A DNA stretch of 64,000 nucleotides from an uncultured Bradyrhizobium sp. (GTDB lineage: Bacteria; Pseudomonadota; Alphaproteobacteria; Rhizobiales; Xanthobacteraceae), in NCBI RefSeq assembly GCF_947648125.1, contig NZ_CANSMR010000015.1, positions 1 through 64,000 of the forward strand. The letters run 5' to 3'. Made by a program: the position numbers and the translations under genes. Below the pieces are notes generated by a model that saw nothing but the letters and a program-made list of their open reading frames with translations, did no database searches and was not told where the DNA came from. Below are positions 1 to 64,000 of this stretch, piece by piece. Numbering within the stretch: position 1 is the stretch's first letter; each line of letters starts with the position of its first letter.

Positions 1-4416
<4,416 letters not shown>

Positions 4417-4429
4417 TCGGCGATCGAAC

Positions 4430-5926
4430 ATGATGGACCACGAAAAGGTGAACATCCTTCTGGTCGATGACCAGCCGGCCAAGCTGCTGGCCTATGAGGT
4501 CATCCTGAAGGAGCTCGGCGAGACGCTGGTCGCCGCTTCGTCGGGCCGCGAGGCGCTGGAGTTCCTGCTCAAGAACGAAGTCGCGGTCATCCTGGTCGAC
4601 GTCTGCATGCCCGAGCTCGACGGTTTCGAACTCGCGGCGATGATCCGCGAGCATCCGCGCTTTCAAAAGACCGCGATGATCTTCATCTCGGCAATCCAGG
4701 TCAGCGATATCGACCGGCTGCGCGGCTACGAGATGGGCGCGGTCGATTATGTGCCGGTGCCGGTTGTGCCGGAAGTGCTGCGCGCAAAAATCCGCGTGTT
4801 CGCCGAGCTCTACCGCAAGACGCGGCAACTCGAACGCCTCAATGCCGAGCTCGAAGACCGGGTGCGCGCCCGCACCGCCGAGCTCGAGCAATCGACCACC
4901 CGGCTGGTCGAGAGCGAAGCACGCCGCAGCATGGCGATTGCCGCGGGCAAGATGGGCTCGTGGGACTGGGATTGGGTCAACGGCGACTGGATGTGGGACG
5001 AGGGGCAATACAAGATCTTCGGCGTCGATCCGAAGTCCTTCGCACTGACCTCCGACAATATCCAGGCGCTGTTTCATCCCGACGATGTCGAGCAACTCCG
5101 GCAGGGCTGGACCGGCTTCGGCAATGGCCACACCTCGTACGAGGCCGAATTCCGCGTCGTGCGGCCGGACGGCGAGATACGCTGGTGCGTCGGCACGGCC
5201 GCGGCGACCAGCGACAGGAGCGGCCGGGTGGTGCGGGTCAGCGGCGTCACCGTCGACATCACCGATCGCAAGAAGGCCGAGGAACGGCAGAGCCTCCTGA
5301 CCCGCGAGGTCGACCATCGCGCCAAGAACGCGCTCGCGCTGGCGCAGTCGATCGTGCGCCTGACGCGCGCACAGAACGTGACCGCCTATGTGCGGGCGGT
5401 CGAGGGCCGCATCACGGCGCTGGCGCGCGTTCACACCGTGCTGTCGCTGTCGAGCTGGCAGGGCGCCGAAATCAGGCGGCTGGTGACCGAAGAGATCGCG
5501 CCTTATTCCGAGGCCGGGCAGATCCAGATCGCCGGCGGAGAGGTGCAGTTGCAGCCCGCGACCGCGCAGACGCTGGCACTGGCGCTGCACGAGCTCGTCA
5601 CCAACTCCGCCAAATATGGCAGCCTGTCGGTGTTGCCGGGCCGGCTCGCGATCACCTGGGAAGTGGCGGACGACACGCTGATCTTGGCCTGGGTGGAATC
5701 CGGTGGGCCTCCGGTGACCAAGCCAAAACAGAAAGGCTTCGGCACACGAAGTGTCATCGCCAGCATCGAGACCCAACTCGGCGGACGGGCCGACTTCGAT
5801 TGGCGCGCGGAGGGCCTGATCTGCCGGCTGACGGTTCCTCTCAAGCCGCTTGTTGGAGACACGCCGGCGTTCCGCGAACCGTCGGCAGCCGAGCGCAAGC
5901 CCATGGTCAGGTCCCGGGCCGTATAG
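4430..5926 (+). CDS. Response regulator-PAS-HWE family histidine kinase
   Basis: The N-terminal receiver (residues 1-125) has LLVDDQ and the acceptor Asp in ILVDVCMPELDG. A short coiled coil follows, then a PAS fold with PAC-like end (about 160-275). The kinase core is of the HWE subfamily: H box VDHRAKNALALAQ near residue 295, N box HELVTNSAKYG, and the diagnostic WVESGG (W-x-E). HWE kinases often control general stress or light responses in alphaproteobacteria. It begins 13 bp after the poly-HAMP kinase and is probably co-transcribed with it, so it could receive phosphate from that kinase. Two adjacent ATGs (4430 and 4433) compete for the start and neither has a strong Shine-Dalgarno sequence. 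Confidence 0.92.
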   Translation: MMDHEKVNILLVDDQPAKLLAYEVILKELGETLVAASSGREALEFLLKNEVAVILVDVCMPELDGFELAAMIREHPRFQKTAMIFISAIQVSDIDRLRGYEMGAVDYVPVPVVPEVLRAKIRVFAELYRKTRQLERLNAELEDRVRARTAELEQSTTRLVESEARRSMAIAAGKMGSWDWDWVNGDWMWDEGQYKIFGVDPKSFALTSDNIQALFHPDDVEQLRQGWTGFGNGHTSYEAEFRVVRPDGEIRWCVGTAAATSDRSGRVVRVSGVTVDITDRKKAEERQSLLTREVDHRAKNALALAQSIVRLTRAQNVTAYVRAVEGRITALARVHTVLSLSSWQGAEIRRLVTEEIAPYSEAGQIQIAGGEVQLQPATAQTLALALHELVTNSAKYGSLSVLPGRLAITWEVADDTLILAWVESGGPPVTKPKQKGFGTRSVIASIETQLGGRADFDWRAEGLICRLTVPLKPLVGDTPAFREPSAAERKPMVRSRAV

Positions 5927-6064
5927 CGCATCCTGCGGAGCACTCGCCTGTTGATGCGACGGCGCCTCCCAATGGCCATTGATGCAGACGACATTGTGAA
6001 CGCAGCTTGCGCGCGAACTGCGCTATGAGCTGCGCGTCTGACTGGGACCTCGCGCGAGGAGCAA

Positions 6065-7408
6065 ATGCCAAGAATGAATCTTGCCGGCGTAGGTCTGTCG
6101 GTCGTCATCCTCGCAGCAACCAGCATCGCGCGGTCGGGCGCTGAACCTGTGCTGAAAGGCGCGGATGCCTACGGCGACTGGCAGCGCGACAGACCGGGCA
6201 CGGTGCGCCTGATCACGCCGCAGGACTTGCCCAAGCCGGGCGCAACGGCCTCCAGCAGCAATTCGTCGCGCGTCGTGTCGCGCCCCGCATCGACGGTGCC
6301 GCAGGTGCCGGCGGGGTTCAAGGTCGAGCTGTTTGCGAGCGGGCTGAGCGGTCCGCGCATTATCCGGACCGCGCCCAACGGCGATATCTTCGTCGTGGAA
6401 ACCAGCTCCGGTCGCATCCGTGTCCTGCGCAGCGCCAACGGCGGCACCAGGCCGGCGACCAATGAGGTCTACGCAACCGGACTGAACCGGCCGTTCGGCA
6501 TCGCGTTCTTTCCAAACGGCGACAATCCGCAATGGCTCTACGTCGCCAACACCGACAGCGTCGTGCGCTTTGCCTACCGCAACGGCGATCTCAAGGCGTC
6601 GGGAAAGCCTGAGAGCATTGTCGCAAACCTTCCTCACGGCTACGGCCATTCCACGCGTGACATCGTGTTCACATCAGACGACAAGCGCATGCTGGTGTCG
6701 GTCGGCTCGGCCGGCAACGCAGGCGAGGGCCTTGGCCGGCCGCCGGAAGGTATCGAAAGCTGGAGTCGCGATCACGCGCTTGGCGCTGCCTGGGGATCGG
6801 AAACCGACCGTGCGGCCGTGCTGGCCTTCGATCCCGACGGCAAGAACCAGAAGCTGTTCGCCACCGGTATCCGCAACTGCGTCGGACTTGCGATCCAGCC
6901 TGGAAGCGGCACACCCTGGTGCTCGACCAACGAGCGCGACGGCCGCGGCGACAACCTCGTGCCCGACTATGTGACGCGTGTCCGCGAGGGCGCGTTCTAC
7001 GGCTGGCCCTGGTACTATATCGGCGCCAACGAAGACCCCGCGCATTCCGGCGTGCGGCCCGACCTCAAAGACAAGGTGACGATCCCCGACGTGCTGTTGC
7101 AGGCGCACTCGGCCTCACTCGGCCTGACCTTCTACACCGGCAGCAGTTTTCCGCCCGAACATCACGGCGATGCGTTTGCGGCCGAACACGGCTCGTGGAA
7201 TCGCTCGAAGCGCACCGGCTACAAGATCATTCGCATCAGGTTGAAGGACGGCGTGCCGACCGGCGAGTACGAGGATTTCGTCACCGGCTTCGTCATCGGC
7301 GACAATGAGGTCTGGGGCCGTCCGGTGGGTGTCACCGTAGCGCGGGACGGCGCACTGCTGGTCTCCGAAGACGGCAACGGAACCATCTGGCGCGTCAGCC
7401 ACGACTAA
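6065..7408 (+). CDS. PQQ-dependent sugar dehydrogenase-like (sorbosone dehydrogenase family), exported
   Basis: The first ~27 residues form a Sec signal peptide (hydrophobic core GVGLSVVILAATSIA), so the protein is probably periplasmic. The rest is a six-bladed propeller of the GSDH/sorbosone dehydrogenase family: segments like GDIFVVETSSGRIRVL, the repeated glycine-rich blade ends, and AEHGSWNRSKRTGYK, the family's conserved HGSWN element near the C-terminus. Family members oxidise aldoses or sorbosone with PQQ, but many are uncharacterised, so the substrate cannot be given. An AGGAG ribosome site sits 4-8 bases before the ATG at 6065. It stands alone between the kinase pair and a convergent small gene. 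Confidence 0.85.
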   Translation: MPRMNLAGVGLSVVILAATSIARSGAEPVLKGADAYGDWQRDRPGTVRLITPQDLPKPGATASSSNSSRVVSRPASTVPQVPAGFKVELFASGLSGPRIIRTAPNGDIFVVETSSGRIRVLRSANGGTRPATNEVYATGLNRPFGIAFFPNGDNPQWLYVANTDSVVRFAYRNGDLKASGKPESIVANLPHGYGHSTRDIVFTSDDKRMLVSVGSAGNAGEGLGRPPEGIESWSRDHALGAAWGSETDRAAVLAFDPDGKNQKLFATGIRNCVGLAIQPGSGTPWCSTNERDGRGDNLVPDYVTRVREGAFYGWPWYYIGANEDPAHSGVRPDLKDKVTIPDVLLQAHSASLGLTFYTGSSFPPEHHGDAFAAEHGSWNRSKRTGYKIIRIRLKDGVPTGEYEDFVTGFVIGDNEVWGRPVGVTVARDGALLVSEDGNGTIWRVSHD

Positions 7409-7457
7409 CGGTTCGATCTTCACCGGGATTTTTCAGGGCCCGCCGCGACGGCGGCTG

Positions 7458-7715
7458 CTACCCCAGTCCGTCCTTGAGGCCGTATTCCTCGTAGATGGTC
7501 AGGGGATCGGTATCGGGAAACAACCGGCACTTGGCTTGTGCAAGATGCAGCGTGACGGCACCGGCCTCACATCTCGCGGTCAGGATCTTCCGGACGTCCT
7601 CCATATGCGCGCGCGGCTGATGCTTCGACGGCAGCTGCTCGAGCGCGACCAACGCGGTTGCCAGAGCTTCCGTGACCACCCAATCGTCGTGTCCGGTAAT
7701 TCCCTTTCGCGGCAT
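7458..7715 (-). CDS. Conserved small hypothetical protein (85 aa)
   Basis: I do not recognise a named domain. The protein is acidic-to-neutral with a predicted helical middle (TEALATALVALEQLPS) and one internal Cys pair region (TARCEAG, AKCRLF). The start was moved to the ATG at 7715 because a GGAGG lies 8 bases upstream of it; the longer GTG version begins inside that ribosome site. It converges with the sugar dehydrogenase gene, leaving about 50 bp between them. Its compact size and good ribosome site favour a real gene. Confidence 0.6.
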   Translation of the reverse strand: MPRKGITGHDDWVVTEALATALVALEQLPSKHQPRAHMEDVRKILTARCEAGAVTLHLAQAKCRLFPDTDPLTIYEEYGLKDGLG

Positions 7716-7915
7716 CGCCACATCCTCCGTCACACCGGCTGCGACATTGTAGCGCGAGATGGGTGGGGGCTGTCATCAGCCAACATGGGCGGGGCGGCCA
7801 GGAACCGGTTGGCGCGGCCCTGCCACGATGCGCCGCAGGGAACCAGCGTGGCAGGGCGCGCGGGCGATGCTTAGAACGACGGTTACGTCCCTTCAGCACC
7901 CAATCAGCCCGCCCG

Positions 7916-8734
7916 ATGTTCGAACCTTATCTCTCGGCCTGGAGCCTTGTCCCCGACGGCGATCCGATCGTGACGCACGCCGCGCGGTTGCTGCCGGTGC
8001 GGCAGCTCGGCGAACCGGCGATGCTCAAGCTCTCACACGAGCCGGACGAACGCCCCGGCGCCGTCGTCATGGAATGGTGGGATGGCGACGGTGCGGCGCG
8101 GGTCCTTGCCCGTGACGGCGAGGCGCTCCTGCTCGAACGGGCGATGGGCTCGGCTTCGCTCAGCGACATGGCGCGAACCGACCGTGACGATGAGGCCTGC
8201 AGAATTCTCTGTGCAACGGCCGATCGGCTTCACGCCCGGCGGGCGAAACCGCGGCCGGACCTGACGCCACTGAAAGACTGGTTTCGCGAGCTGTGGCCGG
8301 CGGCGAGGGCGCATGGCGGCATCCTGAGCCGATCGGCTGACATCGCCGAAGCGCTGCTCGGCGATGTCAGCGAGATCGTCGTGCTGCATGGCGATCTGCA
8401 CCATGACAATGTGCTCGACTTCGGCGCGCGCGGCTGGCTCGCGATCGATCCCAAGCATCTCGTCGGCGAGCGTGGCTTCGACTACGCCAACATCTTCACC
8501 AATCCGGATCTGGCCGATCCGGCACGGCCGGTCGCGACCGAACCCGGACGTTTTGCGCGGCGTCTCGACATCGTCGTGGAAGCAGCCAAGCTGGATCGCC
8601 GGCGCCTGCTGTCGTGGATTGTCGCCTGGACCGGCTTGTCGGCAGCATGGTTCCTCGGCGATGACGATCCGCTCGCCGAAATCGACCTGCAGATTGCAAA
8701 CCTTGCCGCGGCCGAGCTCGACCGGATGGCGTAG
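7916..8734 (+). CDS. Aminoglycoside 6-phosphotransferase-like kinase (APH(6)/hydroxyurea family)
   Basis: The start MFEPYLSAWSLVPDGDPIVT matches the usual N-terminus of streptomycin 6-kinases, so the ATG at 7916 was chosen although the frame is open further upstream. The kinase has the phosphotransferase catalytic loop VLHGDLHHDNVL (Asp in HGDLHHDN) and the metal-binding AIDPKHLVGERGFD (Asp of the DxD/DPK motif). At 272 residues it has the family's normal length. The family phosphorylates streptomycin or hydroxyurea-like substrates, but in soil bacteria many are intrinsic chromosomal genes whose resistance role is unproven. No mobile element flanks it. Confidence 0.85.
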   Translation: MFEPYLSAWSLVPDGDPIVTHAARLLPVRQLGEPAMLKLSHEPDERPGAVVMEWWDGDGAARVLARDGEALLLERAMGSASLSDMARTDRDDEACRILCATADRLHARRAKPRPDLTPLKDWFRELWPAARAHGGILSRSADIAEALLGDVSEIVVLHGDLHHDNVLDFGARGWLAIDPKHLVGERGFDYANIFTNPDLADPARPVATEPGRFARRLDIVVEAAKLDRRRLLSWIVAWTGLSAAWFLGDDDPLAEIDLQIANLAAAELDRMA

Positions 8735-8746
8735 GGCGCGCAGCGA

Positions 8747-8914
8747 CTACGCTGCGGCGGCGCTGGCTCCGCTCAGCGACACGCTCAAGATCCGCCATTT
8801 CGATATGTCGAAGAAGTAGGCGGCCTTGATGCGCGCGGACGCGGGATCCGGCGCCTGAATCGCCGTGTGGAATTTCCGCGTCCCATCGCTCAGCGAAATC
8901 CGGAATGTCTGCAT
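8747..8914 (-). CDS. Small hypothetical protein (55 aa)
   Basis: The ATG at 8914 has a clear GGAGG about 7 bases upstream, which decides the start against a longer reading beginning at 8947. The product starts MQTFRISLSDGTRKFHT and looks like a one-domain beta-alpha-beta peptide (ISLSDGTRKFHTAIQAP, then a helix SARIKAAYF). No signal peptide, membrane span or known motif is visible. It converges on the aminoglycoside-kinase-like gene 12 bp away. I do not recognise the family. Confidence 0.6.
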   Translation of the reverse strand: MQTFRISLSDGTRKFHTAIQAPDPASARIKAAYFFDISKWRILSVSLSGASAAAA

Positions 8915-8999
8915 TGGTCGAACCTCCACGCGCGGATGCTGCGGCAAGGAGGGTTAAGATCCGGTTGCTGACAGCGCTCCTGCACGGCGCACGCGTGTC

Positions 9000-9470
9000 T
9001 CACGCGCTGCCGTTCTCATGTGAAGACTGCGGCAGTCGCACCATTGTATCTTCTGCGCCGACGACGCGTCCGTCCTGCGCGCGCAGCTCGAGGCGGCGCA
9101 CCGGCAGACCATTCTTGCGGTCGACCAGCAGCACATGCGCCTCGTCGGGCTCGAAGAAGAAATCCTCACCCCACTGCCGGAGTGCGACGAGGAGCGGGAA
9201 CAGCCCGCGTCCCTTTTCCGTCAGCACATATTCCTGATACGGGCTGCCGTCCGCTGCAGGCACCGTCTCCAGGATTCCGTGCGCCAGCAGATTGCGGAGC
9301 CGGGCGGAGAGGATGTTCTTGGCAAGCCCGAGGCTCTTCTGAAATTCGCCGAACCGGCGCAGCCCGTCGAATGCATCGCGCACGATCAACAGCGACCACC
9401 AGTCGCCGATCGCATCCAGCGGCCGGGCCACGCCGCACATCGAGTCCCTGTGGCTCACTCGCTTCGCCAT
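9000..9470 (-). CDS. HxlR-family winged-helix transcriptional regulator
   Basis: The core shows the HxlR signature: an N-terminal Cys (DSMCGVARPLDAIGDWWSLL), then FDGLRRFGEFQKSLG and KNILSARLRNLL (recognition helix), followed by the wing with YVLTEKGRGLFP. The start at 9470 (MAKRVSHRDS) gives the normal spacing before the Cys; the longer reading up to 9617 runs across the divergent promoter. HxlR proteins are usually local regulators of a divergent enzyme gene, often responding to electrophiles through the Cys. Here the divergent gene is the dehalogenase-like hydrolase at 9620, with two direct repeats between them. Confidence 0.9.
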   Translation of the reverse strand: MAKRVSHRDSMCGVARPLDAIGDWWSLLIVRDAFDGLRRFGEFQKSLGLAKNILSARLRNLLAHGILETVPAADGSPYQEYVLTEKGRGLFPLLVALRQWGEDFFFEPDEAHVLLVDRKNGLPVRRLELRAQDGRVVGAEDTMVRLPQSSHENGSA

Positions 9471-9555
9471 CGTGGTCCGCCTGACGCTCCTCAATCCACG
9501 TCCTGAATCGGTGGCGCGGCCCCGAAAGACCGCCCAAGTCAGAGCTCGATATATC

Positions 9556-9605
9556 GGTTGCAAAGTAAAACCACAAGCGATACACAGTGGTTTCAAATTA
9601 AAACC
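9556..9605. promoter_or_regulatory. Two 17-bp dyad direct repeats, candidate HxlR operators
   Basis: Copies GGTTGCAAAGTAAAACC (9556-9572) and GGTTTCAAATTAAAACC (9589-9605) match at 15 of 17 positions. Each half-site pair is itself dyad symmetric (GGTTT...AAACC in the second), and their starts are 33 bp apart, about three helical turns. They lie between the divergent hxlR-type gene and the hydrolase. The region is AT-rich in a GC-rich genome, as expected of a promoter. Binding by the neighbouring HxlR protein is inference. Confidence 0.6.
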
Positions 9606-9619
9606 GTCATGAGCCAACC

Positions 9620-10540
9620 ATGATCCAACCCAACGCCACCTTCGATGGCACCTTTCCGTTCAAACCGCATTTCAGCTCGGCGCCGGGCTTTCGGATGCAT
9701 TATCTCGACGAAGGCTCGCGGGACGGCGAGGTGGTGCTCTGCCTCCATGGTGAACCGACCTGGGGCTATCTGTTTCGCCATCTGGTGCCGGTCCTCAGCG
9801 CGACGCAGCGCGTGGTGGTTCCGGATCACATGGGGTTCGGCAAGAGCGCGACGCCGGCGCAGCGCAGCTATTGGCTGCAGGACCATGTCGACAATCTCGA
9901 AGCGCTGGTCCTTGCGCTCGATCTCACCGACATCACGCTGGTCATGCATGACTTTGGTGGCCCCGTCGGCATGGGGTTCGCGGCCAGGCATCCGGATCGC
10001 ATCCGCCGCATCATCTCGGCCAACGGGCCGACGCCATTCGGGCAAAGCGATCTGTTCGAGCGCGTCACGGCAAATGCGCTGGCTTCGCCGTGGTTTCAAT
10101 GGATCGCAAAGGCGGAGGCGAACGGTGAGCTCGAGCCGGTGCTCGGCCAACTCGGCTTCAACATCCTGAGCACGCTCAAGCTCAACGGTTTCGAGAACAA
10201 CACCGTCATCACCGACGCCTGGCTTGCCGCCTACGGCGCTCCCTTCGCGCGTCCGGCCGACTGCCTTGGTGCGATCGGATGGGCCAAGGGCTTTGCGACC
10301 GGTGCGCACAGGTTCGACGCGCCGGATTCCGCCGCCGACGGCGCGATCCGCGGCAAGCCTGCGCTCGCCATCTGGGGCGAGGCGGATCGCACGCTGCACG
10401 CAGAGCATTTCCTGCCGCTGTTTTCCGCGATCTTCCCGGCGGCACCGATCAGGCGACTTGCCGGCGTCGGGCATTACTGTCTTGAGGATGCCCCGGAGGA
10501 AATCGGCGGCCTTATCGCGGAGTTCATCCGGCAGACCTGA
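9620..10540 (+). CDS. Haloalkane dehalogenase-like alpha/beta hydrolase
   Basis: The fold motifs are complete: HGEPTW (oxyanion loop, residues 43-48, as in DhlA-type dehalogenases), nucleophile Asp111 in VMHDFGGPVG, acid Glu254/Asp256 in IWGEADRT, and catalytic His285 in GVGHYCLED. The 306-residue length fits. The residue after the nucleophile is Phe, where haloalkane dehalogenases normally have the halide-binding Trp (HDWGG), so true dehalogenase activity is uncertain; hydrolysis of an ester, epoxide or haloacid is possible. It diverges from an HxlR regulator and is probably its target. The ATG at 9620 has only a weak ribosome site. Confidence 0.8.
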   Translation: MIQPNATFDGTFPFKPHFSSAPGFRMHYLDEGSRDGEVVLCLHGEPTWGYLFRHLVPVLSATQRVVVPDHMGFGKSATPAQRSYWLQDHVDNLEALVLALDLTDITLVMHDFGGPVGMGFAARHPDRIRRIISANGPTPFGQSDLFERVTANALASPWFQWIAKAEANGELEPVLGQLGFNILSTLKLNGFENNTVITDAWLAAYGAPFARPADCLGAIGWAKGFATGAHRFDAPDSAADGAIRGKPALAIWGEADRTLHAEHFLPLFSAIFPAAPIRRLAGVGHYCLEDAPEEIGGLIAEFIRQT

Positions 10541-10609
10541 CTGCGTGCCCGATCGCATGCGAGGGGCAGGGCGCTCACATCGCCAAATCTCGATTGGCGT
10601 GTGCGTGGT

Positions 10610-10897
10610 TCAGCTCGCGCCTGCAATAATGACGAGGTTGTTGATGACGGGCGTTGCGCAAAACGCCGCCACAAGGGCAATCCTGGAAAGGCTTTCGCTG
10701 CGCCAAAGCAACGCGATGACAAGGTACGTCAAACCCAGTTTTGGGATCAGCCACCAGGCACCGAACCAGGTCTGCGCCATCTCCATGAACGGATTCGCCT
10801 CACCGAACCCGAGCTCCAAAATCCTGTTGGTGGTCGCGAGGTCGGCACATCCAAGGAGCAGTACAGAGAGCAGCAGCAGTGCCTTGACCCAATTCAT
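10610..10897 (-). CDS. DUF5658-like small membrane protein
   Basis: The 95-residue product has a first hydrophobic segment (WVKALLLLSVLLLGC), a loop with the conserved pattern ADLATTNRILELGFGEANPFM, then two further hydrophobic segments (KLGLTYLVIALLW and SRIALVAAFCATPVINNLVII). The D-x-x-T-T...G-x-x-E-x-N-P pattern is the mark of DUF5658 proteins, which are small integral membrane proteins of unknown function. A GAGGGGC ribosome site sits just before the ATG at 10897. It is convergent with the hydrolase gene at 9620. Confidence 0.75.
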   Translation of the reverse strand: MNWVKALLLLSVLLLGCADLATTNRILELGFGEANPFMEMAQTWFGAWWLIPKLGLTYLVIALLWRSESLSRIALVAAFCATPVINNLVIIAGAS

Positions 10898-11055
10898 TTC
10901 AGCCCCTCGGTGCCGAGCGCCAGACCGGCAATGCCCCCATTATTTCAAGCTGATTCGTTAATTGTCTGTTCGGGCAGGAGATTCAATCGCGGCACCAGGA
11001 TGAGCGCCCAGCCATTTGGCATGGCCGCCGCTCCGGTCGCCCCCTTGCATTTGCT

Positions 11056-12036
11056 CTAAGCGACACCAACCACCCTGATCGTGCCTGGCTCGGCTCTCGC
11101 AAATCGTCTCCTCGCGTAGGTGATCAGCGGGGATTCGATCGTGCGCCAGGTGATCTCCGCCAAGAGGCAGACGACCGGAAGTGCAAGGCAACCGGCAAGC
11201 GGGCGGCCGAAGTCAAAGAACACGTCGTAGACGAGCATATGGAATAGATAGAGCGAATAGCATCTGCGTCCCGGCCATATGAAGGGACGAAGCAGTTCTG
11301 TCCGGTCCATGTTGGCGCCCAGCCACACAATCGCGCAGCATGCCAACGCTGCGATTGAGAGAAAGCCGAAGGGTTCAACCGTGACGGCATACGCCAGGTC
11401 ACAAAGCGGCGGCACGCAGGCCAGCACCATCCACACAATGCGGGAGCGACAGTAGCCGCGCATGAAGCAGGCGAGCAGCACGCCGCCGAACAGTTCGTCG
11501 AGGCGCCCGGGCAGCAGAAACTGCCAGGAATGGTCCGGCAGATAGGCGTGGAAGAGCCAGCGCCAGACCGGCGCCAGCAGCACGCCTCCCCAAATGGTGC
11601 GGATCAGCCATCGGCGCGGCAGCCAGTAAATCAGGATGGGCAGGATCAGGTAGAACTGCTCTTCGATGGCCAGCGTCCAGGTGACGAAGGTCAGGTCAGA
11701 CTGCGGATAGCCGAACTCCAGCCACGGTATGGCTTGGATGAAGAACAGGTAGTAGCCCCAGTGATCCGGCGGCACGATCGCCAGCAGCAGCCAATAGAGC
11801 GGCAAGATTCGAAACGCCCGCCGTCCATAGAAGGACGAGAAATAGCCGGGCTGTTCGCGGCTATCCAACAGGATGCCGCCGATCAGGAAGCCGCTGAGGA
11901 CGAAGAACAGGTCAACGCCCAGCATGCCGTATTTGAAGCCGAAATAGTGGCGAGCGATGACCAGCGAAATGGCCAGCCCCCTGAGCGCGTCAAGCGGCTC
12001 GGAACGATCGGACTGATCCTTGCGTTCCGTGCTCAT
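11056..12036 (-). CDS. Acyltransferase 3 family membrane protein
   Basis: This is an OafA/NodX-type acyltransferase: it starts with the family hallmark LDALRGLAISLVIARHYFGF (catalytic-type Arg-Gly and His), then GVDLFFVLSGFLIGGIL, a charged YGRRAFRILPLYW loop, and about nine to ten hydrophobic segments through residue 310. Such proteins O-acylate extracytoplasmic polysaccharide or glycan substrates. The 326-residue length is normal for a version without the SGNH domain. It stands alone, so the acceptor cannot be deduced. Confidence 0.88.
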   Translation of the reverse strand: MSTERKDQSDRSEPLDALRGLAISLVIARHYFGFKYGMLGVDLFFVLSGFLIGGILLDSREQPGYFSSFYGRRAFRILPLYWLLLAIVPPDHWGYYLFFIQAIPWLEFGYPQSDLTFVTWTLAIEEQFYLILPILIYWLPRRWLIRTIWGGVLLAPVWRWLFHAYLPDHSWQFLLPGRLDELFGGVLLACFMRGYCRSRIVWMVLACVPPLCDLAYAVTVEPFGFLSIAALACCAIVWLGANMDRTELLRPFIWPGRRCYSLYLFHMLVYDVFFDFGRPLAGCLALPVVCLLAEITWRTIESPLITYARRRFARAEPGTIRVVGVA

Positions 12037-12196
12037 GGATCGCCGATGGCAGCAATGTCCATCTTGCCCCGCCTTCAGGAGGAACGGAAAACCTCCCGCA
12101 CCCGACAGCGGAGGGCAACCCGGGACTCTACGGAGCTTCCCGGTCTTTGCTGAACGGCAATGCGTGGCTTGGGTGATCGTGCCCGTCGGGCATTAT

Positions 12197-12286
12197 TGGC
12201 GGAAGGGGTGGGATTCGAACCCACGGTACCCTTGCGGGCACGCCGGTTTTCAAGACCGGTGCCTTAAACCACTCGGCCACCCTTCC
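12197..12286 (-). tRNA. tRNA-Ser (anticodon UGA)
   Basis: Read on the minus strand, the 7-bp acceptor stem GGAAGGG/CCCTTCC closes a 90-nt molecule with D arm, anticodon stem CCGGT/ACCGG, loop CTTGAAA (anticodon TGA), a long class II variable arm (GTGCCCGCAAGGGTAC) and a T arm GGTTCGAATCC. The discriminator is G and CCA is encoded (12197-12199). It reads UCN serine codons. An integrase remnant lies directly on its 5' side, so the gene may have served as or lain near an integration target. Confidence 0.97.
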
Positions 12287-12304
12287 AAACCAACAGTTTC
12301 AAGT

Positions 12305-12600
12305 GCTTAGCGGCGGACTCGAGGAGAGCGAACCGCAAAATTGGCACCCGATTGGCACCTAACGCGCGAGCGCCTCATTGATCGCCGCCGCCTTGCCGTC
12401 GTCGTTCCTAAACAAGTGGGCGTAGACGCGCAAGGTGATGTCCGGGCCTCCCGTGCCCAAGGCGCCTTGAGATAGTGACGATATCCCCCCGCATCGATCA
12501 GGGACGCATGGGGTTCCGGAGATTGCGGAACCCCGTGTTGGGCTGGAAGTCGCTCCAGGCCTTTGCTGTAGCGTTTCTTGATAGGCGCGTCCGCTGCGAA
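12305..12600 (-). pseudogene. Phage-type tyrosine integrase remnant (C-terminal part, multiply frameshifted)
   Basis: Integrase motifs appear in successive minus-strand frames: FRNLR, then HASLIDAG, then DIVTISRRLGHG (family LGH), then PDITLRVYAHLFRNDDGKAAA (catalytic Tyr region), then CQSGANF, a common tail of such integrases. At least three frame changes separate them, so no functional protein can be made. The direct repeat TTGGCACCCGATTGGCACC at 12341-12359 belongs to the tail-coding region. It is oriented toward the tRNA-Ser gene 19 bp beyond its end and marks an old integration event. The 5' limit is approximate; no convincing N-terminal or arm domain was found upstream. Confidence 0.8.
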
Positions 12601-12669
12601 CTGACGGGCGAATTCCGGCCGGATCTCGATCGGCTTTCGCGTGAAGGCATGACCTGAGCTTACGCGCAA

Positions 12670-12707
12670 CAACGCCGCCAGGCTTAAAATGCTCGCTGGC
12701 GGCGTTG
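12670..12707. repeat. Perfect 12-bp inverted repeat with 14-nt loop
   Basis: CAACGCCGCCAG (12670-12681) pairs exactly with CTGGCGGCGTTG (12696-12707). The loop GCTTAAAATGCTCG is AT-rich. There is no T-run on either side, so it is not a standard intrinsic terminator. It lies in the gap between the integrase remnant and the next small gene and could be part of the old element's end. Confidence 0.5.
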
Positions 12708-12820
12708 ATCCTAGCCCCGGGAAGGATGTGCAAAATCCCGACATGTGAGGGGTCGGCACAAAGCGTGCCAAGGTTCATCTCGCAAACGGGTTACTACCGA
12801 AGGGGTATGTGGTGTCGCCT

Positions 12821-13018
12821 TTATGCGAACAGATCCGTCTTGGGTGATGTTTCCGCACGGGTCATGAACTTCAGCATCTCGATTGCGAAACGCTCTTCGG
12901 ATAAGCGCCGTTCGATGAAATGAGTCTCGACTTCGCTAAGTCTGGTGCGAAGCAACCCTCGGTAATGCTCGATGTTTTGTTCGTGCACGCGCAACTTCGC
13001 AATCTTTCGTTCTTCCAT
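12821..13018 (-). CDS. Small helical hypothetical protein (65 aa)
   Basis: The product is charged and almost entirely helix-forming (KIAKLRVHEQNIEHYRGLL, then LSEVETHFIERRLSEERFA), like the small coiled-coil proteins that are common and unnamed in Bradyrhizobium. A purine-rich AGGGGGC ribosome site precedes the ATG at 13018. No known domain, signal peptide or membrane segment is seen. It lies in the accessory stretch after the tRNA. Confidence 0.6.
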   Translation of the reverse strand: MEERKIAKLRVHEQNIEHYRGLLRTRLSEVETHFIERRLSEERFAIEMLKFMTRAETSPKTDLFA

Positions 13019-13348
13019 TTACGCCCCCTGTGTCTCGGAGGCGCTTTCGCGCCGGTTACGGTCATCACTCTACATGCAAGAATCGACGCCACGATGACTG
13101 TCAGTTCGCGGCGACCGTCAAATTCGGAGTATGTGTACATCGGGCATTTCTCACGAAACTGCGATGCCGCCGACGGTGGCCTGGGTCTGGCATAGCAGGC
13201 CCGCGACCAAATTGATTTGCAGCAGCGTCTTCCTTTGAACGATGCCGCCAACTGACGCAGCTTTCACCCGGGCAGTATTTTTCCTAGTATCGGTTCCTCC
13301 CAGAAGCGCTCTATTCCTCAGCTACGATGCGGATGTAAGTGAGGAAAT
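13019..13348. other. Intergenic stretch without a convincing gene
   Basis: Short readings on both strands exist here (for example one starting at 13140 on the minus strand) but they lack ribosome sites and overlap the small gene at 12821-13018 in another frame. The right end contains the GTGAGGA ribosome site for the gene at 13349. I see no RNA gene or strong hairpin. Confidence 0.5.
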
Positions 13349-13702
13349 ATGTCCTTTGACCCGATGGCCGCAGCGATTGATTGGCTGGACGCCTATCGCG
13401 CGCGCGACCTTAACGCGATTGTACAGATGCACGCCGACTCTGCTGTCGTGGATTGTCGATGCTGCGTTAGGGAAACCGTCGCCAGCAAAGCGCGGTTGAT
13501 GGCCTTCTGGAAAGAGCGTTTGGACGACTGCGTTCCGTCCGAGCTTAGCGATCTAAAGCCGGTCGCGAATGGGACATCGATATCATTCGTTACACCGCGT
13601 GGTGCAACGACTGCGATTATGGAATTCGATGCAGAAGGCAAGATTGCTTACATGGAATGGGGCGCTCTAGGCGCGCCACGGAGAGATCTCCGGTCGATAT
13701 GA
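13349..13702 (+). CDS. NTF2-like/SnoaL-type small protein
   Basis: The 117-residue product begins with the typical helix of the NTF2 superfamily (AAAIDWLDAYRARDLNAIVQM), then HADSAVVDC, a middle helix ARLMAFWKERLDD, and beta strands ending in GKIAYMEWG. That layout is seen in SnoaL-like and DUF4440-like proteins, which hold very diverse enzymes and binding proteins. Three Cys residues cluster at 31-45. A GTGAGGA ribosome site lies 6 bases before the ATG. Function is unknown. Confidence 0.7.
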   Translation: MSFDPMAAAIDWLDAYRARDLNAIVQMHADSAVVDCRCCVRETVASKARLMAFWKERLDDCVPSELSDLKPVANGTSISFVTPRGATTAIMEFDAEGKIAYMEWGALGAPRRDLRSI

Positions 13703-13729
13703 CGATAAGCCGCTTCGAGGAGTTGTTAC

Positions 13730-14101
13730 GTGCAAGTCATGCGGAATGGATTTCTATCGCTTCTGGCATTGGGAGCGTTGACCTTGGAAGGTCACGCGCA
13801 AACTCTGGTCGCATCATTGGAGTGCGATTTTCCGCTTGCCTCAACTGATGATTGGACCATGGCCGCGTCGACCCTCCAGTACTACATCGATACAGCGGCA
13901 GGTTGGAGAGTGAACCAGGATTCCTTCTCTTTCGATGGCCCGACAAACATTACCATCGGTGGAAAGGATCACGCAGCTTCGCTTTCGATCACTATTTCCC
14001 GACAGTCAGGCAAAGCTACCAAAACCCTGTCGACGGAACGGAAATCCCTCACAGTCAGCGGGGAATGCAAAAAGATGGACTCCTCCGGACGCAAGTTTTA
14101 G
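13730..14101 (+). CDS. Secreted hypothetical protein
   Basis: An N-terminal signal peptide (MRNGFLSLLALGALTLEGHAQ, cleavage after HAQ) is followed by about 100 residues rich in beta strand with two Cys (LECDF and GECKK) that could form a disulfide. The GTG at 13730 was taken because GAGGAG ends 8 bases before it; the ATG at 13739 would be 17 bases away. It follows the NTF2-like gene by 27 bp and may be co-transcribed. I do not recognise the family. Confidence 0.6.
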   Translation: MQVMRNGFLSLLALGALTLEGHAQTLVASLECDFPLASTDDWTMAASTLQYYIDTAAGWRVNQDSFSFDGPTNITIGGKDHAASLSITISRQSGKATKTLSTERKSLTVSGECKKMDSSGRKF

Positions 14102-14256
14102 GCGTACCCGTCGGCTCAGATGCTCGAGCGTGCGCCATGATTCTGCGAGCAGCGCTCGCATGCTGGCTCACGCCATTCGAGGGGCTATCCGTTGCGTGGT
14201 TGAGCCTTGGTGGTGTCGTCCGGCAACGTCGTCGCCAAGGTTCTCACGCAGCTTTG

Positions 14257-14349
14257 TCAATCAGCGCGAAAGCGGAAGGCGTCGTAAACGTGGGCACCCA
14301 GGATCGCGGCGCTCAGGCATAGCAATACGACGATAGCGGCTTCCATCAT
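14257..14349 (-). CDS. Membrane microprotein (30 aa), paralogue of 16720-16809
   Basis: Translation gives MMEAAIVVLLCLSAAIL followed by GAHVYDAFRFRAD and a stop. One hydrophobic span of about 17 residues is followed by a basic-aromatic tail. GGGGG lies 8 bases before the ATG pair. The tail pattern SAAI..AH....(F/Y)R(F/Y)RA recurs in the 29-residue gene at 16720-16809, which supports both as real genes. Short single-span proteins of this kind often bind larger membrane complexes, but no partner is evident. Confidence 0.55.
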   Translation of the reverse strand: MMEAAIVVLLCLSAAILGAHVYDAFRFRAD

Positions 14350-14537
14350 GACGCTTACCCCCGATCAATTCGGGAAGGTGTGGTATCGGTCCATTGTTTC
14401 AGGCCGGTTTCGTGCGTTCCTCGAAAATGGCCTTCCACCGGTCTTTCGTGTGGAAAACGCCAGACGAGCGTCACCGTTGCTGCCCAAATATCCCGAGCGA
14501 CGCAGTCTCGTTTCACCGTCCGGCGCAATCGCACCGC

Positions 14538-14727
14538 GGGACGGTCAACTGACGATCACAAAAAGTACGCCGCCGGGCAGCATCCCGGCGGCGGCAAAGG
14601 CGTCTTCGTGCATATCTCAGCGGTCTCGAAAGCGGGACTGAGCAGCCTCGATGAGGGGGCCAAGGTAAGCTACGAAGTCCAAGAAAATCGCGGCAAAACA
14701 TCCGCTGAAAATTTGAGGGTGGGTTGA
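14538..14727 (+). pseudogene. Cold-shock (CspA-type) gene remnant
   Basis: From 14581 one frame encodes GGGKGVFVHISAVSKAGLSS and continues through DEGAKVSYEVQENRGKTSAE to a stop at 14727, which is the second half of a cold-shock domain (RNP2-type VFVHIS). The first half is broken: GGGACGGTCAA at 14538 gives the family's GTVN, then a TGA, and the RNP1 region (KGYGFI) is reduced to KKYAAGQHP by small deletions. There is no intact start. The remnant lies in the accessory region next to the microprotein genes. Confidence 0.75.
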
Positions 14728-14928
14728 CGCCCCGGGAACAAGTGGGAGGGTCGGGAGTAGTCCAGTGCTCCCGTCGTCTCAGTTGCCCAACCCCGACTGC
14801 GGGAGATTGAATGCGGCCTCGATGCGCCCTGCGTCGAGGTCGTTTTTATTGGGGTGGCGTTAGAGGTGGGCGACGACAAACGCTGCGCTCGCGCGCATGC
14901 TTTGGCTACGGGCGGAGTTGATTCGGCC

Positions 14929-15015
14929 ATGATGCTGGAAGCCGTCGTGCCGCTGATGGGACTGGGCGCTTGCGCCTTGCTGCTCATCGCCTTCTGGGGG
15001 CTTACGTTGCGGTAA
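14929..15015 (+). CDS. Membrane microprotein (28 aa)
   Basis: Two ATGs (14929, 14932) open MMLEAVVPLMGLGACALLLI, continuing AFWGLTLR to a TAA at 15013. It is one hydrophobic span with a C-terminal Arg, much like the other small membrane proteins in this stretch. A GGCGGAG sequence lies about 13 bases upstream, so the ribosome site is only fair. The confidence rests on the coherent membrane segment and on the presence of similar genes nearby. Confidence 0.45.
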   Translation: MMLEAVVPLMGLGACALLLIAFWGLTLR

Positions 15016-15440
15016 TAGCGCGAAGCAGGACATGCGCTATCGGATTATCTAACCAGACCCCCGGTTGCGCCCTGTGGGGTACCCCGTGAGACCTCGGCAA
15101 GCACGCTCCGACGTCGAGTACAATTCGGGCTGCCGCGGATGTACCGGCGCTCTGCTGAATCGAGGCGGCCTACTTACTGGCGCCCGCGCCCCAGGCAGAC
15201 GGAATGACGGCCTCAGCGATCCCCACGCTGAGGCCGTTTTCCGTTGCGGCACGCGAACTTGGCGAGAACACCGGGCCGAAGTGAGCCGTTTGCTCGGTCC
15301 GCCAGCAGCGAACCGACTGAATTTGAGCGCGAGGACAAAGTTGGCCTTCAGCCGGTGCTACGGAGCCGGGGCCGCAGCAATGGGCCGCGGGTCATCGTCG
15401 CAGGCACCACGGTTGACCGCGACCACCGCCGTTGGCCATC
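15016..15440. other. Gene-poor stretch with a terminator at 15207-15240
   Basis: No convincing coding region is present. A strong intrinsic terminator sits near its middle, and GGGGTACCCC at 15077-15086 forms a 10-bp palindrome. The 190 bp before the terminator could be the 3' UTR of the microprotein gene at 14929 or an independent small RNA. The part from 15241 to 15440 shows only unsupported readings. Confidence 0.4.
15207..15240 (+). terminator. Intrinsic terminator
   Basis: ACGGCCTCAGCG (15207-15218) pairs with CGCTGAGGCCGT (15226-15237) across a 7-nt loop, and the plus strand then has TTT (four T counting the stem end). The 12-bp perfect stem followed by a T tract is the most typical terminator in the window. 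Confidence 0.7.
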
Positions 15441-15449
15441 ATGATGCCC

Positions 15450-15881
15450 ATGAAGCGCGTCCTTTTCCTTTGCACCGGCAACTACTACCGCAGTCGATAC
15501 GCAGAGGAGCTGTTCAATCATCTTGCCCGCGGCGAAAACCTGCCGTGGCGCGCCTCCTCGAGAGGCGCCGCCGAACGGGGCTCGCCCGACAATGTCGGCG
15601 CCATGTCGGTGTTTGCTGATGACCGCCTTCGCGCCAACGGCATCGTTCCGGAGGGCGCAGCGCGCTATCCGCAGCCATGTTCATTGGCTGACTTCGACGG
15701 CGTGGACATGGTGATCGCGCTCAAGGAAGCCGAGCATCGTCCGCTCATCGAGCGGCGGTTCCCCGAGGTCGCCGACAAGGTGACCTACTGGCATGTGCAC
15801 GATATCGACGTTGCCCAGCCCGCGGTTGCGCTGCCCATGATCGACGATCTCGTCCGCGAGCTGGTTTCGTCGCTCAGGTAA
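15450..15881 (+). CDS. Low-molecular-weight protein-tyrosine-phosphatase-like protein
   Basis: The N-terminus MKRVLFLCTGNYYRSRYAEE carries the CX5R phosphate-binding loop (C-TGNYY-R-S). The rest has the LMW-PTP/ArsC Rossmann-like fold with an acid candidate in HVHDIDVAQP, where the family places its D-P loop. The loop differs from the standard CLGNICRSP, so arsenate reductase or another phosphatase role is possible. The start at 15450 matches the family N-terminus; ATGs at 15441 and 15444 are in frame and also possible. It overlaps the end of the convergent NUDIX gene by 8 bp. Confidence 0.75.
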   Translation: MKRVLFLCTGNYYRSRYAEELFNHLARGENLPWRASSRGAAERGSPDNVGAMSVFADDRLRANGIVPEGAARYPQPCSLADFDGVDMVIALKEAEHRPLIERRFPEVADKVTYWHVHDIDVAQPAVALPMIDDLVRELVSSLR

Positions 15882-16308
15882 TTGGTTCGCGCTTCAGGAA
15901 GATCGCCAGCGCATATTCTGCTGGGCGTGCGAGCAGGGCGCTAACGCGTTCGAGGTCGTCTATGGCCACGATCTCGAGGCGGCCTTCGGTGACCTTCAAC
16001 CGGTCGATCGGCACGTCCCTCGCGAGGAACACCTCGCCGTGAAGGGTGCCGCCTGGCGTCGAATGATCAGGTCCGAAATAACGACCGATCAGCTCAAAAC
16101 GCTCGGGCGGCAGGTAGTAGCCAATTTCCTCGTGGATTTCGCGCACCACGCATTCCAGGAAGGTCTCGCTGCCGTCCCGCCGCCCGCCAAACAGGCTGAT
16201 CTTGCCGGGATCGGAAACGTGAGGAAGGTCGTCGCGCAGTTGCATCAGCAACCGGCCATCGGTGCTGACGAGCAGGGCGGACGTTCCCTCTCGTAACCCG
16301 CCGGTCAT
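15874..16308 (-). CDS. NUDIX hydrolase
   Basis: The NUDIX box is intact: G-RRDGS-E-TFLECVV-RE-I-H-EE-I-G (about residues 42-63), with the metal-binding REIHEE glutamates. The fold's beta strands flank it (SALLVSTDGRLLMQLRD and GEVFLARDVP). At 144 residues it is a single-domain member that hydrolyses some nucleoside diphosphate derivative; the substrate cannot be told from the sequence. It is convergent and slightly overlapping with the phosphatase-like gene. Confidence 0.88.
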   Translation of the reverse strand: MTGGLREGTSALLVSTDGRLLMQLRDDLPHVSDPGKISLFGGRRDGSETFLECVVREIHEEIGYYLPPERFELIGRYFGPDHSTPGGTLHGEVFLARDVPIDRLKVTEGRLEIVAIDDLERVSALLARPAEYALAIFLKREPIT

Positions 16309-16486
16309 GCGCGACTCCTCTCGCTAGAAGGGTGGAGGGGTGCGTCAGGACTGGGGCTGGGAGAAGGCGGCGGATCTGCTGCGCGGAACATCTCAGCTGG
16401 GTGGGCGCCTGGCTGGTATCGCCAGCACTCGAAGAAGCCAAGGTTCGATCGGCGAGGGATGAGGTGAGGGTAGCCGAGGTCTGTCG

Positions 16487-16509
16487 CATGGGCGCAGATG
16501 GCGCCCATG
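16487..16509 (-). terminator. Possible terminator hairpin after the 32-aa gene
   Basis: CATGGGCGC (16487-16495) pairs perfectly with GCGCCCATG (16501-16509) around a 5-nt loop. It begins 11 bp beyond the stop of the minus-strand microprotein at 16521. There is no clear T-run, so it may only protect the transcript end. Confidence 0.35.
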
Positions 16510-16520
16510 GCACCAAAGGT

Positions 16521-16619
16521 TCAGCCGAAGGCGAAGGCCAGCAGGCTCGAGCACAGCAGCACGAGACTTGCTGCGGTCAGGGTTAGAAACCCGTCGGAGA
16601 CTAAATCGTGACTACGCAT
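16521..16619 (-). CDS. Membrane microprotein (32 aa)
   Basis: The product starts MRSHDLVSDGFLTLTAASLV and ends LLCSSLLAFAFG. A short polar head is followed by one strongly hydrophobic span running to the C-terminus. The ATG at 16619 is preceded by AGGTG about 5 bases upstream, and a hairpin follows the stop. No homologous family is known to me; the tail differs from the paired microproteins at 14257 and 16720. Confidence 0.5.
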   Translation of the reverse strand: MRSHDLVSDGFLTLTAASLVLLCSSLLAFAFG

Positions 16620-16719
16620 GATACACCTGCTTTCTACCGATGCTCATCCGAATTGATTAAAGCTTTCCGAACTTCTCTCCTGGAAAGAGGTGACGCGTCT
16701 TTCCGCCTTCAACGGGCTG

Positions 16720-16809
16720 TCAGGCCCGGTACCGATAGCCTTCCACGGCATGCGCCAAGAAGATCGCCGCACTCACCAGGCCCATCACCGCTGTAACCGT
16801 CTCGATCAT
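16720..16809 (-). CDS. Membrane microprotein (29 aa), paralogue of 14257-14349
   Basis: The protein starts MIETVTAVMGLVSAAIFLAH and ends AVEGYRYRA. It shares SAAI, AH and the (F/Y)R(F/Y)RA tail with the gene at 14257. AAGGAAG is placed 7 bases before the ATG at 16809. A 7-bp dyad (TTCAATT...AATTGAA, 16875-16893) lies about 65 bp upstream and could be an operator. One membrane span is predicted, with the basic tail in the cytoplasm by the positive-inside rule. Confidence 0.6.
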   Translation of the reverse strand: MIETVTAVMGLVSAAIFLAHAVEGYRYRA

Positions 16810-17161
16810 CGCAAACTTCCTTTGCGCCCCACGTCCGAGAGAAAACGATTGCAGCCTTGCACAGTCAAAAAGATTCAATTGTTGGAATTGAAGATGCGCC
16901 CCGACTGATGATTTGCTGCAACAGTGTGTCTGATAGCGGTACAGGCGAGGGCGTTCTGCGCGCATGGAGGTCCGTAGAAGGACGGAGGAAGCGCAACAGA
17001 CCATTCACCAAGGTGCCACCGCCCGATGGCTCACCCCATTTCCGCCGTGTTCCGGTTGCGATATCTTCACCATCCGGTGCGGAGGTGGGCCGCACAGTGA
17101 CAGAATCGATCTCGACGCCTCGGAGTAGGCGCGGGTCCGGGCAGAATGGTACTTGGGGCAG
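16810..17161. other. Intergenic region between microprotein and rlpA-like genes
   Basis: It holds the upstream regions of the divergent microprotein and lipoprotein genes. The only clear structure is the AT-rich dyad TTCAATTGTTGGAATTGAA at 16875-16893. No coding region with a ribosome site was found. Confidence 0.4.
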
Positions 17162-18094
17162 ATGGGGATTAGACGGCCAGATTCGATGATCCGGACGGCG
17201 CGCGGCGCCGTTGCGGTGGCCACGTGCCTCGTCCTCGCCAATTGTGCCTCCTCGAACCAGTTCGCCAGCAGGGTCGATCCCAAGTACGGCGTGTCCTCGA
17301 GCCCGCGCGTCGTGGCGCTCGGTGACCCCGTGCCGAAGGGCGGAGGCACCTACCGGATCGGCAAGCCCTATGTCGTCGCCGGCCGCACCTATGTGCCGGA
17401 GGAGAACGAGAACTATCGCGCCGAGGGCATGGCGTCCTGGTATGGCGATGATTTCCACGGCCGCCTGACCGCCAATGGCGAGGTGTTCGACATGGGCTCG
17501 CTCACGGCCGCCCATCCGACCTTGCCGATGCCGAGCTACGCGCGCGTCACCAATCTGAGCAACGGGAAGTCGCTGGTGGTGCGCGTCAATGATCGCGGCC
17601 CATACCACGGCAATCGCCTCATAGACGTCTCGAACAAAGCCGCCGAACTGCTTGATTTCAAAGGAAATGGCGTCGCGCGTGTCCGCGTCGAATATGTCGG
17701 CCGGGCGCCACTCGAAGGCTCCGACGACCGCCAGCTGATGGCAACCCTGCGCACCGGTACGCCGGCGCCGTCTCCGTCGATGGTCCGGGTCGCCTCCGCC
17801 CGGCCGTTCGTGCCTGAGATGTCGTCCTCGTCGAGCCGGGTCCGCGGCGACGTTCCGTTGCCGGAGGGGCGGCCTTACAGCCTCGGCAACACCCAGGCCG
17901 ACTACGCCTCCGTCAACGCGACCTCGGAAATGTCGGCCTCGAGCCGGTCGCACCGCCGCGTGCCGAACAATCCGCGCGAAGTCTCCTACGAGGGTGACGC
18001 ACGCTACGCCGCGGCCCCGAGCCCGGCGGCGGCCTATGTGCCGATCGACGCGCGTGGACCGGCCGAAGTCCTGAGCGGGCGCGGCCTCTATTGA
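17162..18094 (+). CDS. rlpA: RlpA-like septal ring lytic transglycosylase lipoprotein
   Basis: A lipoprotein signal ends in LVLANC (lipobox Cys about residue 28), so it is anchored in the outer membrane. The double-psi beta-barrel RlpA domain follows (about 90-185) with GMASWYGDDFHGRLTANGE, a conserved His/Asp pair and VRVNDRGPYHGNRLIDVS. RlpA enzymes cleave peptide-free glycan at the septum. The C-terminal ~120 residues are Ser/Pro/Ala-rich and disordered, and the SPOR domain found in some members is absent. ATG 17162 was chosen; 17186 would also leave a signal peptide. It converges with the epoxide hydrolase gene. Confidence 0.85.
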   Translation: MGIRRPDSMIRTARGAVAVATCLVLANCASSNQFASRVDPKYGVSSSPRVVALGDPVPKGGGTYRIGKPYVVAGRTYVPEENENYRAEGMASWYGDDFHGRLTANGEVFDMGSLTAAHPTLPMPSYARVTNLSNGKSLVVRVNDRGPYHGNRLIDVSNKAAELLDFKGNGVARVRVEYVGRAPLEGSDDRQLMATLRTGTPAPSPSMVRVASARPFVPEMSSSSSRVRGDVPLPEGRPYSLGNTQADYASVNATSEMSASSRSHRRVPNNPREVSYEGDARYAAAPSPAAAYVPIDARGPAEVLSGRGLY

Positions 18095-18109
18095 ATCAAG
18101 CCGTTGCGA

Positions 18110-18128
18110 ATCAGGCTCTTGGCCTGAT
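18110..18128. terminator. Possible bidirectional terminator between convergent genes
   Basis: ATCAGGC (18110-18116) pairs with GCCTGAT (18122-18128) around TCTTG. It lies between the stop of the rlpA-like gene and the stop of the convergent hydrolase, and CATTT follows on the plus strand. The stem is short. Confidence 0.35.
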
Positions 18129-19063
18129 CATTTCAGAAATGCGATCAGCGCCGCGTTGACCTCGTCCGGGCGCTCCTGCTGGATCCAGTGGCCGGCGCCC
18201 TCGATGATCAGCTTCTGCCGCAGGTTCGGCAGCACGCGTTCCATGTCCGCGACCCGCTTTGCGCCGATCAATCCTGTGATCACCGAGTCCTTGGAGCCGG
18301 CGATAAACAGCGACGGCTGATGGATCTGCGCGTCCTGCCAAGGCGCGGTCAGCTCCCAATTGCGATCGAGATTGCGGTACCAGTTGAGGCCGCCGCGGAA
18401 GCCGGACTGCCGATAGCCTTCGGCGAATTCGGCGATATCGGCCTCGGTCAACCAGGCCGGTAGCGGCATTCCGGCGGGCAGCTTGCCGAGGAAGCCCTTG
18501 GCTTCGTCGACGAACATCGAGCTCGGATCGGAGACGCCGCGCCCCAGCACCAACCGCATGGTGTGAGCGATGTCGCGCTCGAACTCGGCCTCGGCCACAC
18601 CTGATGGCTGGAAGTATTGCCAATAGAAATTGGTGATATCGCTCTCGCGCAGGGTTTCCAGCGGACGGCCGCGGCCACGGAACGGCGGCGGCACGCTGAG
18701 GCCGGCGACCTTGGTGAAGATATCAGGGCGGAACAGGGCCGCGTGCCAGGCAACCGGCGCGCCCCAATCGTGACCGACGATCATCGCCTTCTGCTCGCCG
18801 AGCGCGGCCACCAGCGCGACCATGTCGCCCGCAGTATCGAAGATCGTGTAGGCGCCGATGTCGGCCGGTGCGGTGGTCCGGCCGAAACCGCGCATGTCGG
18901 GGGCGACGACCCGGAAGCCAGCCGCAGCGAGCGCTGCGATCTGGTGCCGCCATGAGTAGGACAGCTCCGGCCAGCCATGGCAGAGCACGACCAGTGGCCC
19001 TTGCCCGGCCTCGCGCACGAACATGTCGATGCCGTTGGCGGAAATGGTGCGGGAGGATGACAT
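18128..19063 (-). CDS. Epoxide hydrolase-type alpha/beta hydrolase
   Basis: Family motifs are HGWPELSYSWRHQ (oxyanion HGxP), nucleophile Asp in VGHDWGAPVAWHAA, lid-domain tyrosines (NFYWQYFQ, NWYRNLDRNW), acid Asp in IAGSKDSVI and catalytic His in EGAGHWIQQERPDEVN. This set and the Tyr-rich lid fit soluble epoxide hydrolases. The length from ATG 19063 is 311 residues, normal for the family; the longer reading to 19159 adds a segment without homology. The substrate is unknown. It diverges from the carboxypeptidase gene across about 160 bp. Confidence 0.85.
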   Translation of the reverse strand: MSSSRTISANGIDMFVREAGQGPLVVLCHGWPELSYSWRHQIAALAAAGFRVVAPDMRGFGRTTAPADIGAYTIFDTAGDMVALVAALGEQKAMIVGHDWGAPVAWHAALFRPDIFTKVAGLSVPPPFRGRGRPLETLRESDITNFYWQYFQPSGVAEAEFERDIAHTMRLVLGRGVSDPSSMFVDEAKGFLGKLPAGMPLPAWLTEADIAEFAEGYRQSGFRGGLNWYRNLDRNWELTAPWQDAQIHQPSLFIAGSKDSVITGLIGAKRVADMERVLPNLRQKLIIEGAGHWIQQERPDEVNAALIAFLK

Positions 19064-19225
19064 TCGCGTTTCCGCCTTGTTTGCCGGTTCTGCTGTCGTT
19101 AGCTGGTTCCAAGGATACGGGCGTTCAGCGCAGCCGGCAATCCAGCCGGCCGTGTACAAGCGGCGAAACCTCAGTTGTTTGCGATACTTCCAGCTGTTAG
19201 AACGCAGTCTTTCAGGACATCGCCG

Positions 19226-20485
19226 ATGGCAGCCCAGACCGAAATTCCCCGCACGTCGTTCGCTCGCGCCGGGCGTTGCTGGCGTGGCCTGGTCGCGGCC
19301 GCGGTCGTGCTGGCGATCGGTTGCGGCGGGGTGGTCTATGCCGCCAACAACAGCGTCCAGGGCGCCAAGAAGGAAGAGGGTGGGTTCGACGGCGATGCGC
19401 CGACCGCGATCCTGGTCGAGGCCTCCTCGGGCAGCGTGCTGTTCGAGAAGAACGCCGACGAGCTGCGTGCGCCCTCCAGCATGATGAAGCTGATGACGGC
19501 CGAAGTGGTGTTCGACGCCATCAAGAAGGGCGACATCAAGCTGTCAGATGAGTATCGCATCAGCGAGAACGCCTGGCGGCGGGGCGGGGCGCCGTCCGGG
19601 ACTTCCACGATGTTCGCGGCGATCAACAGCAAGGTCTCGGTCGACGACCTCCTGCACGGCGCGATCATCCCGAGCGGCAACGACGCCTGCATCGCACTCG
19701 CCGAGGGCATCGCCGGCAACGAGCATACGTTTGCGACCGACTTCATGACCAAGCGCGCCCGCGAGCTCGGCATGACGAAGTCGACCTTCGGCAATTCCAA
19801 CGGGCTGCCGGACCCGACCAACAAGATGACGGTACGGGAACTCGCGGTCTTGGCGCGCCACATCATCCTGACCTACCCGGACCGCTACAAGCTGTTCGGC
19901 GAGAAGGAATTCACCTGGAACAAGATCCGCCAGCAGAACCGCAACCCGCTGCTGAACGCTCTGCCCGGCGCCGATGGCCTGAAGACCGGCTACACCAAGG
20001 AAGGCGGCTACGGCATGGTCGGCTCGGCCGTGCAGAACGACACGCGGCTGATCGTCGTGGTCAACGGCCTTGAGGATTCCGAAGACCGCGCCACCGAAGC
20101 CAAGAAGATGCTGGAATGGGGGTTCCGCAGCTTCGAGACCCGGGTCCTGATCGCGGCCAACCAGCCGGTCGGCTACGCCCGGGTGTTCGGCGGCGAGAGC
20201 CGCTCGGTCAAGCTGGTCAGCCCCGATCCGATCAAGGTGATGGTCTCGAAGAACGGCAACGACAAGCTGCTCGCGCGCGTCATCTATAGCGGTCCGGTCA
20301 AGGCACCGATCACTGCCGGCCAGCAGATCGGTGTCGTCCGGGTCTGGCGCGGCGGCAATGTCGCGATGGAAACTCCGGTGTTCGCGGCGGATGCCGTCGG
20401 CACGGGATCGACGATGCGCCGCGCGCTCGACGGCGCCCAGGAGCTTGTGATCGGAATGTTCCGCGCAGGGGTCGAGAAGCTCTGA
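19226..20485 (+). CDS. D-alanyl-D-alanine carboxypeptidase (peptidase S11, DacA/DacC type)
   Basis: A membrane or signal segment (GLVAAAVVLAIGCGGVVYAA) precedes the S11 catalytic domain with SxxK in APSSMMKLMTAE (Ser85, Lys88), SxN in IIPSGNDAC and KTG in GLKTGYTKEGGYG. The C-terminal beta-rich PBP5-C domain follows. It removes the terminal D-Ala from peptidoglycan pentapeptides in the periplasm. The start at 19226 has AGGAC 9 bases upstream. The next gene, tmk, begins 1 bp after its stop, so the two are co-transcribed. Confidence 0.93.
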   Translation: MAAQTEIPRTSFARAGRCWRGLVAAAVVLAIGCGGVVYAANNSVQGAKKEEGGFDGDAPTAILVEASSGSVLFEKNADELRAPSSMMKLMTAEVVFDAIKKGDIKLSDEYRISENAWRRGGAPSGTSTMFAAINSKVSVDDLLHGAIIPSGNDACIALAEGIAGNEHTFATDFMTKRARELGMTKSTFGNSNGLPDPTNKMTVRELAVLARHIILTYPDRYKLFGEKEFTWNKIRQQNRNPLLNALPGADGLKTGYTKEGGYGMVGSAVQNDTRLIVVVNGLEDSEDRATEAKKMLEWGFRSFETRVLIAANQPVGYARVFGGESRSVKLVSPDPIKVMVSKNGNDKLLARVIYSGPVKAPITAGQQIGVVRVWRGGNVAMETPVFAADAVGTGSTMRRALDGAQELVIGMFRAGVEKL

Positions 20486-20486
20486 C

Positions 20487-21173
20487 ATGGCGGAAGCAGC
20501 AGTCCAACGGCCGAGCTTGCGCGGTCGCTTCATCACCTTTGAGGGCGGCGAGGGATCGGGGAAATCGACCCAGATCCGCAAGCTCGCCGAACGGCTCGAT
20601 GTCGCCAAGCTGCGTGTGATCGTGACCCGTGAGCCCGGCGGCTCGCCCGGGGCCGAGATCATTCGTCACCTCGTGCTGTCGGGGATGGGCAAGCTGCTCG
20701 GGCCGGAAGCCGAGACGCTGCTGTTTGCCGCCGCGCGTGACGACCATGTCCGCACCGTGATCCTGCCGGCGCTCAACCAGGGCATCTGGGTTCTGTGCGA
20801 TCGCTTCTTCGATTCCACGCGCGCCTATCAAGGCCAGCTTGGGCAGGTGCCGGCCGGCCTCGTCAATGCCATGCAACGCGTCACCATCGGCGATCTCAAG
20901 CCCGACCTGACCTTCATCCTCGATGTGCCGGTTGAGGTCGGGTTGCAGCGCGCCGCCATGCGCCGCGGCAATGCCACGGCGGATCGTTTCGAAGCCGAGG
21001 GCATCAAGTTCCATCGGGATTTGCGTGACGCCTACCGCCGGATCGCCGCCGAAGACCCGGAGCGCTGCGTGCTAATCGACTCGACGGCCGATCAGGACAC
21101 GGTCGCGGCCCGGATATGGACCGCGCTGCGCGAGCATCTGCGCGCAACGCTCACCGCAGACACTTCCGCATGA
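20487..21173 (+). CDS. tmk: Thymidylate kinase
   Basis: The P-loop FEGGEGSGKSTQI is at residues 17-29, then the TMK signature with TREPGGSPGAE, the CDRFFDSTRAYQG motif (family DRY) and the lid region RRGNATADRFEAEG. It phosphorylates dTMP to dTDP. At 228 residues the length is typical. Its stop overlaps the start of holB (ATGA), the usual arrangement in alphaproteobacteria. Confidence 0.97.
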   Translation: MAEAAVQRPSLRGRFITFEGGEGSGKSTQIRKLAERLDVAKLRVIVTREPGGSPGAEIIRHLVLSGMGKLLGPEAETLLFAAARDDHVRTVILPALNQGIWVLCDRFFDSTRAYQGQLGQVPAGLVNAMQRVTIGDLKPDLTFILDVPVEVGLQRAAMRRGNATADRFEAEGIKFHRDLRDAYRRIAAEDPERCVLIDSTADQDTVAARIWTALREHLRATLTADTSA

Positions 21174-22210
21174 GCGCACGCAAGGTCGAACAGGAGAACC
21201 CCGCTCGCCACCCGCGCGAAACGCCCGATCTGTTCGGGCATCGCGAGGCGGAGACCGCGTTGCTCGATGCCTATCGCAGCGGACGAATTCCGCATGCCTG
21301 GCTGATCGGCGGCGCGCAGGGCATCGGCAAGGCGACTCTGGCCTACCGCATGGCGCGGTTCGTGCTGGCGTTCCGCAATCCGAAGTCGTCTCAGGTGCAG
21401 GCGGCGCCGACGCTGCGGGTCGATCCGTCCGATCCGGTGGCGCGCCAGATCACGGCGGGCGCCCATGGCGGGCTGCTGGTGCTGGAGCGTGGCCTCAACG
21501 ATCGCGGCGTGATGCGCACCGTGATCACGGTCGACGAGACGCGCGAGACGATCTCGTTCTTCGGCTCGACCGCCGCGGTCGACGGCTGGCGGGTCTGCAT
21601 CGTCGATACGGTCGACGAGCTCAATCCCAATGCCGCGAACGCGCTGCTGAAGATCCTCGAGGAGCCGCCGCAGCAATCGCTGTTCCTGCTGGTCAGCCAC
21701 GCGCCGTCACGGGTGCTGCCCACCATCCTGTCCCGCTGCCGCAAATTGCTGCTGCGGCCGCTGGAGACGGGCGATGTGGTGCGCGCGGCCGCGGCCGCAA
21801 CCGACATCGAGGCCGACGATCCTGCGCTGGCGGAAGCCGCGGCAGCGTCCGAGGGCAGCGTCGGGCGGGCGCTATCGCTGCTCGGCGGCGACGCGCTCAA
21901 GCTGCAGCAACGCACGGCCGCGCTGCTGGCAACGCTTCCGAGCGTCGATCCGCGCGAGCTGCACGCGCTGGGCGATGCACTCGGCACCAGTGACCGCGTC
22001 GCGCTTGCCGCCTTCATCGACGGCATCGATCGCTGGATGAGCGAGCGCATGCGAACTGGCGATGCCAATGCCAATCTGCCGCGCCTTGCACGGCTGGCGG
22101 AGGTATGGGAAAAGATCGTCCGCGCCGCGCGCGATACCGAAGCCTACAATCTGGAGCGCAAGCCGCTGGTTTTCTCGGTGTTTTCGATGCTCGCGGACGC
22201 GACCCGATAG
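21170..22210 (+). CDS. holB: DNA polymerase III subunit delta'
   Basis: The ATG at 21170 overlaps the tmk stop. The clamp-loader AAA+ motifs are GGAQGIGKATLAYR (a modified P-loop with Lys), ETISFFGSTAAVDGWRVCIV, VDTVDELNPNAANALLKIL (Walker B-like, with D-E-L) and the sensor SHAPSRVLPTILSRCRKL. The Walker A divergence and lack of catalysis are known features of delta'. It loads the beta clamp at replication forks. Length 346 residues. Confidence 0.95.
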   Translation: MSARKVEQENPARHPRETPDLFGHREAETALLDAYRSGRIPHAWLIGGAQGIGKATLAYRMARFVLAFRNPKSSQVQAAPTLRVDPSDPVARQITAGAHGGLLVLERGLNDRGVMRTVITVDETRETISFFGSTAAVDGWRVCIVDTVDELNPNAANALLKILEEPPQQSLFLLVSHAPSRVLPTILSRCRKLLLRPLETGDVVRAAAAATDIEADDPALAEAAAASEGSVGRALSLLGGDALKLQQRTAALLATLPSVDPRELHALGDALGTSDRVALAAFIDGIDRWMSERMRTGDANANLPRLARLAEVWEKIVRAARDTEAYNLERKPLVFSVFSMLADATR

Positions 22211-22242
22211 ACGCCAAGTCTGAAAACAATCTGTCTGAATGC

Positions 22243-22306
22243 GCACTCGTCCGAAAACACACTCATCCGAAGACACATCCGTCTGACAACACTCCCGACA
22301 ATCTCG
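22243..22306. repeat. Four imperfect 16-bp tandem repeats upstream of metG
   Basis: Units GCACTCGTCCGAAAAC (22243), ACACTCATCCGAAGAC (22259), ACATCCGTCTGACAAC (22275) and a more degenerate ACTCCCGACAATCTCG (22291). Units 1 and 2 match at 13 of 16 positions, 2 and 3 at 10 of 16. They lie in the holB-metG gap, where a metG promoter or leader is expected. Confidence 0.55.
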
Positions 22307-22327
22307 TTTCGATCTGCAAAGGATTCC

Positions 22328-24289
22328 GTGGTGGCGACCGCTAAGAAGAAATCGTCGAAGAAAGCCAAGAAGACGAAGAAGGCATCGCCCGCTCGCGCGA
22401 CCAGGAAAGCCATGGCGAAGTCGCGTGCGACCAAGACCAAGAAGGGTGGGCGCGTTACCAAGAAGGGGAAGAAAGCCACCAAGGCCAAGACAGGAGCCAA
22501 GAAGTCGACTGCGAAGAAGGTCGCCAAAAAGGCCGTCAAGAAGGTTGCGAAGAAGGCGGCCAAGAAGACTACCGCGAAAGCCGCCAAGGCTCCGCCGAAG
22601 AAGGCAGTTGCTGCAGCCGCACCCGTTGCAACGAAACCTGCTCCTCCGAAGCCTCTGGCTGCCCCGAAGGCGCCAGCCGTTCGCGCGCCGAAGCGAGCCA
22701 AGGCCGCGGCGGCTCCTGCGCCTGCAGCCGCTTCCGCGCCGACCCCAGACCGCGGCAACGCCTACTACATCACGACCGCGATCGCTTATCCGAACGGCCA
22801 GCCGCATATCGGCCACGCCTATGAGGCGATCGCGACCGATGCGCTGGCGCGCTTCCAGCGGCTCGACGGCAAGGATGTGTTCTTCCTGACCGGCACCGAC
22901 GAGCACGGACAGAAAATGATCCAGACCGCGGCCGGCGAGGGGATGACGCCGTACGATCTCGCGACCCGCAACGCCGCACGCTTCAAGGAGATGGACGAAC
23001 GGCTCAACGTCTCGTTCAACCGATTCATCCGCACCTCGGAAGAGCAGCACCACCGCTCCAGCCAGGCAATCTGGCAGCGGATGGCTGACAATGGCGACAT
23101 CTATATCGACGCCTATGCCGGCTGGTACTCGGTGCGCGACGAGGCCTATTACGCTGAGGATGAGACCACAGTCGGCGAGGACAATGTCCGCCGTGGCCCG
23201 CAGGGCACGCCGGTCGAATGGGTCGAGGAGAAGAGCTACTTCTTCAAGCTCTCGGCCTACCAGGACAAGCTGTTGCAGCTCTATGAGAGCCAACCCGATT
23301 TCATCGGCCCGGATTCGCGCCGCAACGAGGTGATGAGCTTTGTGCGGGGCGGGCTCAAGGATCTCTCGATCTCCCGCACCACCTTCGACTGGGGCGTCAA
23401 GGTCCCGAGCGATCCCGAGCACGTGATGTATGTCTGGGTCGATGCGCTGACCAACTACATCACCGGCGTCGGCTATCCCGACGAGAGCGACAAGCACTGG
23501 CGCTACTGGCCGGCCGATGTGCACATCATCGGCAAGGACATCATCCGCTTCCACGCGGTGTACTGGCCGGCCTTCCTGATGTCGGCGGGCATCCCGTTGC
23601 AAAGGCGCGTCTATGCGCACGGCTTCCTGTTCAACAGGGGCGAGAAGATGTCGAAGTCGGTCGGCAACGTGGTCGATCCCTTCAATCTCGCCGATCAGTA
23701 CGGCGTCGACCAGGTGCGCTACTTCTTCCTGCGCGAGGTGCCGTTCGGCCAGGACGGCAACTACAACCACGAGGCCATCGTCGCGCGTATCAATGCCGAC
23801 CTCGCCAACGATTTTGGCAATCTCGCGCAGCGTTCGCTGTCGATGATCGCCAAGCAATTGGGCGGCGTGCTGCCGGAGCCCGGCGAGTTCAGCGACACCG
23901 ACAAGGCGATCCTGGCGCAGGCCGATGCCATGCTGGAGACGTCGCGGACCGCGATGGCGACGCAGCAGATTCATCAATGGCTCAACACAGTGTGGGCCGT
24001 GGTCGCCGAAGCCAATCGCTACTTTGCCGGCGAGGCGCCGTGGGCCTTGGCGAAGACCGATCCGGCGCGCCAGAAGACGGTGCTCTATGTCACCGCCGAA
24101 GTGGTGCGACAGATCGCGATCATGGCGCAGGCGGTGATGCCGGAATCCTGCGGCAAGATGCTCGACAGCCTCGGCATATCAGTGGATGCGCGCAGCTTTG
24201 CCACGATCGCCGAGCGGATCAGGCCGGGTACCGTCCTGCCGGCGCCCGTCGGCGTATTCCCGCGCTACGTGGAACCGAAGACCGAGTGA
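22328..24289 (+). CDS. metG: Methionyl-tRNA synthetase with a histone-H1-like N-terminal extension
   Basis: The catalytic part starts near residue 144 ([20 protein letters not shown], the HIGH motif) and has the KMSKS loop ([10 protein letters not shown]) and [11 protein letters not shown]. It lacks the C-terminal tRNA-binding domain, as in the short alphaproteobacterial type. The first ~143 residues are almost entirely Lys, Ala, Thr and Pro, with repeats like [18 protein letters not shown], resembling the tail of histone H1 or of bacterial H1-like proteins. AAAGGA lies just before the tandem GTG codons at 22328/22331, which makes this the likely start and the extension translated. A later ATG (22412) has no site of its own. 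Confidence 0.92.
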
Positions 24290-24303
24290 GTGGTTCGAAA
24301 TTC

Positions 24304-25095
24304 ATGCTGGTCGACAGTCACTGCCATCTCGATTTCCCTGATTTCGCCGACGATCTCGACGGGATCGTCGGGCGCGCCGAAGCGGCTGGCATCGGCCGCA
24401 TGGTCACGATCTCGACCCGGGTGAAGCGGCTCGGCGGCCTGCTTGCGATCACGGAACGCTTTCCCGACGTCTACTGCTCGGTCGGCACCCATCCGCATCA
24501 CGCCGACGAAGAGGACGGCATCCCGGCCAGCGAACTACTCGAGCTGACCAAGCATCCGAAAGTCGTGGCACTCGGCGAAGCGGGGCTCGATTACTTCTAT
24601 GAGCATGGCTCGCGCGAGGCGCAGGAGCGCGGCTTTCGTGCGCATATCGCTGCGGCGCGCGAAACCGGCCTGCCGCTTGTCATTCACACCCGGGAGGCCG
24701 ACGAGGATTGCGGCCGCATCCTGGAGGATGAGATCGCGAAGGGGCCGTTCAAGGCGGTTCTGCACTGCTACACCGGCGGCCGTGAGCTCGCGATGAAGGC
24801 GATCGCGCTCGGGCTGTCGATCTCGTTCACGGGCATCCTGACCTTCAAGAAGTCGGACGCCTTGCGCGCGCTGGCCGCCGAGCTGCCGGCCGATCGCATC
24901 ATGGTCGAGACCGACGCGCCGTATCTTGCGCCCGGCAAATTCCGCGGCAAGCGCAACGAGCCGTCCTACGTCGTCGAGGTCGCCAAGGTGCTCGCCGAAA
25001 CACGCGGCGTCTCCCTCGAGGAGATCTCGCGGCAGACCACTGAAAACTTCTTCCGGCTGTTCTCCAAGGTGCCGGCGCCGAAGGTTGCTGCATGA
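24304..25095 (+). CDS. tatD: TatD-family metal-dependent hydrolase
   Basis: The product begins MLVDSHCHLDFPDF (HxH metal ligands), followed by SVGTHPHHADEE, VALGEAGLDYFYEHG, PLVIHTREAD, VLHCYTGG and VETDAPYLAPGKFRGKRNEP, all TatD signatures. These DNases/3'-exonucleases act on DNA or tRNA. An in-frame GTG at 24286 overlaps the metG stop as GTGA and could be the coupled start, adding six residues. It lies between metG and the MBL hydrolase in one operon. Confidence 0.93.
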   Translation: MLVDSHCHLDFPDFADDLDGIVGRAEAAGIGRMVTISTRVKRLGGLLAITERFPDVYCSVGTHPHHADEEDGIPASELLELTKHPKVVALGEAGLDYFYEHGSREAQERGFRAHIAAARETGLPLVIHTREADEDCGRILEDEIAKGPFKAVLHCYTGGRELAMKAIALGLSISFTGILTFKKSDALRALAAELPADRIMVETDAPYLAPGKFRGKRNEPSYVVEVAKVLAETRGVSLEEISRQTTENFFRLFSKVPAPKVAA

Positions 25096-25898
25096 CGCTG
25101 ACACTGACCATTCTGGGCTGCGGCTCTTCCGCCGGCGTGCCACGTCCGGCGCTCGGTTGGGGCGCCTGCGATCCCAACAATCCCAGGAATCGCCGCCGAC
25201 GCTGCTCGATCATGGCCGAGCGCACCATGGAACACGGCACCACGCGGGTCGTGATCGATACCTCGCCTGATCTGCGTGAGCAGCTGATCGACGGCAATGT
25301 CGAGCATATCGACGCGGTGTTCCTGACCCATGAGCATGCCGACCAGACCCACGGCATCGACGATCTGCGCTCGGTGGTGCTGCACCAGCGCCGCCGCATC
25401 CCGGTCTACTTCAACCAGTCGACCGCCAAGGACATCATGGCGCGGTTCTCCTACTGCTTCATCTCACCGGAAGGCAGCGACTATCCGCCGATCCTGACCC
25501 GGCATTCGATCGAGGCCGGCGAGAGCCACTCGGTGCAAGGGAAGGGCGGTCCGCTCAAGCTCGAGGCCTTCCTGGTGCAGCATGGCCAGATTCCCGCGCT
25601 CGGCTACCGCATCGGCGATGCCGCCTACACGCCCGATCTCCACGACATTCCCGCGGAGAGCTGGCCGGCGCTGGAAGGTCTCGATCTCTGGATCGTCGAC
25701 GGCCTGCGCTATGCGCAGCATCCCAGTCATTTCAGTGTTGCGGACGCGCTGTCGTGGATCGAGCGCTTCAAGCCGAAGCGCGCGGTCATCACCAACATGC
25801 ATTCCGACCTCGACTACGAGGTGCTGCGGCAGAGCCTGCCGGCCGGCGTGATCCCGGCCTATGACGGCATGCGTCTGACGCTCGATCGGGCAGGCTGA
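25092..25898 (+). CDS. MBL-fold metallo-hydrolase (PhnP-like)
   Basis: The start overlaps the tatD stop (ATGA). The N-terminus LTILGCGSSAGVPRPALGWG with a Cys-rich segment (CDPNNPRNRRRRCS) resembles PhnP-type phosphodiesterases, and metal motif THEHADQTHGIDD (HxHxDH) and later NMHSDLDY supply the ligands. It may hydrolyse cyclic phosphate esters. In alphaproteobacteria it regularly follows tatD and metG. Length 268 residues. Confidence 0.9.
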   Translation: MTLTLTILGCGSSAGVPRPALGWGACDPNNPRNRRRRCSIMAERTMEHGTTRVVIDTSPDLREQLIDGNVEHIDAVFLTHEHADQTHGIDDLRSVVLHQRRRIPVYFNQSTAKDIMARFSYCFISPEGSDYPPILTRHSIEAGESHSVQGKGGPLKLEAFLVQHGQIPALGYRIGDAAYTPDLHDIPAESWPALEGLDLWIVDGLRYAQHPSHFSVADALSWIERFKPKRAVITNMHSDLDYEVLRQSLPAGVIPAYDGMRLTLDRAG

Positions 25899-26010
25899 AA
25901 CCTCACACATCGCAGAGCTAGCCGGACTTGGGCGCCCATCGCGGGCGCACGGTTCCGCGCGTCAATGATCGCCCGGCGCTGCTATCGGGCATTGACCTCT
26001 TGTGAATTAT

Positions 26011-26038
26011 CGATATCGTTATGATCATAACAATATCG
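26011..26038. promoter_or_regulatory. 28-bp imperfect palindrome, candidate MarR operator
   Basis: The core GTTATGATCATAAC (26018-26031) is a perfect 14-bp palindrome and is flanked by CGATAT/ATATCG; only one base pair (26017/26032) mismatches. It starts 15 bp after a TTGACC hexamer (25992-25997) and ends 10 bp before the nitroreductase ATG. A regulator bound here would cover the -10 region or ribosome site. The MarR gene in the same unit is the obvious candidate. Confidence 0.65.
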
Positions 26039-26048
26039 GGAGGCCTCG

Positions 26049-26807
26049 ATGGCGGAAGCTATGGCAGTGCGGGACTACACCGATCGCACGCGATATGACG
26101 CGCTGATGGACGTCGTGAAGAACCGCCTGACGACCCGGGCGTTCGACTCCAGTTACGTGATGCCGCCGGAGCATTACGACATGATCCTGGAGGCCGCGCG
26201 GCACGCACCGTCGGGCGCCAATGCGCAACCCTGGCATTTCATTGCGGTCACCGATCAGGACCTCAAGAACCGGATCACGGAGTATTTCCGCGAGGAGCAG
26301 GTCGCCCGCGCCCGGCTCAAGATGAAGTTTCCGACGCCCGATTATCGCGGCCTCGCGTCGGCCCCCGGCTTCATCGTCGTCGCCAGCGACTTCCGCTGGG
26401 TCAGGGCGTTTCCGGTGCTCAACGACGGCTCCGAACTCGACAAGATGTACAAGGAGAATGCCGAGCGGATCCTGCTGCAGAGCGTGGCGGCGGCAACGAT
26501 GTCGGCGCATCTGGCGGCGGCCGCGCTCGGCTATAACGTCTGGTGGGTGACCGCGATCGGGCAGGAGAAGGCGCAGCAGGCGATGAAGCCGCTGCTCGGC
26601 ATTCCCGAGGAATTATCCGTGCTCGACATCATGTGCTTCGGTCCGCCCGCGAAGCCGCCGTACAAGCGCTGGAAGAAGAGCCTGGCCGATATCAGCAATC
26701 GGAACAGGTTCGATGATCAGCACTTCATGACCGAAGCCCAGATCGACGAATGGGTGTCGACCACGCGCCACAAGGTGATGTACCGGGATGCCGAGAACGT
26801 CGACTAA
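26049..26807 (+). CDS. Nitroreductase family flavoprotein
   Basis: The nitroreductase fold is clear: RLTTRAFDSSYVMPPEHYDMI, then the FMN-binding APSGANAQPWHFIAV (SGxNxQPW), FIVVASDFRW and a helix with LLQSVAAATMSAHLAAAALGYNVWWVTA. The C-terminus GPPAKPPYKRWKKSLADI matches the usual tail. It reduces nitro or quinone-like substrates with NAD(P)H, exact one unknown. Its 3' end overlaps the start of the MarR gene by 20 bp, so the enzyme and regulator are coupled. Confidence 0.9.
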   Translation: MAEAMAVRDYTDRTRYDALMDVVKNRLTTRAFDSSYVMPPEHYDMILEAARHAPSGANAQPWHFIAVTDQDLKNRITEYFREEQVARARLKMKFPTPDYRGLASAPGFIVVASDFRWVRAFPVLNDGSELDKMYKENAERILLQSVAAATMSAHLAAAALGYNVWWVTAIGQEKAQQAMKPLLGIPEELSVLDIMCFGPPAKPPYKRWKKSLADISNRNRFDDQHFMTEAQIDEWVSTTRHKVMYRDAENVD

Positions 26808-27255
26808 GGCAGCGGCACCGGTCCGGCGCGTTGCGTCGGACTACCGGCTGGAGGACCAGGTCGGCTTCCTGCTACGCAAGGCGTATCAGCGCGCCTCGTC
26901 CAACCTGGTCGACCGGATCGGCTCCTACGACCTGACGGCTCCGCAATATGCCACGCTGGCCCGGCTCTATGAGCGCGGGGCGCTGTCGCAGAACCTGCTC
27001 GGGCGGCTGGTTGCGATGGAGCCCGCCAATATCCGCGACGTCGTGCTGCGGCTGAAGAAGCGGCGCCTGGTTGCGACCCGGCGCGATGCGACCGACAAGC
27101 GGCTGATCCTGATCGACCTGACCGCGGCCGGCGTGGCGCTGGTCGAGCAGCTGATCCCGATCGAGATCGAATGCACCGCGACCACGCTGGCGCCGCTCAA
27201 GGCCGACCAGAGGCGACTGCTGTACGAACTGCTCGGCCGCCTTGCGGAGGGCTGA
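26788..27255 (+). CDS. MarR-family transcriptional regulator
   Basis: The winged helix is centred on YDLTAPQYATLARLYERGALSQ, then NLLGRLVAMEPANIRDVVLRL (recognition helix) and the wing KKRRLVATRRDATDKRLILIDLT with the family's DxRxxxxxLT pattern. It overlaps the nitroreductase stop by 20 bp. The palindrome at 26011 upstream of the pair fits autoregulation as a dimer. The N-terminal ~17 residues are basic and disordered. Confidence 0.93.
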   Translation: MPRTSTKAAAPVRRVASDYRLEDQVGFLLRKAYQRASSNLVDRIGSYDLTAPQYATLARLYERGALSQNLLGRLVAMEPANIRDVVLRLKKRRLVATRRDATDKRLILIDLTAAGVALVEQLIPIEIECTATTLAPLKADQRRLLYELLGRLAEG

Positions 27256-27264
27256 GCCCGCCGC

Positions 27265-28914
27265 TCAGGCCGAGATCGCCTTGGCCGATCCGACCTGGTT
27301 GCGCAGCAGGAATTTCTGGATCTTGCCCGTGGAGGTCTTCGGGATCACGCCGAACACCACTGACTTCGGCGTCTTGAAGCCCGACATGTGCTCGCGGCAA
27401 TAGGCGATGATCTCGGCCTCGGTCACCTTGGCGCCGTCCTTCAGCTCGAGGAAGGCGCAGGGCACTTCGCCCCATTTCGGATCGGGCTTCGCGACAACAG
27501 CGGCAAACAGCACGGCCGGGTGCTTGTAGAGGATATCCTCCACCTCGACCGAGGAGACGTTCTCGCCGCCGGAGATGATGATGTCTTTCGAGCGGTCCTT
27601 GATGATGACGTAGCCGTGCTCGTCGAGCACGCCGAGATCGCCGGTATGAAACCAGCCGCCGGCGAAGGCTTCCTGCGTCGCCTTCTCGTTCTTCAGATAG
27701 CCCTTCATCACGATGTTGCCGCGGAACATGACCTCGCCGATGGTCTCGCCGTCGCGCGGCACCTCGCGCATCGTCTCGGGATCGAGCACGGTGACGTCTT
27801 CCTGCAGCGGATAGGCCACGCCCTGACGCCGCTTCAGCTGCGCGCGCGCATCGGCCGACAACTCGTCCCAGCCCGGTTGCTCGGCACAAACGGAGGCGGG
27901 GCCATAGACTTCGGTCAGCCCATAGACATGGGTCAGCTTGATGCCGATGCGCTCGGCGCCTTCGAGCACTGCGACCGGCGGCGCGGCGCCCGCGATCAGA
28001 CCGACGACGGGCTTCGCCTTGCCGCCCGTCGGCGCATCGGGCGCGTTGATCAGCGTGTTGTAGACGATCGGCGCGCCGCACATGTGGGTGACGCCGTGCT
28101 TCGGGATCAGCTCAAAGATCTTTGCCGGATCGACCTTGCGCAGGCAGACATTGACGCCGGCGGTCGCCGCGATCGTCCAGGGGAAGCACCAGCCGTTGCA
28201 GTGAAACATCGGCAGCGTCCAGAGATAGACCGGATGCTGGCCGAGATTGCCGGCGAGGATGTTACTGACGGCGTTGAGATAGGCGCCGCGGTGATGGGTC
28301 ACGACGCCCTTCGGATTGCCCGTCGTGCCCGACGTGTAGCTCAGCGCGATCGCATCCCATTCGTCGGCCGGCGGCCGCTCCACAAATGCGGGATCGCCGG
28401 AGGCGACCGCCGCTTCATACTCGATCTCGCCGATCCGCTTGCCGCCGGCGAAGGCGGCGTCATCGACGTCGATCACGAACGGCTTCGCGCCCGTCATCAG
28501 GGTCAGGGCTTCCGCGATCACGCCGGAGAATTCGGGGTCGACCAGGATGATCCTGGCGCCGCCATGGTCGAGCTGGAATGCGATCGACGCTGCATCGAGG
28601 CGGATGTTCAGCGCATTCAGCACCGCGCCGGTCATCGGCACCGCGAAATGCAGCTCGTTCATCGCCGGGATGTTCGGCAGCATCGCGGCGACCGTATCGC
28701 CATGCCCGATGCCATGGCTTGCGAGATAGGACGCAAAGCGCTTGCAGCGCTGGTAGGTCTCCTTCCAGGTGAAGCTGCGGCCCTCATAGACCGCGCTGAG
28801 ATGGTCGGGATAGACGGCGGCCGAGCGCGCCAGGAAGCTCAGCGGCGTCAGCGGCACGTAGTTGGCGGGCGTCTTGTCGAGCCCGATCGAGTACTGGTTT
28901 TGAGCTGCACTCAT
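27265..28914 (-). CDS. Acyl-CoA synthetase (AMP-forming; medium-chain or aromatic acid)
   Basis: The ANL adenylation motifs are all present: ALSYTSGTTGNPKGVV (P-loop), GLTEVYGPASVC (A5), GGWFHTGDLGVLDEHGYV and KDRSKDIIISGGENVSSVEVE, and the C-terminal catalytic Lys in PKTSTGKIQKFLLR. It activates a carboxylic acid as acyl-AMP and then CoA thioester. It is the third gene of an apparent operon with a TRAP transporter (25 bp spacing), so the imported carboxylate is probably its substrate. No specificity can be assigned. Confidence 0.93.
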   Translation of the reverse strand: MSAAQNQYSIGLDKTPANYVPLTPLSFLARSAAVYPDHLSAVYEGRSFTWKETYQRCKRFASYLASHGIGHGDTVAAMLPNIPAMNELHFAVPMTGAVLNALNIRLDAASIAFQLDHGGARIILVDPEFSGVIAEALTLMTGAKPFVIDVDDAAFAGGKRIGEIEYEAAVASGDPAFVERPPADEWDAIALSYTSGTTGNPKGVVTHHRGAYLNAVSNILAGNLGQHPVYLWTLPMFHCNGWCFPWTIAATAGVNVCLRKVDPAKIFELIPKHGVTHMCGAPIVYNTLINAPDAPTGGKAKPVVGLIAGAAPPVAVLEGAERIGIKLTHVYGLTEVYGPASVCAEQPGWDELSADARAQLKRRQGVAYPLQEDVTVLDPETMREVPRDGETIGEVMFRGNIVMKGYLKNEKATQEAFAGGWFHTGDLGVLDEHGYVIIKDRSKDIIISGGENVSSVEVEDILYKHPAVLFAAVVAKPDPKWGEVPCAFLELKDGAKVTEAEIIAYCREHMSGFKTPKSVVFGVIPKTSTGKIQKFLLRNQVGSAKAISA

Positions 28915-28939
28915 GGCTCTATCCCATCCGCAAGGTGCT

Positions 28940-30826
28940 TTAAAGGAAACCGATCGATATCCAGGGGAAGATGGCGACGATGATCAGGCCGATCAACAAC
29001 GCCAGCATGTAACCCCAGATCGGCCGGATACCCTCGGCCGGATCGACGCGCCCGATGGCGCAGGCGGCATAATAGCCGACGCCGAACGGCGGCGCGAACA
29101 GTCCGATGCCCATCGCCAGGATGATGATCATGGCGTAGTGCACCTCGTGAACGCCAACCTGGCGCGCAATCGGAAACAGCAGCGGCCCGAACAGCACGAT
29201 CGCCGGAATGCCTTCCAGCACGCTGCCAAGGATCACGAAGGCCAGGATCGAGACCGCGATGAAGGTCGCCGAGCCGCCCGGCAGCCCGGTCATCGCCGCC
29301 GCCAGTGCCCGCGAGAAGCCGGACTGGGTCAGGCCCCAGGCCATGCCGGTCGCGGTGCCGATGATGAACAGGATCGCGCCCGACAGGCACGCCGTGTCGA
29401 TCAGAATCGGCACCAGCCGCCGCCAGTTGAACTGGCGGTAGATCAACAGGCCGATGACGAAGGCGTAGACGATGCCGATCGTCGAGACTTCGGTCGCAGT
29501 GGCGATGCCTTCGACCACCGCGTAGCGGATCACGAAGGGCAGGGCCAATGCGGGCAGGGCGAACACCAACGCCTTGCCGATCTCGCTGCCCGTGGCGCGC
29601 TGGACGTGGCTCAAGTCCTCGCCGCGATAGCGCCACCACACCAGCGCCGACAGCGTGATTGCCAGCACGACGCCCGGCAACAGGCCGCCGGTGAACAGCG
29701 CCGAGATCGAGACGCCGGTGACCGAGCCGATCGTGATCAGCACGAGGCTCGGCGGAATGGTTTCGGTCTGCGCGCCGGTGGCGGCGAGCAGGGCGACCAG
29801 ATCGCCCGGCTTGGCGCCGCGCTCTTTCATTTCCGGAAACAGCACAGGTGCGACGGCGGCCATGTCGGCGGCCTTCGATCCGGAGATGCCGGACACCAGG
29901 TACATTGCGCCGACCAGCACGTAATGCAGGCCGCCGCGGACATGCCCGAGCAGGCTCGCCAGGAACGCCACCATCGCGCGCGCCATGCCGGTCATCTCGA
30001 TCAGCAGGCCGAGGAAGACGAACAGCGGCACCGACAGCAGGATCAGGTGGCTCATGCCCTCGTCCATCCGGCCGACCAGCACCATCAGCGGCGTCCGCGT
30101 CGTCAGCGCCAGATAGCCGAAGATCGCCATGCCGAAGGCAAAGCCGATCGGCACACCGGCGAACACGCAGAAGCCGACGACGCCGACGAAGAAGATGATC
30201 AGGTTGAGGTTGCCGAGCGGCCGCAACATCGGCTGCGCCAGCCAGAACACGCCGATCAGCGCGACGACGGTCAGCGCCGCCAGCAGGAATGTTTTGAAGT
30301 CGCCGACCCGCGCCAGCCGCAGCAGCGCGAACAGCGCCATCAGGCAGATGCCGACCGGCAGCGCCGCCGCGCGCCAGGTGTTGGAAATCTGCAGCGCCGG
30401 CGTGGTGATGAAGCTTTCCTCGTAGGCATATTCGTAGGCCGGCCGGACGATCAGGATCAGGAACGCGAGCGCGGCGCAGGTCGCGACGACGTCGAGATAG
30501 GCCCACAGCCTCGGCCCGGCGCTCGCGACCAGCGCCGTCATCCGCATGTGCTCACCGCGGCGGAACGCCACCGCGGACCCGAGCATCGCAAGCCACAGGA
30601 ACAGGATCGACGCCAGTTCGTCGGACCAGATCAGCGGCGCATGCAGCACGTAGCGCGACACCACGCCGGCGAACAGGATCACGACCTCGGCGACCACAAG
30701 GATCGCCGCCGGGATTTCGACCAGCCATCCGAGCGCAGCCTCGATGGAACCGACAACAGAGCGGCGGCGAGGGGGCTGTGACGCCGCCTCGCCGGCCACG
30801 GCCGGCGTCATCTCGACATGAGCCAT
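28940..30826 (-). CDS. TRAP transporter, fused small and large permease (DctQM)
   Basis: AGGAGG lies 6 bases before the ATG at 30826. The first ~170 residues form the four-helix DctQ module (ILVVAEVVILFAGVVSRYV, WSDELASILFLWLAMLGSA); then the DctM module follows with about twelve spans and motifs such as GVPIGFAFG, GRMDEGMSHLILLSVPLFVF, GISGSKAADMAAVAPVLFPE and PPSLVLITIGSVTGVS. Separate Q and M genes are more usual. The transporter uses Na+ or H+ symport with the DctP protein upstream. Confidence 0.93.
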   Translation of the reverse strand: MAHVEMTPAVAGEAASQPPRRRSVVGSIEAALGWLVEIPAAILVVAEVVILFAGVVSRYVLHAPLIWSDELASILFLWLAMLGSAVAFRRGEHMRMTALVASAGPRLWAYLDVVATCAALAFLILIVRPAYEYAYEESFITTPALQISNTWRAAALPVGICLMALFALLRLARVGDFKTFLLAALTVVALIGVFWLAQPMLRPLGNLNLIIFFVGVVGFCVFAGVPIGFAFGMAIFGYLALTTRTPLMVLVGRMDEGMSHLILLSVPLFVFLGLLIEMTGMARAMVAFLASLLGHVRGGLHYVLVGAMYLVSGISGSKAADMAAVAPVLFPEMKERGAKPGDLVALLAATGAQTETIPPSLVLITIGSVTGVSISALFTGGLLPGVVLAITLSALVWWRYRGEDLSHVQRATGSEIGKALVFALPALALPFVIRYAVVEGIATATEVSTIGIVYAFVIGLLIYRQFNWRRLVPILIDTACLSGAILFIIGTATGMAWGLTQSGFSRALAAAMTGLPGGSATFIAVSILAFVILGSVLEGIPAIVLFGPLLFPIARQVGVHEVHYAMIIILAMGIGLFAPPFGVGYYAACAIGRVDPAEGIRPIWGYMLALLIGLIIVAIFPWISIGFL

Positions 30827-30860
30827 GGCAATCCTCCTGGCACGCCTCCCGCTTGATCGA

Positions 30861-31880
30861 TCAGGACAGTTTGCCGACGGACTTCTCAAGCAGATCCCAG
30901 GCCTTCTCGCCGTACTTGCCCTTCCACTCGGCGTAGAAGCCGGCAGAGCGCAGCTTGTCGCGGAACGGCCCGACCTCGGGCTGGTTGAAGACGAGGCCCT
31001 TGCCGGTAAGCTCCTGCTTCACGGTGGCGTTGAGCTTCTCGGTGTCCTCGCGCTCCTTGACGGCGGCCGCGTTGACGTGCTTGGCGACGATGGTCTTGAT
31101 ATCGTCCGGCAAAGCCGCCCAGGCACGACGGTTCATCAGGAACCAGAAGCCGTCCCACATGTGGTTGGTCAGCGAGCAATACTTCTGGACTTCGTACAGC
31201 TTCGCCGTCGAGATCAGCGCCAGCGGGTTTTCCTGGCCCTCGACGATCTTGGTCTGTAGCGCCGAATAGACCTCGCTGAAATTGATCGAGGCGGGCGATG
31301 CATCGAACGCCTTGAACATCGAGGTCCACAGCGGCGACACCGGCACGCGGATCTTGAAGCCCTTGAGATCGTCAGGACCGTTGATCGGCTTGGTCGACGA
31401 CGTGGTCTGGCGGAAGCCGTTGTCCCAGATCTTGTCCATGACCTCGAGGCCGGCCTTCTTGATCTCGCCGCGGACATAGGCACCGAGGTCGCCATCCATG
31501 GCCTTCCAGACCGTGGGATAGTCAGGGAATGCGAAACCGATACCGTTGATCGAAGCCGCCGGCACCAGGGTCGCCAGGATCAGGCCGGACAACGTGAAGA
31601 ACTCGACGCCGCCGGAGCGCACCTGGCTCAGCACGTCGGTATCCGAGCCGAGCTGGTTGTTCGGGAACACCTGCAGGTCGAACCGGCCGTTGGTCTCGGT
31701 CTTGATCGCCGCGGACATCTCCCGGGCGCGAGCCACCAGCGGGTGCGATTCCGGCAGGTTGTTGGCGAACTTGTAAGAGAACTCGGCCGACTGGGCGCGC
31801 GCGACATACGGCGCGCCAATTCCGCCCAGGACGGCGGAAGCGGCGGAAACCTTCAGCAGCGTGCGTCGTGAAAAGCTCAT
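30861..31880 (-). CDS. TRAP transporter substrate-binding protein (DctP)
   Basis: The N-terminus MSFSRRTLLKVSAASAVLGG is a Tat-type signal (SRRTLLK), so it is exported folded. The mature part shows the DctP fold: FANNLPESHPLVARAREM, KIRVPVSPLWTSMFKAFDAS (with the conserved Arg of the carboxylate site) and INFSEVYSALQTKIVEGQENP. It captures a carboxylate in the periplasm. ATG 31880 has GGGAG upstream, better than the longer reading. It heads the operon, 34 bp before dctQM. Confidence 0.93.
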   Translation of the reverse strand: MSFSRRTLLKVSAASAVLGGIGAPYVARAQSAEFSYKFANNLPESHPLVARAREMSAAIKTETNGRFDLQVFPNNQLGSDTDVLSQVRSGGVEFFTLSGLILATLVPAASINGIGFAFPDYPTVWKAMDGDLGAYVRGEIKKAGLEVMDKIWDNGFRQTTSSTKPINGPDDLKGFKIRVPVSPLWTSMFKAFDASPASINFSEVYSALQTKIVEGQENPLALISTAKLYEVQKYCSLTNHMWDGFWFLMNRRAWAALPDDIKTIVAKHVNAAAVKEREDTEKLNATVKQELTGKGLVFNQPEVGPFRDKLRSAGFYAEWKGKYGEKAWDLLEKSVGKLS

Positions 31881-32644
31881 TGGGTTTGCTCCCTCGAGAG
31901 GCTTGTTGTTGTTCTGAGATGCCATCCTATACGGACCTGATGCCGCGGGGTCACCAGCGATCTCTGCACAGCTGGCGCTTATTGCAGCGTCCGTACGCCG
32001 CGGCAATATCGGCTTTCTGACGAGACGCGTGGGCGTGGATCGCTGTGGTGGCCGGGCGAGCCGAACCAACGACCGGCACGACGCCAAGCTGCGAGCCGGT
32101 GCGAAGATTTCCCACTAAATAACTGATCTAATTGTAGATATAAATATTCCATAATATACCTTATGCGAATTTCGGATATGGAAGCCGATCCGGCTTGGCG
32201 GCCCAGCCGTGGCTTCCCCTATACGGTTCGCATTTCATCCCATGAGGCCGTTTCATCCCATAGGGCCGTCGCAACGCATCCTATAAGACCGTCGCGTTCG
32301 GGCGCAGCGATCATCGGCTCTGCGATCCCTAAGGTCGCTCCTGGTATGTCCGGCTGGCCACGGAGTTGGGCGATATCCTTGCGACGTCAGCGAGACGCCG
32401 GTGTCGGTCATAGCCGCGGCCGCGGGTGAAGACACTGCCGAAGATGGCGAAGGCGGCACAATCGAAAGACCTGCGGAAGGCTTTCACCAAGCATCTGCGC
32501 GAATAGCCGGATCGCGCTGACCGGATACGCGCGCGCCTTCGATGCAGAAAGCGCGTCATATTCTCTTGTCCGCATCGTGCGTGATTGCGATCCCCTGCGA
32601 CGGCCGCCTGCTCCGATGCGAGCGCATCCTCGGCCTGCCGTTAC
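31881..32644. other. Long intergenic region with promoter-like AT-rich segment
   Basis: This 764-bp gap separates the TRAP operon from the YkuD gene. An unusually AT-rich segment (32113-32170) lies about 230-290 bp upstream of dctP and looks promoter-like. A short reading ending KAFTKHLRE (stop at 32506) may be a gene fragment, since it has no ribosome site. Direct repeats at 32233-32291 are listed separately. Confidence 0.4.
32233..32291. repeat. Short direct repeats (TTTCATCCCAT type)
   Basis: TTTCATCCCATGAGGCCG (32233-32250) is followed at once by TTTCATCCCATAGGGCCG (32251-32268), 16 of 18 identical; a third diverged copy GCATCCTATAAGACCG ends at 32291. No coding role is seen. Confidence 0.55.
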
Positions 32645-33346
32645 CTAGGCCGGGAGCACGATCACCTTCGTTTTGAGCGGCGTTCGCGAATAGAGGTCGA
32701 TCATGTCCTGACTGAGGAGGCCGGTACAGCCGCTCGTAATGCCGTTCCCGATCGTTTCGGGGTCGCTGGTGCTATAGATCGTGTAAAGCGTGTACGCCCC
32801 GTTTTGATAGAGGTAGAGCACGCGGGCGCCGAGTGGATTGTCGAGACCTCCCGGCATGCCGCGAGCATATTTGCCCGCCTCCGGCTGGCGCGCGATCATC
32901 TCCTTGGGTGGCGTCCAGGTAGGCCATTCGGCTTTGCGCCCGACATAAGCCTCCCCGCTCCACCGGAATCCATCGCGGCCGACATTGGCGCCATAGCGGG
33001 TCGCGTTTCCCTCTCCTTCAATGCGGTAAACATAGTACTTGCTGGGATCGATGATGATCGTACCGGGTGCCTCATCGCTGTCGTAGCGCACTGTCTTGCG
33101 AAAATATTGCGGTTTGACCTTGCTAACATCGACCGCGGGGATCGGGAATTTCTCGTCAGGCACGGGCCCGTAGACTTTCTCAGCCTCGGCCAGGCTCATG
33201 TAGTCGGATGCACAACCGGCCAGGCCCAGTGCGGCAAGACCGGCAGCGGAGCCGAATAGAAACGCCCGGCGGTTGAGACGCGGCGAACGAGGCCCAGACA
33301 GAGCGCCCTTGCCCATCGCGCCGGCAATTCCACGGTCCATGATCAT
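32645..33346 (-). CDS. YkuD (L,D-transpeptidase) family lipoprotein with altered active site
   Basis: A Tat-like lipoprotein signal (LNRRAFLFGSAAGLAALGLAGC) ends in the lipobox Cys. The YkuD domain covers the second half, with the family spacing kept: IYSTSDPETIGNGITSGCTG against the usual IHGTxxPxxIGxxxS(H/K)GC. The Cys nucleophile is present, but the catalytic His of IHGT is Tyr and the Gly is Ser. L,D-transpeptidases cross-link peptidoglycan or attach lipoproteins; this one may be inactive or use another base. ATG 33346 was chosen for its weak GGAAA site; the longer reading begins with TTG. Confidence 0.82.
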   Translation of the reverse strand: MIMDRGIAGAMGKGALSGPRSPRLNRRAFLFGSAAGLAALGLAGCASDYMSLAEAEKVYGPVPDEKFPIPAVDVSKVKPQYFRKTVRYDSDEAPGTIIIDPSKYYVYRIEGEGNATRYGANVGRDGFRWSGEAYVGRKAEWPTWTPPKEMIARQPEAGKYARGMPGGLDNPLGARVLYLYQNGAYTLYTIYSTSDPETIGNGITSGCTGLLSQDMIDLYSRTPLKTKVIVLPA

Positions 33347-33580
33347 GATTTCGGGTTTTCCGAGATTTTCCAAAAGGCGCGACAATCTAATGTCGGGGAA
33401 CCACCCCGTTACGACACTCTTATGGGGGATTTCGCGCTTTTTTATGAAGGGAAACTTTCAAGAAAAAGCTAAGGAATTCCGTTCTGTGGGTCGGTCTTAT
33501 GCGGGGATTCGCAACGCCCGAAAGCTTTGCCTGATAGTCTGCCCCCGACTCAACGACACCAGTTCGAGGCTTGGAGACCG

Positions 33581-34828
33581 ATGGCCCGACGTACCGGCAG
33601 CGCCGATCTGCCCCTCCATGGTGGCCGTGTGCCGCCGTGGCTGGCGGAGCGCATGACGACGCTGGGTGCCATCATCACGCAGGCCGTGGTCCATCATTAC
33701 GGCCGTGACGCGTTCCTGCGGCGGCTCTCGCATCCGTTCTGGTTTCAGTCGTTCGGCGCCGTGATGGGCATGGACTGGCATTCATCGGGCATCACCACGA
33801 GCGTCATCGGCGCGCTCAAGCGCGGGCTGGCGCCGCTGCAGGACGAGCTCGGCATCTATGTCTGCGGCGGCCGCGGCAGGCATTCGCGGCGCACGCCGGA
33901 CGAATTGTCGGCGCTGGGCGACCGGACCGGCTTTGACGGCGTTGCCCTCACCCGCGCCAGCCGTCTGGTGGCCAAGGTCGACAGCGCCGCGGTCCAGGAC
34001 GGCTTCGAGCTCTACCTGCATGGCTTCTTCGTCACCGCGGACGGCAAATGGACCGTGGTCCAGCAAGGCATGAACGACCACAAGCGTCAGGCGCGACGCT
34101 ACCACTGGCATTCCGAGGGGCTGCGCAGCTTCGTCGACGAGCCACACAGCGCGATCGACGGTCCAGCCCAGGGCGAGATCGTCAATCTCACCGACCGCCG
34201 CGCCGACGCCTCGCGCCAGGCTCAGCTCGACTTGCTCGCCGCGCTCGGTCCCGATGGCATCGCGCGTGAATATGCCGAACTGACCGAGCAGGTGGAGGCG
34301 CAGGGCGATCTGTTGCACCTGATCATGCCTGAGCATCACGACGTGCGCTCGAGCGACGTCTTCATCCGCCGCCTGCACGGCACCCTCGCCGCAGCAACTG
34401 AGCGCGGGCCGCTGGATTTCCCCGAACTGCTGCTCACGCCCGGCGTCGGTGCCCGCACCGTGGAGTCGCTCGCCATGGTCGCTGAGGTCGTCCACGGCAC
34501 GCCGTACCGGTTTCGCGATCCGGCGCGCTTCTCGCTCGCGCATGGCGGCAAGGACCGTCATCCATTTCCGGTACCGATCAAGGTCTATGACGAGACCATC
34601 GGCGTGCTGAAATCGGCGGTGGTGCAGGCGAAGCTCGGCCGCGACGAGGAGCTGCAGGCGCTGAAGCGGCTCGATGATCAGGCCCGCAGGCTCGAGCTGA
34701 CCGCAACCGGGCCGTCCTTCGATGCTTACGTCGCCAACGAGCGCGCGCGTTCGCCTGATCTCGACGGCCGCTCGGTGTTCGGCTGGGAGGCCGACCTCGC
34801 CGGCCGCGACCGCATCACCAAACGCTAG
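33581..34828 (+). CDS. DUF763 domain-containing protein
   Basis: The protein opens RRTGSADLPLHGGRVPPWL and continues with [38 protein letters not shown] and RRYHWHSEGL, the conserved blocks of DUF763. The His-rich elements suggest a metal or nucleic-acid site. The family is described only by structure-free annotation and is found in archaea and bacteria, often with an HhH-like part (LLLTPGVGARTVESLAMVAE here near residue 285). GGAGA lies 5 bases before ATG 33581. Function unknown. Confidence 0.85.
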   Translation: MARRTGSADLPLHGGRVPPWLAERMTTLGAIITQAVVHHYGRDAFLRRLSHPFWFQSFGAVMGMDWHSSGITTSVIGALKRGLAPLQDELGIYVCGGRGRHSRRTPDELSALGDRTGFDGVALTRASRLVAKVDSAAVQDGFELYLHGFFVTADGKWTVVQQGMNDHKRQARRYHWHSEGLRSFVDEPHSAIDGPAQGEIVNLTDRRADASRQAQLDLLAALGPDGIAREYAELTEQVEAQGDLLHLIMPEHHDVRSSDVFIRRLHGTLAAATERGPLDFPELLLTPGVGARTVESLAMVAEVVHGTPYRFRDPARFSLAHGGKDRHPFPVPIKVYDETIGVLKSAVVQAKLGRDEELQALKRLDDQARRLELTATGPSFDAYVANERARSPDLDGRSVFGWEADLAGRDRITKR

Positions 34829-34855
34829 TGCCGCGCTTGTCGACCGTGACGCCTG

Positions 34856-35662
34856 TCAGCGTCCCCGGAAGCGCGGCTTGCGCCGTCCGAGGAACGCCGC
34901 GACGCCCTCCTTGTGATCGTCGGTCAGGCTCGCCAGCGCGAACTGGTCGAGATCCATGTGGCTGGCGAGATCGTCGAGCGCATGTGCCAGGCGGTTGACC
35001 GTCAGCTTGGTCATCGCCACCGAAATCGGCGGCTGGGCAGCGACCTTGGCCGCGAGCGCCATCGCGGCCTCATATGATTTGCCCGGATCAACCACCTGCT
35101 CCACCAGGCCCCATTCGTAAGCCTCGCCAGCCGAGATCCGGTCGTCGGCCAGAATCACGGCCTGCTTGGTGCGCGCCGGCCCTATCAAATGCAGCATGCG
35201 CGGCACGCTCTGCCAGCTCATGTTCATGCCGAGCGCAATCTCCGGCACGCGCAGATGCGCATCGCGCGCCATGACCCGGAAATCCAGCGCGACGGCGAGC
35301 GCCAAGCCGCCGCCGACGCAGAAGCCCTCGATCGCGCCGATCGTGACCTGCTCCATCTCCTGCCAGGCGCGCGTCAGCCGCGGCCCGAGCTTCAGGTGAC
35401 GGCGCAGCGTGCCCATATCCATGGTCTGGCGCGAGCGCCCTTCGGCATCCTTGAGGTCGAAGCCGGCGCTGAACGATTTGGCACCGCCGGTCAACACCAC
35501 CACCGAGGTTTCGCCATCGTCCTCGAAGCTGCGCGCCGCATCGGTCAACTGCCGGAGCGCCTCTGGCGACAGCGCGTTGATACCGTCACCACGGTCGAAC
35601 TGCACCACTGCGATGCGGCCCTCCGGTCCGAGGCCCTTCTCGATCGTCACATCGTCAACCAC
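34856..35662 (-). CDS. Enoyl-CoA hydratase/isomerase family protein
   Basis: Crotonase motifs: GGAKSFSAGFDLKD (oxyanion hole), TIGAIEGFCVGGGLALAVALDF (second oxyanion loop and active-site helix) and VPEIALGMNMSW. The second acid position that marks true hydratases is not obvious, so isomerase or hydrolase activity is possible. The GTG at 35662 was chosen because GGAGG lies 6 bases upstream; the longer ATG reading at 35707 is without support. It diverges from the nitrile hydratase operon over 74 bp. Confidence 0.85.
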   Translation of the reverse strand: MVDDVTIEKGLGPEGRIAVVQFDRGDGINALSPEALRQLTDAARSFEDDGETSVVVLTGGAKSFSAGFDLKDAEGRSRQTMDMGTLRRHLKLGPRLTRAWQEMEQVTIGAIEGFCVGGGLALAVALDFRVMARDAHLRVPEIALGMNMSWQSVPRMLHLIGPARTKQAVILADDRISAGEAYEWGLVEQVVDPGKSYEAAMALAAKVAAQPPISVAMTKLTVNRLAHALDDLASHMDLDQFALASLTDDHKEGVAAFLGRRKPRFRGR

Positions 35663-35736
35663 GCATACCTCCCAGCTCGCATTGTTGTGCACTGCTTGCC
35701 TCGACATAGCACGGCCGTTTCGCCTATTCTCTGGGC

Positions 35737-36366
35737 ATGAGCGAACATGATCATCACCACCACGATCACGACCATTCTGAACTGTCGGAGACCGAACTGC
35801 GCGTTCGCGCGCTGGAATCGATCCTGACCGAAAAGGGCTATGTCGAGGCTGCGGCGCTCGACGCCATCGTGCAGGCCTATGAGACGAAGATCGGCCCGCA
35901 TAACGGCGCCAGGGTCGTCGCCAAGGCCTGGACCGATCCCGCCTTCAAGAAGGCGTTGCTCGAGGACGCTTCCAAGGCAGTCGGCACTCTCGGCCATGTC
36001 AGCCGGGTCGGCGACCATCTGGTCGCGATCGAGAACACGCCCGGCCGTCACAACATGGTCGTCTGCACACTCTGCTCCTGTTACCCTTGGGAGATGCTCG
36101 GCCTGCCGCCGGTCTGGTACAAGGCCTCGCCGTATCGCTCGCGCGCGGTCAAGGACCCGCGCGGCGTGCTCGCCGATTTCGGCGTGAGCCTGCCGAAGGA
36201 GACGGAAATCCGGGTCTGGGACTCTACGGCTGAAACACGCTTCCTGGTGCTGCCGATGCGGCCCGCGGGCACCGAGGGCTGGAGCGAAGAACAGCTCGCC
36301 GACCTCGTGACGCGCGATTCCATGATCGGCACCGGATTCCCGAAAGCGCCGGGAGCACCATCGTGA
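35737..36366 (+). CDS. nthA: Nitrile hydratase subunit alpha, cobalt type
   Basis: The metal-binding claw is [10 protein letters not shown] (Cys110, Cys113, Ser114, Cys115); Thr in CTLCSC is typical of the cobalt enzyme, while iron enzymes have CSLCSC. The two inner Cys are oxidised to sulfinic/sulfenic acid in the mature enzyme. A His-rich start ([10 protein letters not shown], residues 4-13) could help hold cobalt. Length 209 is normal. It hydrates nitriles to amides together with the beta subunit, whose GTG start overlaps this stop. Confidence 0.95.
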
Positions 36367-37022
36367 ACGGCGTCCACGACATGGGCGGCATGGACGGGTT
36401 CGGCAAGGTCGAGCCCGAGCCGAACGAGCCGATGTTCCATCAGGAATGGGAATCGCGGGTGCTCGCCATGGTCCGCGCCATGGGCGCGGCCGGCGCCTTC
36501 AACATCGATGCGTCCCGCTTCTATCGCGAGACCCTGCCCCCGCAGGTCTATCTGTCGAGTTCCTATTACAGGAAATGGCTGCTCGGGCTGGAAGCCTTGC
36601 TGCTCGACAAGGGCTATATCTCCAACGACGATGTCGCGGCCGGTCATTCCGTCGCGCCGGCGAAGTCGCTCAAGCACGGCAAGTTCTCGATCCCCGATGT
36701 CGAGCGCATCATGGTGCGCGGCAAGTTCGGCCGCCCCGCACAGGCCCCGGCGAAATTCAAGGCCGGTGATCGGGTACGGGCGAAGAACATCCATCCCGCC
36801 ACGCACACGCGGCTGCCGCGCTACGTGCGCGGGCATGTCGGGGTGGTCGAGCGCGATCATGGCTGTCACGTGTTTCCCGATACGGTGGCCAACGATGCCG
36901 GCGAGCATCCGCAATGGCTGTACACCGTCGTGTTCGACGGACGCGAATTGTGGGGACCGGACTCCGATCCGACCATCAAGGTCTCGATCGACGCATTCGA
37001 GCCGTATCTGGAGGCCGTGTAA
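36363..37022 (+). CDS. nthB: Nitrile hydratase subunit beta
   Basis: The start [20 protein letters not shown] is the standard beta N-terminus. The C-terminal SH3-like barrel carries [20 protein letters not shown] and [16 protein letters not shown], with the Arg residues that contact the oxidised cysteines. It begins at a GTG overlapping the nthA stop and its TAA overlaps the next ATG, so the three genes are translationally coupled. Length 219. Confidence 0.96.
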
Positions 37023-37396
37023 TGGATGCCGCCGCCGCGCGCGCGACCAGCGCTGTCTCCAGCATTCCCCGCGATCAGGACGGCCCGGTGTTCCGCGCGC
37101 CGTGGGAAGCGCAGGCGTTTGCGATGGCGTTGACGCTGCATGACCGCGGCGTGTTCACCTGGCCCGAATGGGCGGCGGCGCTTGCCGATCAGATCAAGCG
37201 CGCACAGGCGGCCGGCGATCCCGACACCGGCGAGACCTATTACCAGCATTGGCTCGCGACCCTCGAACATCTCGTCGCCGCCAAGGGCGTCACGACACCG
37301 GAGACGCTGCACCGCTACCGCGACGCCTGGGACCACGCCGCCGACCGCACCCCGCACGGCCAGCCGATCGTGCTGACGGCTGCGGATTTCGAGTAG
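37022..37396 (+). CDS. Nitrile hydratase accessory/activator protein
   Basis: The 124-residue product resembles the N-terminal part of the beta subunit (PRDQDGPVFRAPWEAQAFAM, LHDRGVFTWPEWAAALA, TYYQHWLATLEHLVAAKG). Such small proteins (p14K/NhlE-like) deliver cobalt into the alpha subunit by subunit swapping. It overlaps the nthB stop by one base. A palindromic repeat element follows 45 bp downstream. Confidence 0.9.
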   Translation: MDAAAARATSAVSSIPRDQDGPVFRAPWEAQAFAMALTLHDRGVFTWPEWAAALADQIKRAQAAGDPDTGETYYQHWLATLEHLVAAKGVTTPETLHRYRDAWDHAADRTPHGQPIVLTAADFE

Positions 37397-37440
37397 CGGC
37401 GCCCTCTCTCTTTCGTTCGTCGTCGCGCGCCTCATCACAC

Positions 37441-37566
37441 TCGTCGTCCTGGCGAAAGCCAGGACCCATAACCACCGCATTTGATGATGGACGGGATCGC
37501 GCCCCCCAGCATCGCGCAACAATTCTCATTTGGGGTAATGGGTCCTGGCTTTCGCCAGGACGACGA
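37441..37566. repeat. 126-bp palindromic element with perfect 29-bp terminal inverted repeats
   Basis: TCGTCGTCCTGGCGAAAGCC (start of the left arm, 37441-37469) has an exact reverse complement at 37538-37566. Each arm also folds alone as CCTGGC-GAAA-GCCAGG. The core is 68 bp. A related element lies at 39438-39601, so this is a dispersed Rhizobiales-type palindromic repeat. Confidence 0.85.
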
Positions 37567-37771
37567 TGAGAATGGGTTCGCGTTTTTAAGGCGCTGTCCG
37601 GATCGCCCGGTCGAGCCGAGCCCGCACGATTTCTGAATAATGGAAAAGTACCGCTGAGTTGCCCGACGTGTCAAGTTGCCGTGTCGAACGCTGGCAGCCA
37701 CCGGCTCCTTTGCATGGGGTTGTTTTCGATATTTTGGCAGTGCGCCCCTGCGGACGGCTATCCGCCCACGG

Positions 37772-38491
37772 CTACGGGCCACCCTGCGCGACATATTCCC
37801 GCCAGCCCTTGGCGCGCAGGCTGCAGGCCGGGCACTCGCCGCAGCCATAACCCCAATCGTGCTGGGCGCCGCGTTCGCCGAGGTAGCAGGTGTGCGAGTG
37901 CTCGCGGATCAGATCGACCAGCCCTGCCCCGCCGAGCTCGTGCGCGAGCCGCCAGGTCGCGGCCTTGTCGAGCCACATCAGCGGCGTGTGCAGCTCGAAG
38001 TCCCTGGCCATGCCGAGGCTGAGCGCGGATTGCAGCGCCTTGATGGTTTCGTCGCGGCAATCCGGATAGCCAGAATAGTCGGTCTCGCACATGCCGCCGA
38101 TGATGTGGCGGATGCCGCGCCGATAGGCCAGCGCCCCAGCGAAGGTGAGGAACACGAGGTTGCGGCCGGGCACGAAGGTGTTGGGCAACCCGTCCGCACC
38201 CATTTCAATCGCGACGTCGCGGGTCAGCGCGGTATCGGAAATCTCCGACAGCGTCGGGATCGCCAGCGTGTGGCTGTCGCCGAGCTTTACTGCCCAGTCC
38301 GGCCGCAGCGCCCTGATGCCGTCCAGGAGACGGTCGCGGCAATCGAGCTCGATCGCGTGGCGCTGGCCGTAGGTAAAGCCGAGCATCTCGACGCGCGCGA
38401 AGCGGTCCAACGCCCAGGCAAGGCAGGTAGTGGAATCCTGGCCGCCGGAAAACAGCACCAGCGCGGTGTCGGAATTGTTCTGATCGGTCAT
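37772..38491 (-). CDS. queC: 7-cyano-7-deazaguanine synthase
   Basis: The ATP-pyrophosphatase loop [16 protein letters not shown] is near residues 11-26 and the zinc site is at the C-terminus ([20 protein letters not shown], then CPAC). It converts 7-carboxy-7-deazaguanine to preQ0 in queuosine synthesis. ATG 38491 gives 239 residues, the family's normal length. It diverges from mazG by about 130 bp. Confidence 0.96.
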
Positions 38492-38619
38492 GGAACGCGA
38501 TTTAGCACTCCTTGGCGCCATGGCCAATCGGTGGACAGCGCCGCGATTCCGGCGCGTTTTGCTGGGATCGACAGGGCCGATTTGGCATAAGGCGTACACC
38601 CCTCACAGTCCGGTGTCCC

Positions 38620-39474
38620 ATGACCCCTTCCCGCGACATTTCCCGCCTGATCGAGATCATGGCTGCGCTGCGCACGCCGGTGACCGGCTGCCCATGGGAC
38701 CTCGTACAGAATTTCGAGACCATCGCGCCCTATACGATCGAGGAGGCCTATGAGGTCGCCGATGCAATCACCCGCGGCGATCTCGACGATTTGCGCGAGG
38801 AGCTCGGCGACCTGCTGCTGCAGGTAGTCTATCACGCAAGGATGGCGGAAGAGCAGAACGCCTTTGCATTTGGAGATGTGGTCGAGGCGATCACGACGAA
38901 GATGATCCGCCGTCATCCGCACGTCTTTGCCGACAAGGACGGCAATATCCAGCCGGCCGGCGTCAAGAGCGCCTGGGAGCGCATCAAGGCCGAGGAGAAG
39001 GCCGAACGTTCGGCGCGGCGTCCGCCGGAAGACACCGCGCACACATCGTTGCTAGCTAGCGTGAAGGCCGGCCTCCCTGCCCTGACGCGGGCGATGGAGC
39101 TGCAGCGCAAGGCGTCCACCGTCGGCTTCGACTGGAACGACCCGCGCGCCGTGCTCGCCAAGATCCGCGAGGAAGCCGATGAGATCGAGGCCGCGCTCGA
39201 CCGCAACGACAAAGCGGAGATCGCGGCGGAAACCGGCGACCTAATGTTCGCACTGGTCAACCTCGCCCGCCACGTCGACGCCGATCCGGAAACCGCATTG
39301 CGCGCGACCAACGCAAAGTTCGAGCGGCGCTTTGCCTATATCGAAAAGGCGCTCGCCGCGAAGGGTCGCTCGCTCGAGGGCGCGACGCTGGAAGAGATGG
39401 ACGCGCTGTGGAACGAGGCCAAAACCGCCGCCACTGCTGTCGTCCCTGCGAAAGCAGGGACCCATACCGCGTGA
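38620..39474 (+). CDS. mazG: Nucleoside triphosphate pyrophosphohydrolase
   Basis: Two MazG domains are visible: the first with CPWDLVQNFETIAPYTIEEA, ELGDLLLQVVYHARMAEE and RRHPHVF; the second with KIREEADEIEAALDRND and ETGDLMFALVNLARH. It hydrolyses non-canonical or all NTPs to NMP and PPi. The last residues (VVPAKAGTHTA) are encoded by the left arm of a palindromic repeat element at 39438, so the native C-terminus was probably altered by its insertion. Confidence 0.95.
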   Translation: MTPSRDISRLIEIMAALRTPVTGCPWDLVQNFETIAPYTIEEAYEVADAITRGDLDDLREELGDLLLQVVYHARMAEEQNAFAFGDVVEAITTKMIRRHPHVFADKDGNIQPAGVKSAWERIKAEEKAERSARRPPEDTAHTSLLASVKAGLPALTRAMELQRKASTVGFDWNDPRAVLAKIREEADEIEAALDRNDKAEIAAETGDLMFALVNLARHVDADPETALRATNAKFERRFAYIEKALAAKGRSLEGATLEEMDALWNEAKTAATAVVPAKAGTHTA

Positions 39475-39601
39475 TCTAACGATTGGGTGACGATGACAGT
39501 CCCGCGCGAGTCATCGGCGGGCGAAGTTGTCGTGTGGAACTGCGACCAAGCGCGTTAACGATGGCCGGTGGTTATGGGTTCCTGCTTTCGCAGGGACGAC
39601 A
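39438..39601. repeat. 164-bp palindromic repeat element inserted at the mazG 3' end
   Basis: TGTCGTCCCTGCGAAAGCAG begins the left arm (39438-39466); the right arm (39573-39601) is its reverse complement with one mismatch. The arms carry the GAAA-capped stem CCCTGC-GAAA-GCAGGG and share layout with the element at 37441. The mazG stop codon lies inside it, just after the left arm. Confidence 0.85.
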
Positions 39602-39645
39602 TCGAATATGTGGAGGGGCCGCGTCAAAATGCGCAGTCCCTCACC

Positions 39646-41016
39646 TCACAGCAGCGTGCCGTGCAGGATAACCGCCGCAACGCCGAAATAGATCACGAGG
39701 CCGGTGACGTCGACCAGCGTGGCGACGAACGGCGCGGATGCGCTGGCCGGATCGAAGCCGATGCGCTTGAGGATGAACGGCAGCATCGAGCCGCACAGCG
39801 ATCCGAAGGTGACGATGCCGATCAGGGCGCCGCCGACGGTTGCGGCCACCAGCGCCCAATGCGGGCCGTAGTCGAACAGACCAAGCGTCTGCCAGAGCGT
39901 GATCCTGACAATGCCGATCAGACCCAAAATGGAACCTAGGACGACACCGGTCGGCAGTTCGCGCATCGCGACACGCCACCAGTCGCGCAGCCGCACCTCG
40001 TGCAGCGCCAGCGAACGGATCAGGAGCGAGGTGGCCTGCGAGCCGGAATTGCCGCCGGAGCTCATGATCAACGGGATGAACAGCGTCAGGACGATCGCCT
40101 TCTCGAGCTCGCTCTGGTACGACTGCATCGCGGTCGCGGTCAGCATTTCCGACAGAAACAGCGCGCACAGCCAGCCGGCGCGCTTCTTGATCATCTCGCC
40201 GAAACCGATCCGCAGATAAGGCTCGTCGATCGCCTCCATGCCGCCGAACTTCTGGGCGTCCTCGGTCGATTCCTCGACGATGGCGTCGATGACGTCGTCG
40301 ACCGTGACGATGCCGAGGATATGGCCGGGGCCGTCGACGACCGCAACCGCAAGCAGATCGTAACGCGAGATCAGCCGCGCCGCCTCCATGCGATCGGCCT
40401 CGGGCGAGATCATCAAGGGCCGCCGCGCCGGTGCCGCGGTCAGCACATTGGCGTGCGGATCGGCCGAGATCAGGCGCCGCAGCGGCACGGCCTGGATCAG
40501 CGTCCTCTTGATCGGGTCGATCACGAAGATCGAGTAGACGGTCTCGCGGGTGCGCTCGACCATCCGGATGTGATGCAGCACCTCGGCGATGGTCCAGTTC
40601 GAGGGCACGCTGACGAACTCGGTCGTCATGATGCTGCCGGCGCTGCGCTCGGGATAGGCCAGCAGCCCCGAAATGACGCTCCGGGTATCCGGATTGAGGC
40701 CGTTCAGCAGCGTGGTGCGCAGCGGCTCGACCAGTTCCTTGAAGATGTCGGCGGCGCGGTCGTCGGAAACACCGGACAGCAGCGAGACCGCCCTGTCCTT
40801 CGGCAGCTCGGCCAGTATCTCGCAGGTGTTGTCGAGCCCGGGCAGGTCGAGCACCTCGATCGCCTTTTCGGACGGCAGCGATTGCAGCAGCTTCGCGGCA
40901 TCGGCCGGTTCCTGCGCGTTGAGGGCATCGACGATTTCGGGCGCCCGCGCATGGGCCAGGTCCCCGTTCTGACCGGCGAGCGTCTCCTTCGTATTGATTT
41001 CGCTGGAGTCCTGCAT
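39646..41016 (-). CDS. mgtE: Magnesium transporter MgtE
   Basis: The N-terminal superhelical domain (repeats such as AAKLLQSLPSEKAIEVLDLP and VSLLSGVSDDRAADIFKEL), two CBS domains (about 135-255) and five C-terminal membrane spans (PLIMSSGGNSGSQATSLLIR is the pore signature) make a complete MgtE. It is a Mg2+ channel gated by cytosolic Mg2+ through the N and CBS domains. Start at ATG 41016. It is downstream of, but 150 bp away from, the oxidase gene. Confidence 0.96.
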   Translation of the reverse strand: MQDSSEINTKETLAGQNGDLAHARAPEIVDALNAQEPADAAKLLQSLPSEKAIEVLDLPGLDNTCEILAELPKDRAVSLLSGVSDDRAADIFKELVEPLRTTLLNGLNPDTRSVISGLLAYPERSAGSIMTTEFVSVPSNWTIAEVLHHIRMVERTRETVYSIFVIDPIKRTLIQAVPLRRLISADPHANVLTAAPARRPLMISPEADRMEAARLISRYDLLAVAVVDGPGHILGIVTVDDVIDAIVEESTEDAQKFGGMEAIDEPYLRIGFGEMIKKRAGWLCALFLSEMLTATAMQSYQSELEKAIVLTLFIPLIMSSGGNSGSQATSLLIRSLALHEVRLRDWWRVAMRELPTGVVLGSILGLIGIVRITLWQTLGLFDYGPHWALVAATVGGALIGIVTFGSLCGSMLPFILKRIGFDPASASAPFVATLVDVTGLVIYFGVAAVILHGTLL

Positions 41017-41167
41017 CGATCGCCCTCGCCTTTGCGTCCAGCAGCGCAATGAACCAAGGCGGCGCAGATTTCAAACGGAAAGTGCGGCGGGACGCCGCAG
41101 GCGGACCGGAGTGAGGCCGCGTCACAGCGCCGTCATATTTCGGCAGGTTGCGAGGCGGCGTACCGGA

Positions 41168-42343
41168 TCAGGCCCGGCTGAACAACCTGGCTGCGTCGTC
41201 CACCGCCTGCCGCGCGGCGGCGAGATCCGGCGTCTCGTTGTCGTCGTTGAAGCCGAAATAATCATTTTCGCCGACCGGCTGGACGACGATGCCGTCGCGC
41301 CGGCCGAGGACGCTGAGGTTGCGGTAGAAGACGCCGTAATTGACATCCGGCTGGGGAATGAGCCAGGCGATCTGGCCACGCACCGGAACGATGCTCTCGT
41401 CATGAAACAACGCACGGGCACCATAGCCGGTGCAGTTGACAATGACGGTTTCGCGGATCTTCGAAAGATCGGACGGCGAGTGCAATTCGATCGGCGCGAA
41501 CAGTCCCCCGGCGCGCTGAAACTCCGCTTCGAGCTGACGGTAGAGATCCGTGACGTTGTAGGTGAGAGAGGCGCTCTTCCAGGCGTATGGCGCGGGAAAC
41601 GGATTCGATCCGGCGGCCAGCAAGTCCCATCGCGGCGTCAGCGACCTGATCCGGCCGCGCAATTCGAGGAATTTGTTCTGGCCCTCGCCCGAGGCATGCT
41701 GACGCCGGTGCGGACGGCCGTCGGCGTCGGGCGCATCGTCGGAGAGTAGATAGCGATCGGTCCATTCGATCGGATTGCCGGCAAGGCCGAGATAGCTTTG
41801 ATGGGTGGCAAAGGTCGCACGCGCCATCCGCTCCCAGCGGTCGGCAAAGTCCGGCGCGACATCTGCTTCCATCGCGATCCGCGAATCCGGCGACCAGTCC
41901 CCGGTCGCACGCGCCGAGCGGACCTGGGGGAAGCGCTCCTTGGCGTAGATCGTGACAGTCGCGCCCATCCTCTGGGCGGTGATCGCGGTCGTCAGACCGA
42001 TCGCGCCGGCGCCGAGGACGGCAATGTTACGCGCGCTCAATTGCAGGGCGAGCGGCACGGCCTCCTGCGCGGCGCCCCAGGACAGCGACCAGCCGCTGCC
42101 GCCGTGCCCGTAATTGTGGACGACATATTTGCTGTCGATCCACTCCGCTTCGATGCGCGGACCGGCGGCGCGGAACGGACGCAGGCATACGGTGACACGA
42201 AACATGCGATCCGGACGCGCAAGGACAGGCCGGAGCGCGGGTGCGTCGACGAAGGCAGCGTTGTCGGCAACACCACGCGTTGAAATGCCCGCGACCGCAG
42301 CGCTCGCCAGGCCGCCGCCGAGAAATGTTCGACGGTTGAACAT
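41168..42343 (-). CDS. Tat-exported D-amino-acid-oxidase-like FAD protein with permuted motif order
   Basis: MFNRRTFLGGGLASAAVAGI is a Tat signal (NRRTFLGG), so a folded flavoprotein would be exported. In animal and yeast DAAO the order is Rossmann GxGxxG, then NCTG and RGQ, then RPxR and HNYGHGG at the C-terminus. Here RPFR (55-58) and HNYGHGG (76-82) come first, then the Rossmann motif GAGAIG (111-116), NCTG (303-306) and RGQ (322-324). The chain ends at residue 391 where DAAO would enter the RPxR segment. That is the order a circular permutation gives. It probably oxidises a D-amino acid or similar amine; the substrate is unknown. Confidence 0.85.
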   Translation of the reverse strand: MFNRRTFLGGGLASAAVAGISTRGVADNAAFVDAPALRPVLARPDRMFRVTVCLRPFRAAGPRIEAEWIDSKYVVHNYGHGGSGWSLSWGAAQEAVPLALQLSARNIAVLGAGAIGLTTAITAQRMGATVTIYAKERFPQVRSARATGDWSPDSRIAMEADVAPDFADRWERMARATFATHQSYLGLAGNPIEWTDRYLLSDDAPDADGRPHRRQHASGEGQNKFLELRGRIRSLTPRWDLLAAGSNPFPAPYAWKSASLTYNVTDLYRQLEAEFQRAGGLFAPIELHSPSDLSKIRETVIVNCTGYGARALFHDESIVPVRGQIAWLIPQPDVNYGVFYRNLSVLGRRDGIVVQPVGENDYFGFNDDNETPDLAAARQAVDDAARLFSRA

Positions 42344-42387
42344 CGATCCCACTTCGATCCCCCTTGCCGCCACGGATGTCCGGGACG

Positions 42388-43782
42388 TTACGTCCCGTGC
42401 GGCAGAGCATCGAATCGTGACATGACGATGTCGCGCTTGGTCTCGTCGACCCGCACCGTCATGTCGAAGCGCTCGCCATTGAGCTCCTTGTTCAGGACCT
42501 CGGCATTGCGATGCAGCCAGCTGATGCCGGCGCCATCGGAGGCGTCGATCGAAAGATTGAGCGTGATGCGCTTGGCGGCGAGGCGATCCTCGATCGCGGT
42601 CAAGAGCTCCTCGATCCCCTCGCCGGTCACAGCCGAGACCAGGAAGCACGGCCGTTCCGGTGGCCGGCGCGCGGCGATGTTGCGCAGATTGTCCCGCTCC
42701 TCGGGATCGAAGCGGTCGATCTTGTTCCAGACCTCGATGATGCGCTGGCCGCCATCGGCGTCGGGATCGATGCCGAGCTGATGCAGCACCGCCTCGACGT
42801 CGCGCTCCTGCGCCTCGGCATCCTCGTGGGAGATGTCGCGGACATGCAGGATGATGTCGGCCTCCAGCACCTCCTCCAGCGTGGCGCGGAACGCCGCCAC
42901 CAGCTGGGTCGGCAGATTGGAGATGAAGCCGACCGTGTCCGACAGCATCGCCTTGCCGCCATGCGGCAGGTTGAGTGCGCGCAGGGTCGGGTCGAGCGTC
43001 GCAAACAGCATGTCGGCGGCCTGCACGTCGGCGCGTGTCAGGCGATTGAACAGGGTCGATTTGCCAGCATTGGTGTAGCCGACCAGCGCCACCACGCGAT
43101 ACGGCACGCGCTGGCGTCCGGCGCGATGCAACCGCCGCGTCGCCTGCACCTTCTTCAACTCGTTCTCTAGCCGCGTGATGCGGTCGCCAATCAGGCGGCG
43201 GTCGGCCTCGATCTGGGTTTCGCCCGGGCCGCCCATGAAGCCGAAGCCGCCGCGCTGGCGCTCGAGATGGGTCCACGACCGCACCAGGCGGCTGCGCTGG
43301 TAATTGAGATGGGCGAGCTCGACCTGCAGCGCGCCTTCCTTGGTCTTGGCGCGGCGGCCGAAGATTTCCAAGATCAGGCCGGTGCGGTCGAGCACCTTGG
43401 TGCTCCAGGCCTTCTCGAGATTGCGCTGCTGGATCGGCGACAGCGCGCAATCCATCACCACGAGCTCGACCTTGTCGCCGGCGACGAGGCCGTTGATCTC
43501 GTCGACCTTGCCCTTGCCGAGATAGGTCGCGGGCCGGATCTGACTGATCGGCGCGACGACGGATTCCACCACGGTGAGGTCGATCGCACCGGCGAGGCCG
43601 GCGGCTTCCTCGATCCGCGCTTCATAGTCGCGGACAGAAGAATCCGTTTGCGCATCGCCGTCGCCACGGCGCGTGCGCAGGTACGGGCCGATGACGATCA
43701 CCCGCCCGATGCTCAGGTCCCCCGCCGACCCGGGCCTAGACTTGCTCCGGTCGGCGCCCCCTTCACGATTGAAGGGTTCCAA
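42388..43782 (-). CDS. hflX: GTPase HflX
   Basis: The HflX N-terminal domain ([38 protein letters not shown]) is followed by a glycine-rich linker [13 protein letters not shown] and the G domain with [14 protein letters not shown] (G1), DTVGFI (G3) and NKID (G4). HflX splits stalled or heat-damaged ribosomes. TTG at 43782 is the likely start, 11 bp after the hfq stop; the first residues are poorly conserved. hfq-hflX is the classic pair. Confidence 0.96.
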
Positions 43783-43793
43783 TCAGTTCACTC

Positions 43794-44042
43794 TCAAGCC
43801 GGTGCGTCCTCACCACCTTCGAACAGCTGAATCGGAGCGCCGGGCATGATGGTCGAGATCGCGTGCTTGTAGACAAGCTGCGAGTGACCGTCGCGCCGCA
43901 GCAGCAAGCAGAAATTGTCGAACCATGTGACAATGCCCTGCAGCTTTACCCCGTTGACCAGAAAAATCGTCAGTGGCGTTTTTGTCTTACGAACGTGATT
44001 AAGGAAGGTGTCTTGTAGATTTTGTGCGCGGTCTGCCGCCAT
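43794..44042 (-). CDS. hfq: RNA chaperone Hfq
   Basis: The 82-residue Sm-like protein shows [20 protein letters not shown] (Sm1) and the Sm2 motif [10 protein letters not shown]. It forms a hexamer and pairs sRNAs with mRNAs. It precedes hflX and follows ntrX with a 372-bp gap, so it probably has its own promoter. In rhizobia Hfq also affects nif gene expression, fitting its place beside ntr genes. Confidence 0.98.
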
Positions 44043-44414
44043 TGTTTTTGTCCCGCAAGCTTGTGCTTCTTTTTATTGAACCGGTTGCGGCTCTCTGACG
44101 GAGCCTCCTCCGGCTGCCCACCTGCCCTGAGATCCCCCTCTGGCAGGCGTAGCGGTAGGATTAGAGGCTACGCGCGGTTTTTAGGCAAGCCGGTTCGCGC
44201 AGCAGTCGGTAGGAACACGGTGGCAATTCTAAGAAAGCGCAGGGAAAGAGAGGAATATTCTCGTAGAGAGTGGATAAATCCCCCGGTTGTGCCGGCCCTG
44301 CCCTCGCCTCGTTCGCCAGCCCACCAGTATCCAGGCTTGGCCTGCTTCCCCGGCGGCTGACCGCCGGGGCTTCGCGCCAGGCCGCCGGCGATTACCGGTC
44401 CGAGCGTATGGGGG
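44043..44414. other. Intergenic region between ntrX and hfq
   Basis: It holds the ntrX terminator hairpin (44348-44369) and the presumed hfq promoter. No coding region with a ribosome site was found. A purine-rich run (AAAGCGCAGGGAAAGAGAGGAA, 44235 onward) and the TTTTT at 44178-44182 are the other noticeable features. Confidence 0.5.
44348..44369 (-). terminator. GC-rich hairpin after ntrX
   Basis: CCCCGGCGG (44348-44356) pairs perfectly with CCGCCGGGG (44361-44369) around CTGA. It lies 45 bp beyond the ntrX stop on the transcribed strand. No U tract follows, so Rho or a combined mechanism may be involved. Confidence 0.5.
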
Positions 44415-45785
44415 TCAGCCGACCCCGAGCGCCTTCAGCTTGCGATGCAGCGCCGAGCGTTCCATGCCGACGAACTCCGCGGTGCGCGAGATGTTGCCGG
44501 AGAAGCGGCTGATCTGGGCGATCAGATAATCGCGCTCGAACACTTCGCGCGCCTCGCGCAGCGGCAGGCCCATGATGTGCTCGCCATTGTTGGAGGTCGG
44601 CATCGCCGGCACCATGGAGCCGACGTCCTGCGGCAGCATGTCGGCAGTGATGATCGCCTCCGGGCCGCCGCCGGCTAGGATCATCACGCGCTCGACGTTG
44701 TTGCGGAGCTGGCGGACGTTGCCCGGCCAGACATGCGACTGCAGCACGGCCATCGCGTCCTGCCCGATCTGCCGCTTCGGCAGGCCGGTGGCCGCCGAGA
44801 TCTGGTCCATGAAATAGTCGATCAGCTCGGGGATGTCCTCGCGGCGCTCCGACAGCGGCGGCACCCGGATCGGCACCACCGAAAGGCGATGATAGAGATC
44901 CTCGCGGAACCGGCCCGCTGCGATCTCCTCCTCAAGGTTGCGCGCCGTCGAGGAGATGATGCGAACGTCGACATGAACCTTGCCGGTGCCGCCCTGGCGC
45001 TGGAAGGTTTGATCGACCAGCACGCGCAGGATCTTGTTCTGGGTCTCGCGCGGCATGTCCGCGATCTCGTCGATGAACAGCGTGCCGCCATGCGCTTCCT
45101 CGAGCGCGCCGGCCTTGCGCTGCTGCTCGCCGTTCGATCCCTCGATGCCGAACAGCTCGATCTCCATGCGCTCCGGCGTGATCGCGGCTGCATTGATCAC
45201 CACGAACGGCCCCTCGGCGCGCCCGGACGCATGATGCAGCGTGCGCGCGGCAAGCTCCTTGCCGGCGCCGGACGGACCGACGATCAGGATGCGGCTGTTG
45301 GCCTTGGCGGCGCGGTCGATGGTCTGGCGCAGCTGGTTCATGCAGGCCGAGCGGCCGGTCAGGACGCTGGCTGCCGGCGCCAGTTGCTTGAGCTCCTTGA
45401 CCTCGCGCTTGAGCCGCGAGGTCTCCAGCGCCCGTGTCGCCACCAGGATCAGCCGGTCCGACTTGAACGGCTTCTCGATGAAGTCATAGGCGCCGCGCTT
45501 GATCGCGGCGACGGCGGTTTCGATGTTGCCGTGGCCGGAGATCATCACTACCGGCAGATCGGCATTGTCCTTCTTGATCTGCTCGAGCAGCTGCAGGCCG
45601 TCGAGCTTGGAGCCCTGCAGCCAGATGTCGAGGAAGACCAGGTTCGGGCGGCGGTTGGCGATCTCGGCAAGCGCCGAATCGCTGTCGCGCGCGGTGCGCG
45701 TGGAGAACCCCTCATCGTCCAGGATACCCGCAACGAGGTCGCGAATGTCAGCTTCGTCGTCGACAATCAGAATGTCACTTGCCAT
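44415..45785 (-). CDS. ntrX: Nitrogen regulation response regulator NtrX
   Basis: Receiver (DILIVDDEADIR, acceptor Asp in LVFLDIWLQG), AAA+ domain with Walker A GPSGAGKELAARTLH and Walker B GGTLFIDEIADMP, and a Fis-type HTH at the C-terminus (ISRTAEFVGMERSALHRKLK). The sigma54-contacting GAFTGA loop is absent (GIEGSNGEQQRKAGALEEA instead), a known trait of alphaproteobacterial NtrX, which therefore acts with other sigma factors. It follows ntrY by 17 bp and is its cognate regulator for nitrogen, redox and envelope responses. Confidence 0.96.
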   Translation of the reverse strand: MASDILIVDDEADIRDLVAGILDDEGFSTRTARDSDSALAEIANRRPNLVFLDIWLQGSKLDGLQLLEQIKKDNADLPVVMISGHGNIETAVAAIKRGAYDFIEKPFKSDRLILVATRALETSRLKREVKELKQLAPAASVLTGRSACMNQLRQTIDRAAKANSRILIVGPSGAGKELAARTLHHASGRAEGPFVVINAAAITPERMEIELFGIEGSNGEQQRKAGALEEAHGGTLFIDEIADMPRETQNKILRVLVDQTFQRQGGTGKVHVDVRIISSTARNLEEEIAAGRFREDLYHRLSVVPIRVPPLSERREDIPELIDYFMDQISAATGLPKRQIGQDAMAVLQSHVWPGNVRQLRNNVERVMILAGGGPEAIITADMLPQDVGSMVPAMPTSNNGEHIMGLPLREAREVFERDYLIAQISRFSGNISRTAEFVGMERSALHRKLKALGVG

Positions 45786-45802
45786 GGGTTACACCTGCGT
45801 TG

Positions 45803-48259
45803 TCAGTCGCCCGTCGCGGCTTTGATTCTTGGCTCTTGGCTTGTTGGCTCTTGTGCATTTGGCTCTTGGTTATTTGGTTCTTGCTGATCGGGTTCTTGGA
45901 TTCGTTCTTGGATTTTTGGTTCATTGTTGGTCGCCTGTGCCGGGCCGTTGGTCGGCTCTTGCGGCGGATTTTTTTCACTGTCGGGGTCGGATGACTTCAC
46001 GTCCGGCTTTTGTTCCTTGTTGTCCGGCTTGGCGGCCTGGCCCGTGACGGAAAAGCGCAGCCGCATCCAGGCACCGCGCTGGCCTTCGCGGAAATCGGAC
46101 GCGTCCTTGAGCTCGATGCGGCCGCCATGGTCCTCGAGAACGCGGCCGACGATCGCAAGGCCGAGCCCGGTGCCCTTGGCCCGCGTCGTGACATAGGGCT
46201 CGAGCAGGCGCGCACGGGCGACCTTGGGCAGGCCGATGCCGTTGTCGACGACATCGATCAGGATGTCGTCGCCCTCGCGCTGCGCCACGACGTCGATGCG
46301 GCCCTTGCCGAGCTCCTCGCGCGGGACCTGCTCGATCGCCTCGGTCGCGTTCTTGATGATGTTGGTCAAGGCCTGCGAGATCAGCCTGCGGTCGAATTGT
46401 GCCGGCAGCGGCGACTGCCTGATGTCGGCCTCGATGTCGAGATCGGGATGCGCGACCTTCATCAGGAACACGGCCTGGCGCACCACGTCGGCGACGTCCT
46501 CGCCTTCCATCACGGGCTTCGGCATCCGCGCAAAGCGCGAGAACTCGTCGACCATGCGCCTGATGTCGTCGACCTGGCGCACGATGGTATCGGTGCACTG
46601 CTCGAAGATCGACTTGTCCTTCTCTTCGGTGATGGTCTTGCCGAATTTGCGGCGGATGCGCTCGGCGGAGAGCTGGATCGGGGTCAGCGGGTTCTTGATC
46701 TCGTGGGCGATGCGGCGGGCGACGTCGCCCCAGGCTGAGGTACGCTGCGCGGAGACCAATTCGGTGATGTCGTCGAGGGTGATGATGTAGCTGTCGCGCG
46801 ACTGGCTGGTCTGCTCGGCCGAGACGCGAACCGACAGATTGCGCTCATTGCCGTCGCGCAGGATCGTGACCTGCCCCTGCACCAGGCGCTGCGTGCCTTC
46901 GCGCGCCGTCTTCATCATCTCGTCGAGCTCTGGCAGCACGTCCGAGAGCGGATGGCCGAGCGTCTCCGACTCGGCATGCCCGATGAGCTTCTCCGCCGAG
47001 CGGTTGAGAATGCCGACGCTCCCGGAGGCATCGACCCCGATGATCCCTGCGCTGGCCGACGACAGCACCGCTTCGATGAAGCGGCGGCGGCTGTCGATGG
47101 TCTCGCTGGCATCGACCAGCTCGTTGCGCTGGGTGCGCAGCTCCTGGGTCATCTTGTTGAATATCTCGCCGAGCAGCGCGAGGTCGCTCGCCGATTTGTG
47201 GACCGGCACCTGGACATTGAGGTTGCCGGTCGAGACCTCGCTCGCTGCGCCCATCAGCTGGCGGATCGGCGACACCAGCCCGTTGGCGAAATTGAGGCCG
47301 ATCAGCACCGAGGCCATCAGGATGGTCAGCGCGATCACCGCGAACATCAGCGCGAACGCCACCTGGATGCCGAGCCGGCGGGTCTCGAGCTGGGCATACT
47401 CGGCGGCGCTGGTTTGGGTCTGCTTGAGCTGGGCGACGACAGCCGGATCGAGCAGACGCGCCACGTACAGGAACATGTCGTCATAGGCCCGCAGGCGGAC
47501 CACGGAGGCGACGTAGTTTTCGGGGAAGACCGAAATCTTCGGCTCGGTCTCGTTGATGTCCTTGAGGATGTCCGGCGGCGGCGCCTCATAGTTCAGGCGG
47601 ACGCCGGTTTCGGCGCTGGCGACGATCTTGCCGTCCTTGTCCATCAGCACCGCGACCGGCAGGTTGCGCGACTCGGCGCCGGCCGTCATCAGCTGCAGGA
47701 ACGTCATGCGATCCTGGTCGTAGAGCGGCCGCGCATGGGCGAGATCGTTGGCCATCGCCAGGGTGTCGCCGTTGATGAGCTGCGCGTGCTCCTGCATGTA
47801 GGCGCTGGCAATCGTCAGCGAGTTCTGGATCACCTGCTTGGTGGGGCCTGAGAACAGCCGGTCGAGGCCGCGCTCGATGGTGACGTTGGCAACGATCGAC
47901 ACCAGCACGGCGGGCAGCACCGCGATCACCGAGAACAGGCCAACGATCTGCACATGCAGCCGTGCCGCCGCCCGGCCCCGCCGCCTCGCCTGGACCATCT
48001 GCCAGACTTCCCGGACGATGATGCCGACCAGCAGCAGGATGGTGGCGGCGTTGATCATCAGGAAGGAGCGGACGACCTCGGAGGTCGGCTCGATCGGGGT
48101 CAGGCCGGTCAGCACCACGAAGGTCAGGAAGGCCGACAGCAGCGCGATCGCCACGGCGAACGGCGCCAGCCAGCGCCGCAGCGGGAAGCCCCGCGCCTCT
48201 GCATTGGGCTCGGCCGGGGGCGCGTGTAACGTTGAAGCGGTGGTCTCTGCGCTGGTCAT
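45803..48259 (-). CDS. ntrY: Sensor histidine kinase NtrY with a repetitive C-terminal tail
   Basis: Membrane segments near residues 33-53 and 60-110, a periplasmic part, another span about 310-330, then HAMP, PAS (VLSSASAGIIGVDASGSVGI) and the kinase core (H box [21 protein letters not shown] box [38 protein letters not shown]). It is the partner of NtrX. The last ~65 residues are low complexity with repeats of QEPNNQEPNAQEPTSQEP, coded by a short tandem DNA repeat (45826-45935). Length 818 is above the usual ~760, and this tail accounts for the excess. Confidence 0.96.
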   Translation of the reverse strand: MTSAETTASTLHAPPAEPNAEARGFPLRRWLAPFAVAIALLSAFLTFVVLTGLTPIEPTSEVVRSFLMINAATILLLVGIIVREVWQMVQARRRGRAAARLHVQIVGLFSVIAVLPAVLVSIVANVTIERGLDRLFSGPTKQVIQNSLTIASAYMQEHAQLINGDTLAMANDLAHARPLYDQDRMTFLQLMTAGAESRNLPVAVLMDKDGKIVASAETGVRLNYEAPPPDILKDINETEPKISVFPENYVASVVRLRAYDDMFLYVARLLDPAVVAQLKQTQTSAAEYAQLETRRLGIQVAFALMFAVIALTILMASVLIGLNFANGLVSPIRQLMGAASEVSTGNLNVQVPVHKSASDLALLGEIFNKMTQELRTQRNELVDASETIDSRRRFIEAVLSSASAGIIGVDASGSVGILNRSAEKLIGHAESETLGHPLSDVLPELDEMMKTAREGTQRLVQGQVTILRDGNERNLSVRVSAEQTSQSRDSYIITLDDITELVSAQRTSAWGDVARRIAHEIKNPLTPIQLSAERIRRKFGKTITEEKDKSIFEQCTDTIVRQVDDIRRMVDEFSRFARMPKPVMEGEDVADVVRQAVFLMKVAHPDLDIEADIRQSPLPAQFDRRLISQALTNIIKNATEAIEQVPREELGKGRIDVVAQREGDDILIDVVDNGIGLPKVARARLLEPYVTTRAKGTGLGLAIVGRVLEDHGGRIELKDASDFREGQRGAWMRLRFSVTGQAAKPDNKEQKPDVKSSDPDSEKNPPQEPTNGPAQATNNEPKIQERIQEPDQQEPNNQEPNAQEPTSQEPRIKAATGD

Positions 48260-48437
48260 ACCGGCAATTGAGCTGAATGCGATCGCCCGCGGGAATTGCG
48301 AACTGATGCAATCATATCACAATGTTGCCGAATTGCGACATTTCCGCGGCGCCAACGGCGGTGCGGCGCCGTGTTCCTCAAAACCATTTGTGACTACTCA
48401 ATAACGGTAGCGGGGCTCGCGCTCCGCCCCGTCCGCC

Positions 48438-49880
<1,443 letters not shown>

Positions 49881-49889
49881 TGGTGTTCC

Positions 49890-51065
49890 TCATCGTGTAT
49901 CCTGAGAGGCAGGCGAGGACGTACCCGGAACGTCATCGCGGTTGCTTTGGTCGTGGTGTTTGGCGGCGCTGTACATCGGCATCAGCACGCGGAAGGTGGT
50001 CTTGCGCGGCTGCGACTCGCATTCGATGATGCCGCCGTGATCGCCGACGATCTTGGCGACCAGCGCGAGGCCGAGCCCGCTGCCGGTCTGCTTGGTGGTG
50101 ACGAAGGGATCGAACAGGTTCGGCAGCAGATCTTCCGGCACGCCTGAGCCGTTGTCCTTGACGCAGAATTCCAGCGGCAGCGAGACCCGCGATTTCTTGC
50201 CGGGCACCGACAGCCGCACGCCCGGCCGGAACGCCGTGGTGAGGTGGATCTCCGCATCGGTGCCGAGATCGGCGACCGCTTCGGCCGCATTCTTCACGAG
50301 GTTGAGGAATACCTGGATCAGCTGGTCCTGGTTGGCCAGCACCGGCGGCAGCGACGGATCGTAGTCCTCGATGAAGCGAACGTTGCGGGCGAAGCCCGAT
50401 TGCGCCAGCCGCTTCACGTGGTCGAGCACGGAATGGATGTTGACCGGCCCGCGCGCCACCGGGCGGTCGTCGCCGAACACTTCCATACGGTCGACCAGCG
50501 TCACGATACGGTCCGCCTCGTCGCAGATCAGCCGCGTCAGCAGCCGGTCCTCGGAGGACGCCTGCTGCTCCAGCAGCTGCGCGGCGCCGCGGATGCCGGA
50601 CAGCGGGTTCTTGATCTCATGGGCGAGCATCGCGGCCAGCGCGATCACCGAGCGCGCCGCGCTGCGATGGGTGAGCTGGCGATCCATCTTGTCGGCGATG
50701 GTGCGCTCCTGCAGCATCACCACGATATGCCCGGGCCGCTCGGTCAGCGGCGCGACGTGCAGGTCGACCTGGCGATCGCCGCCGATCCGTGGCGTGCCGA
50801 GATCGACCTTGTATTCGTTGACCGGCGAGCCGCTCGCCCGCACCTGCTCGATCAGCGCGAGCAGCGGGCTGCCGAACGGCACCAGCTCCTTCAGCGACTG
50901 CCGGCGCAAGAACTGCGTCGAGATCTCGAAGAACGATTCGGCGGCGATGTTGGCGTCAACGATCCGTCCGTCGGGTGCGACCAGCAGCACCGGATTGGGC
51001 AGTGCATTGAGGATGGCCTCGCCGTCGGTAGGCACGGGCCGGCGAAATTCCATGGCTGACGTCAT
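49890..51065 (-). CDS. ntrB: Nitrogen regulation sensor kinase NtrB
   Basis: A soluble kinase with an N-terminal PAS ([20 protein letters not shown]) and the kinase core (H box [21 protein letters not shown] box [39 protein letters not shown]). It phosphorylates or dephosphorylates NtrC according to PII. Its start overlaps the dusB stop by 4 bp, so dusB-ntrB-ntrC form one unit. Confidence 0.97.
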
Positions 51066-52096
51066 GCGGCAGCACTCCAGGCAAAATCGTCGTAGGCGTC
51101 CTCGAGCGCGCGATGCACGCTGGATGGCTGCTCGGAGGTCAGGATCGCCTGCCGCCAGGTCTTCAGCGTTGCCGCCGGTGCGCAGCTATAGGCGGCAGCG
51201 GTCTCCAGCGCCCAGCCGAGATGCTTGCGCGCATGCTTGAGCCCAATGCGCAGGCCATAGTGGCTGCACACCTCGTCATAGAGCGCGCGAACATGCTTGA
51301 GCTGCTCGGCGAGCGACGGCGCAGCCTCGGCGATGCCGGTCTCGAGCCGACGGCCAATCTGGCCGGGCAGCCAGGGCTGCCCCTGCGCGCCGCGTCCGAT
51401 CATGACGGCGTCCGCGCCCGACATCTCCAGCGCGCCGACCGCTCTGTCGAACGAGGTGATGTCGCCATTGACCACGACCGGGATCGTGACGGCATCCTTG
51501 ACCGCGCGCACCGCGTTCCAGTTGGCCTCGCCCTTGTAGAACTGGCAGCGTGTGCGGCCATGCACGGTGATCATCTGCACGCCTGATGCCTCGGCGCGGC
51601 GCGCCAGTTCGGGCGCATTGAGCGAGCGATCGTCCCAGCCGAGCCGCATCTTCAGCGTCACCGGCACCTTGACCGCCGAGAGCGTCGCCTCGATCAGCGT
51701 GACTGCGTGGTCGAGGTCGCGCATCAGGGCCGAGCCGGACTGGCCGCCGGTCACGTGGCGCGCCGGGCAGCCCATGTTGATGTCAATGATGTCGGCGCCG
51801 GCGCCTTCGGCGATCCGAGCGCCCTCCGCCATCCAGTGGGTTTGGCAGCCGGCAAGCTGGACCACATGCGGCCCGATCCCGGCTGCCTCACAACGCAGCT
51901 TCGACATCGGCTTGCCGTTCACCAGGTCGTCGCTGGCGGTCATCTCGGAGACCACCAGTCCGGCACCCAAACTGGCGGCGAGTCGCCGGAAGGGCGCGTC
52001 GGTGATGCCGGACATGGGCGCCAGGAGAACCCGGTTGGCGACAGCAATATCACCTATCTTCAATGGGTTACGAGGAGTACTTTGCACGCCGGTCAC
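51062..52096 (-). CDS. dusB: tRNA-dihydrouridine synthase DusB (NifR3)
   Basis: FMN-dependent TIM barrel: [38 protein letters not shown] (catalytic-type Cys in MGCP), [21 protein letters not shown] and [10 protein letters not shown]. It reduces uridines in tRNA. It is the gene historically named nifR3 upstream of ntrBC in rhizobia and Rhodobacter. GTG start at 52096. A dyad with NtrC-site spacing lies 56-70 bp upstream. Confidence 0.96.
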
Positions 52097-52151
52097 AGCC
52101 GTCTCGTCGTTCTGTCAGCCACGCCATTGCAGCTGACGTCGCCTATTCTGC

Positions 52152-52166
52152 GCACAATTCTTGTGC
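52152..52166. promoter_or_regulatory. GCAC-N7-GTGC dyad, possible NtrC-binding site
   Basis: GCACAATTCTTGTGC is a perfect palindrome (GCACAA/TTGTGC around TTC). The GCAC-N7-GTGC spacing matches the established enterobacterial NtrC site pattern. It lies upstream of the dusB-ntrBC unit and could serve autoregulation. A good -24/-12 sigma54 promoter was not found nearby, so repression is as likely as activation. Confidence 0.45.
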
Positions 52167-52348
52167 AGTCAAGGCTCATGCCTACGGTTTAGACATTCCT
52201 ACCACCTGTGCAGGTGCACTGCAACAAAATCTGCTTTTCCCACAGTCATCGGCAAACGCTCTGTTTTTGCGCAGCGGTCATGCTAAGGGCTGTGCGCGGC
52301 GGTCCCCGCCGCTCCCCTCATCCCCGATTCGTCTGTCACTGGTTCAAC

Positions 52349-53545
52349 ATGCCGAAGCCTGAGCGTACCGCAGCCATCCTTGTCGCAGCCGGCCGTGGAC
52401 TGCGCGCCGGCGCAGGCGGACCAAAGCAGTACCGGACGATCGGCGGACAGACGGTGATCTATCGCGCCATGGAGGCGTTCTCCGGACACCCCGACGTGTT
52501 CGCGGTGCAGCCGGTGGTCAATCCTGACGACGCCGCGCTGTTCGACGAAGCGGTCGCAGGCCTCCGCCATCAACCGCCGACGCCGGGCGGCGCGACCCGG
52601 CAGGCCTCGGTCCATGCCGGGCTCGAGGCGCTCGCCAGCGCGAAGCCCGACATCGTGCTGATCCACGATGCCGCGCGCCCCTTCGTCACGTCGGCAGTGA
52701 TCTCCCGTGCGATCGCCGCGGCCGGCCGGACCGGCGCTGCGATCCCTGTCATTCCCGTCACCGACACGATCAAGCTCACCGGCGATACCGGCGATGTCGA
52801 GGCGACGCCGGAGCGCGCCCGCTTGCGGATCGCGCAGACGCCGCAGGCATTTCGTTTCGACGTAATATTGGAGGCGCATCGTCGTGCTGCGCGCGAGGGC
52901 CGCAGTGATTTCACCGACGATGCCGCGCTTGCCGAATGGGCGGGATTGACCGTTGCGACGTTTGAAGGCGATGCTGCCAACATGAAACTCACCACACCCG
53001 AAGACTTCGTGCGCGAGGAAGCGCGGCTCGCAAGCCAGCTCGGTGACATCAGGACCGGCACCGGCTACGACGTGCACGCCTTTGGCGACGGCGACCATGT
53101 CATGATCTGCGGCGTGCGCGTGCCGCACACGAAGGGATTTTTGGCCCATTCCGACGGCGATGTCGGGCTGCATGCGCTGGTCGACGCGATCCTCGGCGCG
53201 CTGGCCGACGGCGACATCGGCTCGCACTTCCCGCCGAGCGACGCCAAGTGGAAAGGCGCCTCGTCCGACCAATTCCTGAAATATGCCGTCGAGCGCGTCA
53301 CCGCGCGCGGCGGCCGGATCGCCAATCTCGAGGTGACGCTGATCTGCGAACGGCCGAAGATCGGGCCGCTGCGCGACACCATGCGGGCGAAGATCGCGGA
53401 GATCTCCGGCGTCCACATCTCGCGCGTGGCGGTCAAGGCCACCACCAGCGAGCGGCTCGGCTTCACCGGCCGCGAGGAAGGCATCGCGGCGACCGCGAGC
53501 GCCACGGTTCGCCTCCCCTGGGATGAAACCGGCTGGAGTGCCTGA
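52349..53545 (+). CDS. ispDF: Bifunctional MEP cytidylyltransferase / MECDP synthase (IspDF)
   Basis: The IspD part has [20 protein letters not shown] (nucleotide loop), [12 protein letters not shown] and [14 protein letters not shown]. The IspF part begins near residue 235 with [15 protein letters not shown] (metal ligands D and H), [20 protein letters not shown] and [10 protein letters not shown]. The fusion is typical of alphaproteobacteria and makes two steps of isoprenoid synthesis. ATG 52349 sits where the family starts. Confidence 0.97.
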
Positions 53546-53546
53546 C

Positions 53547-54146
53547 ATGGGCGGCAGCGACGCTCGTGCCCTCTCCCGCGCGCTGCTCGACCTGTGCCGG
53601 ATGCGCAAGCTGACCATCGCGACTGCCGAATCCTGTACCGGCGGCCTGGTCGCCGGCGCGCTCACCGACATTCCCGGATCGTCCGACGTGATTGATCGTG
53701 CCTTCGTCACCTATTCGAACGAGGCCAAGCGGGTCATGCTCGGCGTCAAGGCGGCGACGCTGGAGACGTTCGGCGCGGTCAGCAAGGAGACCGCGACCGC
53801 GATGGCGATCGGCGCGCTGGAAAAGGCCGGCGTCGACCTTGCGGTCTCGATCACCGGGATCGCGGGCCCCGGCGGCGCGACGCCTGGCAAGCCGGTCGGC
53901 CTGGTGCACTTCGCCGTCGCCGCGCGCGACGGCCGCATCGTTCATCGTGAGCAACGATTTGGCGCGATCGGCCGCAGCACGGTGCGGCAACGCTCGGTGG
54001 TTGAAGCGCTGCGCATGCTGATGGAGCTCGCGCGCCCGCCGCAGGCGGCAAAGCCGCGCCGCGAGGCCGCCAGCCGGTTGCGGCCGCGGGTGGCGCGGTC
54101 GCCGCGAAGCCACGCCGCGAAACGCCGTAGGCCGCCGCGCGGATAG
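53547..54146 (+). CDS. CinA-family nicotinamide-nucleotide amidohydrolase with Arg-rich tail
   Basis: The PncC core has TIATAESCTGGLVAGALTDI (catalytic Ser), FVTYSNEAKRVMLGV and VSITGIAGPGGATPGKPVGL. It deamidates NMN. After the core, the last ~35 residues are basic and disordered (KPRREAASRLRPRVARSPRS and AAKRRRPPRG), which could bind nucleic acid. ATG 53547 has GGAG 9 bases upstream; it begins one base after the ispDF stop. Confidence 0.9.
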   Translation: MGGSDARALSRALLDLCRMRKLTIATAESCTGGLVAGALTDIPGSSDVIDRAFVTYSNEAKRVMLGVKAATLETFGAVSKETATAMAIGALEKAGVDLAVSITGIAGPGGATPGKPVGLVHFAVAARDGRIVHREQRFGAIGRSTVRQRSVVEALRMLMELARPPQAAKPRREAASRLRPRVARSPRSHAAKRRRPPRG

Positions 54147-54320
54147 GCCCGACTCAAGTCCGGTCGCGCAAGCGACAGCCTCGCGATACCCTCACGTCAA
54201 CTGCGACCCAGTGCCGCCTATCTCAGGTGGAACTGCGCCGTCGCTTCGCCGTTTTCTATCGTTCCAACTCTGCCGTTTGAATTGTTTTTCCAAACGGCAA
54301 AATCCCACAACAAGGAGAAA

Positions 54321-54707
54321 ATGATGAAGTTGGGAACTTTGGTCGTGGCCGCAATCACCTCTGGCGCCATGACGCTGTCGACTGTTGCCCCCTCGTTCGC
54401 CGCACCGCTCGCGCCCGCGCGGTTGCAGGATCAGCCGACCTCCGTCGAGCACGTGCAGTATCGCCACTGGCATGGCGGCCCGCGTCACGGCTACCGCGGC
54501 GGCTACTACGGTCATCGTCACGGCGGCGGTGGAAACGGCGCTGCGATCATCGGCGGGCTTGCCGCCGGCGCGATCATCGGCGGCGCCATCGCGGCAAGTC
54601 AGGCCAAGGCCAACAACGACGCCTATTGCTCCCAGCGTTTCCGCTCCTACGACCCGGCTTCGGGCACCTACATCGCAAAGGGCGGTGTACGTCGTTCCTG
54701 CCCGTAA
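54321..54707 (+). CDS. BA14K-family secreted protein
   Basis: The signal peptide MMKLGTLVVAAITSGAMTLS (cleavage after SFA) is followed by a His/Gly-rich stretch (HGGPRHGYRGGYYGHRHGGG), a glycine-zipper-like hydrophobic segment (GAAIIGGLAAGAIIGGAIAA) and the BA14K end AYCSQRFRSYDPASGTYIAK. AAGGAG lies just before the ATG. BA14K proteins of Rhizobiales are envelope immunogens with lectin-like reports. The His-rich part may bind metal. Confidence 0.9.
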   Translation: MMKLGTLVVAAITSGAMTLSTVAPSFAAPLAPARLQDQPTSVEHVQYRHWHGGPRHGYRGGYYGHRHGGGGNGAAIIGGLAAGAIIGGAIAASQAKANNDAYCSQRFRSYDPASGTYIAKGGVRRSCP

Positions 54708-54758
54708 CGAAGCGCAAAGGGGCATACCGCTGAAGGCGACGATACCCCTTGTCTCTCC

Positions 54759-54847
54759 CCGTCATTGCGAGGAGCGACAGCGACGAAGCAATCCATCTTT
54801 CTGCGTATGCGGTGCGGTGGATTGCTTCGCTCCGCTCGCAATGACGG
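54759..54847. repeat. 89-bp dispersed palindromic repeat (CGTCATTGCGAGGAGC type)
   Basis: The left arm (54759-54795) begins CCGTCATTGCGAGGAGCGAC and the right arm (54818-54847, TGGATTGCTTCGCTCCGCTC onward) is its near reverse complement. This is a well-known repeat family in Rhizobiales. It lies between the convergent BA14K and ratA-like genes and could act as a bidirectional terminator. Confidence 0.8.
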
Positions 54848-54853
54848 ATGGGT

Positions 54854-55318
54854 CTACGACACGGCCGGCTTGCCGTAGACCTGGTCCGCGCGCTTCTCGA
54901 ACGCGGCGGCAAAGCGCGAGAATGCGGCGTCGAACATCGAGCCCATCAGCATCGCCAGCATCCGGCTCTTGAATTCGTAGTTCAGGAAGAAGCCGACATC
55001 GCATTCGGTCTCCGACTTCGGCTCGAAGCTCCAGCGGTTTTCCAGATTGCTGAACGGGCCGCGCAGATATTCGACCAGTATCTTCAGGTTGGGCCGGTCG
55101 AGCGTCACCCTGCTGGTGAAGGTTTCCCGTACCAGCTTGAACGAGACGGTCATGTCGGCCACCACGACCTCGGTACCGTCGTCCTTGGGCGTCCGCTGGC
55201 GGACCTTGAGCGCCTGGCACAGCGGCACAAACTCCGGATAGCGCTCGACGTCGGCGACCAGATCGAACATTTGGGGTGCGGTGTGGCCGACCCGCCGCTT
55301 GCTTGAGAATCGTGGCAT
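54854..55318 (-). CDS. RatA/COQ10-like START-domain protein
   Basis: The 154-residue protein shows the aromatic-rich cyclase/START pattern: GHTAPQMFDLVADVERYPEF, VADMTVSFKLVRETFTSRV, NRWSFEPKSETECDVGFFLN. Members are named RatA (ribosome association toxin) or COQ10-like ubiquinone-binding. In alphaproteobacteria the gene is normally next to lipA, as here with one gene between, which favours the quinone-related role. Its start shares bases with the upstream gene's stop. Confidence 0.88.
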   Translation of the reverse strand: MPRFSSKRRVGHTAPQMFDLVADVERYPEFVPLCQALKVRQRTPKDDGTEVVVADMTVSFKLVRETFTSRVTLDRPNLKILVEYLRGPFSNLENRWSFEPKSETECDVGFFLNYEFKSRMLAMLMGSMFDAAFSRFAAAFEKRADQVYGKPAVS

Positions 55319-55857
55319 CAGTGGATACTCGCACGGTTTTGCTGGCGTGCGAGACGCTTCAGATAATCGTCCGCCTGGGCCCGATCGGTGAAGCAGACCA
55401 GCGATTGATCGGCGCGCAACCCCGAAAAATATTCGATCAGCTTCGGACGTTGCTGCTGGCGATAAGTCCAGACATAACGGAAGAATTCGAGATCGATCTT
55501 CTCCGGGCAGCCTTCCGCCATCTCGGGGCGAACCTGGCCATAGCTGCCGGCGATCCGCCCCAGGATTCCGAGCATGCAGGTCAGCCGCGGCAGGTCGAAC
55601 CAGATGACCGTATCGGAGAGCTGCCGGCGCAGTTCGCCTGCACCGTTTCTCATGTAGTTCCCATCCATGATCCAGCGCGGCGCCTGCATGACCTCGATCA
55701 TGCGGCGCTCGAATTCATGCTTGTCGGACTCGACCCAGCCCGGCTTCCAGAACAGCGCGTCGATCGACACGGTCGGGATGCCCGTGATGGCGGACAGCCG
55801 TCGCGCAAAGGTCGACTTGCCGGACCCCGACGATCCCATCACCAGCACGCGTTGCAT
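55318..55857 (-). CDS. Small P-loop kinase (adenylate kinase/FlaR-like)
   Basis: The protein starts MQRVLVMGSSGSGKSTFARR (Walker A at 8-16) and has DALFWKPGWVES and RWIMDGNY, the pattern of DNA topology-modulation (FlaR) P-loop proteins, a name of doubtful meaning. The rest has an adenylate-kinase-like lid with basic residues. Substrate unknown. It overlaps the ratA-like gene by one base. Length 179. Confidence 0.8.
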   Translation of the reverse strand: MQRVLVMGSSGSGKSTFARRLSAITGIPTVSIDALFWKPGWVESDKHEFERRMIEVMQAPRWIMDGNYMRNGAGELRRQLSDTVIWFDLPRLTCMLGILGRIAGSYGQVRPEMAEGCPEKIDLEFFRYVWTYRQQQRPKLIEYFSGLRADQSLVCFTDRAQADDYLKRLARQQNRASIH

Positions 55858-55941
55858 TGGTCCCGTCCAAGATCAAGGTTCGGTCGAGGCTCGATCAGGC
55901 AACGGCGCGCGGCGGCGCCGGCCTCCCGCCGTTTAAAAAAT

Positions 55942-56901
55942 CTAGCGGCCGCGAGCCGTGCGCGCCGCCTGCAGTTTCGCAAAATCCTCGCCGGCATGAT
56001 GCGACGAGCGCGTCAGCGGACTCGCCGACACCATCAGAAAACCCTTGGTATACGCGACACGCTCGTAGCCAGCGAATTCGTCCGGCGTCACGTAGCGCAT
56101 CACGGCGTGATGCTTGCGCGTCGGCTGCAAATACTGGCCGATGGTCAGAAAATCGACCTCGGCCGAGCGCAGATCGTCCATCACCTGCAGCACCTCGTGC
56201 CGCTCCTCGCCGAGACCGACCATGATGCCCGACTTGGTGAAGATGGTCGGGTCCATTTCCTTGACCCGCTGCAGCAGCCGGATCGAATGGAAATAGCGCG
56301 CGCCGGGACGGACCGTCAGATAGCGCGACGGCACGGTTTCCAGATTGTGGTTGAAGACGTCGGGCTTGGCCGCGACCACGCGCTCGAGCGCGCCGTCCTT
56401 GCGCAGGAAGTCCGGCGTCAGGATCTCGATTGTGGTGGTCGGGCAGCGCGCGCGGATCGCGCGGATCGTCTCGGCAAAATGCTCGGCGCCGCCGTCCGCG
56501 AGATCGTCGCGATCGACCGACGTGATCACGACATGGGTCAGTCCGAGCTTCGAGACCGCCTCGGCGACATATTCGGGCTCATGGGCATCGAGCGCGCCGG
56601 GCATGCCGGTCTTGACGTTGCAGAACGCGCAGGCGCGGGTGCAGGTGTCACCCATGATCATGAAGGTGGCGTGCTTCTTGTCCCAGCACTCACCGATGTT
56701 GGGGCAGCCCGCCTCCTCGCACACCGTGACGAGGCCGTTCTCCTTCACGATCCGGCGCGTATCTGCATAGCCGCGCGTGTTCGGCGCGCGAACACGGATC
56801 CAGTCCGGCTTCGGCGGCGACACGGCATCCGGCCGGTTCACCTTTTCGGGGTGACGCGGGCGGAGCTGAGTGGTGGAGATGGTGTCGACGATGGTGACCA
56901 T
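55942..56901 (-). CDS. lipA: Lipoyl synthase
   Basis: Both iron-sulfur motifs are present: the auxiliary cluster [12 protein letters not shown] and the radical [11 protein letters not shown], with [17 protein letters not shown] between. The C-terminal part has the family's HYVTPDEF-like [12 protein letters not shown]. It inserts sulfur into octanoyl groups. ATG 56901 follows the family length (319 residues). Confidence 0.97.
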
Positions 56902-57035
56902 GGATGCCTGCAAGTCGCGAGAGACCTTAGCTAGTCCGTGTTGGCACGGCTCGCAACCCGGCCTATGCGACCCTAGCAGACCAGCCAATATATTGGCAGT
57001 GTCGAGGTTCGTTCCGTCCCGATTCCCACCTCAAA

Positions 57036-57641
57036 ATGGCTCAAAAACCCCGACCGACCATGGCGACCGCGCCGCGCCTCGGCAAAGCTCTGAAACGCTC
57101 GTTCTTCGATCGCAGCGTCCACGAGGTCGCGCCCGACCTGATCGGCGCGACCTTCCTGGTCGCCGGCGTCGGCGGGATCATCACCGAGGTCGAGGCCTAC
57201 CACCACACCGAACCGGCAGCCCACTCGTTCAACGGACCGACCCCGCGCAACCAGGTGATGTTCGGCCCGCCGGGCTTCTCCTATGTCTACCGCTCCTACG
57301 GCATCCACTGGTGCGTCAACTTCGTCTGCGAGGAAGTGGGCTCGGCCAGCGCCGTGCTGATCCGCGCGCTCGAGCCGACCCATGGCCTCGCCGCGATGCG
57401 CCGGCGGCGCGGGCTGGAGGACGAGCGCGCCTTGTGCTCCGGGCCCGGCAAACTCTGCGAGGCGCTCGGCATCACGATCGCGCACAGCGAACTGCCGCTC
57501 GACCGGCCGCCGATCGCGCTCCACGCGCGGCTGGAGACGCCCGACATCGTCACCGGATTGCGGATCGGCATCACCAAGGCCGTCGATCTGCCCTGGCGCT
57601 ACGGGCTGAAGGGATCGAAATTCCTCAGCAAGCGGTTCTGA
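57036..57641 (+). CDS. 3-methyladenine DNA glycosylase (AAG/MPG family)
   Basis: The AAG fold shows [40 protein letters not shown] (catalytic Glu in EVEAY), [20 protein letters not shown] and [13 protein letters not shown]. It removes alkylated purines. Length 201. An alternative start is ATG 57060. It converges with valS, 18 bp away. Confidence 0.93.
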
Positions 57642-57659
57642 GCGTCACGGCGTTATCAG

Positions 57660-60530
57660 CTATGACGCCTTCTTCAGCAGCTCGATCGCCTCGAGGATCT
57701 TGGCGCGGCGCTCCTGCGCTGCCGCGCGCTTTTCCTTCTCTTCCTCGACGAGCTCTTCCGGCGCATTGGCGACGAACTTCTCGTTGGAGAGTTTTGCGTC
57801 GACCCGCTTGATGTCGGCATCGGCCTTGCCGAGCTCCTTCTCCAGTCGCGCCCGTTCGGCCGCAAGATCGATCACGCCCTTGAGCGGCAGCGCGACGACT
57901 TCGCCGCGCACCAGCAGCTGCATGGCGCCTTCGGGGGCCGCGTCCGCGAAGGAAATCTCCGACAACCGCGCGAGACGCTTGATGGTGTCGTTCCAGCGCT
58001 GGGCGCGGTCCCGCGTCTCATCGGAGGTGGTCACGATCACCAGCGGCGTCAGCGTCGACGGCGGGATGTTCATTTCGGCCTTCACCGACCGCATCGTGGT
58101 GACGAGGTCGACCACCCAGCCGATCTCGGCCTCGGCCGCGGGATCGCTGAAATCCTGAGATTTCGCGAAGCCCTGCAGAACTGCGGCGATTTCCAGATTG
58201 CTGGGCTCCGGAGCAACGACAGCAGCGAGATTCTCCGGCAGCGGGCCGGCCGGCTTGAGCGGCCAGTCCGCGAGGACAAGCAATTGATCGCGCTTCGCCG
58301 TCACGGCCCACAGCTCCTCCGTGATGAAGGGCATGAACGGATGCAGCAGCTTGAGGATCTCGTCGCGGGTCCAGGCGATCATGGCGCGGGTCTCGGCCTT
58401 GGCCGCGCCCTCCTCGCCCATCAGCACCGGCTTTGCGAGCTCGAGATACCAGTCGCAGAACACGTTCCAGACGAAGCGATAGATCGCGCCGGCCGCATCG
58501 TTGAAGCGATGATCCTCGATCGTCTCGGTCACCTCGCGGGTGACGCGCGAGGTCTCGTGCGCGATCCAGCGGTTCAGCGTCTCCTTGGCGCCGTTCGGAT
58601 CGAAGCCGTCCGGCTTCACGCACTCGTTCATCTCGGCGAAACGGCAGGCGTTCCAGAACTTGGTCGCGAAGTTGCGGTTGGTCTCGACCAGATGCGGCGA
58701 CAGGCGGATGTCGTGGCCCTGCGCCGCCTCGCGGGTCAGCGCGAAGCGCAGCGCGTCGGCGCCGAAATCGTCGATCACGCCCAGCGGGTCGATGACGTTG
58801 CCCTTCGACTTCGACATCTTCGCGCCCTTCTCGTCACGGACGAGACGGTGGATGTAGACGGTCGAGAACGGTGCCTCCTTCATGAAATGAAGGCCCATCA
58901 TCATCATGCGGGCGACCCAGAAGAAGATGATGTCGAAGCCCGTGACCAGCGTGTTGGTCGGATAGTAGCGCGCGACCTCCGGCGTATCGTCCGGCCAGCC
59001 CAGCGTCGAGAACGGCCACAGTGCCGAGGAGAACCAGGTATCGAGCACGTCCTCGTCGCGCGTGATGAAGCCCTCGCGCTTGGCGGGGTCGACCGCCATG
59101 TCATGGCCCTGCTCCGGCGTGATGACTTCCTGCTCGACGTAATAGCCGAGCGCGTTGCCGACCGCCTCTTCCTCGGTCTCGGCAACGAACACCTTGCCGT
59201 CCGGCCCGTACCACGCGGGGATCTGATGGCCCCACCAGAGCTGGCGCGAGATGCACCAGGGCTGGATGTTCTCCATCCACTCGAAATAGGTCTTTTCCCA
59301 GTTCTTCGGCACGAACGTAGTCTCGCCCGAGCGCACCGCCGCCATCGCCGGCTGCGCCAGCGTCTTGGCGTCGACATACCACTGGTCGGTGAGGTACGGC
59401 TCGATCACGACGTTGGAGCGGTCGCCATGCGGCACCATGTGGGTGTTGGGCTCGATTCGCTCGAGGAAGCCGAATTCTTCCAGCCGCGCCACGATCTTCT
59501 TGCGCGCCGCGAAGCGCTCGATGCCGTGAAACTCTGCCGCGAACTCGTCGGCGCCCGTCGGCAGGCCGCGCAGATAGTCCTCGTTGCCGGTGAGGCTGAG
59601 GCAGCCTTCCTGGTCGAGCACGCTGATCTGCGGCAGGCCGTGGCGCTTGCCGATCTCGAAGTCGTTGAAGTCGTGCGCCGGCGTCACCTTGACGGCACCC
59701 GAGCCCTTCTCCGGATCGGAATAGTCGTCGGCGACGATCGGAATCTTGCGGCCGACCAGCGGCAGGATCACATGCTGGCCGACCAGATCGGTGTAGCGCT
59801 CATCGTCCGGATGCACCGCGACCGCGGTGTCGCCGAGCATCGTCTCCGGACGCGTCGTCGCGACCACGATGAACGATTTGGGATCGTCGGGACTGAAGCT
59901 GCGGCCCTCGATCGGATAGCGCAGGTACCAGAGATGGCCCTTGACCTCGACCTGCTGCACTTCGAGATCGGAGATCGCGGTGAGCAGCTTCGGGTCCCAA
60001 TTGACCAGGCGCTTGTCCTTGTAGATCAGGCCCTGGCGGTGCAGCTCGACGAACACCTTGACGACGGCGCGCGACAGGCCCTCGTCCATGGTGAAGCGCT
60101 CGCGCGACCAGTCACAGGAGGCGCCGAGGCGCTTGAGTTGGTTGACGATGGTGCCGCCGCTCTCGGCCTTCCACTGCCAGACCCGCTCGAGGAACTTGGC
60201 GCGGCCCATGTCGCGCCGGCCCGGCTCCTGCCGTTCCATCAACTGTCGCTCGACCACCATCTGGGTGGCGATGCCGGCATGGTCGGTGCCGGGCTGCCAG
60301 AGCACGTCACGGCCGCGCATCCGCTCGAAGCGGCACAGGATGTCTTGCAGCGTGTTGTTGAGCGCATGGCCCATGTGCAGCGAGCCGGTCACGTTCGGCG
60401 GCGGGATCACGATAGTGAAAGGCGCGGCGTCCTTGCGCTCGGGCCGGCCGGCCTTGAACGCACCGCTCTCCTCCCAGAGCTGGGCCATCCGGAGTTCGAT
60501 ATCGGCAGGCTGGTAGTTTTTCTCGATCAT
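57660..60530 (-). CDS. valS: Valyl-tRNA synthetase
   Basis: The class I motifs are HMGH in VTGSLHMGHALNNTLQD and KMSKS in DEKGAKMSKSKGNVIDPL, with the editing (CP1) domain (ATTRPETMLGDTAVAVHPDD). The tail is a coiled coil (VIDLAAERARLEKELGKADA). ATG 60530 matches the family start. Length 956. It is followed convergently by the glycosylase gene. Confidence 0.98.
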   Translation of the reverse strand: MIEKNYQPADIELRMAQLWEESGAFKAGRPERKDAAPFTIVIPPPNVTGSLHMGHALNNTLQDILCRFERMRGRDVLWQPGTDHAGIATQMVVERQLMERQEPGRRDMGRAKFLERVWQWKAESGGTIVNQLKRLGASCDWSRERFTMDEGLSRAVVKVFVELHRQGLIYKDKRLVNWDPKLLTAISDLEVQQVEVKGHLWYLRYPIEGRSFSPDDPKSFIVVATTRPETMLGDTAVAVHPDDERYTDLVGQHVILPLVGRKIPIVADDYSDPEKGSGAVKVTPAHDFNDFEIGKRHGLPQISVLDQEGCLSLTGNEDYLRGLPTGADEFAAEFHGIERFAARKKIVARLEEFGFLERIEPNTHMVPHGDRSNVVIEPYLTDQWYVDAKTLAQPAMAAVRSGETTFVPKNWEKTYFEWMENIQPWCISRQLWWGHQIPAWYGPDGKVFVAETEEEAVGNALGYYVEQEVITPEQGHDMAVDPAKREGFITRDEDVLDTWFSSALWPFSTLGWPDDTPEVARYYPTNTLVTGFDIIFFWVARMMMMGLHFMKEAPFSTVYIHRLVRDEKGAKMSKSKGNVIDPLGVIDDFGADALRFALTREAAQGHDIRLSPHLVETNRNFATKFWNACRFAEMNECVKPDGFDPNGAKETLNRWIAHETSRVTREVTETIEDHRFNDAAGAIYRFVWNVFCDWYLELAKPVLMGEEGAAKAETRAMIAWTRDEILKLLHPFMPFITEELWAVTAKRDQLLVLADWPLKPAGPLPENLAAVVAPEPSNLEIAAVLQGFAKSQDFSDPAAEAEIGWVVDLVTTMRSVKAEMNIPPSTLTPLVIVTTSDETRDRAQRWNDTIKRLARLSEISFADAAPEGAMQLLVRGEVVALPLKGVIDLAAERARLEKELGKADADIKRVDAKLSNEKFVANAPEELVEEEKEKRAAAQERRAKILEAIELLKKAS

Positions 60531-60615
60531 GACAATGCGCTGTGGACCATGGGGAAAGGGTAGAAAGCCGCCAGAACGCACCAAGTCAACCGGACCGGCA
60601 CGTCAAAACGGCGTT

Positions 60616-60713
60616 GAGAACGTTTTCGAGCGAAGTGGACACCGGCTCGCGTGAAGAAAACGCGTCAAAACAGGGAACTGGCGTTTCGGTTCGGATCCTA
60701 TCAGAACCGAAAC
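60616..60713. repeat. Rhizobiales dispersed repeat (CGTTTTCGAGCGAAGTGG type)
   Basis: CGTTTTC (60621-60627) pairs with GAAAACG (60656-60662), and GTTTCGGTTC (60683-60692) with GAACCGAAAC (60704-60713). The segment TTTTCGAGCGAAGTGGACAC with AAGAAAACGCGTCAAAACA recurs widely in Bradyrhizobium genomes as I recall. It lies in the popZ-valS gap. Confidence 0.65.
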
Positions 60714-60769
60714 TCCGGGGCATTTAGGGGCTGAATGAGGGCTGCCAAGCCCCCTGCGGCCCTGCGGCA

Positions 60770-60805
60770 GGAGCTAACGCCCGCGGCGGAGCTAACGCCC
60801 GCGGG
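60770..60805. repeat. 18-bp tandem duplication spanning the popZ stop codon
   Basis: GGAGCTAACGCCCGCGGC (60770-60787) is followed by GGAGCTAACGCCCGCGGG (60788-60805), 17 of 18 identical. The second copy contains the last three codons and stop of popZ. The duplication does not change the protein. Confidence 0.7.
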
Positions 60806-61544
60806 AGACCCGCTCGATCTCGGCCTTGACGATCCGCTCGACCAGCCCCGGCAGATTATCGTCCAGCCAGGACTTCAGCATCGGCCGCAGCATCTCCTTG
60901 ACCAGATCCTCCAGCGTCCGAGCATTGTTGCTCAGCACGGTGTTGGCCAGCGAGTTGAAGGCAGATTCGACCGCCCGCATCGTGGTTCCCGAGATGATCT
61001 GCTGCATCGGCGCGGTTTCGATTGCCGGCGGTTCTCGCTCTCGAACCGGTTCTCGCATCGGCTCCGGCGCCCGTGTGCGGGCTTCCGTGAACTCGACGTC
61101 GTCCTGCGGCTCGACCTTGCGGAACGACGGCGTGGCCGCCGGCTCCGGCAGCGCCATGTCGTCGGTGAGCTCGAATACGTCGGCTTCGGGCTGCGGCGAC
61201 GGCCTGATCTCGGCCGCAGGCGTCGCCTCGTCGAGGCTGGCGAGCAGCGAGTCGATGTCGTCCTGACTGTTGCTGACCGGCGCTGGCGCAGGCGGCAGTG
61301 ATTTCGGCGCTGACGCGGCGGGCTTCGCGGCCGGTGGTGCTGCGGGCGGAGGCGCTGCGGGCGGCGGACTCTTCATCGCTGGCTTGGCGGCTGGTGGCGG
61401 CGGCTCGACCTTCGGCGGCGGTGCAGCGGCAGAAGCAGGTTTCTCGGCCGCGGCCGGCTTTGCCTCGTCGTCGGCAATGATGCGACGGATCGACGCCAGA
61501 ATCTCCTCCATCGAGGGCTCTTGGACCTTCGCAGGTTGCGTCAT
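60792..61544 (-). CDS. popZ: PopZ-family polar organizing protein (DUF2497)
   Basis: The N-terminus EPSMEEILASIRRIIADDE and the C-terminus TLEDLVKEMLRPMLKSWLDD then NLPGLVERIVKAEIERVSRG are the two conserved PopZ helices; between them is a Pro/Ala-rich disordered region (about 30-110) and an acidic one. PopZ forms a polar condensate that anchors the chromosome origin through ParB. ATG 61544 is preceded by GGAG; a GTG at 61556 is the alternative. It lies downstream of tolC and upstream of valS in the same orientation. Confidence 0.92.
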   Translation of the reverse strand: MTQPAKVQEPSMEEILASIRRIIADDEAKPAAAEKPASAAAPPPKVEPPPPAAKPAMKSPPPAAPPPAAPPAAKPAASAPKSLPPAPAPVSNSQDDIDSLLASLDEATPAAEIRPSPQPEADVFELTDDMALPEPAATPSFRKVEPQDDVEFTEARTRAPEPMREPVREREPPAIETAPMQQIISGTTMRAVESAFNSLANTVLSNNARTLEDLVKEMLRPMLKSWLDDNLPGLVERIVKAEIERVSRGR

Positions 61545-61878
61545 CTCCGACTCCACATCGAAACTTATTTTACATCAAGCCCGAGAGGATTCGCCGGTTC
61601 CGATGAAGTGGGCGGAGATTTTCATCGCTCCCGCCCGACTTGTCCCCAGATCAAGCCCGCCCGAGGCTTTGTGCAAGCTCGTGTCGCCCAATGCAGCGTG
61701 ATCACAGGTGGCGTCGCACCTGTCATCACGCAACGCCGGCTCGCCGCGAATCGCCTTGCTGCCCGATAAAACGGTATGTCAGGCCAATTATCGATTGCAA
61801 GCAAACGCGCCAGTTTGTGGTCCTGATTAACTCAGAACCACAAACATGGCGCGACAAGCGACGATGAAGTGAAGGTGT
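61545..61878. other. Intergenic region between tolC-like gene and popZ
   Basis: Two hairpins are seen: ACAGGTG/CACCTGT (61704-61723) and GTTTGTGGT/ACCACAAAC (61813-61845), the second just downstream of the tolC-like gene and thus a weak terminator candidate. A short minus-strand reading at 61622-61804 lacks a ribosome site. The popZ promoter should also lie here. Confidence 0.45.
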
Positions 61879-63279
61879 TTAGCGGCCGTCGGGCGTGCGC
61901 ACGCCGGCCCAGTTGTCACGCACCTGCTGGTAATGCACGGTGGCATCATAGACGTTGGTCGAAAGGCCCATCACCTGCGGTGACAGCCGGCCAATCGCGC
62001 TCAGCACGTTGTAGGATGCAACGACGCGATCGTGTTGCGCAGTGACGAGTGCGTTGCGCGCATTGACCAGCGCTTGCTGCGCGTTGAGCACGTCGAGCGT
62101 GGTGCGCTGACCGGCCTTGGCCTCTTCGCGCACGCCGTTCAGCGCGATCTCGGACGCGGTCACCTGCGCCTGCGCAGACGCGACCTGCGACTTGCCGGCG
62201 ACCAGCTGGCCCCATGCGGTAACGACGTTGGCGCGCGCCTGATCCCTGGTCTGTTCCAGGACCAGACGCTGCTGCGCCAGCGATTCCTTCGACTGCCGGA
62301 TCAGCGAATACTCAGCGCCGCCCTGATAGATCGGCACCGACACCTGAACCTGCGCCGCCGCATTGAACAGCCGGTTCACCGACAATTGCTGCTGGTAGCC
62401 TTCGGTCACCGACGCCTGCAACCCGACCGTCGGCAGCAGCGCGCCTTCGGCAACCTTGGTCTGCAGGAAGTTGACGTCGACGCCGTACATCGCGGACGTC
62501 ACGTTCGGATTCTGGGTCAGGCTGAGCTCGACGGCGGCCGCAAGCGTCGCCGGCAAGAAGCGATCGACCGGCGAGCCGGGCGCGAGATTCTGCGGCTCGT
62601 TGCCGATGATGCGGCGGAAGTTCGACCGCGTGGTCGTCAGGTTCGATTCTGCGGTGAGCTGCTGCGTCTTGCCGGCCGCAAGTTGCGCCTCGGATTGCGC
62701 GACGTCCGTCCGTGTTACCTCACCTACGTTGAAGCGATCCTGGGTCTGCTTCAGCGTCTGCTCCAGCACGCGCGTGTTGCTGCGCTGGACCTCGACGATC
62801 GCCGCATCGCGCAGATAATCCATGTAGATGGTGGCGGCGCTCAGAATGACGGTCTGCTCGAGCACTCGCAGACCTTCGCGTGCCGACGACACCTGGCTTT
62901 CGGCCGCGCGCACCTTATGCGGGGTCTGCGCGTTGTACAGCGACTGGTTCACCGTCAGACCGGCGCTGGCCGGATTTTGGGTGCCGTGGATCGCGTCCTT
63001 GATGCCTGTCGGCTGCTGGTCGGTGTACTGATATCCGCCGCTCACGGTCAGCGCGGCTCTCGGACGATAGCCTGAGAGCGCCTGGGGAACGTTTTCGTCA
63101 GTTGCCCTCACCAGCGCGCGCTGCGCATTCAGCTGGGGGTTGTTCTGGTAGGACCGCACCAGCGCGGCCTCGATAGTATCGGCGAGCGCGGGCACGGGGC
63201 CCATCTCCGCCAACAGAAGGACGGCAGTCGCAGCCGCGGTGATAGCTTTCACCCCACGCATCCCCGGTAATCCAATCAT
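61879..63279 (-). CDS. TolC-family outer membrane efflux protein
   Basis: After a signal peptide (AITAAATAVLLLAEMGPVPALA) come the two TolC repeats with LVRSYQNNPQLNAQRALVRA, VNQSLYNAQTPHKVRAAESQ and VPIYQGGAEYSLIRQSKESL, long helices and outer-membrane strands. It forms trimeric channels for type I secretion or RND pumps; no partner genes are adjacent. ATG 63279 was chosen; 63261 is possible. The start is close to the pcm-like gene that lies upstream on the same strand. Confidence 0.94.
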   Translation of the reverse strand: MIGLPGMRGVKAITAAATAVLLLAEMGPVPALADTIEAALVRSYQNNPQLNAQRALVRATDENVPQALSGYRPRAALTVSGGYQYTDQQPTGIKDAIHGTQNPASAGLTVNQSLYNAQTPHKVRAAESQVSSAREGLRVLEQTVILSAATIYMDYLRDAAIVEVQRSNTRVLEQTLKQTQDRFNVGEVTRTDVAQSEAQLAAGKTQQLTAESNLTTTRSNFRRIIGNEPQNLAPGSPVDRFLPATLAAAVELSLTQNPNVTSAMYGVDVNFLQTKVAEGALLPTVGLQASVTEGYQQQLSVNRLFNAAAQVQVSVPIYQGGAEYSLIRQSKESLAQQRLVLEQTRDQARANVVTAWGQLVAGKSQVASAQAQVTASEIALNGVREEAKAGQRTTLDVLNAQQALVNARNALVTAQHDRVVASYNVLSAIGRLSPQVMGLSTNVYDATVHYQQVRDNWAGVRTPDGR

Positions 63280-63477
63280 TGTAGTCGCCGTCTCCCACAC
63301 GCAAGTCAGTTCCGGCGGTCGCTTCAGACGAAGTGAGTCCCGCCTCACCTTAGTCCGCAGCTAAGGGCAACGGAACTACCCCGCAACGGAACACGGCGGA
63401 AACTCTTCACATGGGGCAAACGGGCCACACTTCTGATTCGGAACGGGATTTTATCAGGTGGCGCAGTGCGGTGGCGG

Positions 63478-64000
63478 TCAGAAGACGAAGGCGGGAACCC
63501 GCTCGAGCCCGGGCAGCACGGGGGCCGTGGCGTCGAACAGCTCGCGATGCCCGAAATCCCCGTGGGAGTGCGTCACGATGGTGGCGCGCGGCGGCGGCGT
63601 CAGGCCGAACACCCCGACCAGCCGGCCCCCCTCCTTGAGCTGGCCGAATAGCCCGGTCGGGATAATCTCGGTCGCACCGTTGAGGACGATGACGTCATAC
63701 GGTGCGCCAGCGGCATCACCGTCGGCAGCCGCGGCGGTCTTGACGGTCACATTCTGGATGCCGAGCTGGGCGAACGCTGCGGTGGCCTTCCCGGCAAGCG
63801 CCGGGTCGCTCTCGGTTGCGCTGACCTGGGCGGCAAAGCGGGCCACGATGGCGGCGGCGTAGCCGGTCGCGCAACCGACGACCAGGACGCGGTCGGTCGC
63901 CTTGATCTCGGCGGCTTGCAGCATCTTGGCGAGCAACGCCGGCGTGATCAGGCAGCGCCTGGCCGCGCCCTCGGTGACGTCGAGATCGAGGTCCAGATAG
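63478..64000 (-). CDS. Protein-L-isoaspartate O-methyltransferase-like (5' partial)
   Basis: The frame runs to the window edge, so the start is missing. The SAM-binding motif VLVVGCATGYAAAIVARFA (motif I) is followed by VSATESDPAL, PYDVIVLNGATEIIP and FGQLKEGGRLVGVFG, which fit Pcm. The usual GSG of motif I is here GCATG, a variant common in the alphaproteobacterial group next to tolC. It may act in repair of isoaspartyl residues, or be a non-repair paralogue. It is probably co-transcribed with the tolC-like gene. Confidence 0.85.
   Translation of the reverse strand, partial: YLDLDLDVTEGAARRCLITPALLAKMLQAAEIKATDRVLVVGCATGYAAAIVARFAAQVSATESDPALAGKATAAFAQLGIQNVTVKTAAAADGDAAGAPYDVIVLNGATEIIPTGLFGQLKEGGRLVGVFGLTPPPRATIVTHSHGDFGHRELFDATAPVLPGLERVPAFVF

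Follow-up and report, generated by a model that had tools for sequence, protein, structure and literature searches.

The gene examined here lies in a stretch of 64,000 nucleotides of DNA from an uncultured Bradyrhizobium sp., hereafter the window, and its 391-amino-acid product (42343..41168; Table 1) is encoded between open reading frames (ORFs) read as HflX and MgtE, an arrangement shared by the three Bradyrhizobium loci that were checked. No catabolic neighbours are evident at the window gene or at these three loci. Within Bradyrhizobium, all seven comparisons with orthologues give dN/dS values of 0.04-0.10, showing the gene to be under purifying selection. The protein contains the Rossmann GxGxxG glycines and an FAD domain of the DAO family, but lacks the canonical motif order of D-amino-acid oxidase (DAAO), in which GxGxxG is N-terminal and RPxR and HNYGHGG are C-terminal. 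A sequence-only reading had interpreted it as a circularly permuted DAAO homologue, and translation of 42343..41168 places every motif at the residue number then given. For orientation, we take R283 of pig DAAO to be the arginine that binds the substrate carboxylate, Y228 to be the active-site tyrosine, and the HNYGHGG loop to contact the FAD. The heptapeptide also occurs in a large protein of three viral contigs (L108, L111 and L120) without the other motifs in order, and is for this reason not diagnostic by itself.

Table 1. Coordinates of the gene, its motifs and segments (window positions), and of related plasmid neighbourhoods (contig positions)
Feature	Residues	Position	Strand	Basis
Gene for proposed permuted DAAO-fold flavoprotein	391 aa + stop	41168..42343	minus	translation; orthologues under purifying selection
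Predicted twin-arginine signal peptide	about 1-28, RR at 4-5	42260..42343	minus	sequence; PF10518 below cut-off
Transposed segment, corresponding to DAAO C-terminal segment (pig about 270-330)	about 42-102	42038..42220	minus	alignments, rotation scan
RPFR	55-58	42170..42181	minus	R55 aligned to pig DAAO R283
HNYGHGG	76-82	42098..42118	minus	sequence and alignment
Helix corresponding to last DAAO helix, then linker of ~5 residues (101-105) to Rossmann strand	88-100	42044..42082	minus	model; rotation optimum 97-109
GAGAIG, Rossmann FAD-binding glycines, corresponding to DAAO N-terminus	111-116	41996..42013	minus	sequence and profile match
NCTG	303-306	41426..41437	minus	sequence and alignment
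RGQ	322-324	41372..41380	minus	sequence and alignment
S344, at the place of pig DAAO Y228	344	41312..41314	minus	alignment
New C-terminal helix, in DAAO preceding the strand into RPxR	374-389	41177..41224	minus	model and profile alignment
Clade C plasmid neighbourhoods		L157 4485-8711; L158 4366-8693; L156 7240-8850

In its native order the protein is recognized as two pieces whose order is swapped. Pfam DAO matches the downstream part of the gene with profile positions 2-299 (58 bits) and the upstream part with positions 248-350 (23.5 bits, alone below the cut-off); the overlap at 248-299 is probably spurious, since the second match begins upstream of the ATG. Single-sequence phmmer finds chains of DAAO and D-aspartate oxidase (DASPO); their C-terminal segment aligns with residues 48-99 of the window protein, and their N-terminal and middle segments with its Rossmann and NCTG parts. 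With A1, a profile of 11 permuted family members in native order, positions 107-378 fall on 11-267 and positions 52-105 on 280-336 of DASPO 6rkf, and 16 of the 17 DAAO/DASPO sequences found are matched in two stretches. When the front segment is shifted to the end (A4, nine members), all 17 are matched in a single stretch, which extends to the C-terminal helix region in 16 and ends at 301 in 1c0i, these sequences being mostly variants of the human and pig enzymes and hence not 17 independent tests. Rotation changes the total for 6rkf little (from 141.2 to 144.3 bits), the gain being that two pieces become one, and in the weaker single-sequence version of this test the total for 7ct4 drops from 67.3 to 62.9 bits while the match becomes longer.

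As a control, a profile was built from eight conventional DAAO-like proteins of prokaryotes, and the mature window protein (residues 36-391) was scored against it in every rotation. The optimum, 131.8 bits over positions 8-318 of the 323 in the profile, is the rotation that begins at residue 103, and the starts 97-109, 13 of the 356 rotations, come within 3 bits of it; in the encoded order the best single piece reaches 70.2 bits and the pieces total 127.6. The same behaviour is seen in three of four other permuted members, the exception being L020, which has no optimum and stays in separate pieces, an outcome that a C-terminal extension probably accounts for. Both conventional controls, themselves members of the profile, scored best at their own start or at most one residue away. 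Thus, L020 excepted, one rotation yields a single collinear match that is absent before, as it does for the window protein.

The single-sequence structure prediction was too poor to be used (pLDDT 35.7) and was replaced by a prediction on the alignment A3, which gave a model with a pTM of 0.86, although two of the five A3-based models had pLDDT values of only 63.6 and 66.0. In this model the strands and the helix of the front segment run in the order of the DAAO C-terminus, implying that the segment would occupy the corresponding place in the predicted fold. Foldseek matches re-aligned to the model share the DAO-superfamily fold over residues 105-390, a coverage complementary to the front segment, and none of the 50 re-aligned matches listed has a fold outside this superfamily. 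Alignments, and in part the model, show that the old termini, that is the last helix and the first Rossmann strand, are joined by the short linker, and that the chain opens between the last helix of the substrate domain and the strand into RPxR. The earlier proposal that the chain ends where DAAO would enter RPxR can be refined: the end lies at the helix before that strand (pig about 269), and the strand itself belongs to the front segment.

The order of the motifs is fixed throughout the family. In all 45 homologues the Rossmann glycines follow HxYGH within 60 residues, and RPxR precedes HxYGH in 44, with RPFL in L091. In genome contigs, each of the 12 named loci (Bradyrhizobium, Sphingobium, Asticcacaulis and a Pseudomonadales MAG) likewise has the permuted order, and a family of bacterial proteins with this order, as mentioned in the sequence-only reading, does indeed exist. 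An assembly artefact or a chance coincidence of motifs, for which we found no support, would have to recur in each of these homologues and loci and can be regarded as negligible. A circular permutation is the best account of the native match in two pieces, of the rotated match in one, of the sharp rotation optimum and of the invariant order in 45 of 45 homologues. A second HNYGHGG, which had been set as evidence against it, is absent, as is any second YGH motif in the 45 homologues.

Fusion followed by loss is one usual route to a permutation, and the same end product would arise from a chimaera in which a DAAO C-terminal fragment was fused before another DAO protein whose own C-terminus was then lost; no intermediate is seen that would separate the two routes. 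However, DAAO and DASPO rank among the best relatives of each piece and a homologue with both copies was found in none of 45 cases, and we consider such a chimaera improbable. Duplicated-motif intermediates were likewise found among none of the 45 homologues. A candidate split-gene intermediate in Mesorhizobium, consisting of two overlapping coding sequences, was rejected, as its break lies just past the Rossmann glycines and looks like a frameshift; this copy, in Mesorhizobium onobrychidis (L159 5929-6992), is broken and annotated as two genes.

A search of 60 relatives at 1e-3 with the window protein gave matches in 19 genomes, long and permuted in only six of them; the other matches cover little outside the Rossmann part. 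At 1e-15, A1 matches 15 genomes out of 385 in the class and 20 out of 398 in the phylum; the window's own genome is counted each time, four further genomes appear in both sets, and by kinship code all A1 genome matches except G626 fall into the window's class. The rotated profile at the same threshold also matches 20 of the 398 phylum genomes, in 20 of 20 as two pieces (at most five candidates scored per genome). Plasmids carry members in Kozakia, Niveispirillum, Rhizobium, Bradyrhizobium elkanii and the actinomycete Nonomuraea as well as the broken Mesorhizobium copy. Weak collinear matches in Vibrio (about 25-26% identity) were also found among plasmids, and given these matches the search of 398 genomes would not establish that conventional DAAO is absent from Pseudomonadota.

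An unrooted tree was built from the 45 rotated homologues and eight conventional prokaryotic proteins. Weak matches covering little outside the Rossmann part had been removed beforehand, as had the Bradyrhizobium orthologues L002 and L027-L033, the broken Mesorhizobium gene and the truncated L105; L083 lies at the place of L069 and L107 is identical to the protein L106, and both were likewise dropped. All permuted homologues lie on one side of a branch that separates them from the eight conventional proteins with a support of 99/94; when p_L088, c_Halo and c_Mlent are omitted, 44 and 6 proteins are separated with 100/100. As far as an unrooted tree with a small conventional set lacking eukaryotes can indicate, this would fit a single permutation event. 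The tree defines clades A (26 members, including the window protein), B (6), D (4) and C (8). L088 forms a long branch (length about 4.5) of unsure placement; it is a highly divergent permuted homologue with RPMR and HNYGHGG.

The N-terminus of the window protein, MFNRRTFLGGGLASAAVAG, resembles a twin-arginine leader, and Pfam TAT_signal (PF10518) matches residues 1-19, though under its cut-off (18.1 versus 22.7 bits). By a rule of our own, which calls for an RR motif followed by a stretch with a mean hydropathy of about 1.2 or more, Tat-like signals are present in 23 of 26 members of clade A, in all of clades B (6/6) and D (4/4) and in two of eight of clade C, and absent from L088 (0/1); L079, one of the three clade A members without such a signal, is located at a contig end. 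Since the signals are missing in part of the family, the permutation is not tied to export. The motif supports Tat export of the window protein, whose new N-terminus would bear the signal and which would probably fold around FAD in the cytoplasm before reaching the periplasm.

But what might the enzyme do there? R55, P56 and the FAD motifs are invariant in the 11 members of A1. A tyrosine at the place of pig Y228 is present in 18 of 18 proteins of clades B, C and D and in a single one of the 26 of clade A, counts that were read by eye with L088 excluded, a pattern script having mislocated 11 of 45 rows. Clade A also has a GWSL signature past the GHGG loop and other residues in place of the GGT motif, as judged by eye. 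Because the window's clade lacks the Y228 equivalent, D-amino-acid oxidation appears less sure than the fold, and because it has lost both this tyrosine and GGT, the substrate probably differs from that of classical DAAO. These losses, the tyrosine being missing in 25 of 26 members, and the new GWSL signature speak for a permuted flavoenzyme other than a D-amino-acid oxidase, one that acts on another substrate such as an N-substituted amino acid, an opine or a cell-wall fragment, or as a dehydrogenase. Opine and L-proline dehydrogenases do match the model at Z values of 15.6 and less among the 50 matches listed. On the other hand, R55 and the FAD motifs are kept, and passages of PMC9844085 describe the active-site tyrosine, which we take to be the Y228 equivalent or its neighbour, as not conserved among proteins treated as DAAOs. 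On these grounds we see a different enzyme as a serious prospect, at somewhat less than even chances.

Loss of the tyrosine could also signify a catalytically dead exported flavoprotein. Strong purifying selection and the lack of any variation at R55, P56 and the FAD motifs among the A1 members argue against such a pseudoenzyme, which we judge very improbable. On balance R55, the FAD motifs and the fold argue for the oxidation of an amino-acid-like substrate in the broad sense as the probable activity of the window protein. R55 would hold the carboxylate of such a substrate over the flavin, to which the alpha carbon would give up a hydride; hydrolysis of the imino acid would then yield ammonia and a 2-oxo acid, and oxygen or a periplasmic cytochrome may reoxidise the flavin. 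Taken together, we are fairly confident that the window protein belongs to the DAAO/DASPO branch of the DAO flavoprotein superfamily and is circularly permuted by nature, with Tat export and the above oxidation mechanism as proposed features.

The surroundings of the permuted genes offer few hints. No conserved operon was found around clade A among 126 neighbour ORFs at 23 loci, picked by a rough gene caller of our own. Five of these ORFs matched 2-hydroxyacid dehydrogenase and four Peptidase_S9; the former are spread over three genera, and as 123 families were looked at and such genes are numerous in the ten genomes checked, the association is only a hint. ORFs with CxxCH lie within four genes of the permuted gene at 3 of 41 loci, the Kozakia one alone being identified as cytochrome c. 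This plasmid cluster (L068 1643-14063) comprises two serine hydrolases, a conventional DAO protein and an alpha/beta hydrolase before the permuted gene and the cytochrome c, a CocE/NonD hydrolase and a TonB receptor after it. The alpha/beta hydrolase resembles the Peptidase_S9 protein of L075 and one serine hydrolase matched Pfam Beta-lactamase, and the neighbourhood looks as if made for periplasmic peptide breakdown. On two of three rhizobial plasmids the clade C gene is found between a berberine-bridge-type (BBE) FAD protein and a thiamine-diphosphate enzyme; the third, with the broken Mesorhizobium copy, and Nonomuraea have the thiamine-diphosphate enzyme without the FAD protein, and L070 has the FAD protein. 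This arrangement looks like a small mobile pathway.

Compared with the DAAO and DASPO structures (pig 1an9 and 1kif, human DASPO 6rkf, Rasamsonia 7ct4), the window protein differs in carrying the C-terminal segment at its N-terminus, in its putative Tat signal and in lacking the Y228 equivalent. With conventional prokaryotic DAAO-like proteins (Streptomyces, Tsukamurella, Nocardia, Mycobacterium lentiflavum, the haloarchaeal Halostagnicola) it shares by eye RPxR and GHGGxG, signatures that passages of PMC9844085 give for bacterial DAAO, and after rotation it fits their profile; they differ in their conventional order, in their position across the 99/94 branch and, in the five with an annotated start, in the absence by eye of a twin-arginine leader. 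Glycine oxidase and opine and proline dehydrogenases share the fold of residues 105-390 but at lower Z (14.5-15.6 for entries so named among the matches listed), and the sole glycine-oxidase-type match of A1 (6j38) covers profile positions 102-152 alone. The FMN-bind1 proteins, as portrayed in part of PMC11334425, are likewise extracytosolic flavoproteins with a predicted circular permutation, but have an unrelated fold and a flavin attached by ApbE.

DAAO is a textbook flavoenzyme, and a bacterial family with permuted order was not found described: titles and opening lines of abstracts in the open-licence literature yielded no account of a circularly permuted DAAO, and the main text of PMC9844085 has no word starting with 'permut'. 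Passages of that paper state that only three bacterial DAAOs have been cloned and described and that just over ten bacterial DAAO genes were previously known, all from 'Acinetobacteria' (so printed; we read Actinobacteria), its own table adding others. A natural permuted family in Pseudomonadota, which to ordinary searches appears as two weak pieces, would fill part of this gap. It suggests moreover that the termini of the DAAO fold can be relocated and that the new N-terminus can bear a Tat signal, and offers protein engineers a natural example to test. A wider reading, to which we give nearly even odds, is that a separate bacterial enzyme family arose from one ancient permutation of DAAO and represents its main close relative in Pseudomonadota. 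The family would then have reached an actinomycete, with Tat signals in three of its four clades and a thiamine-diphosphate partner in the fourth, and in the window's clade its active site would have changed for a new periplasmic substrate. Among DAAO-like proteins of conventional order, one encoded on a haloarchaeal plasmid (L166 1090-2268) adjoins an asparaginase.
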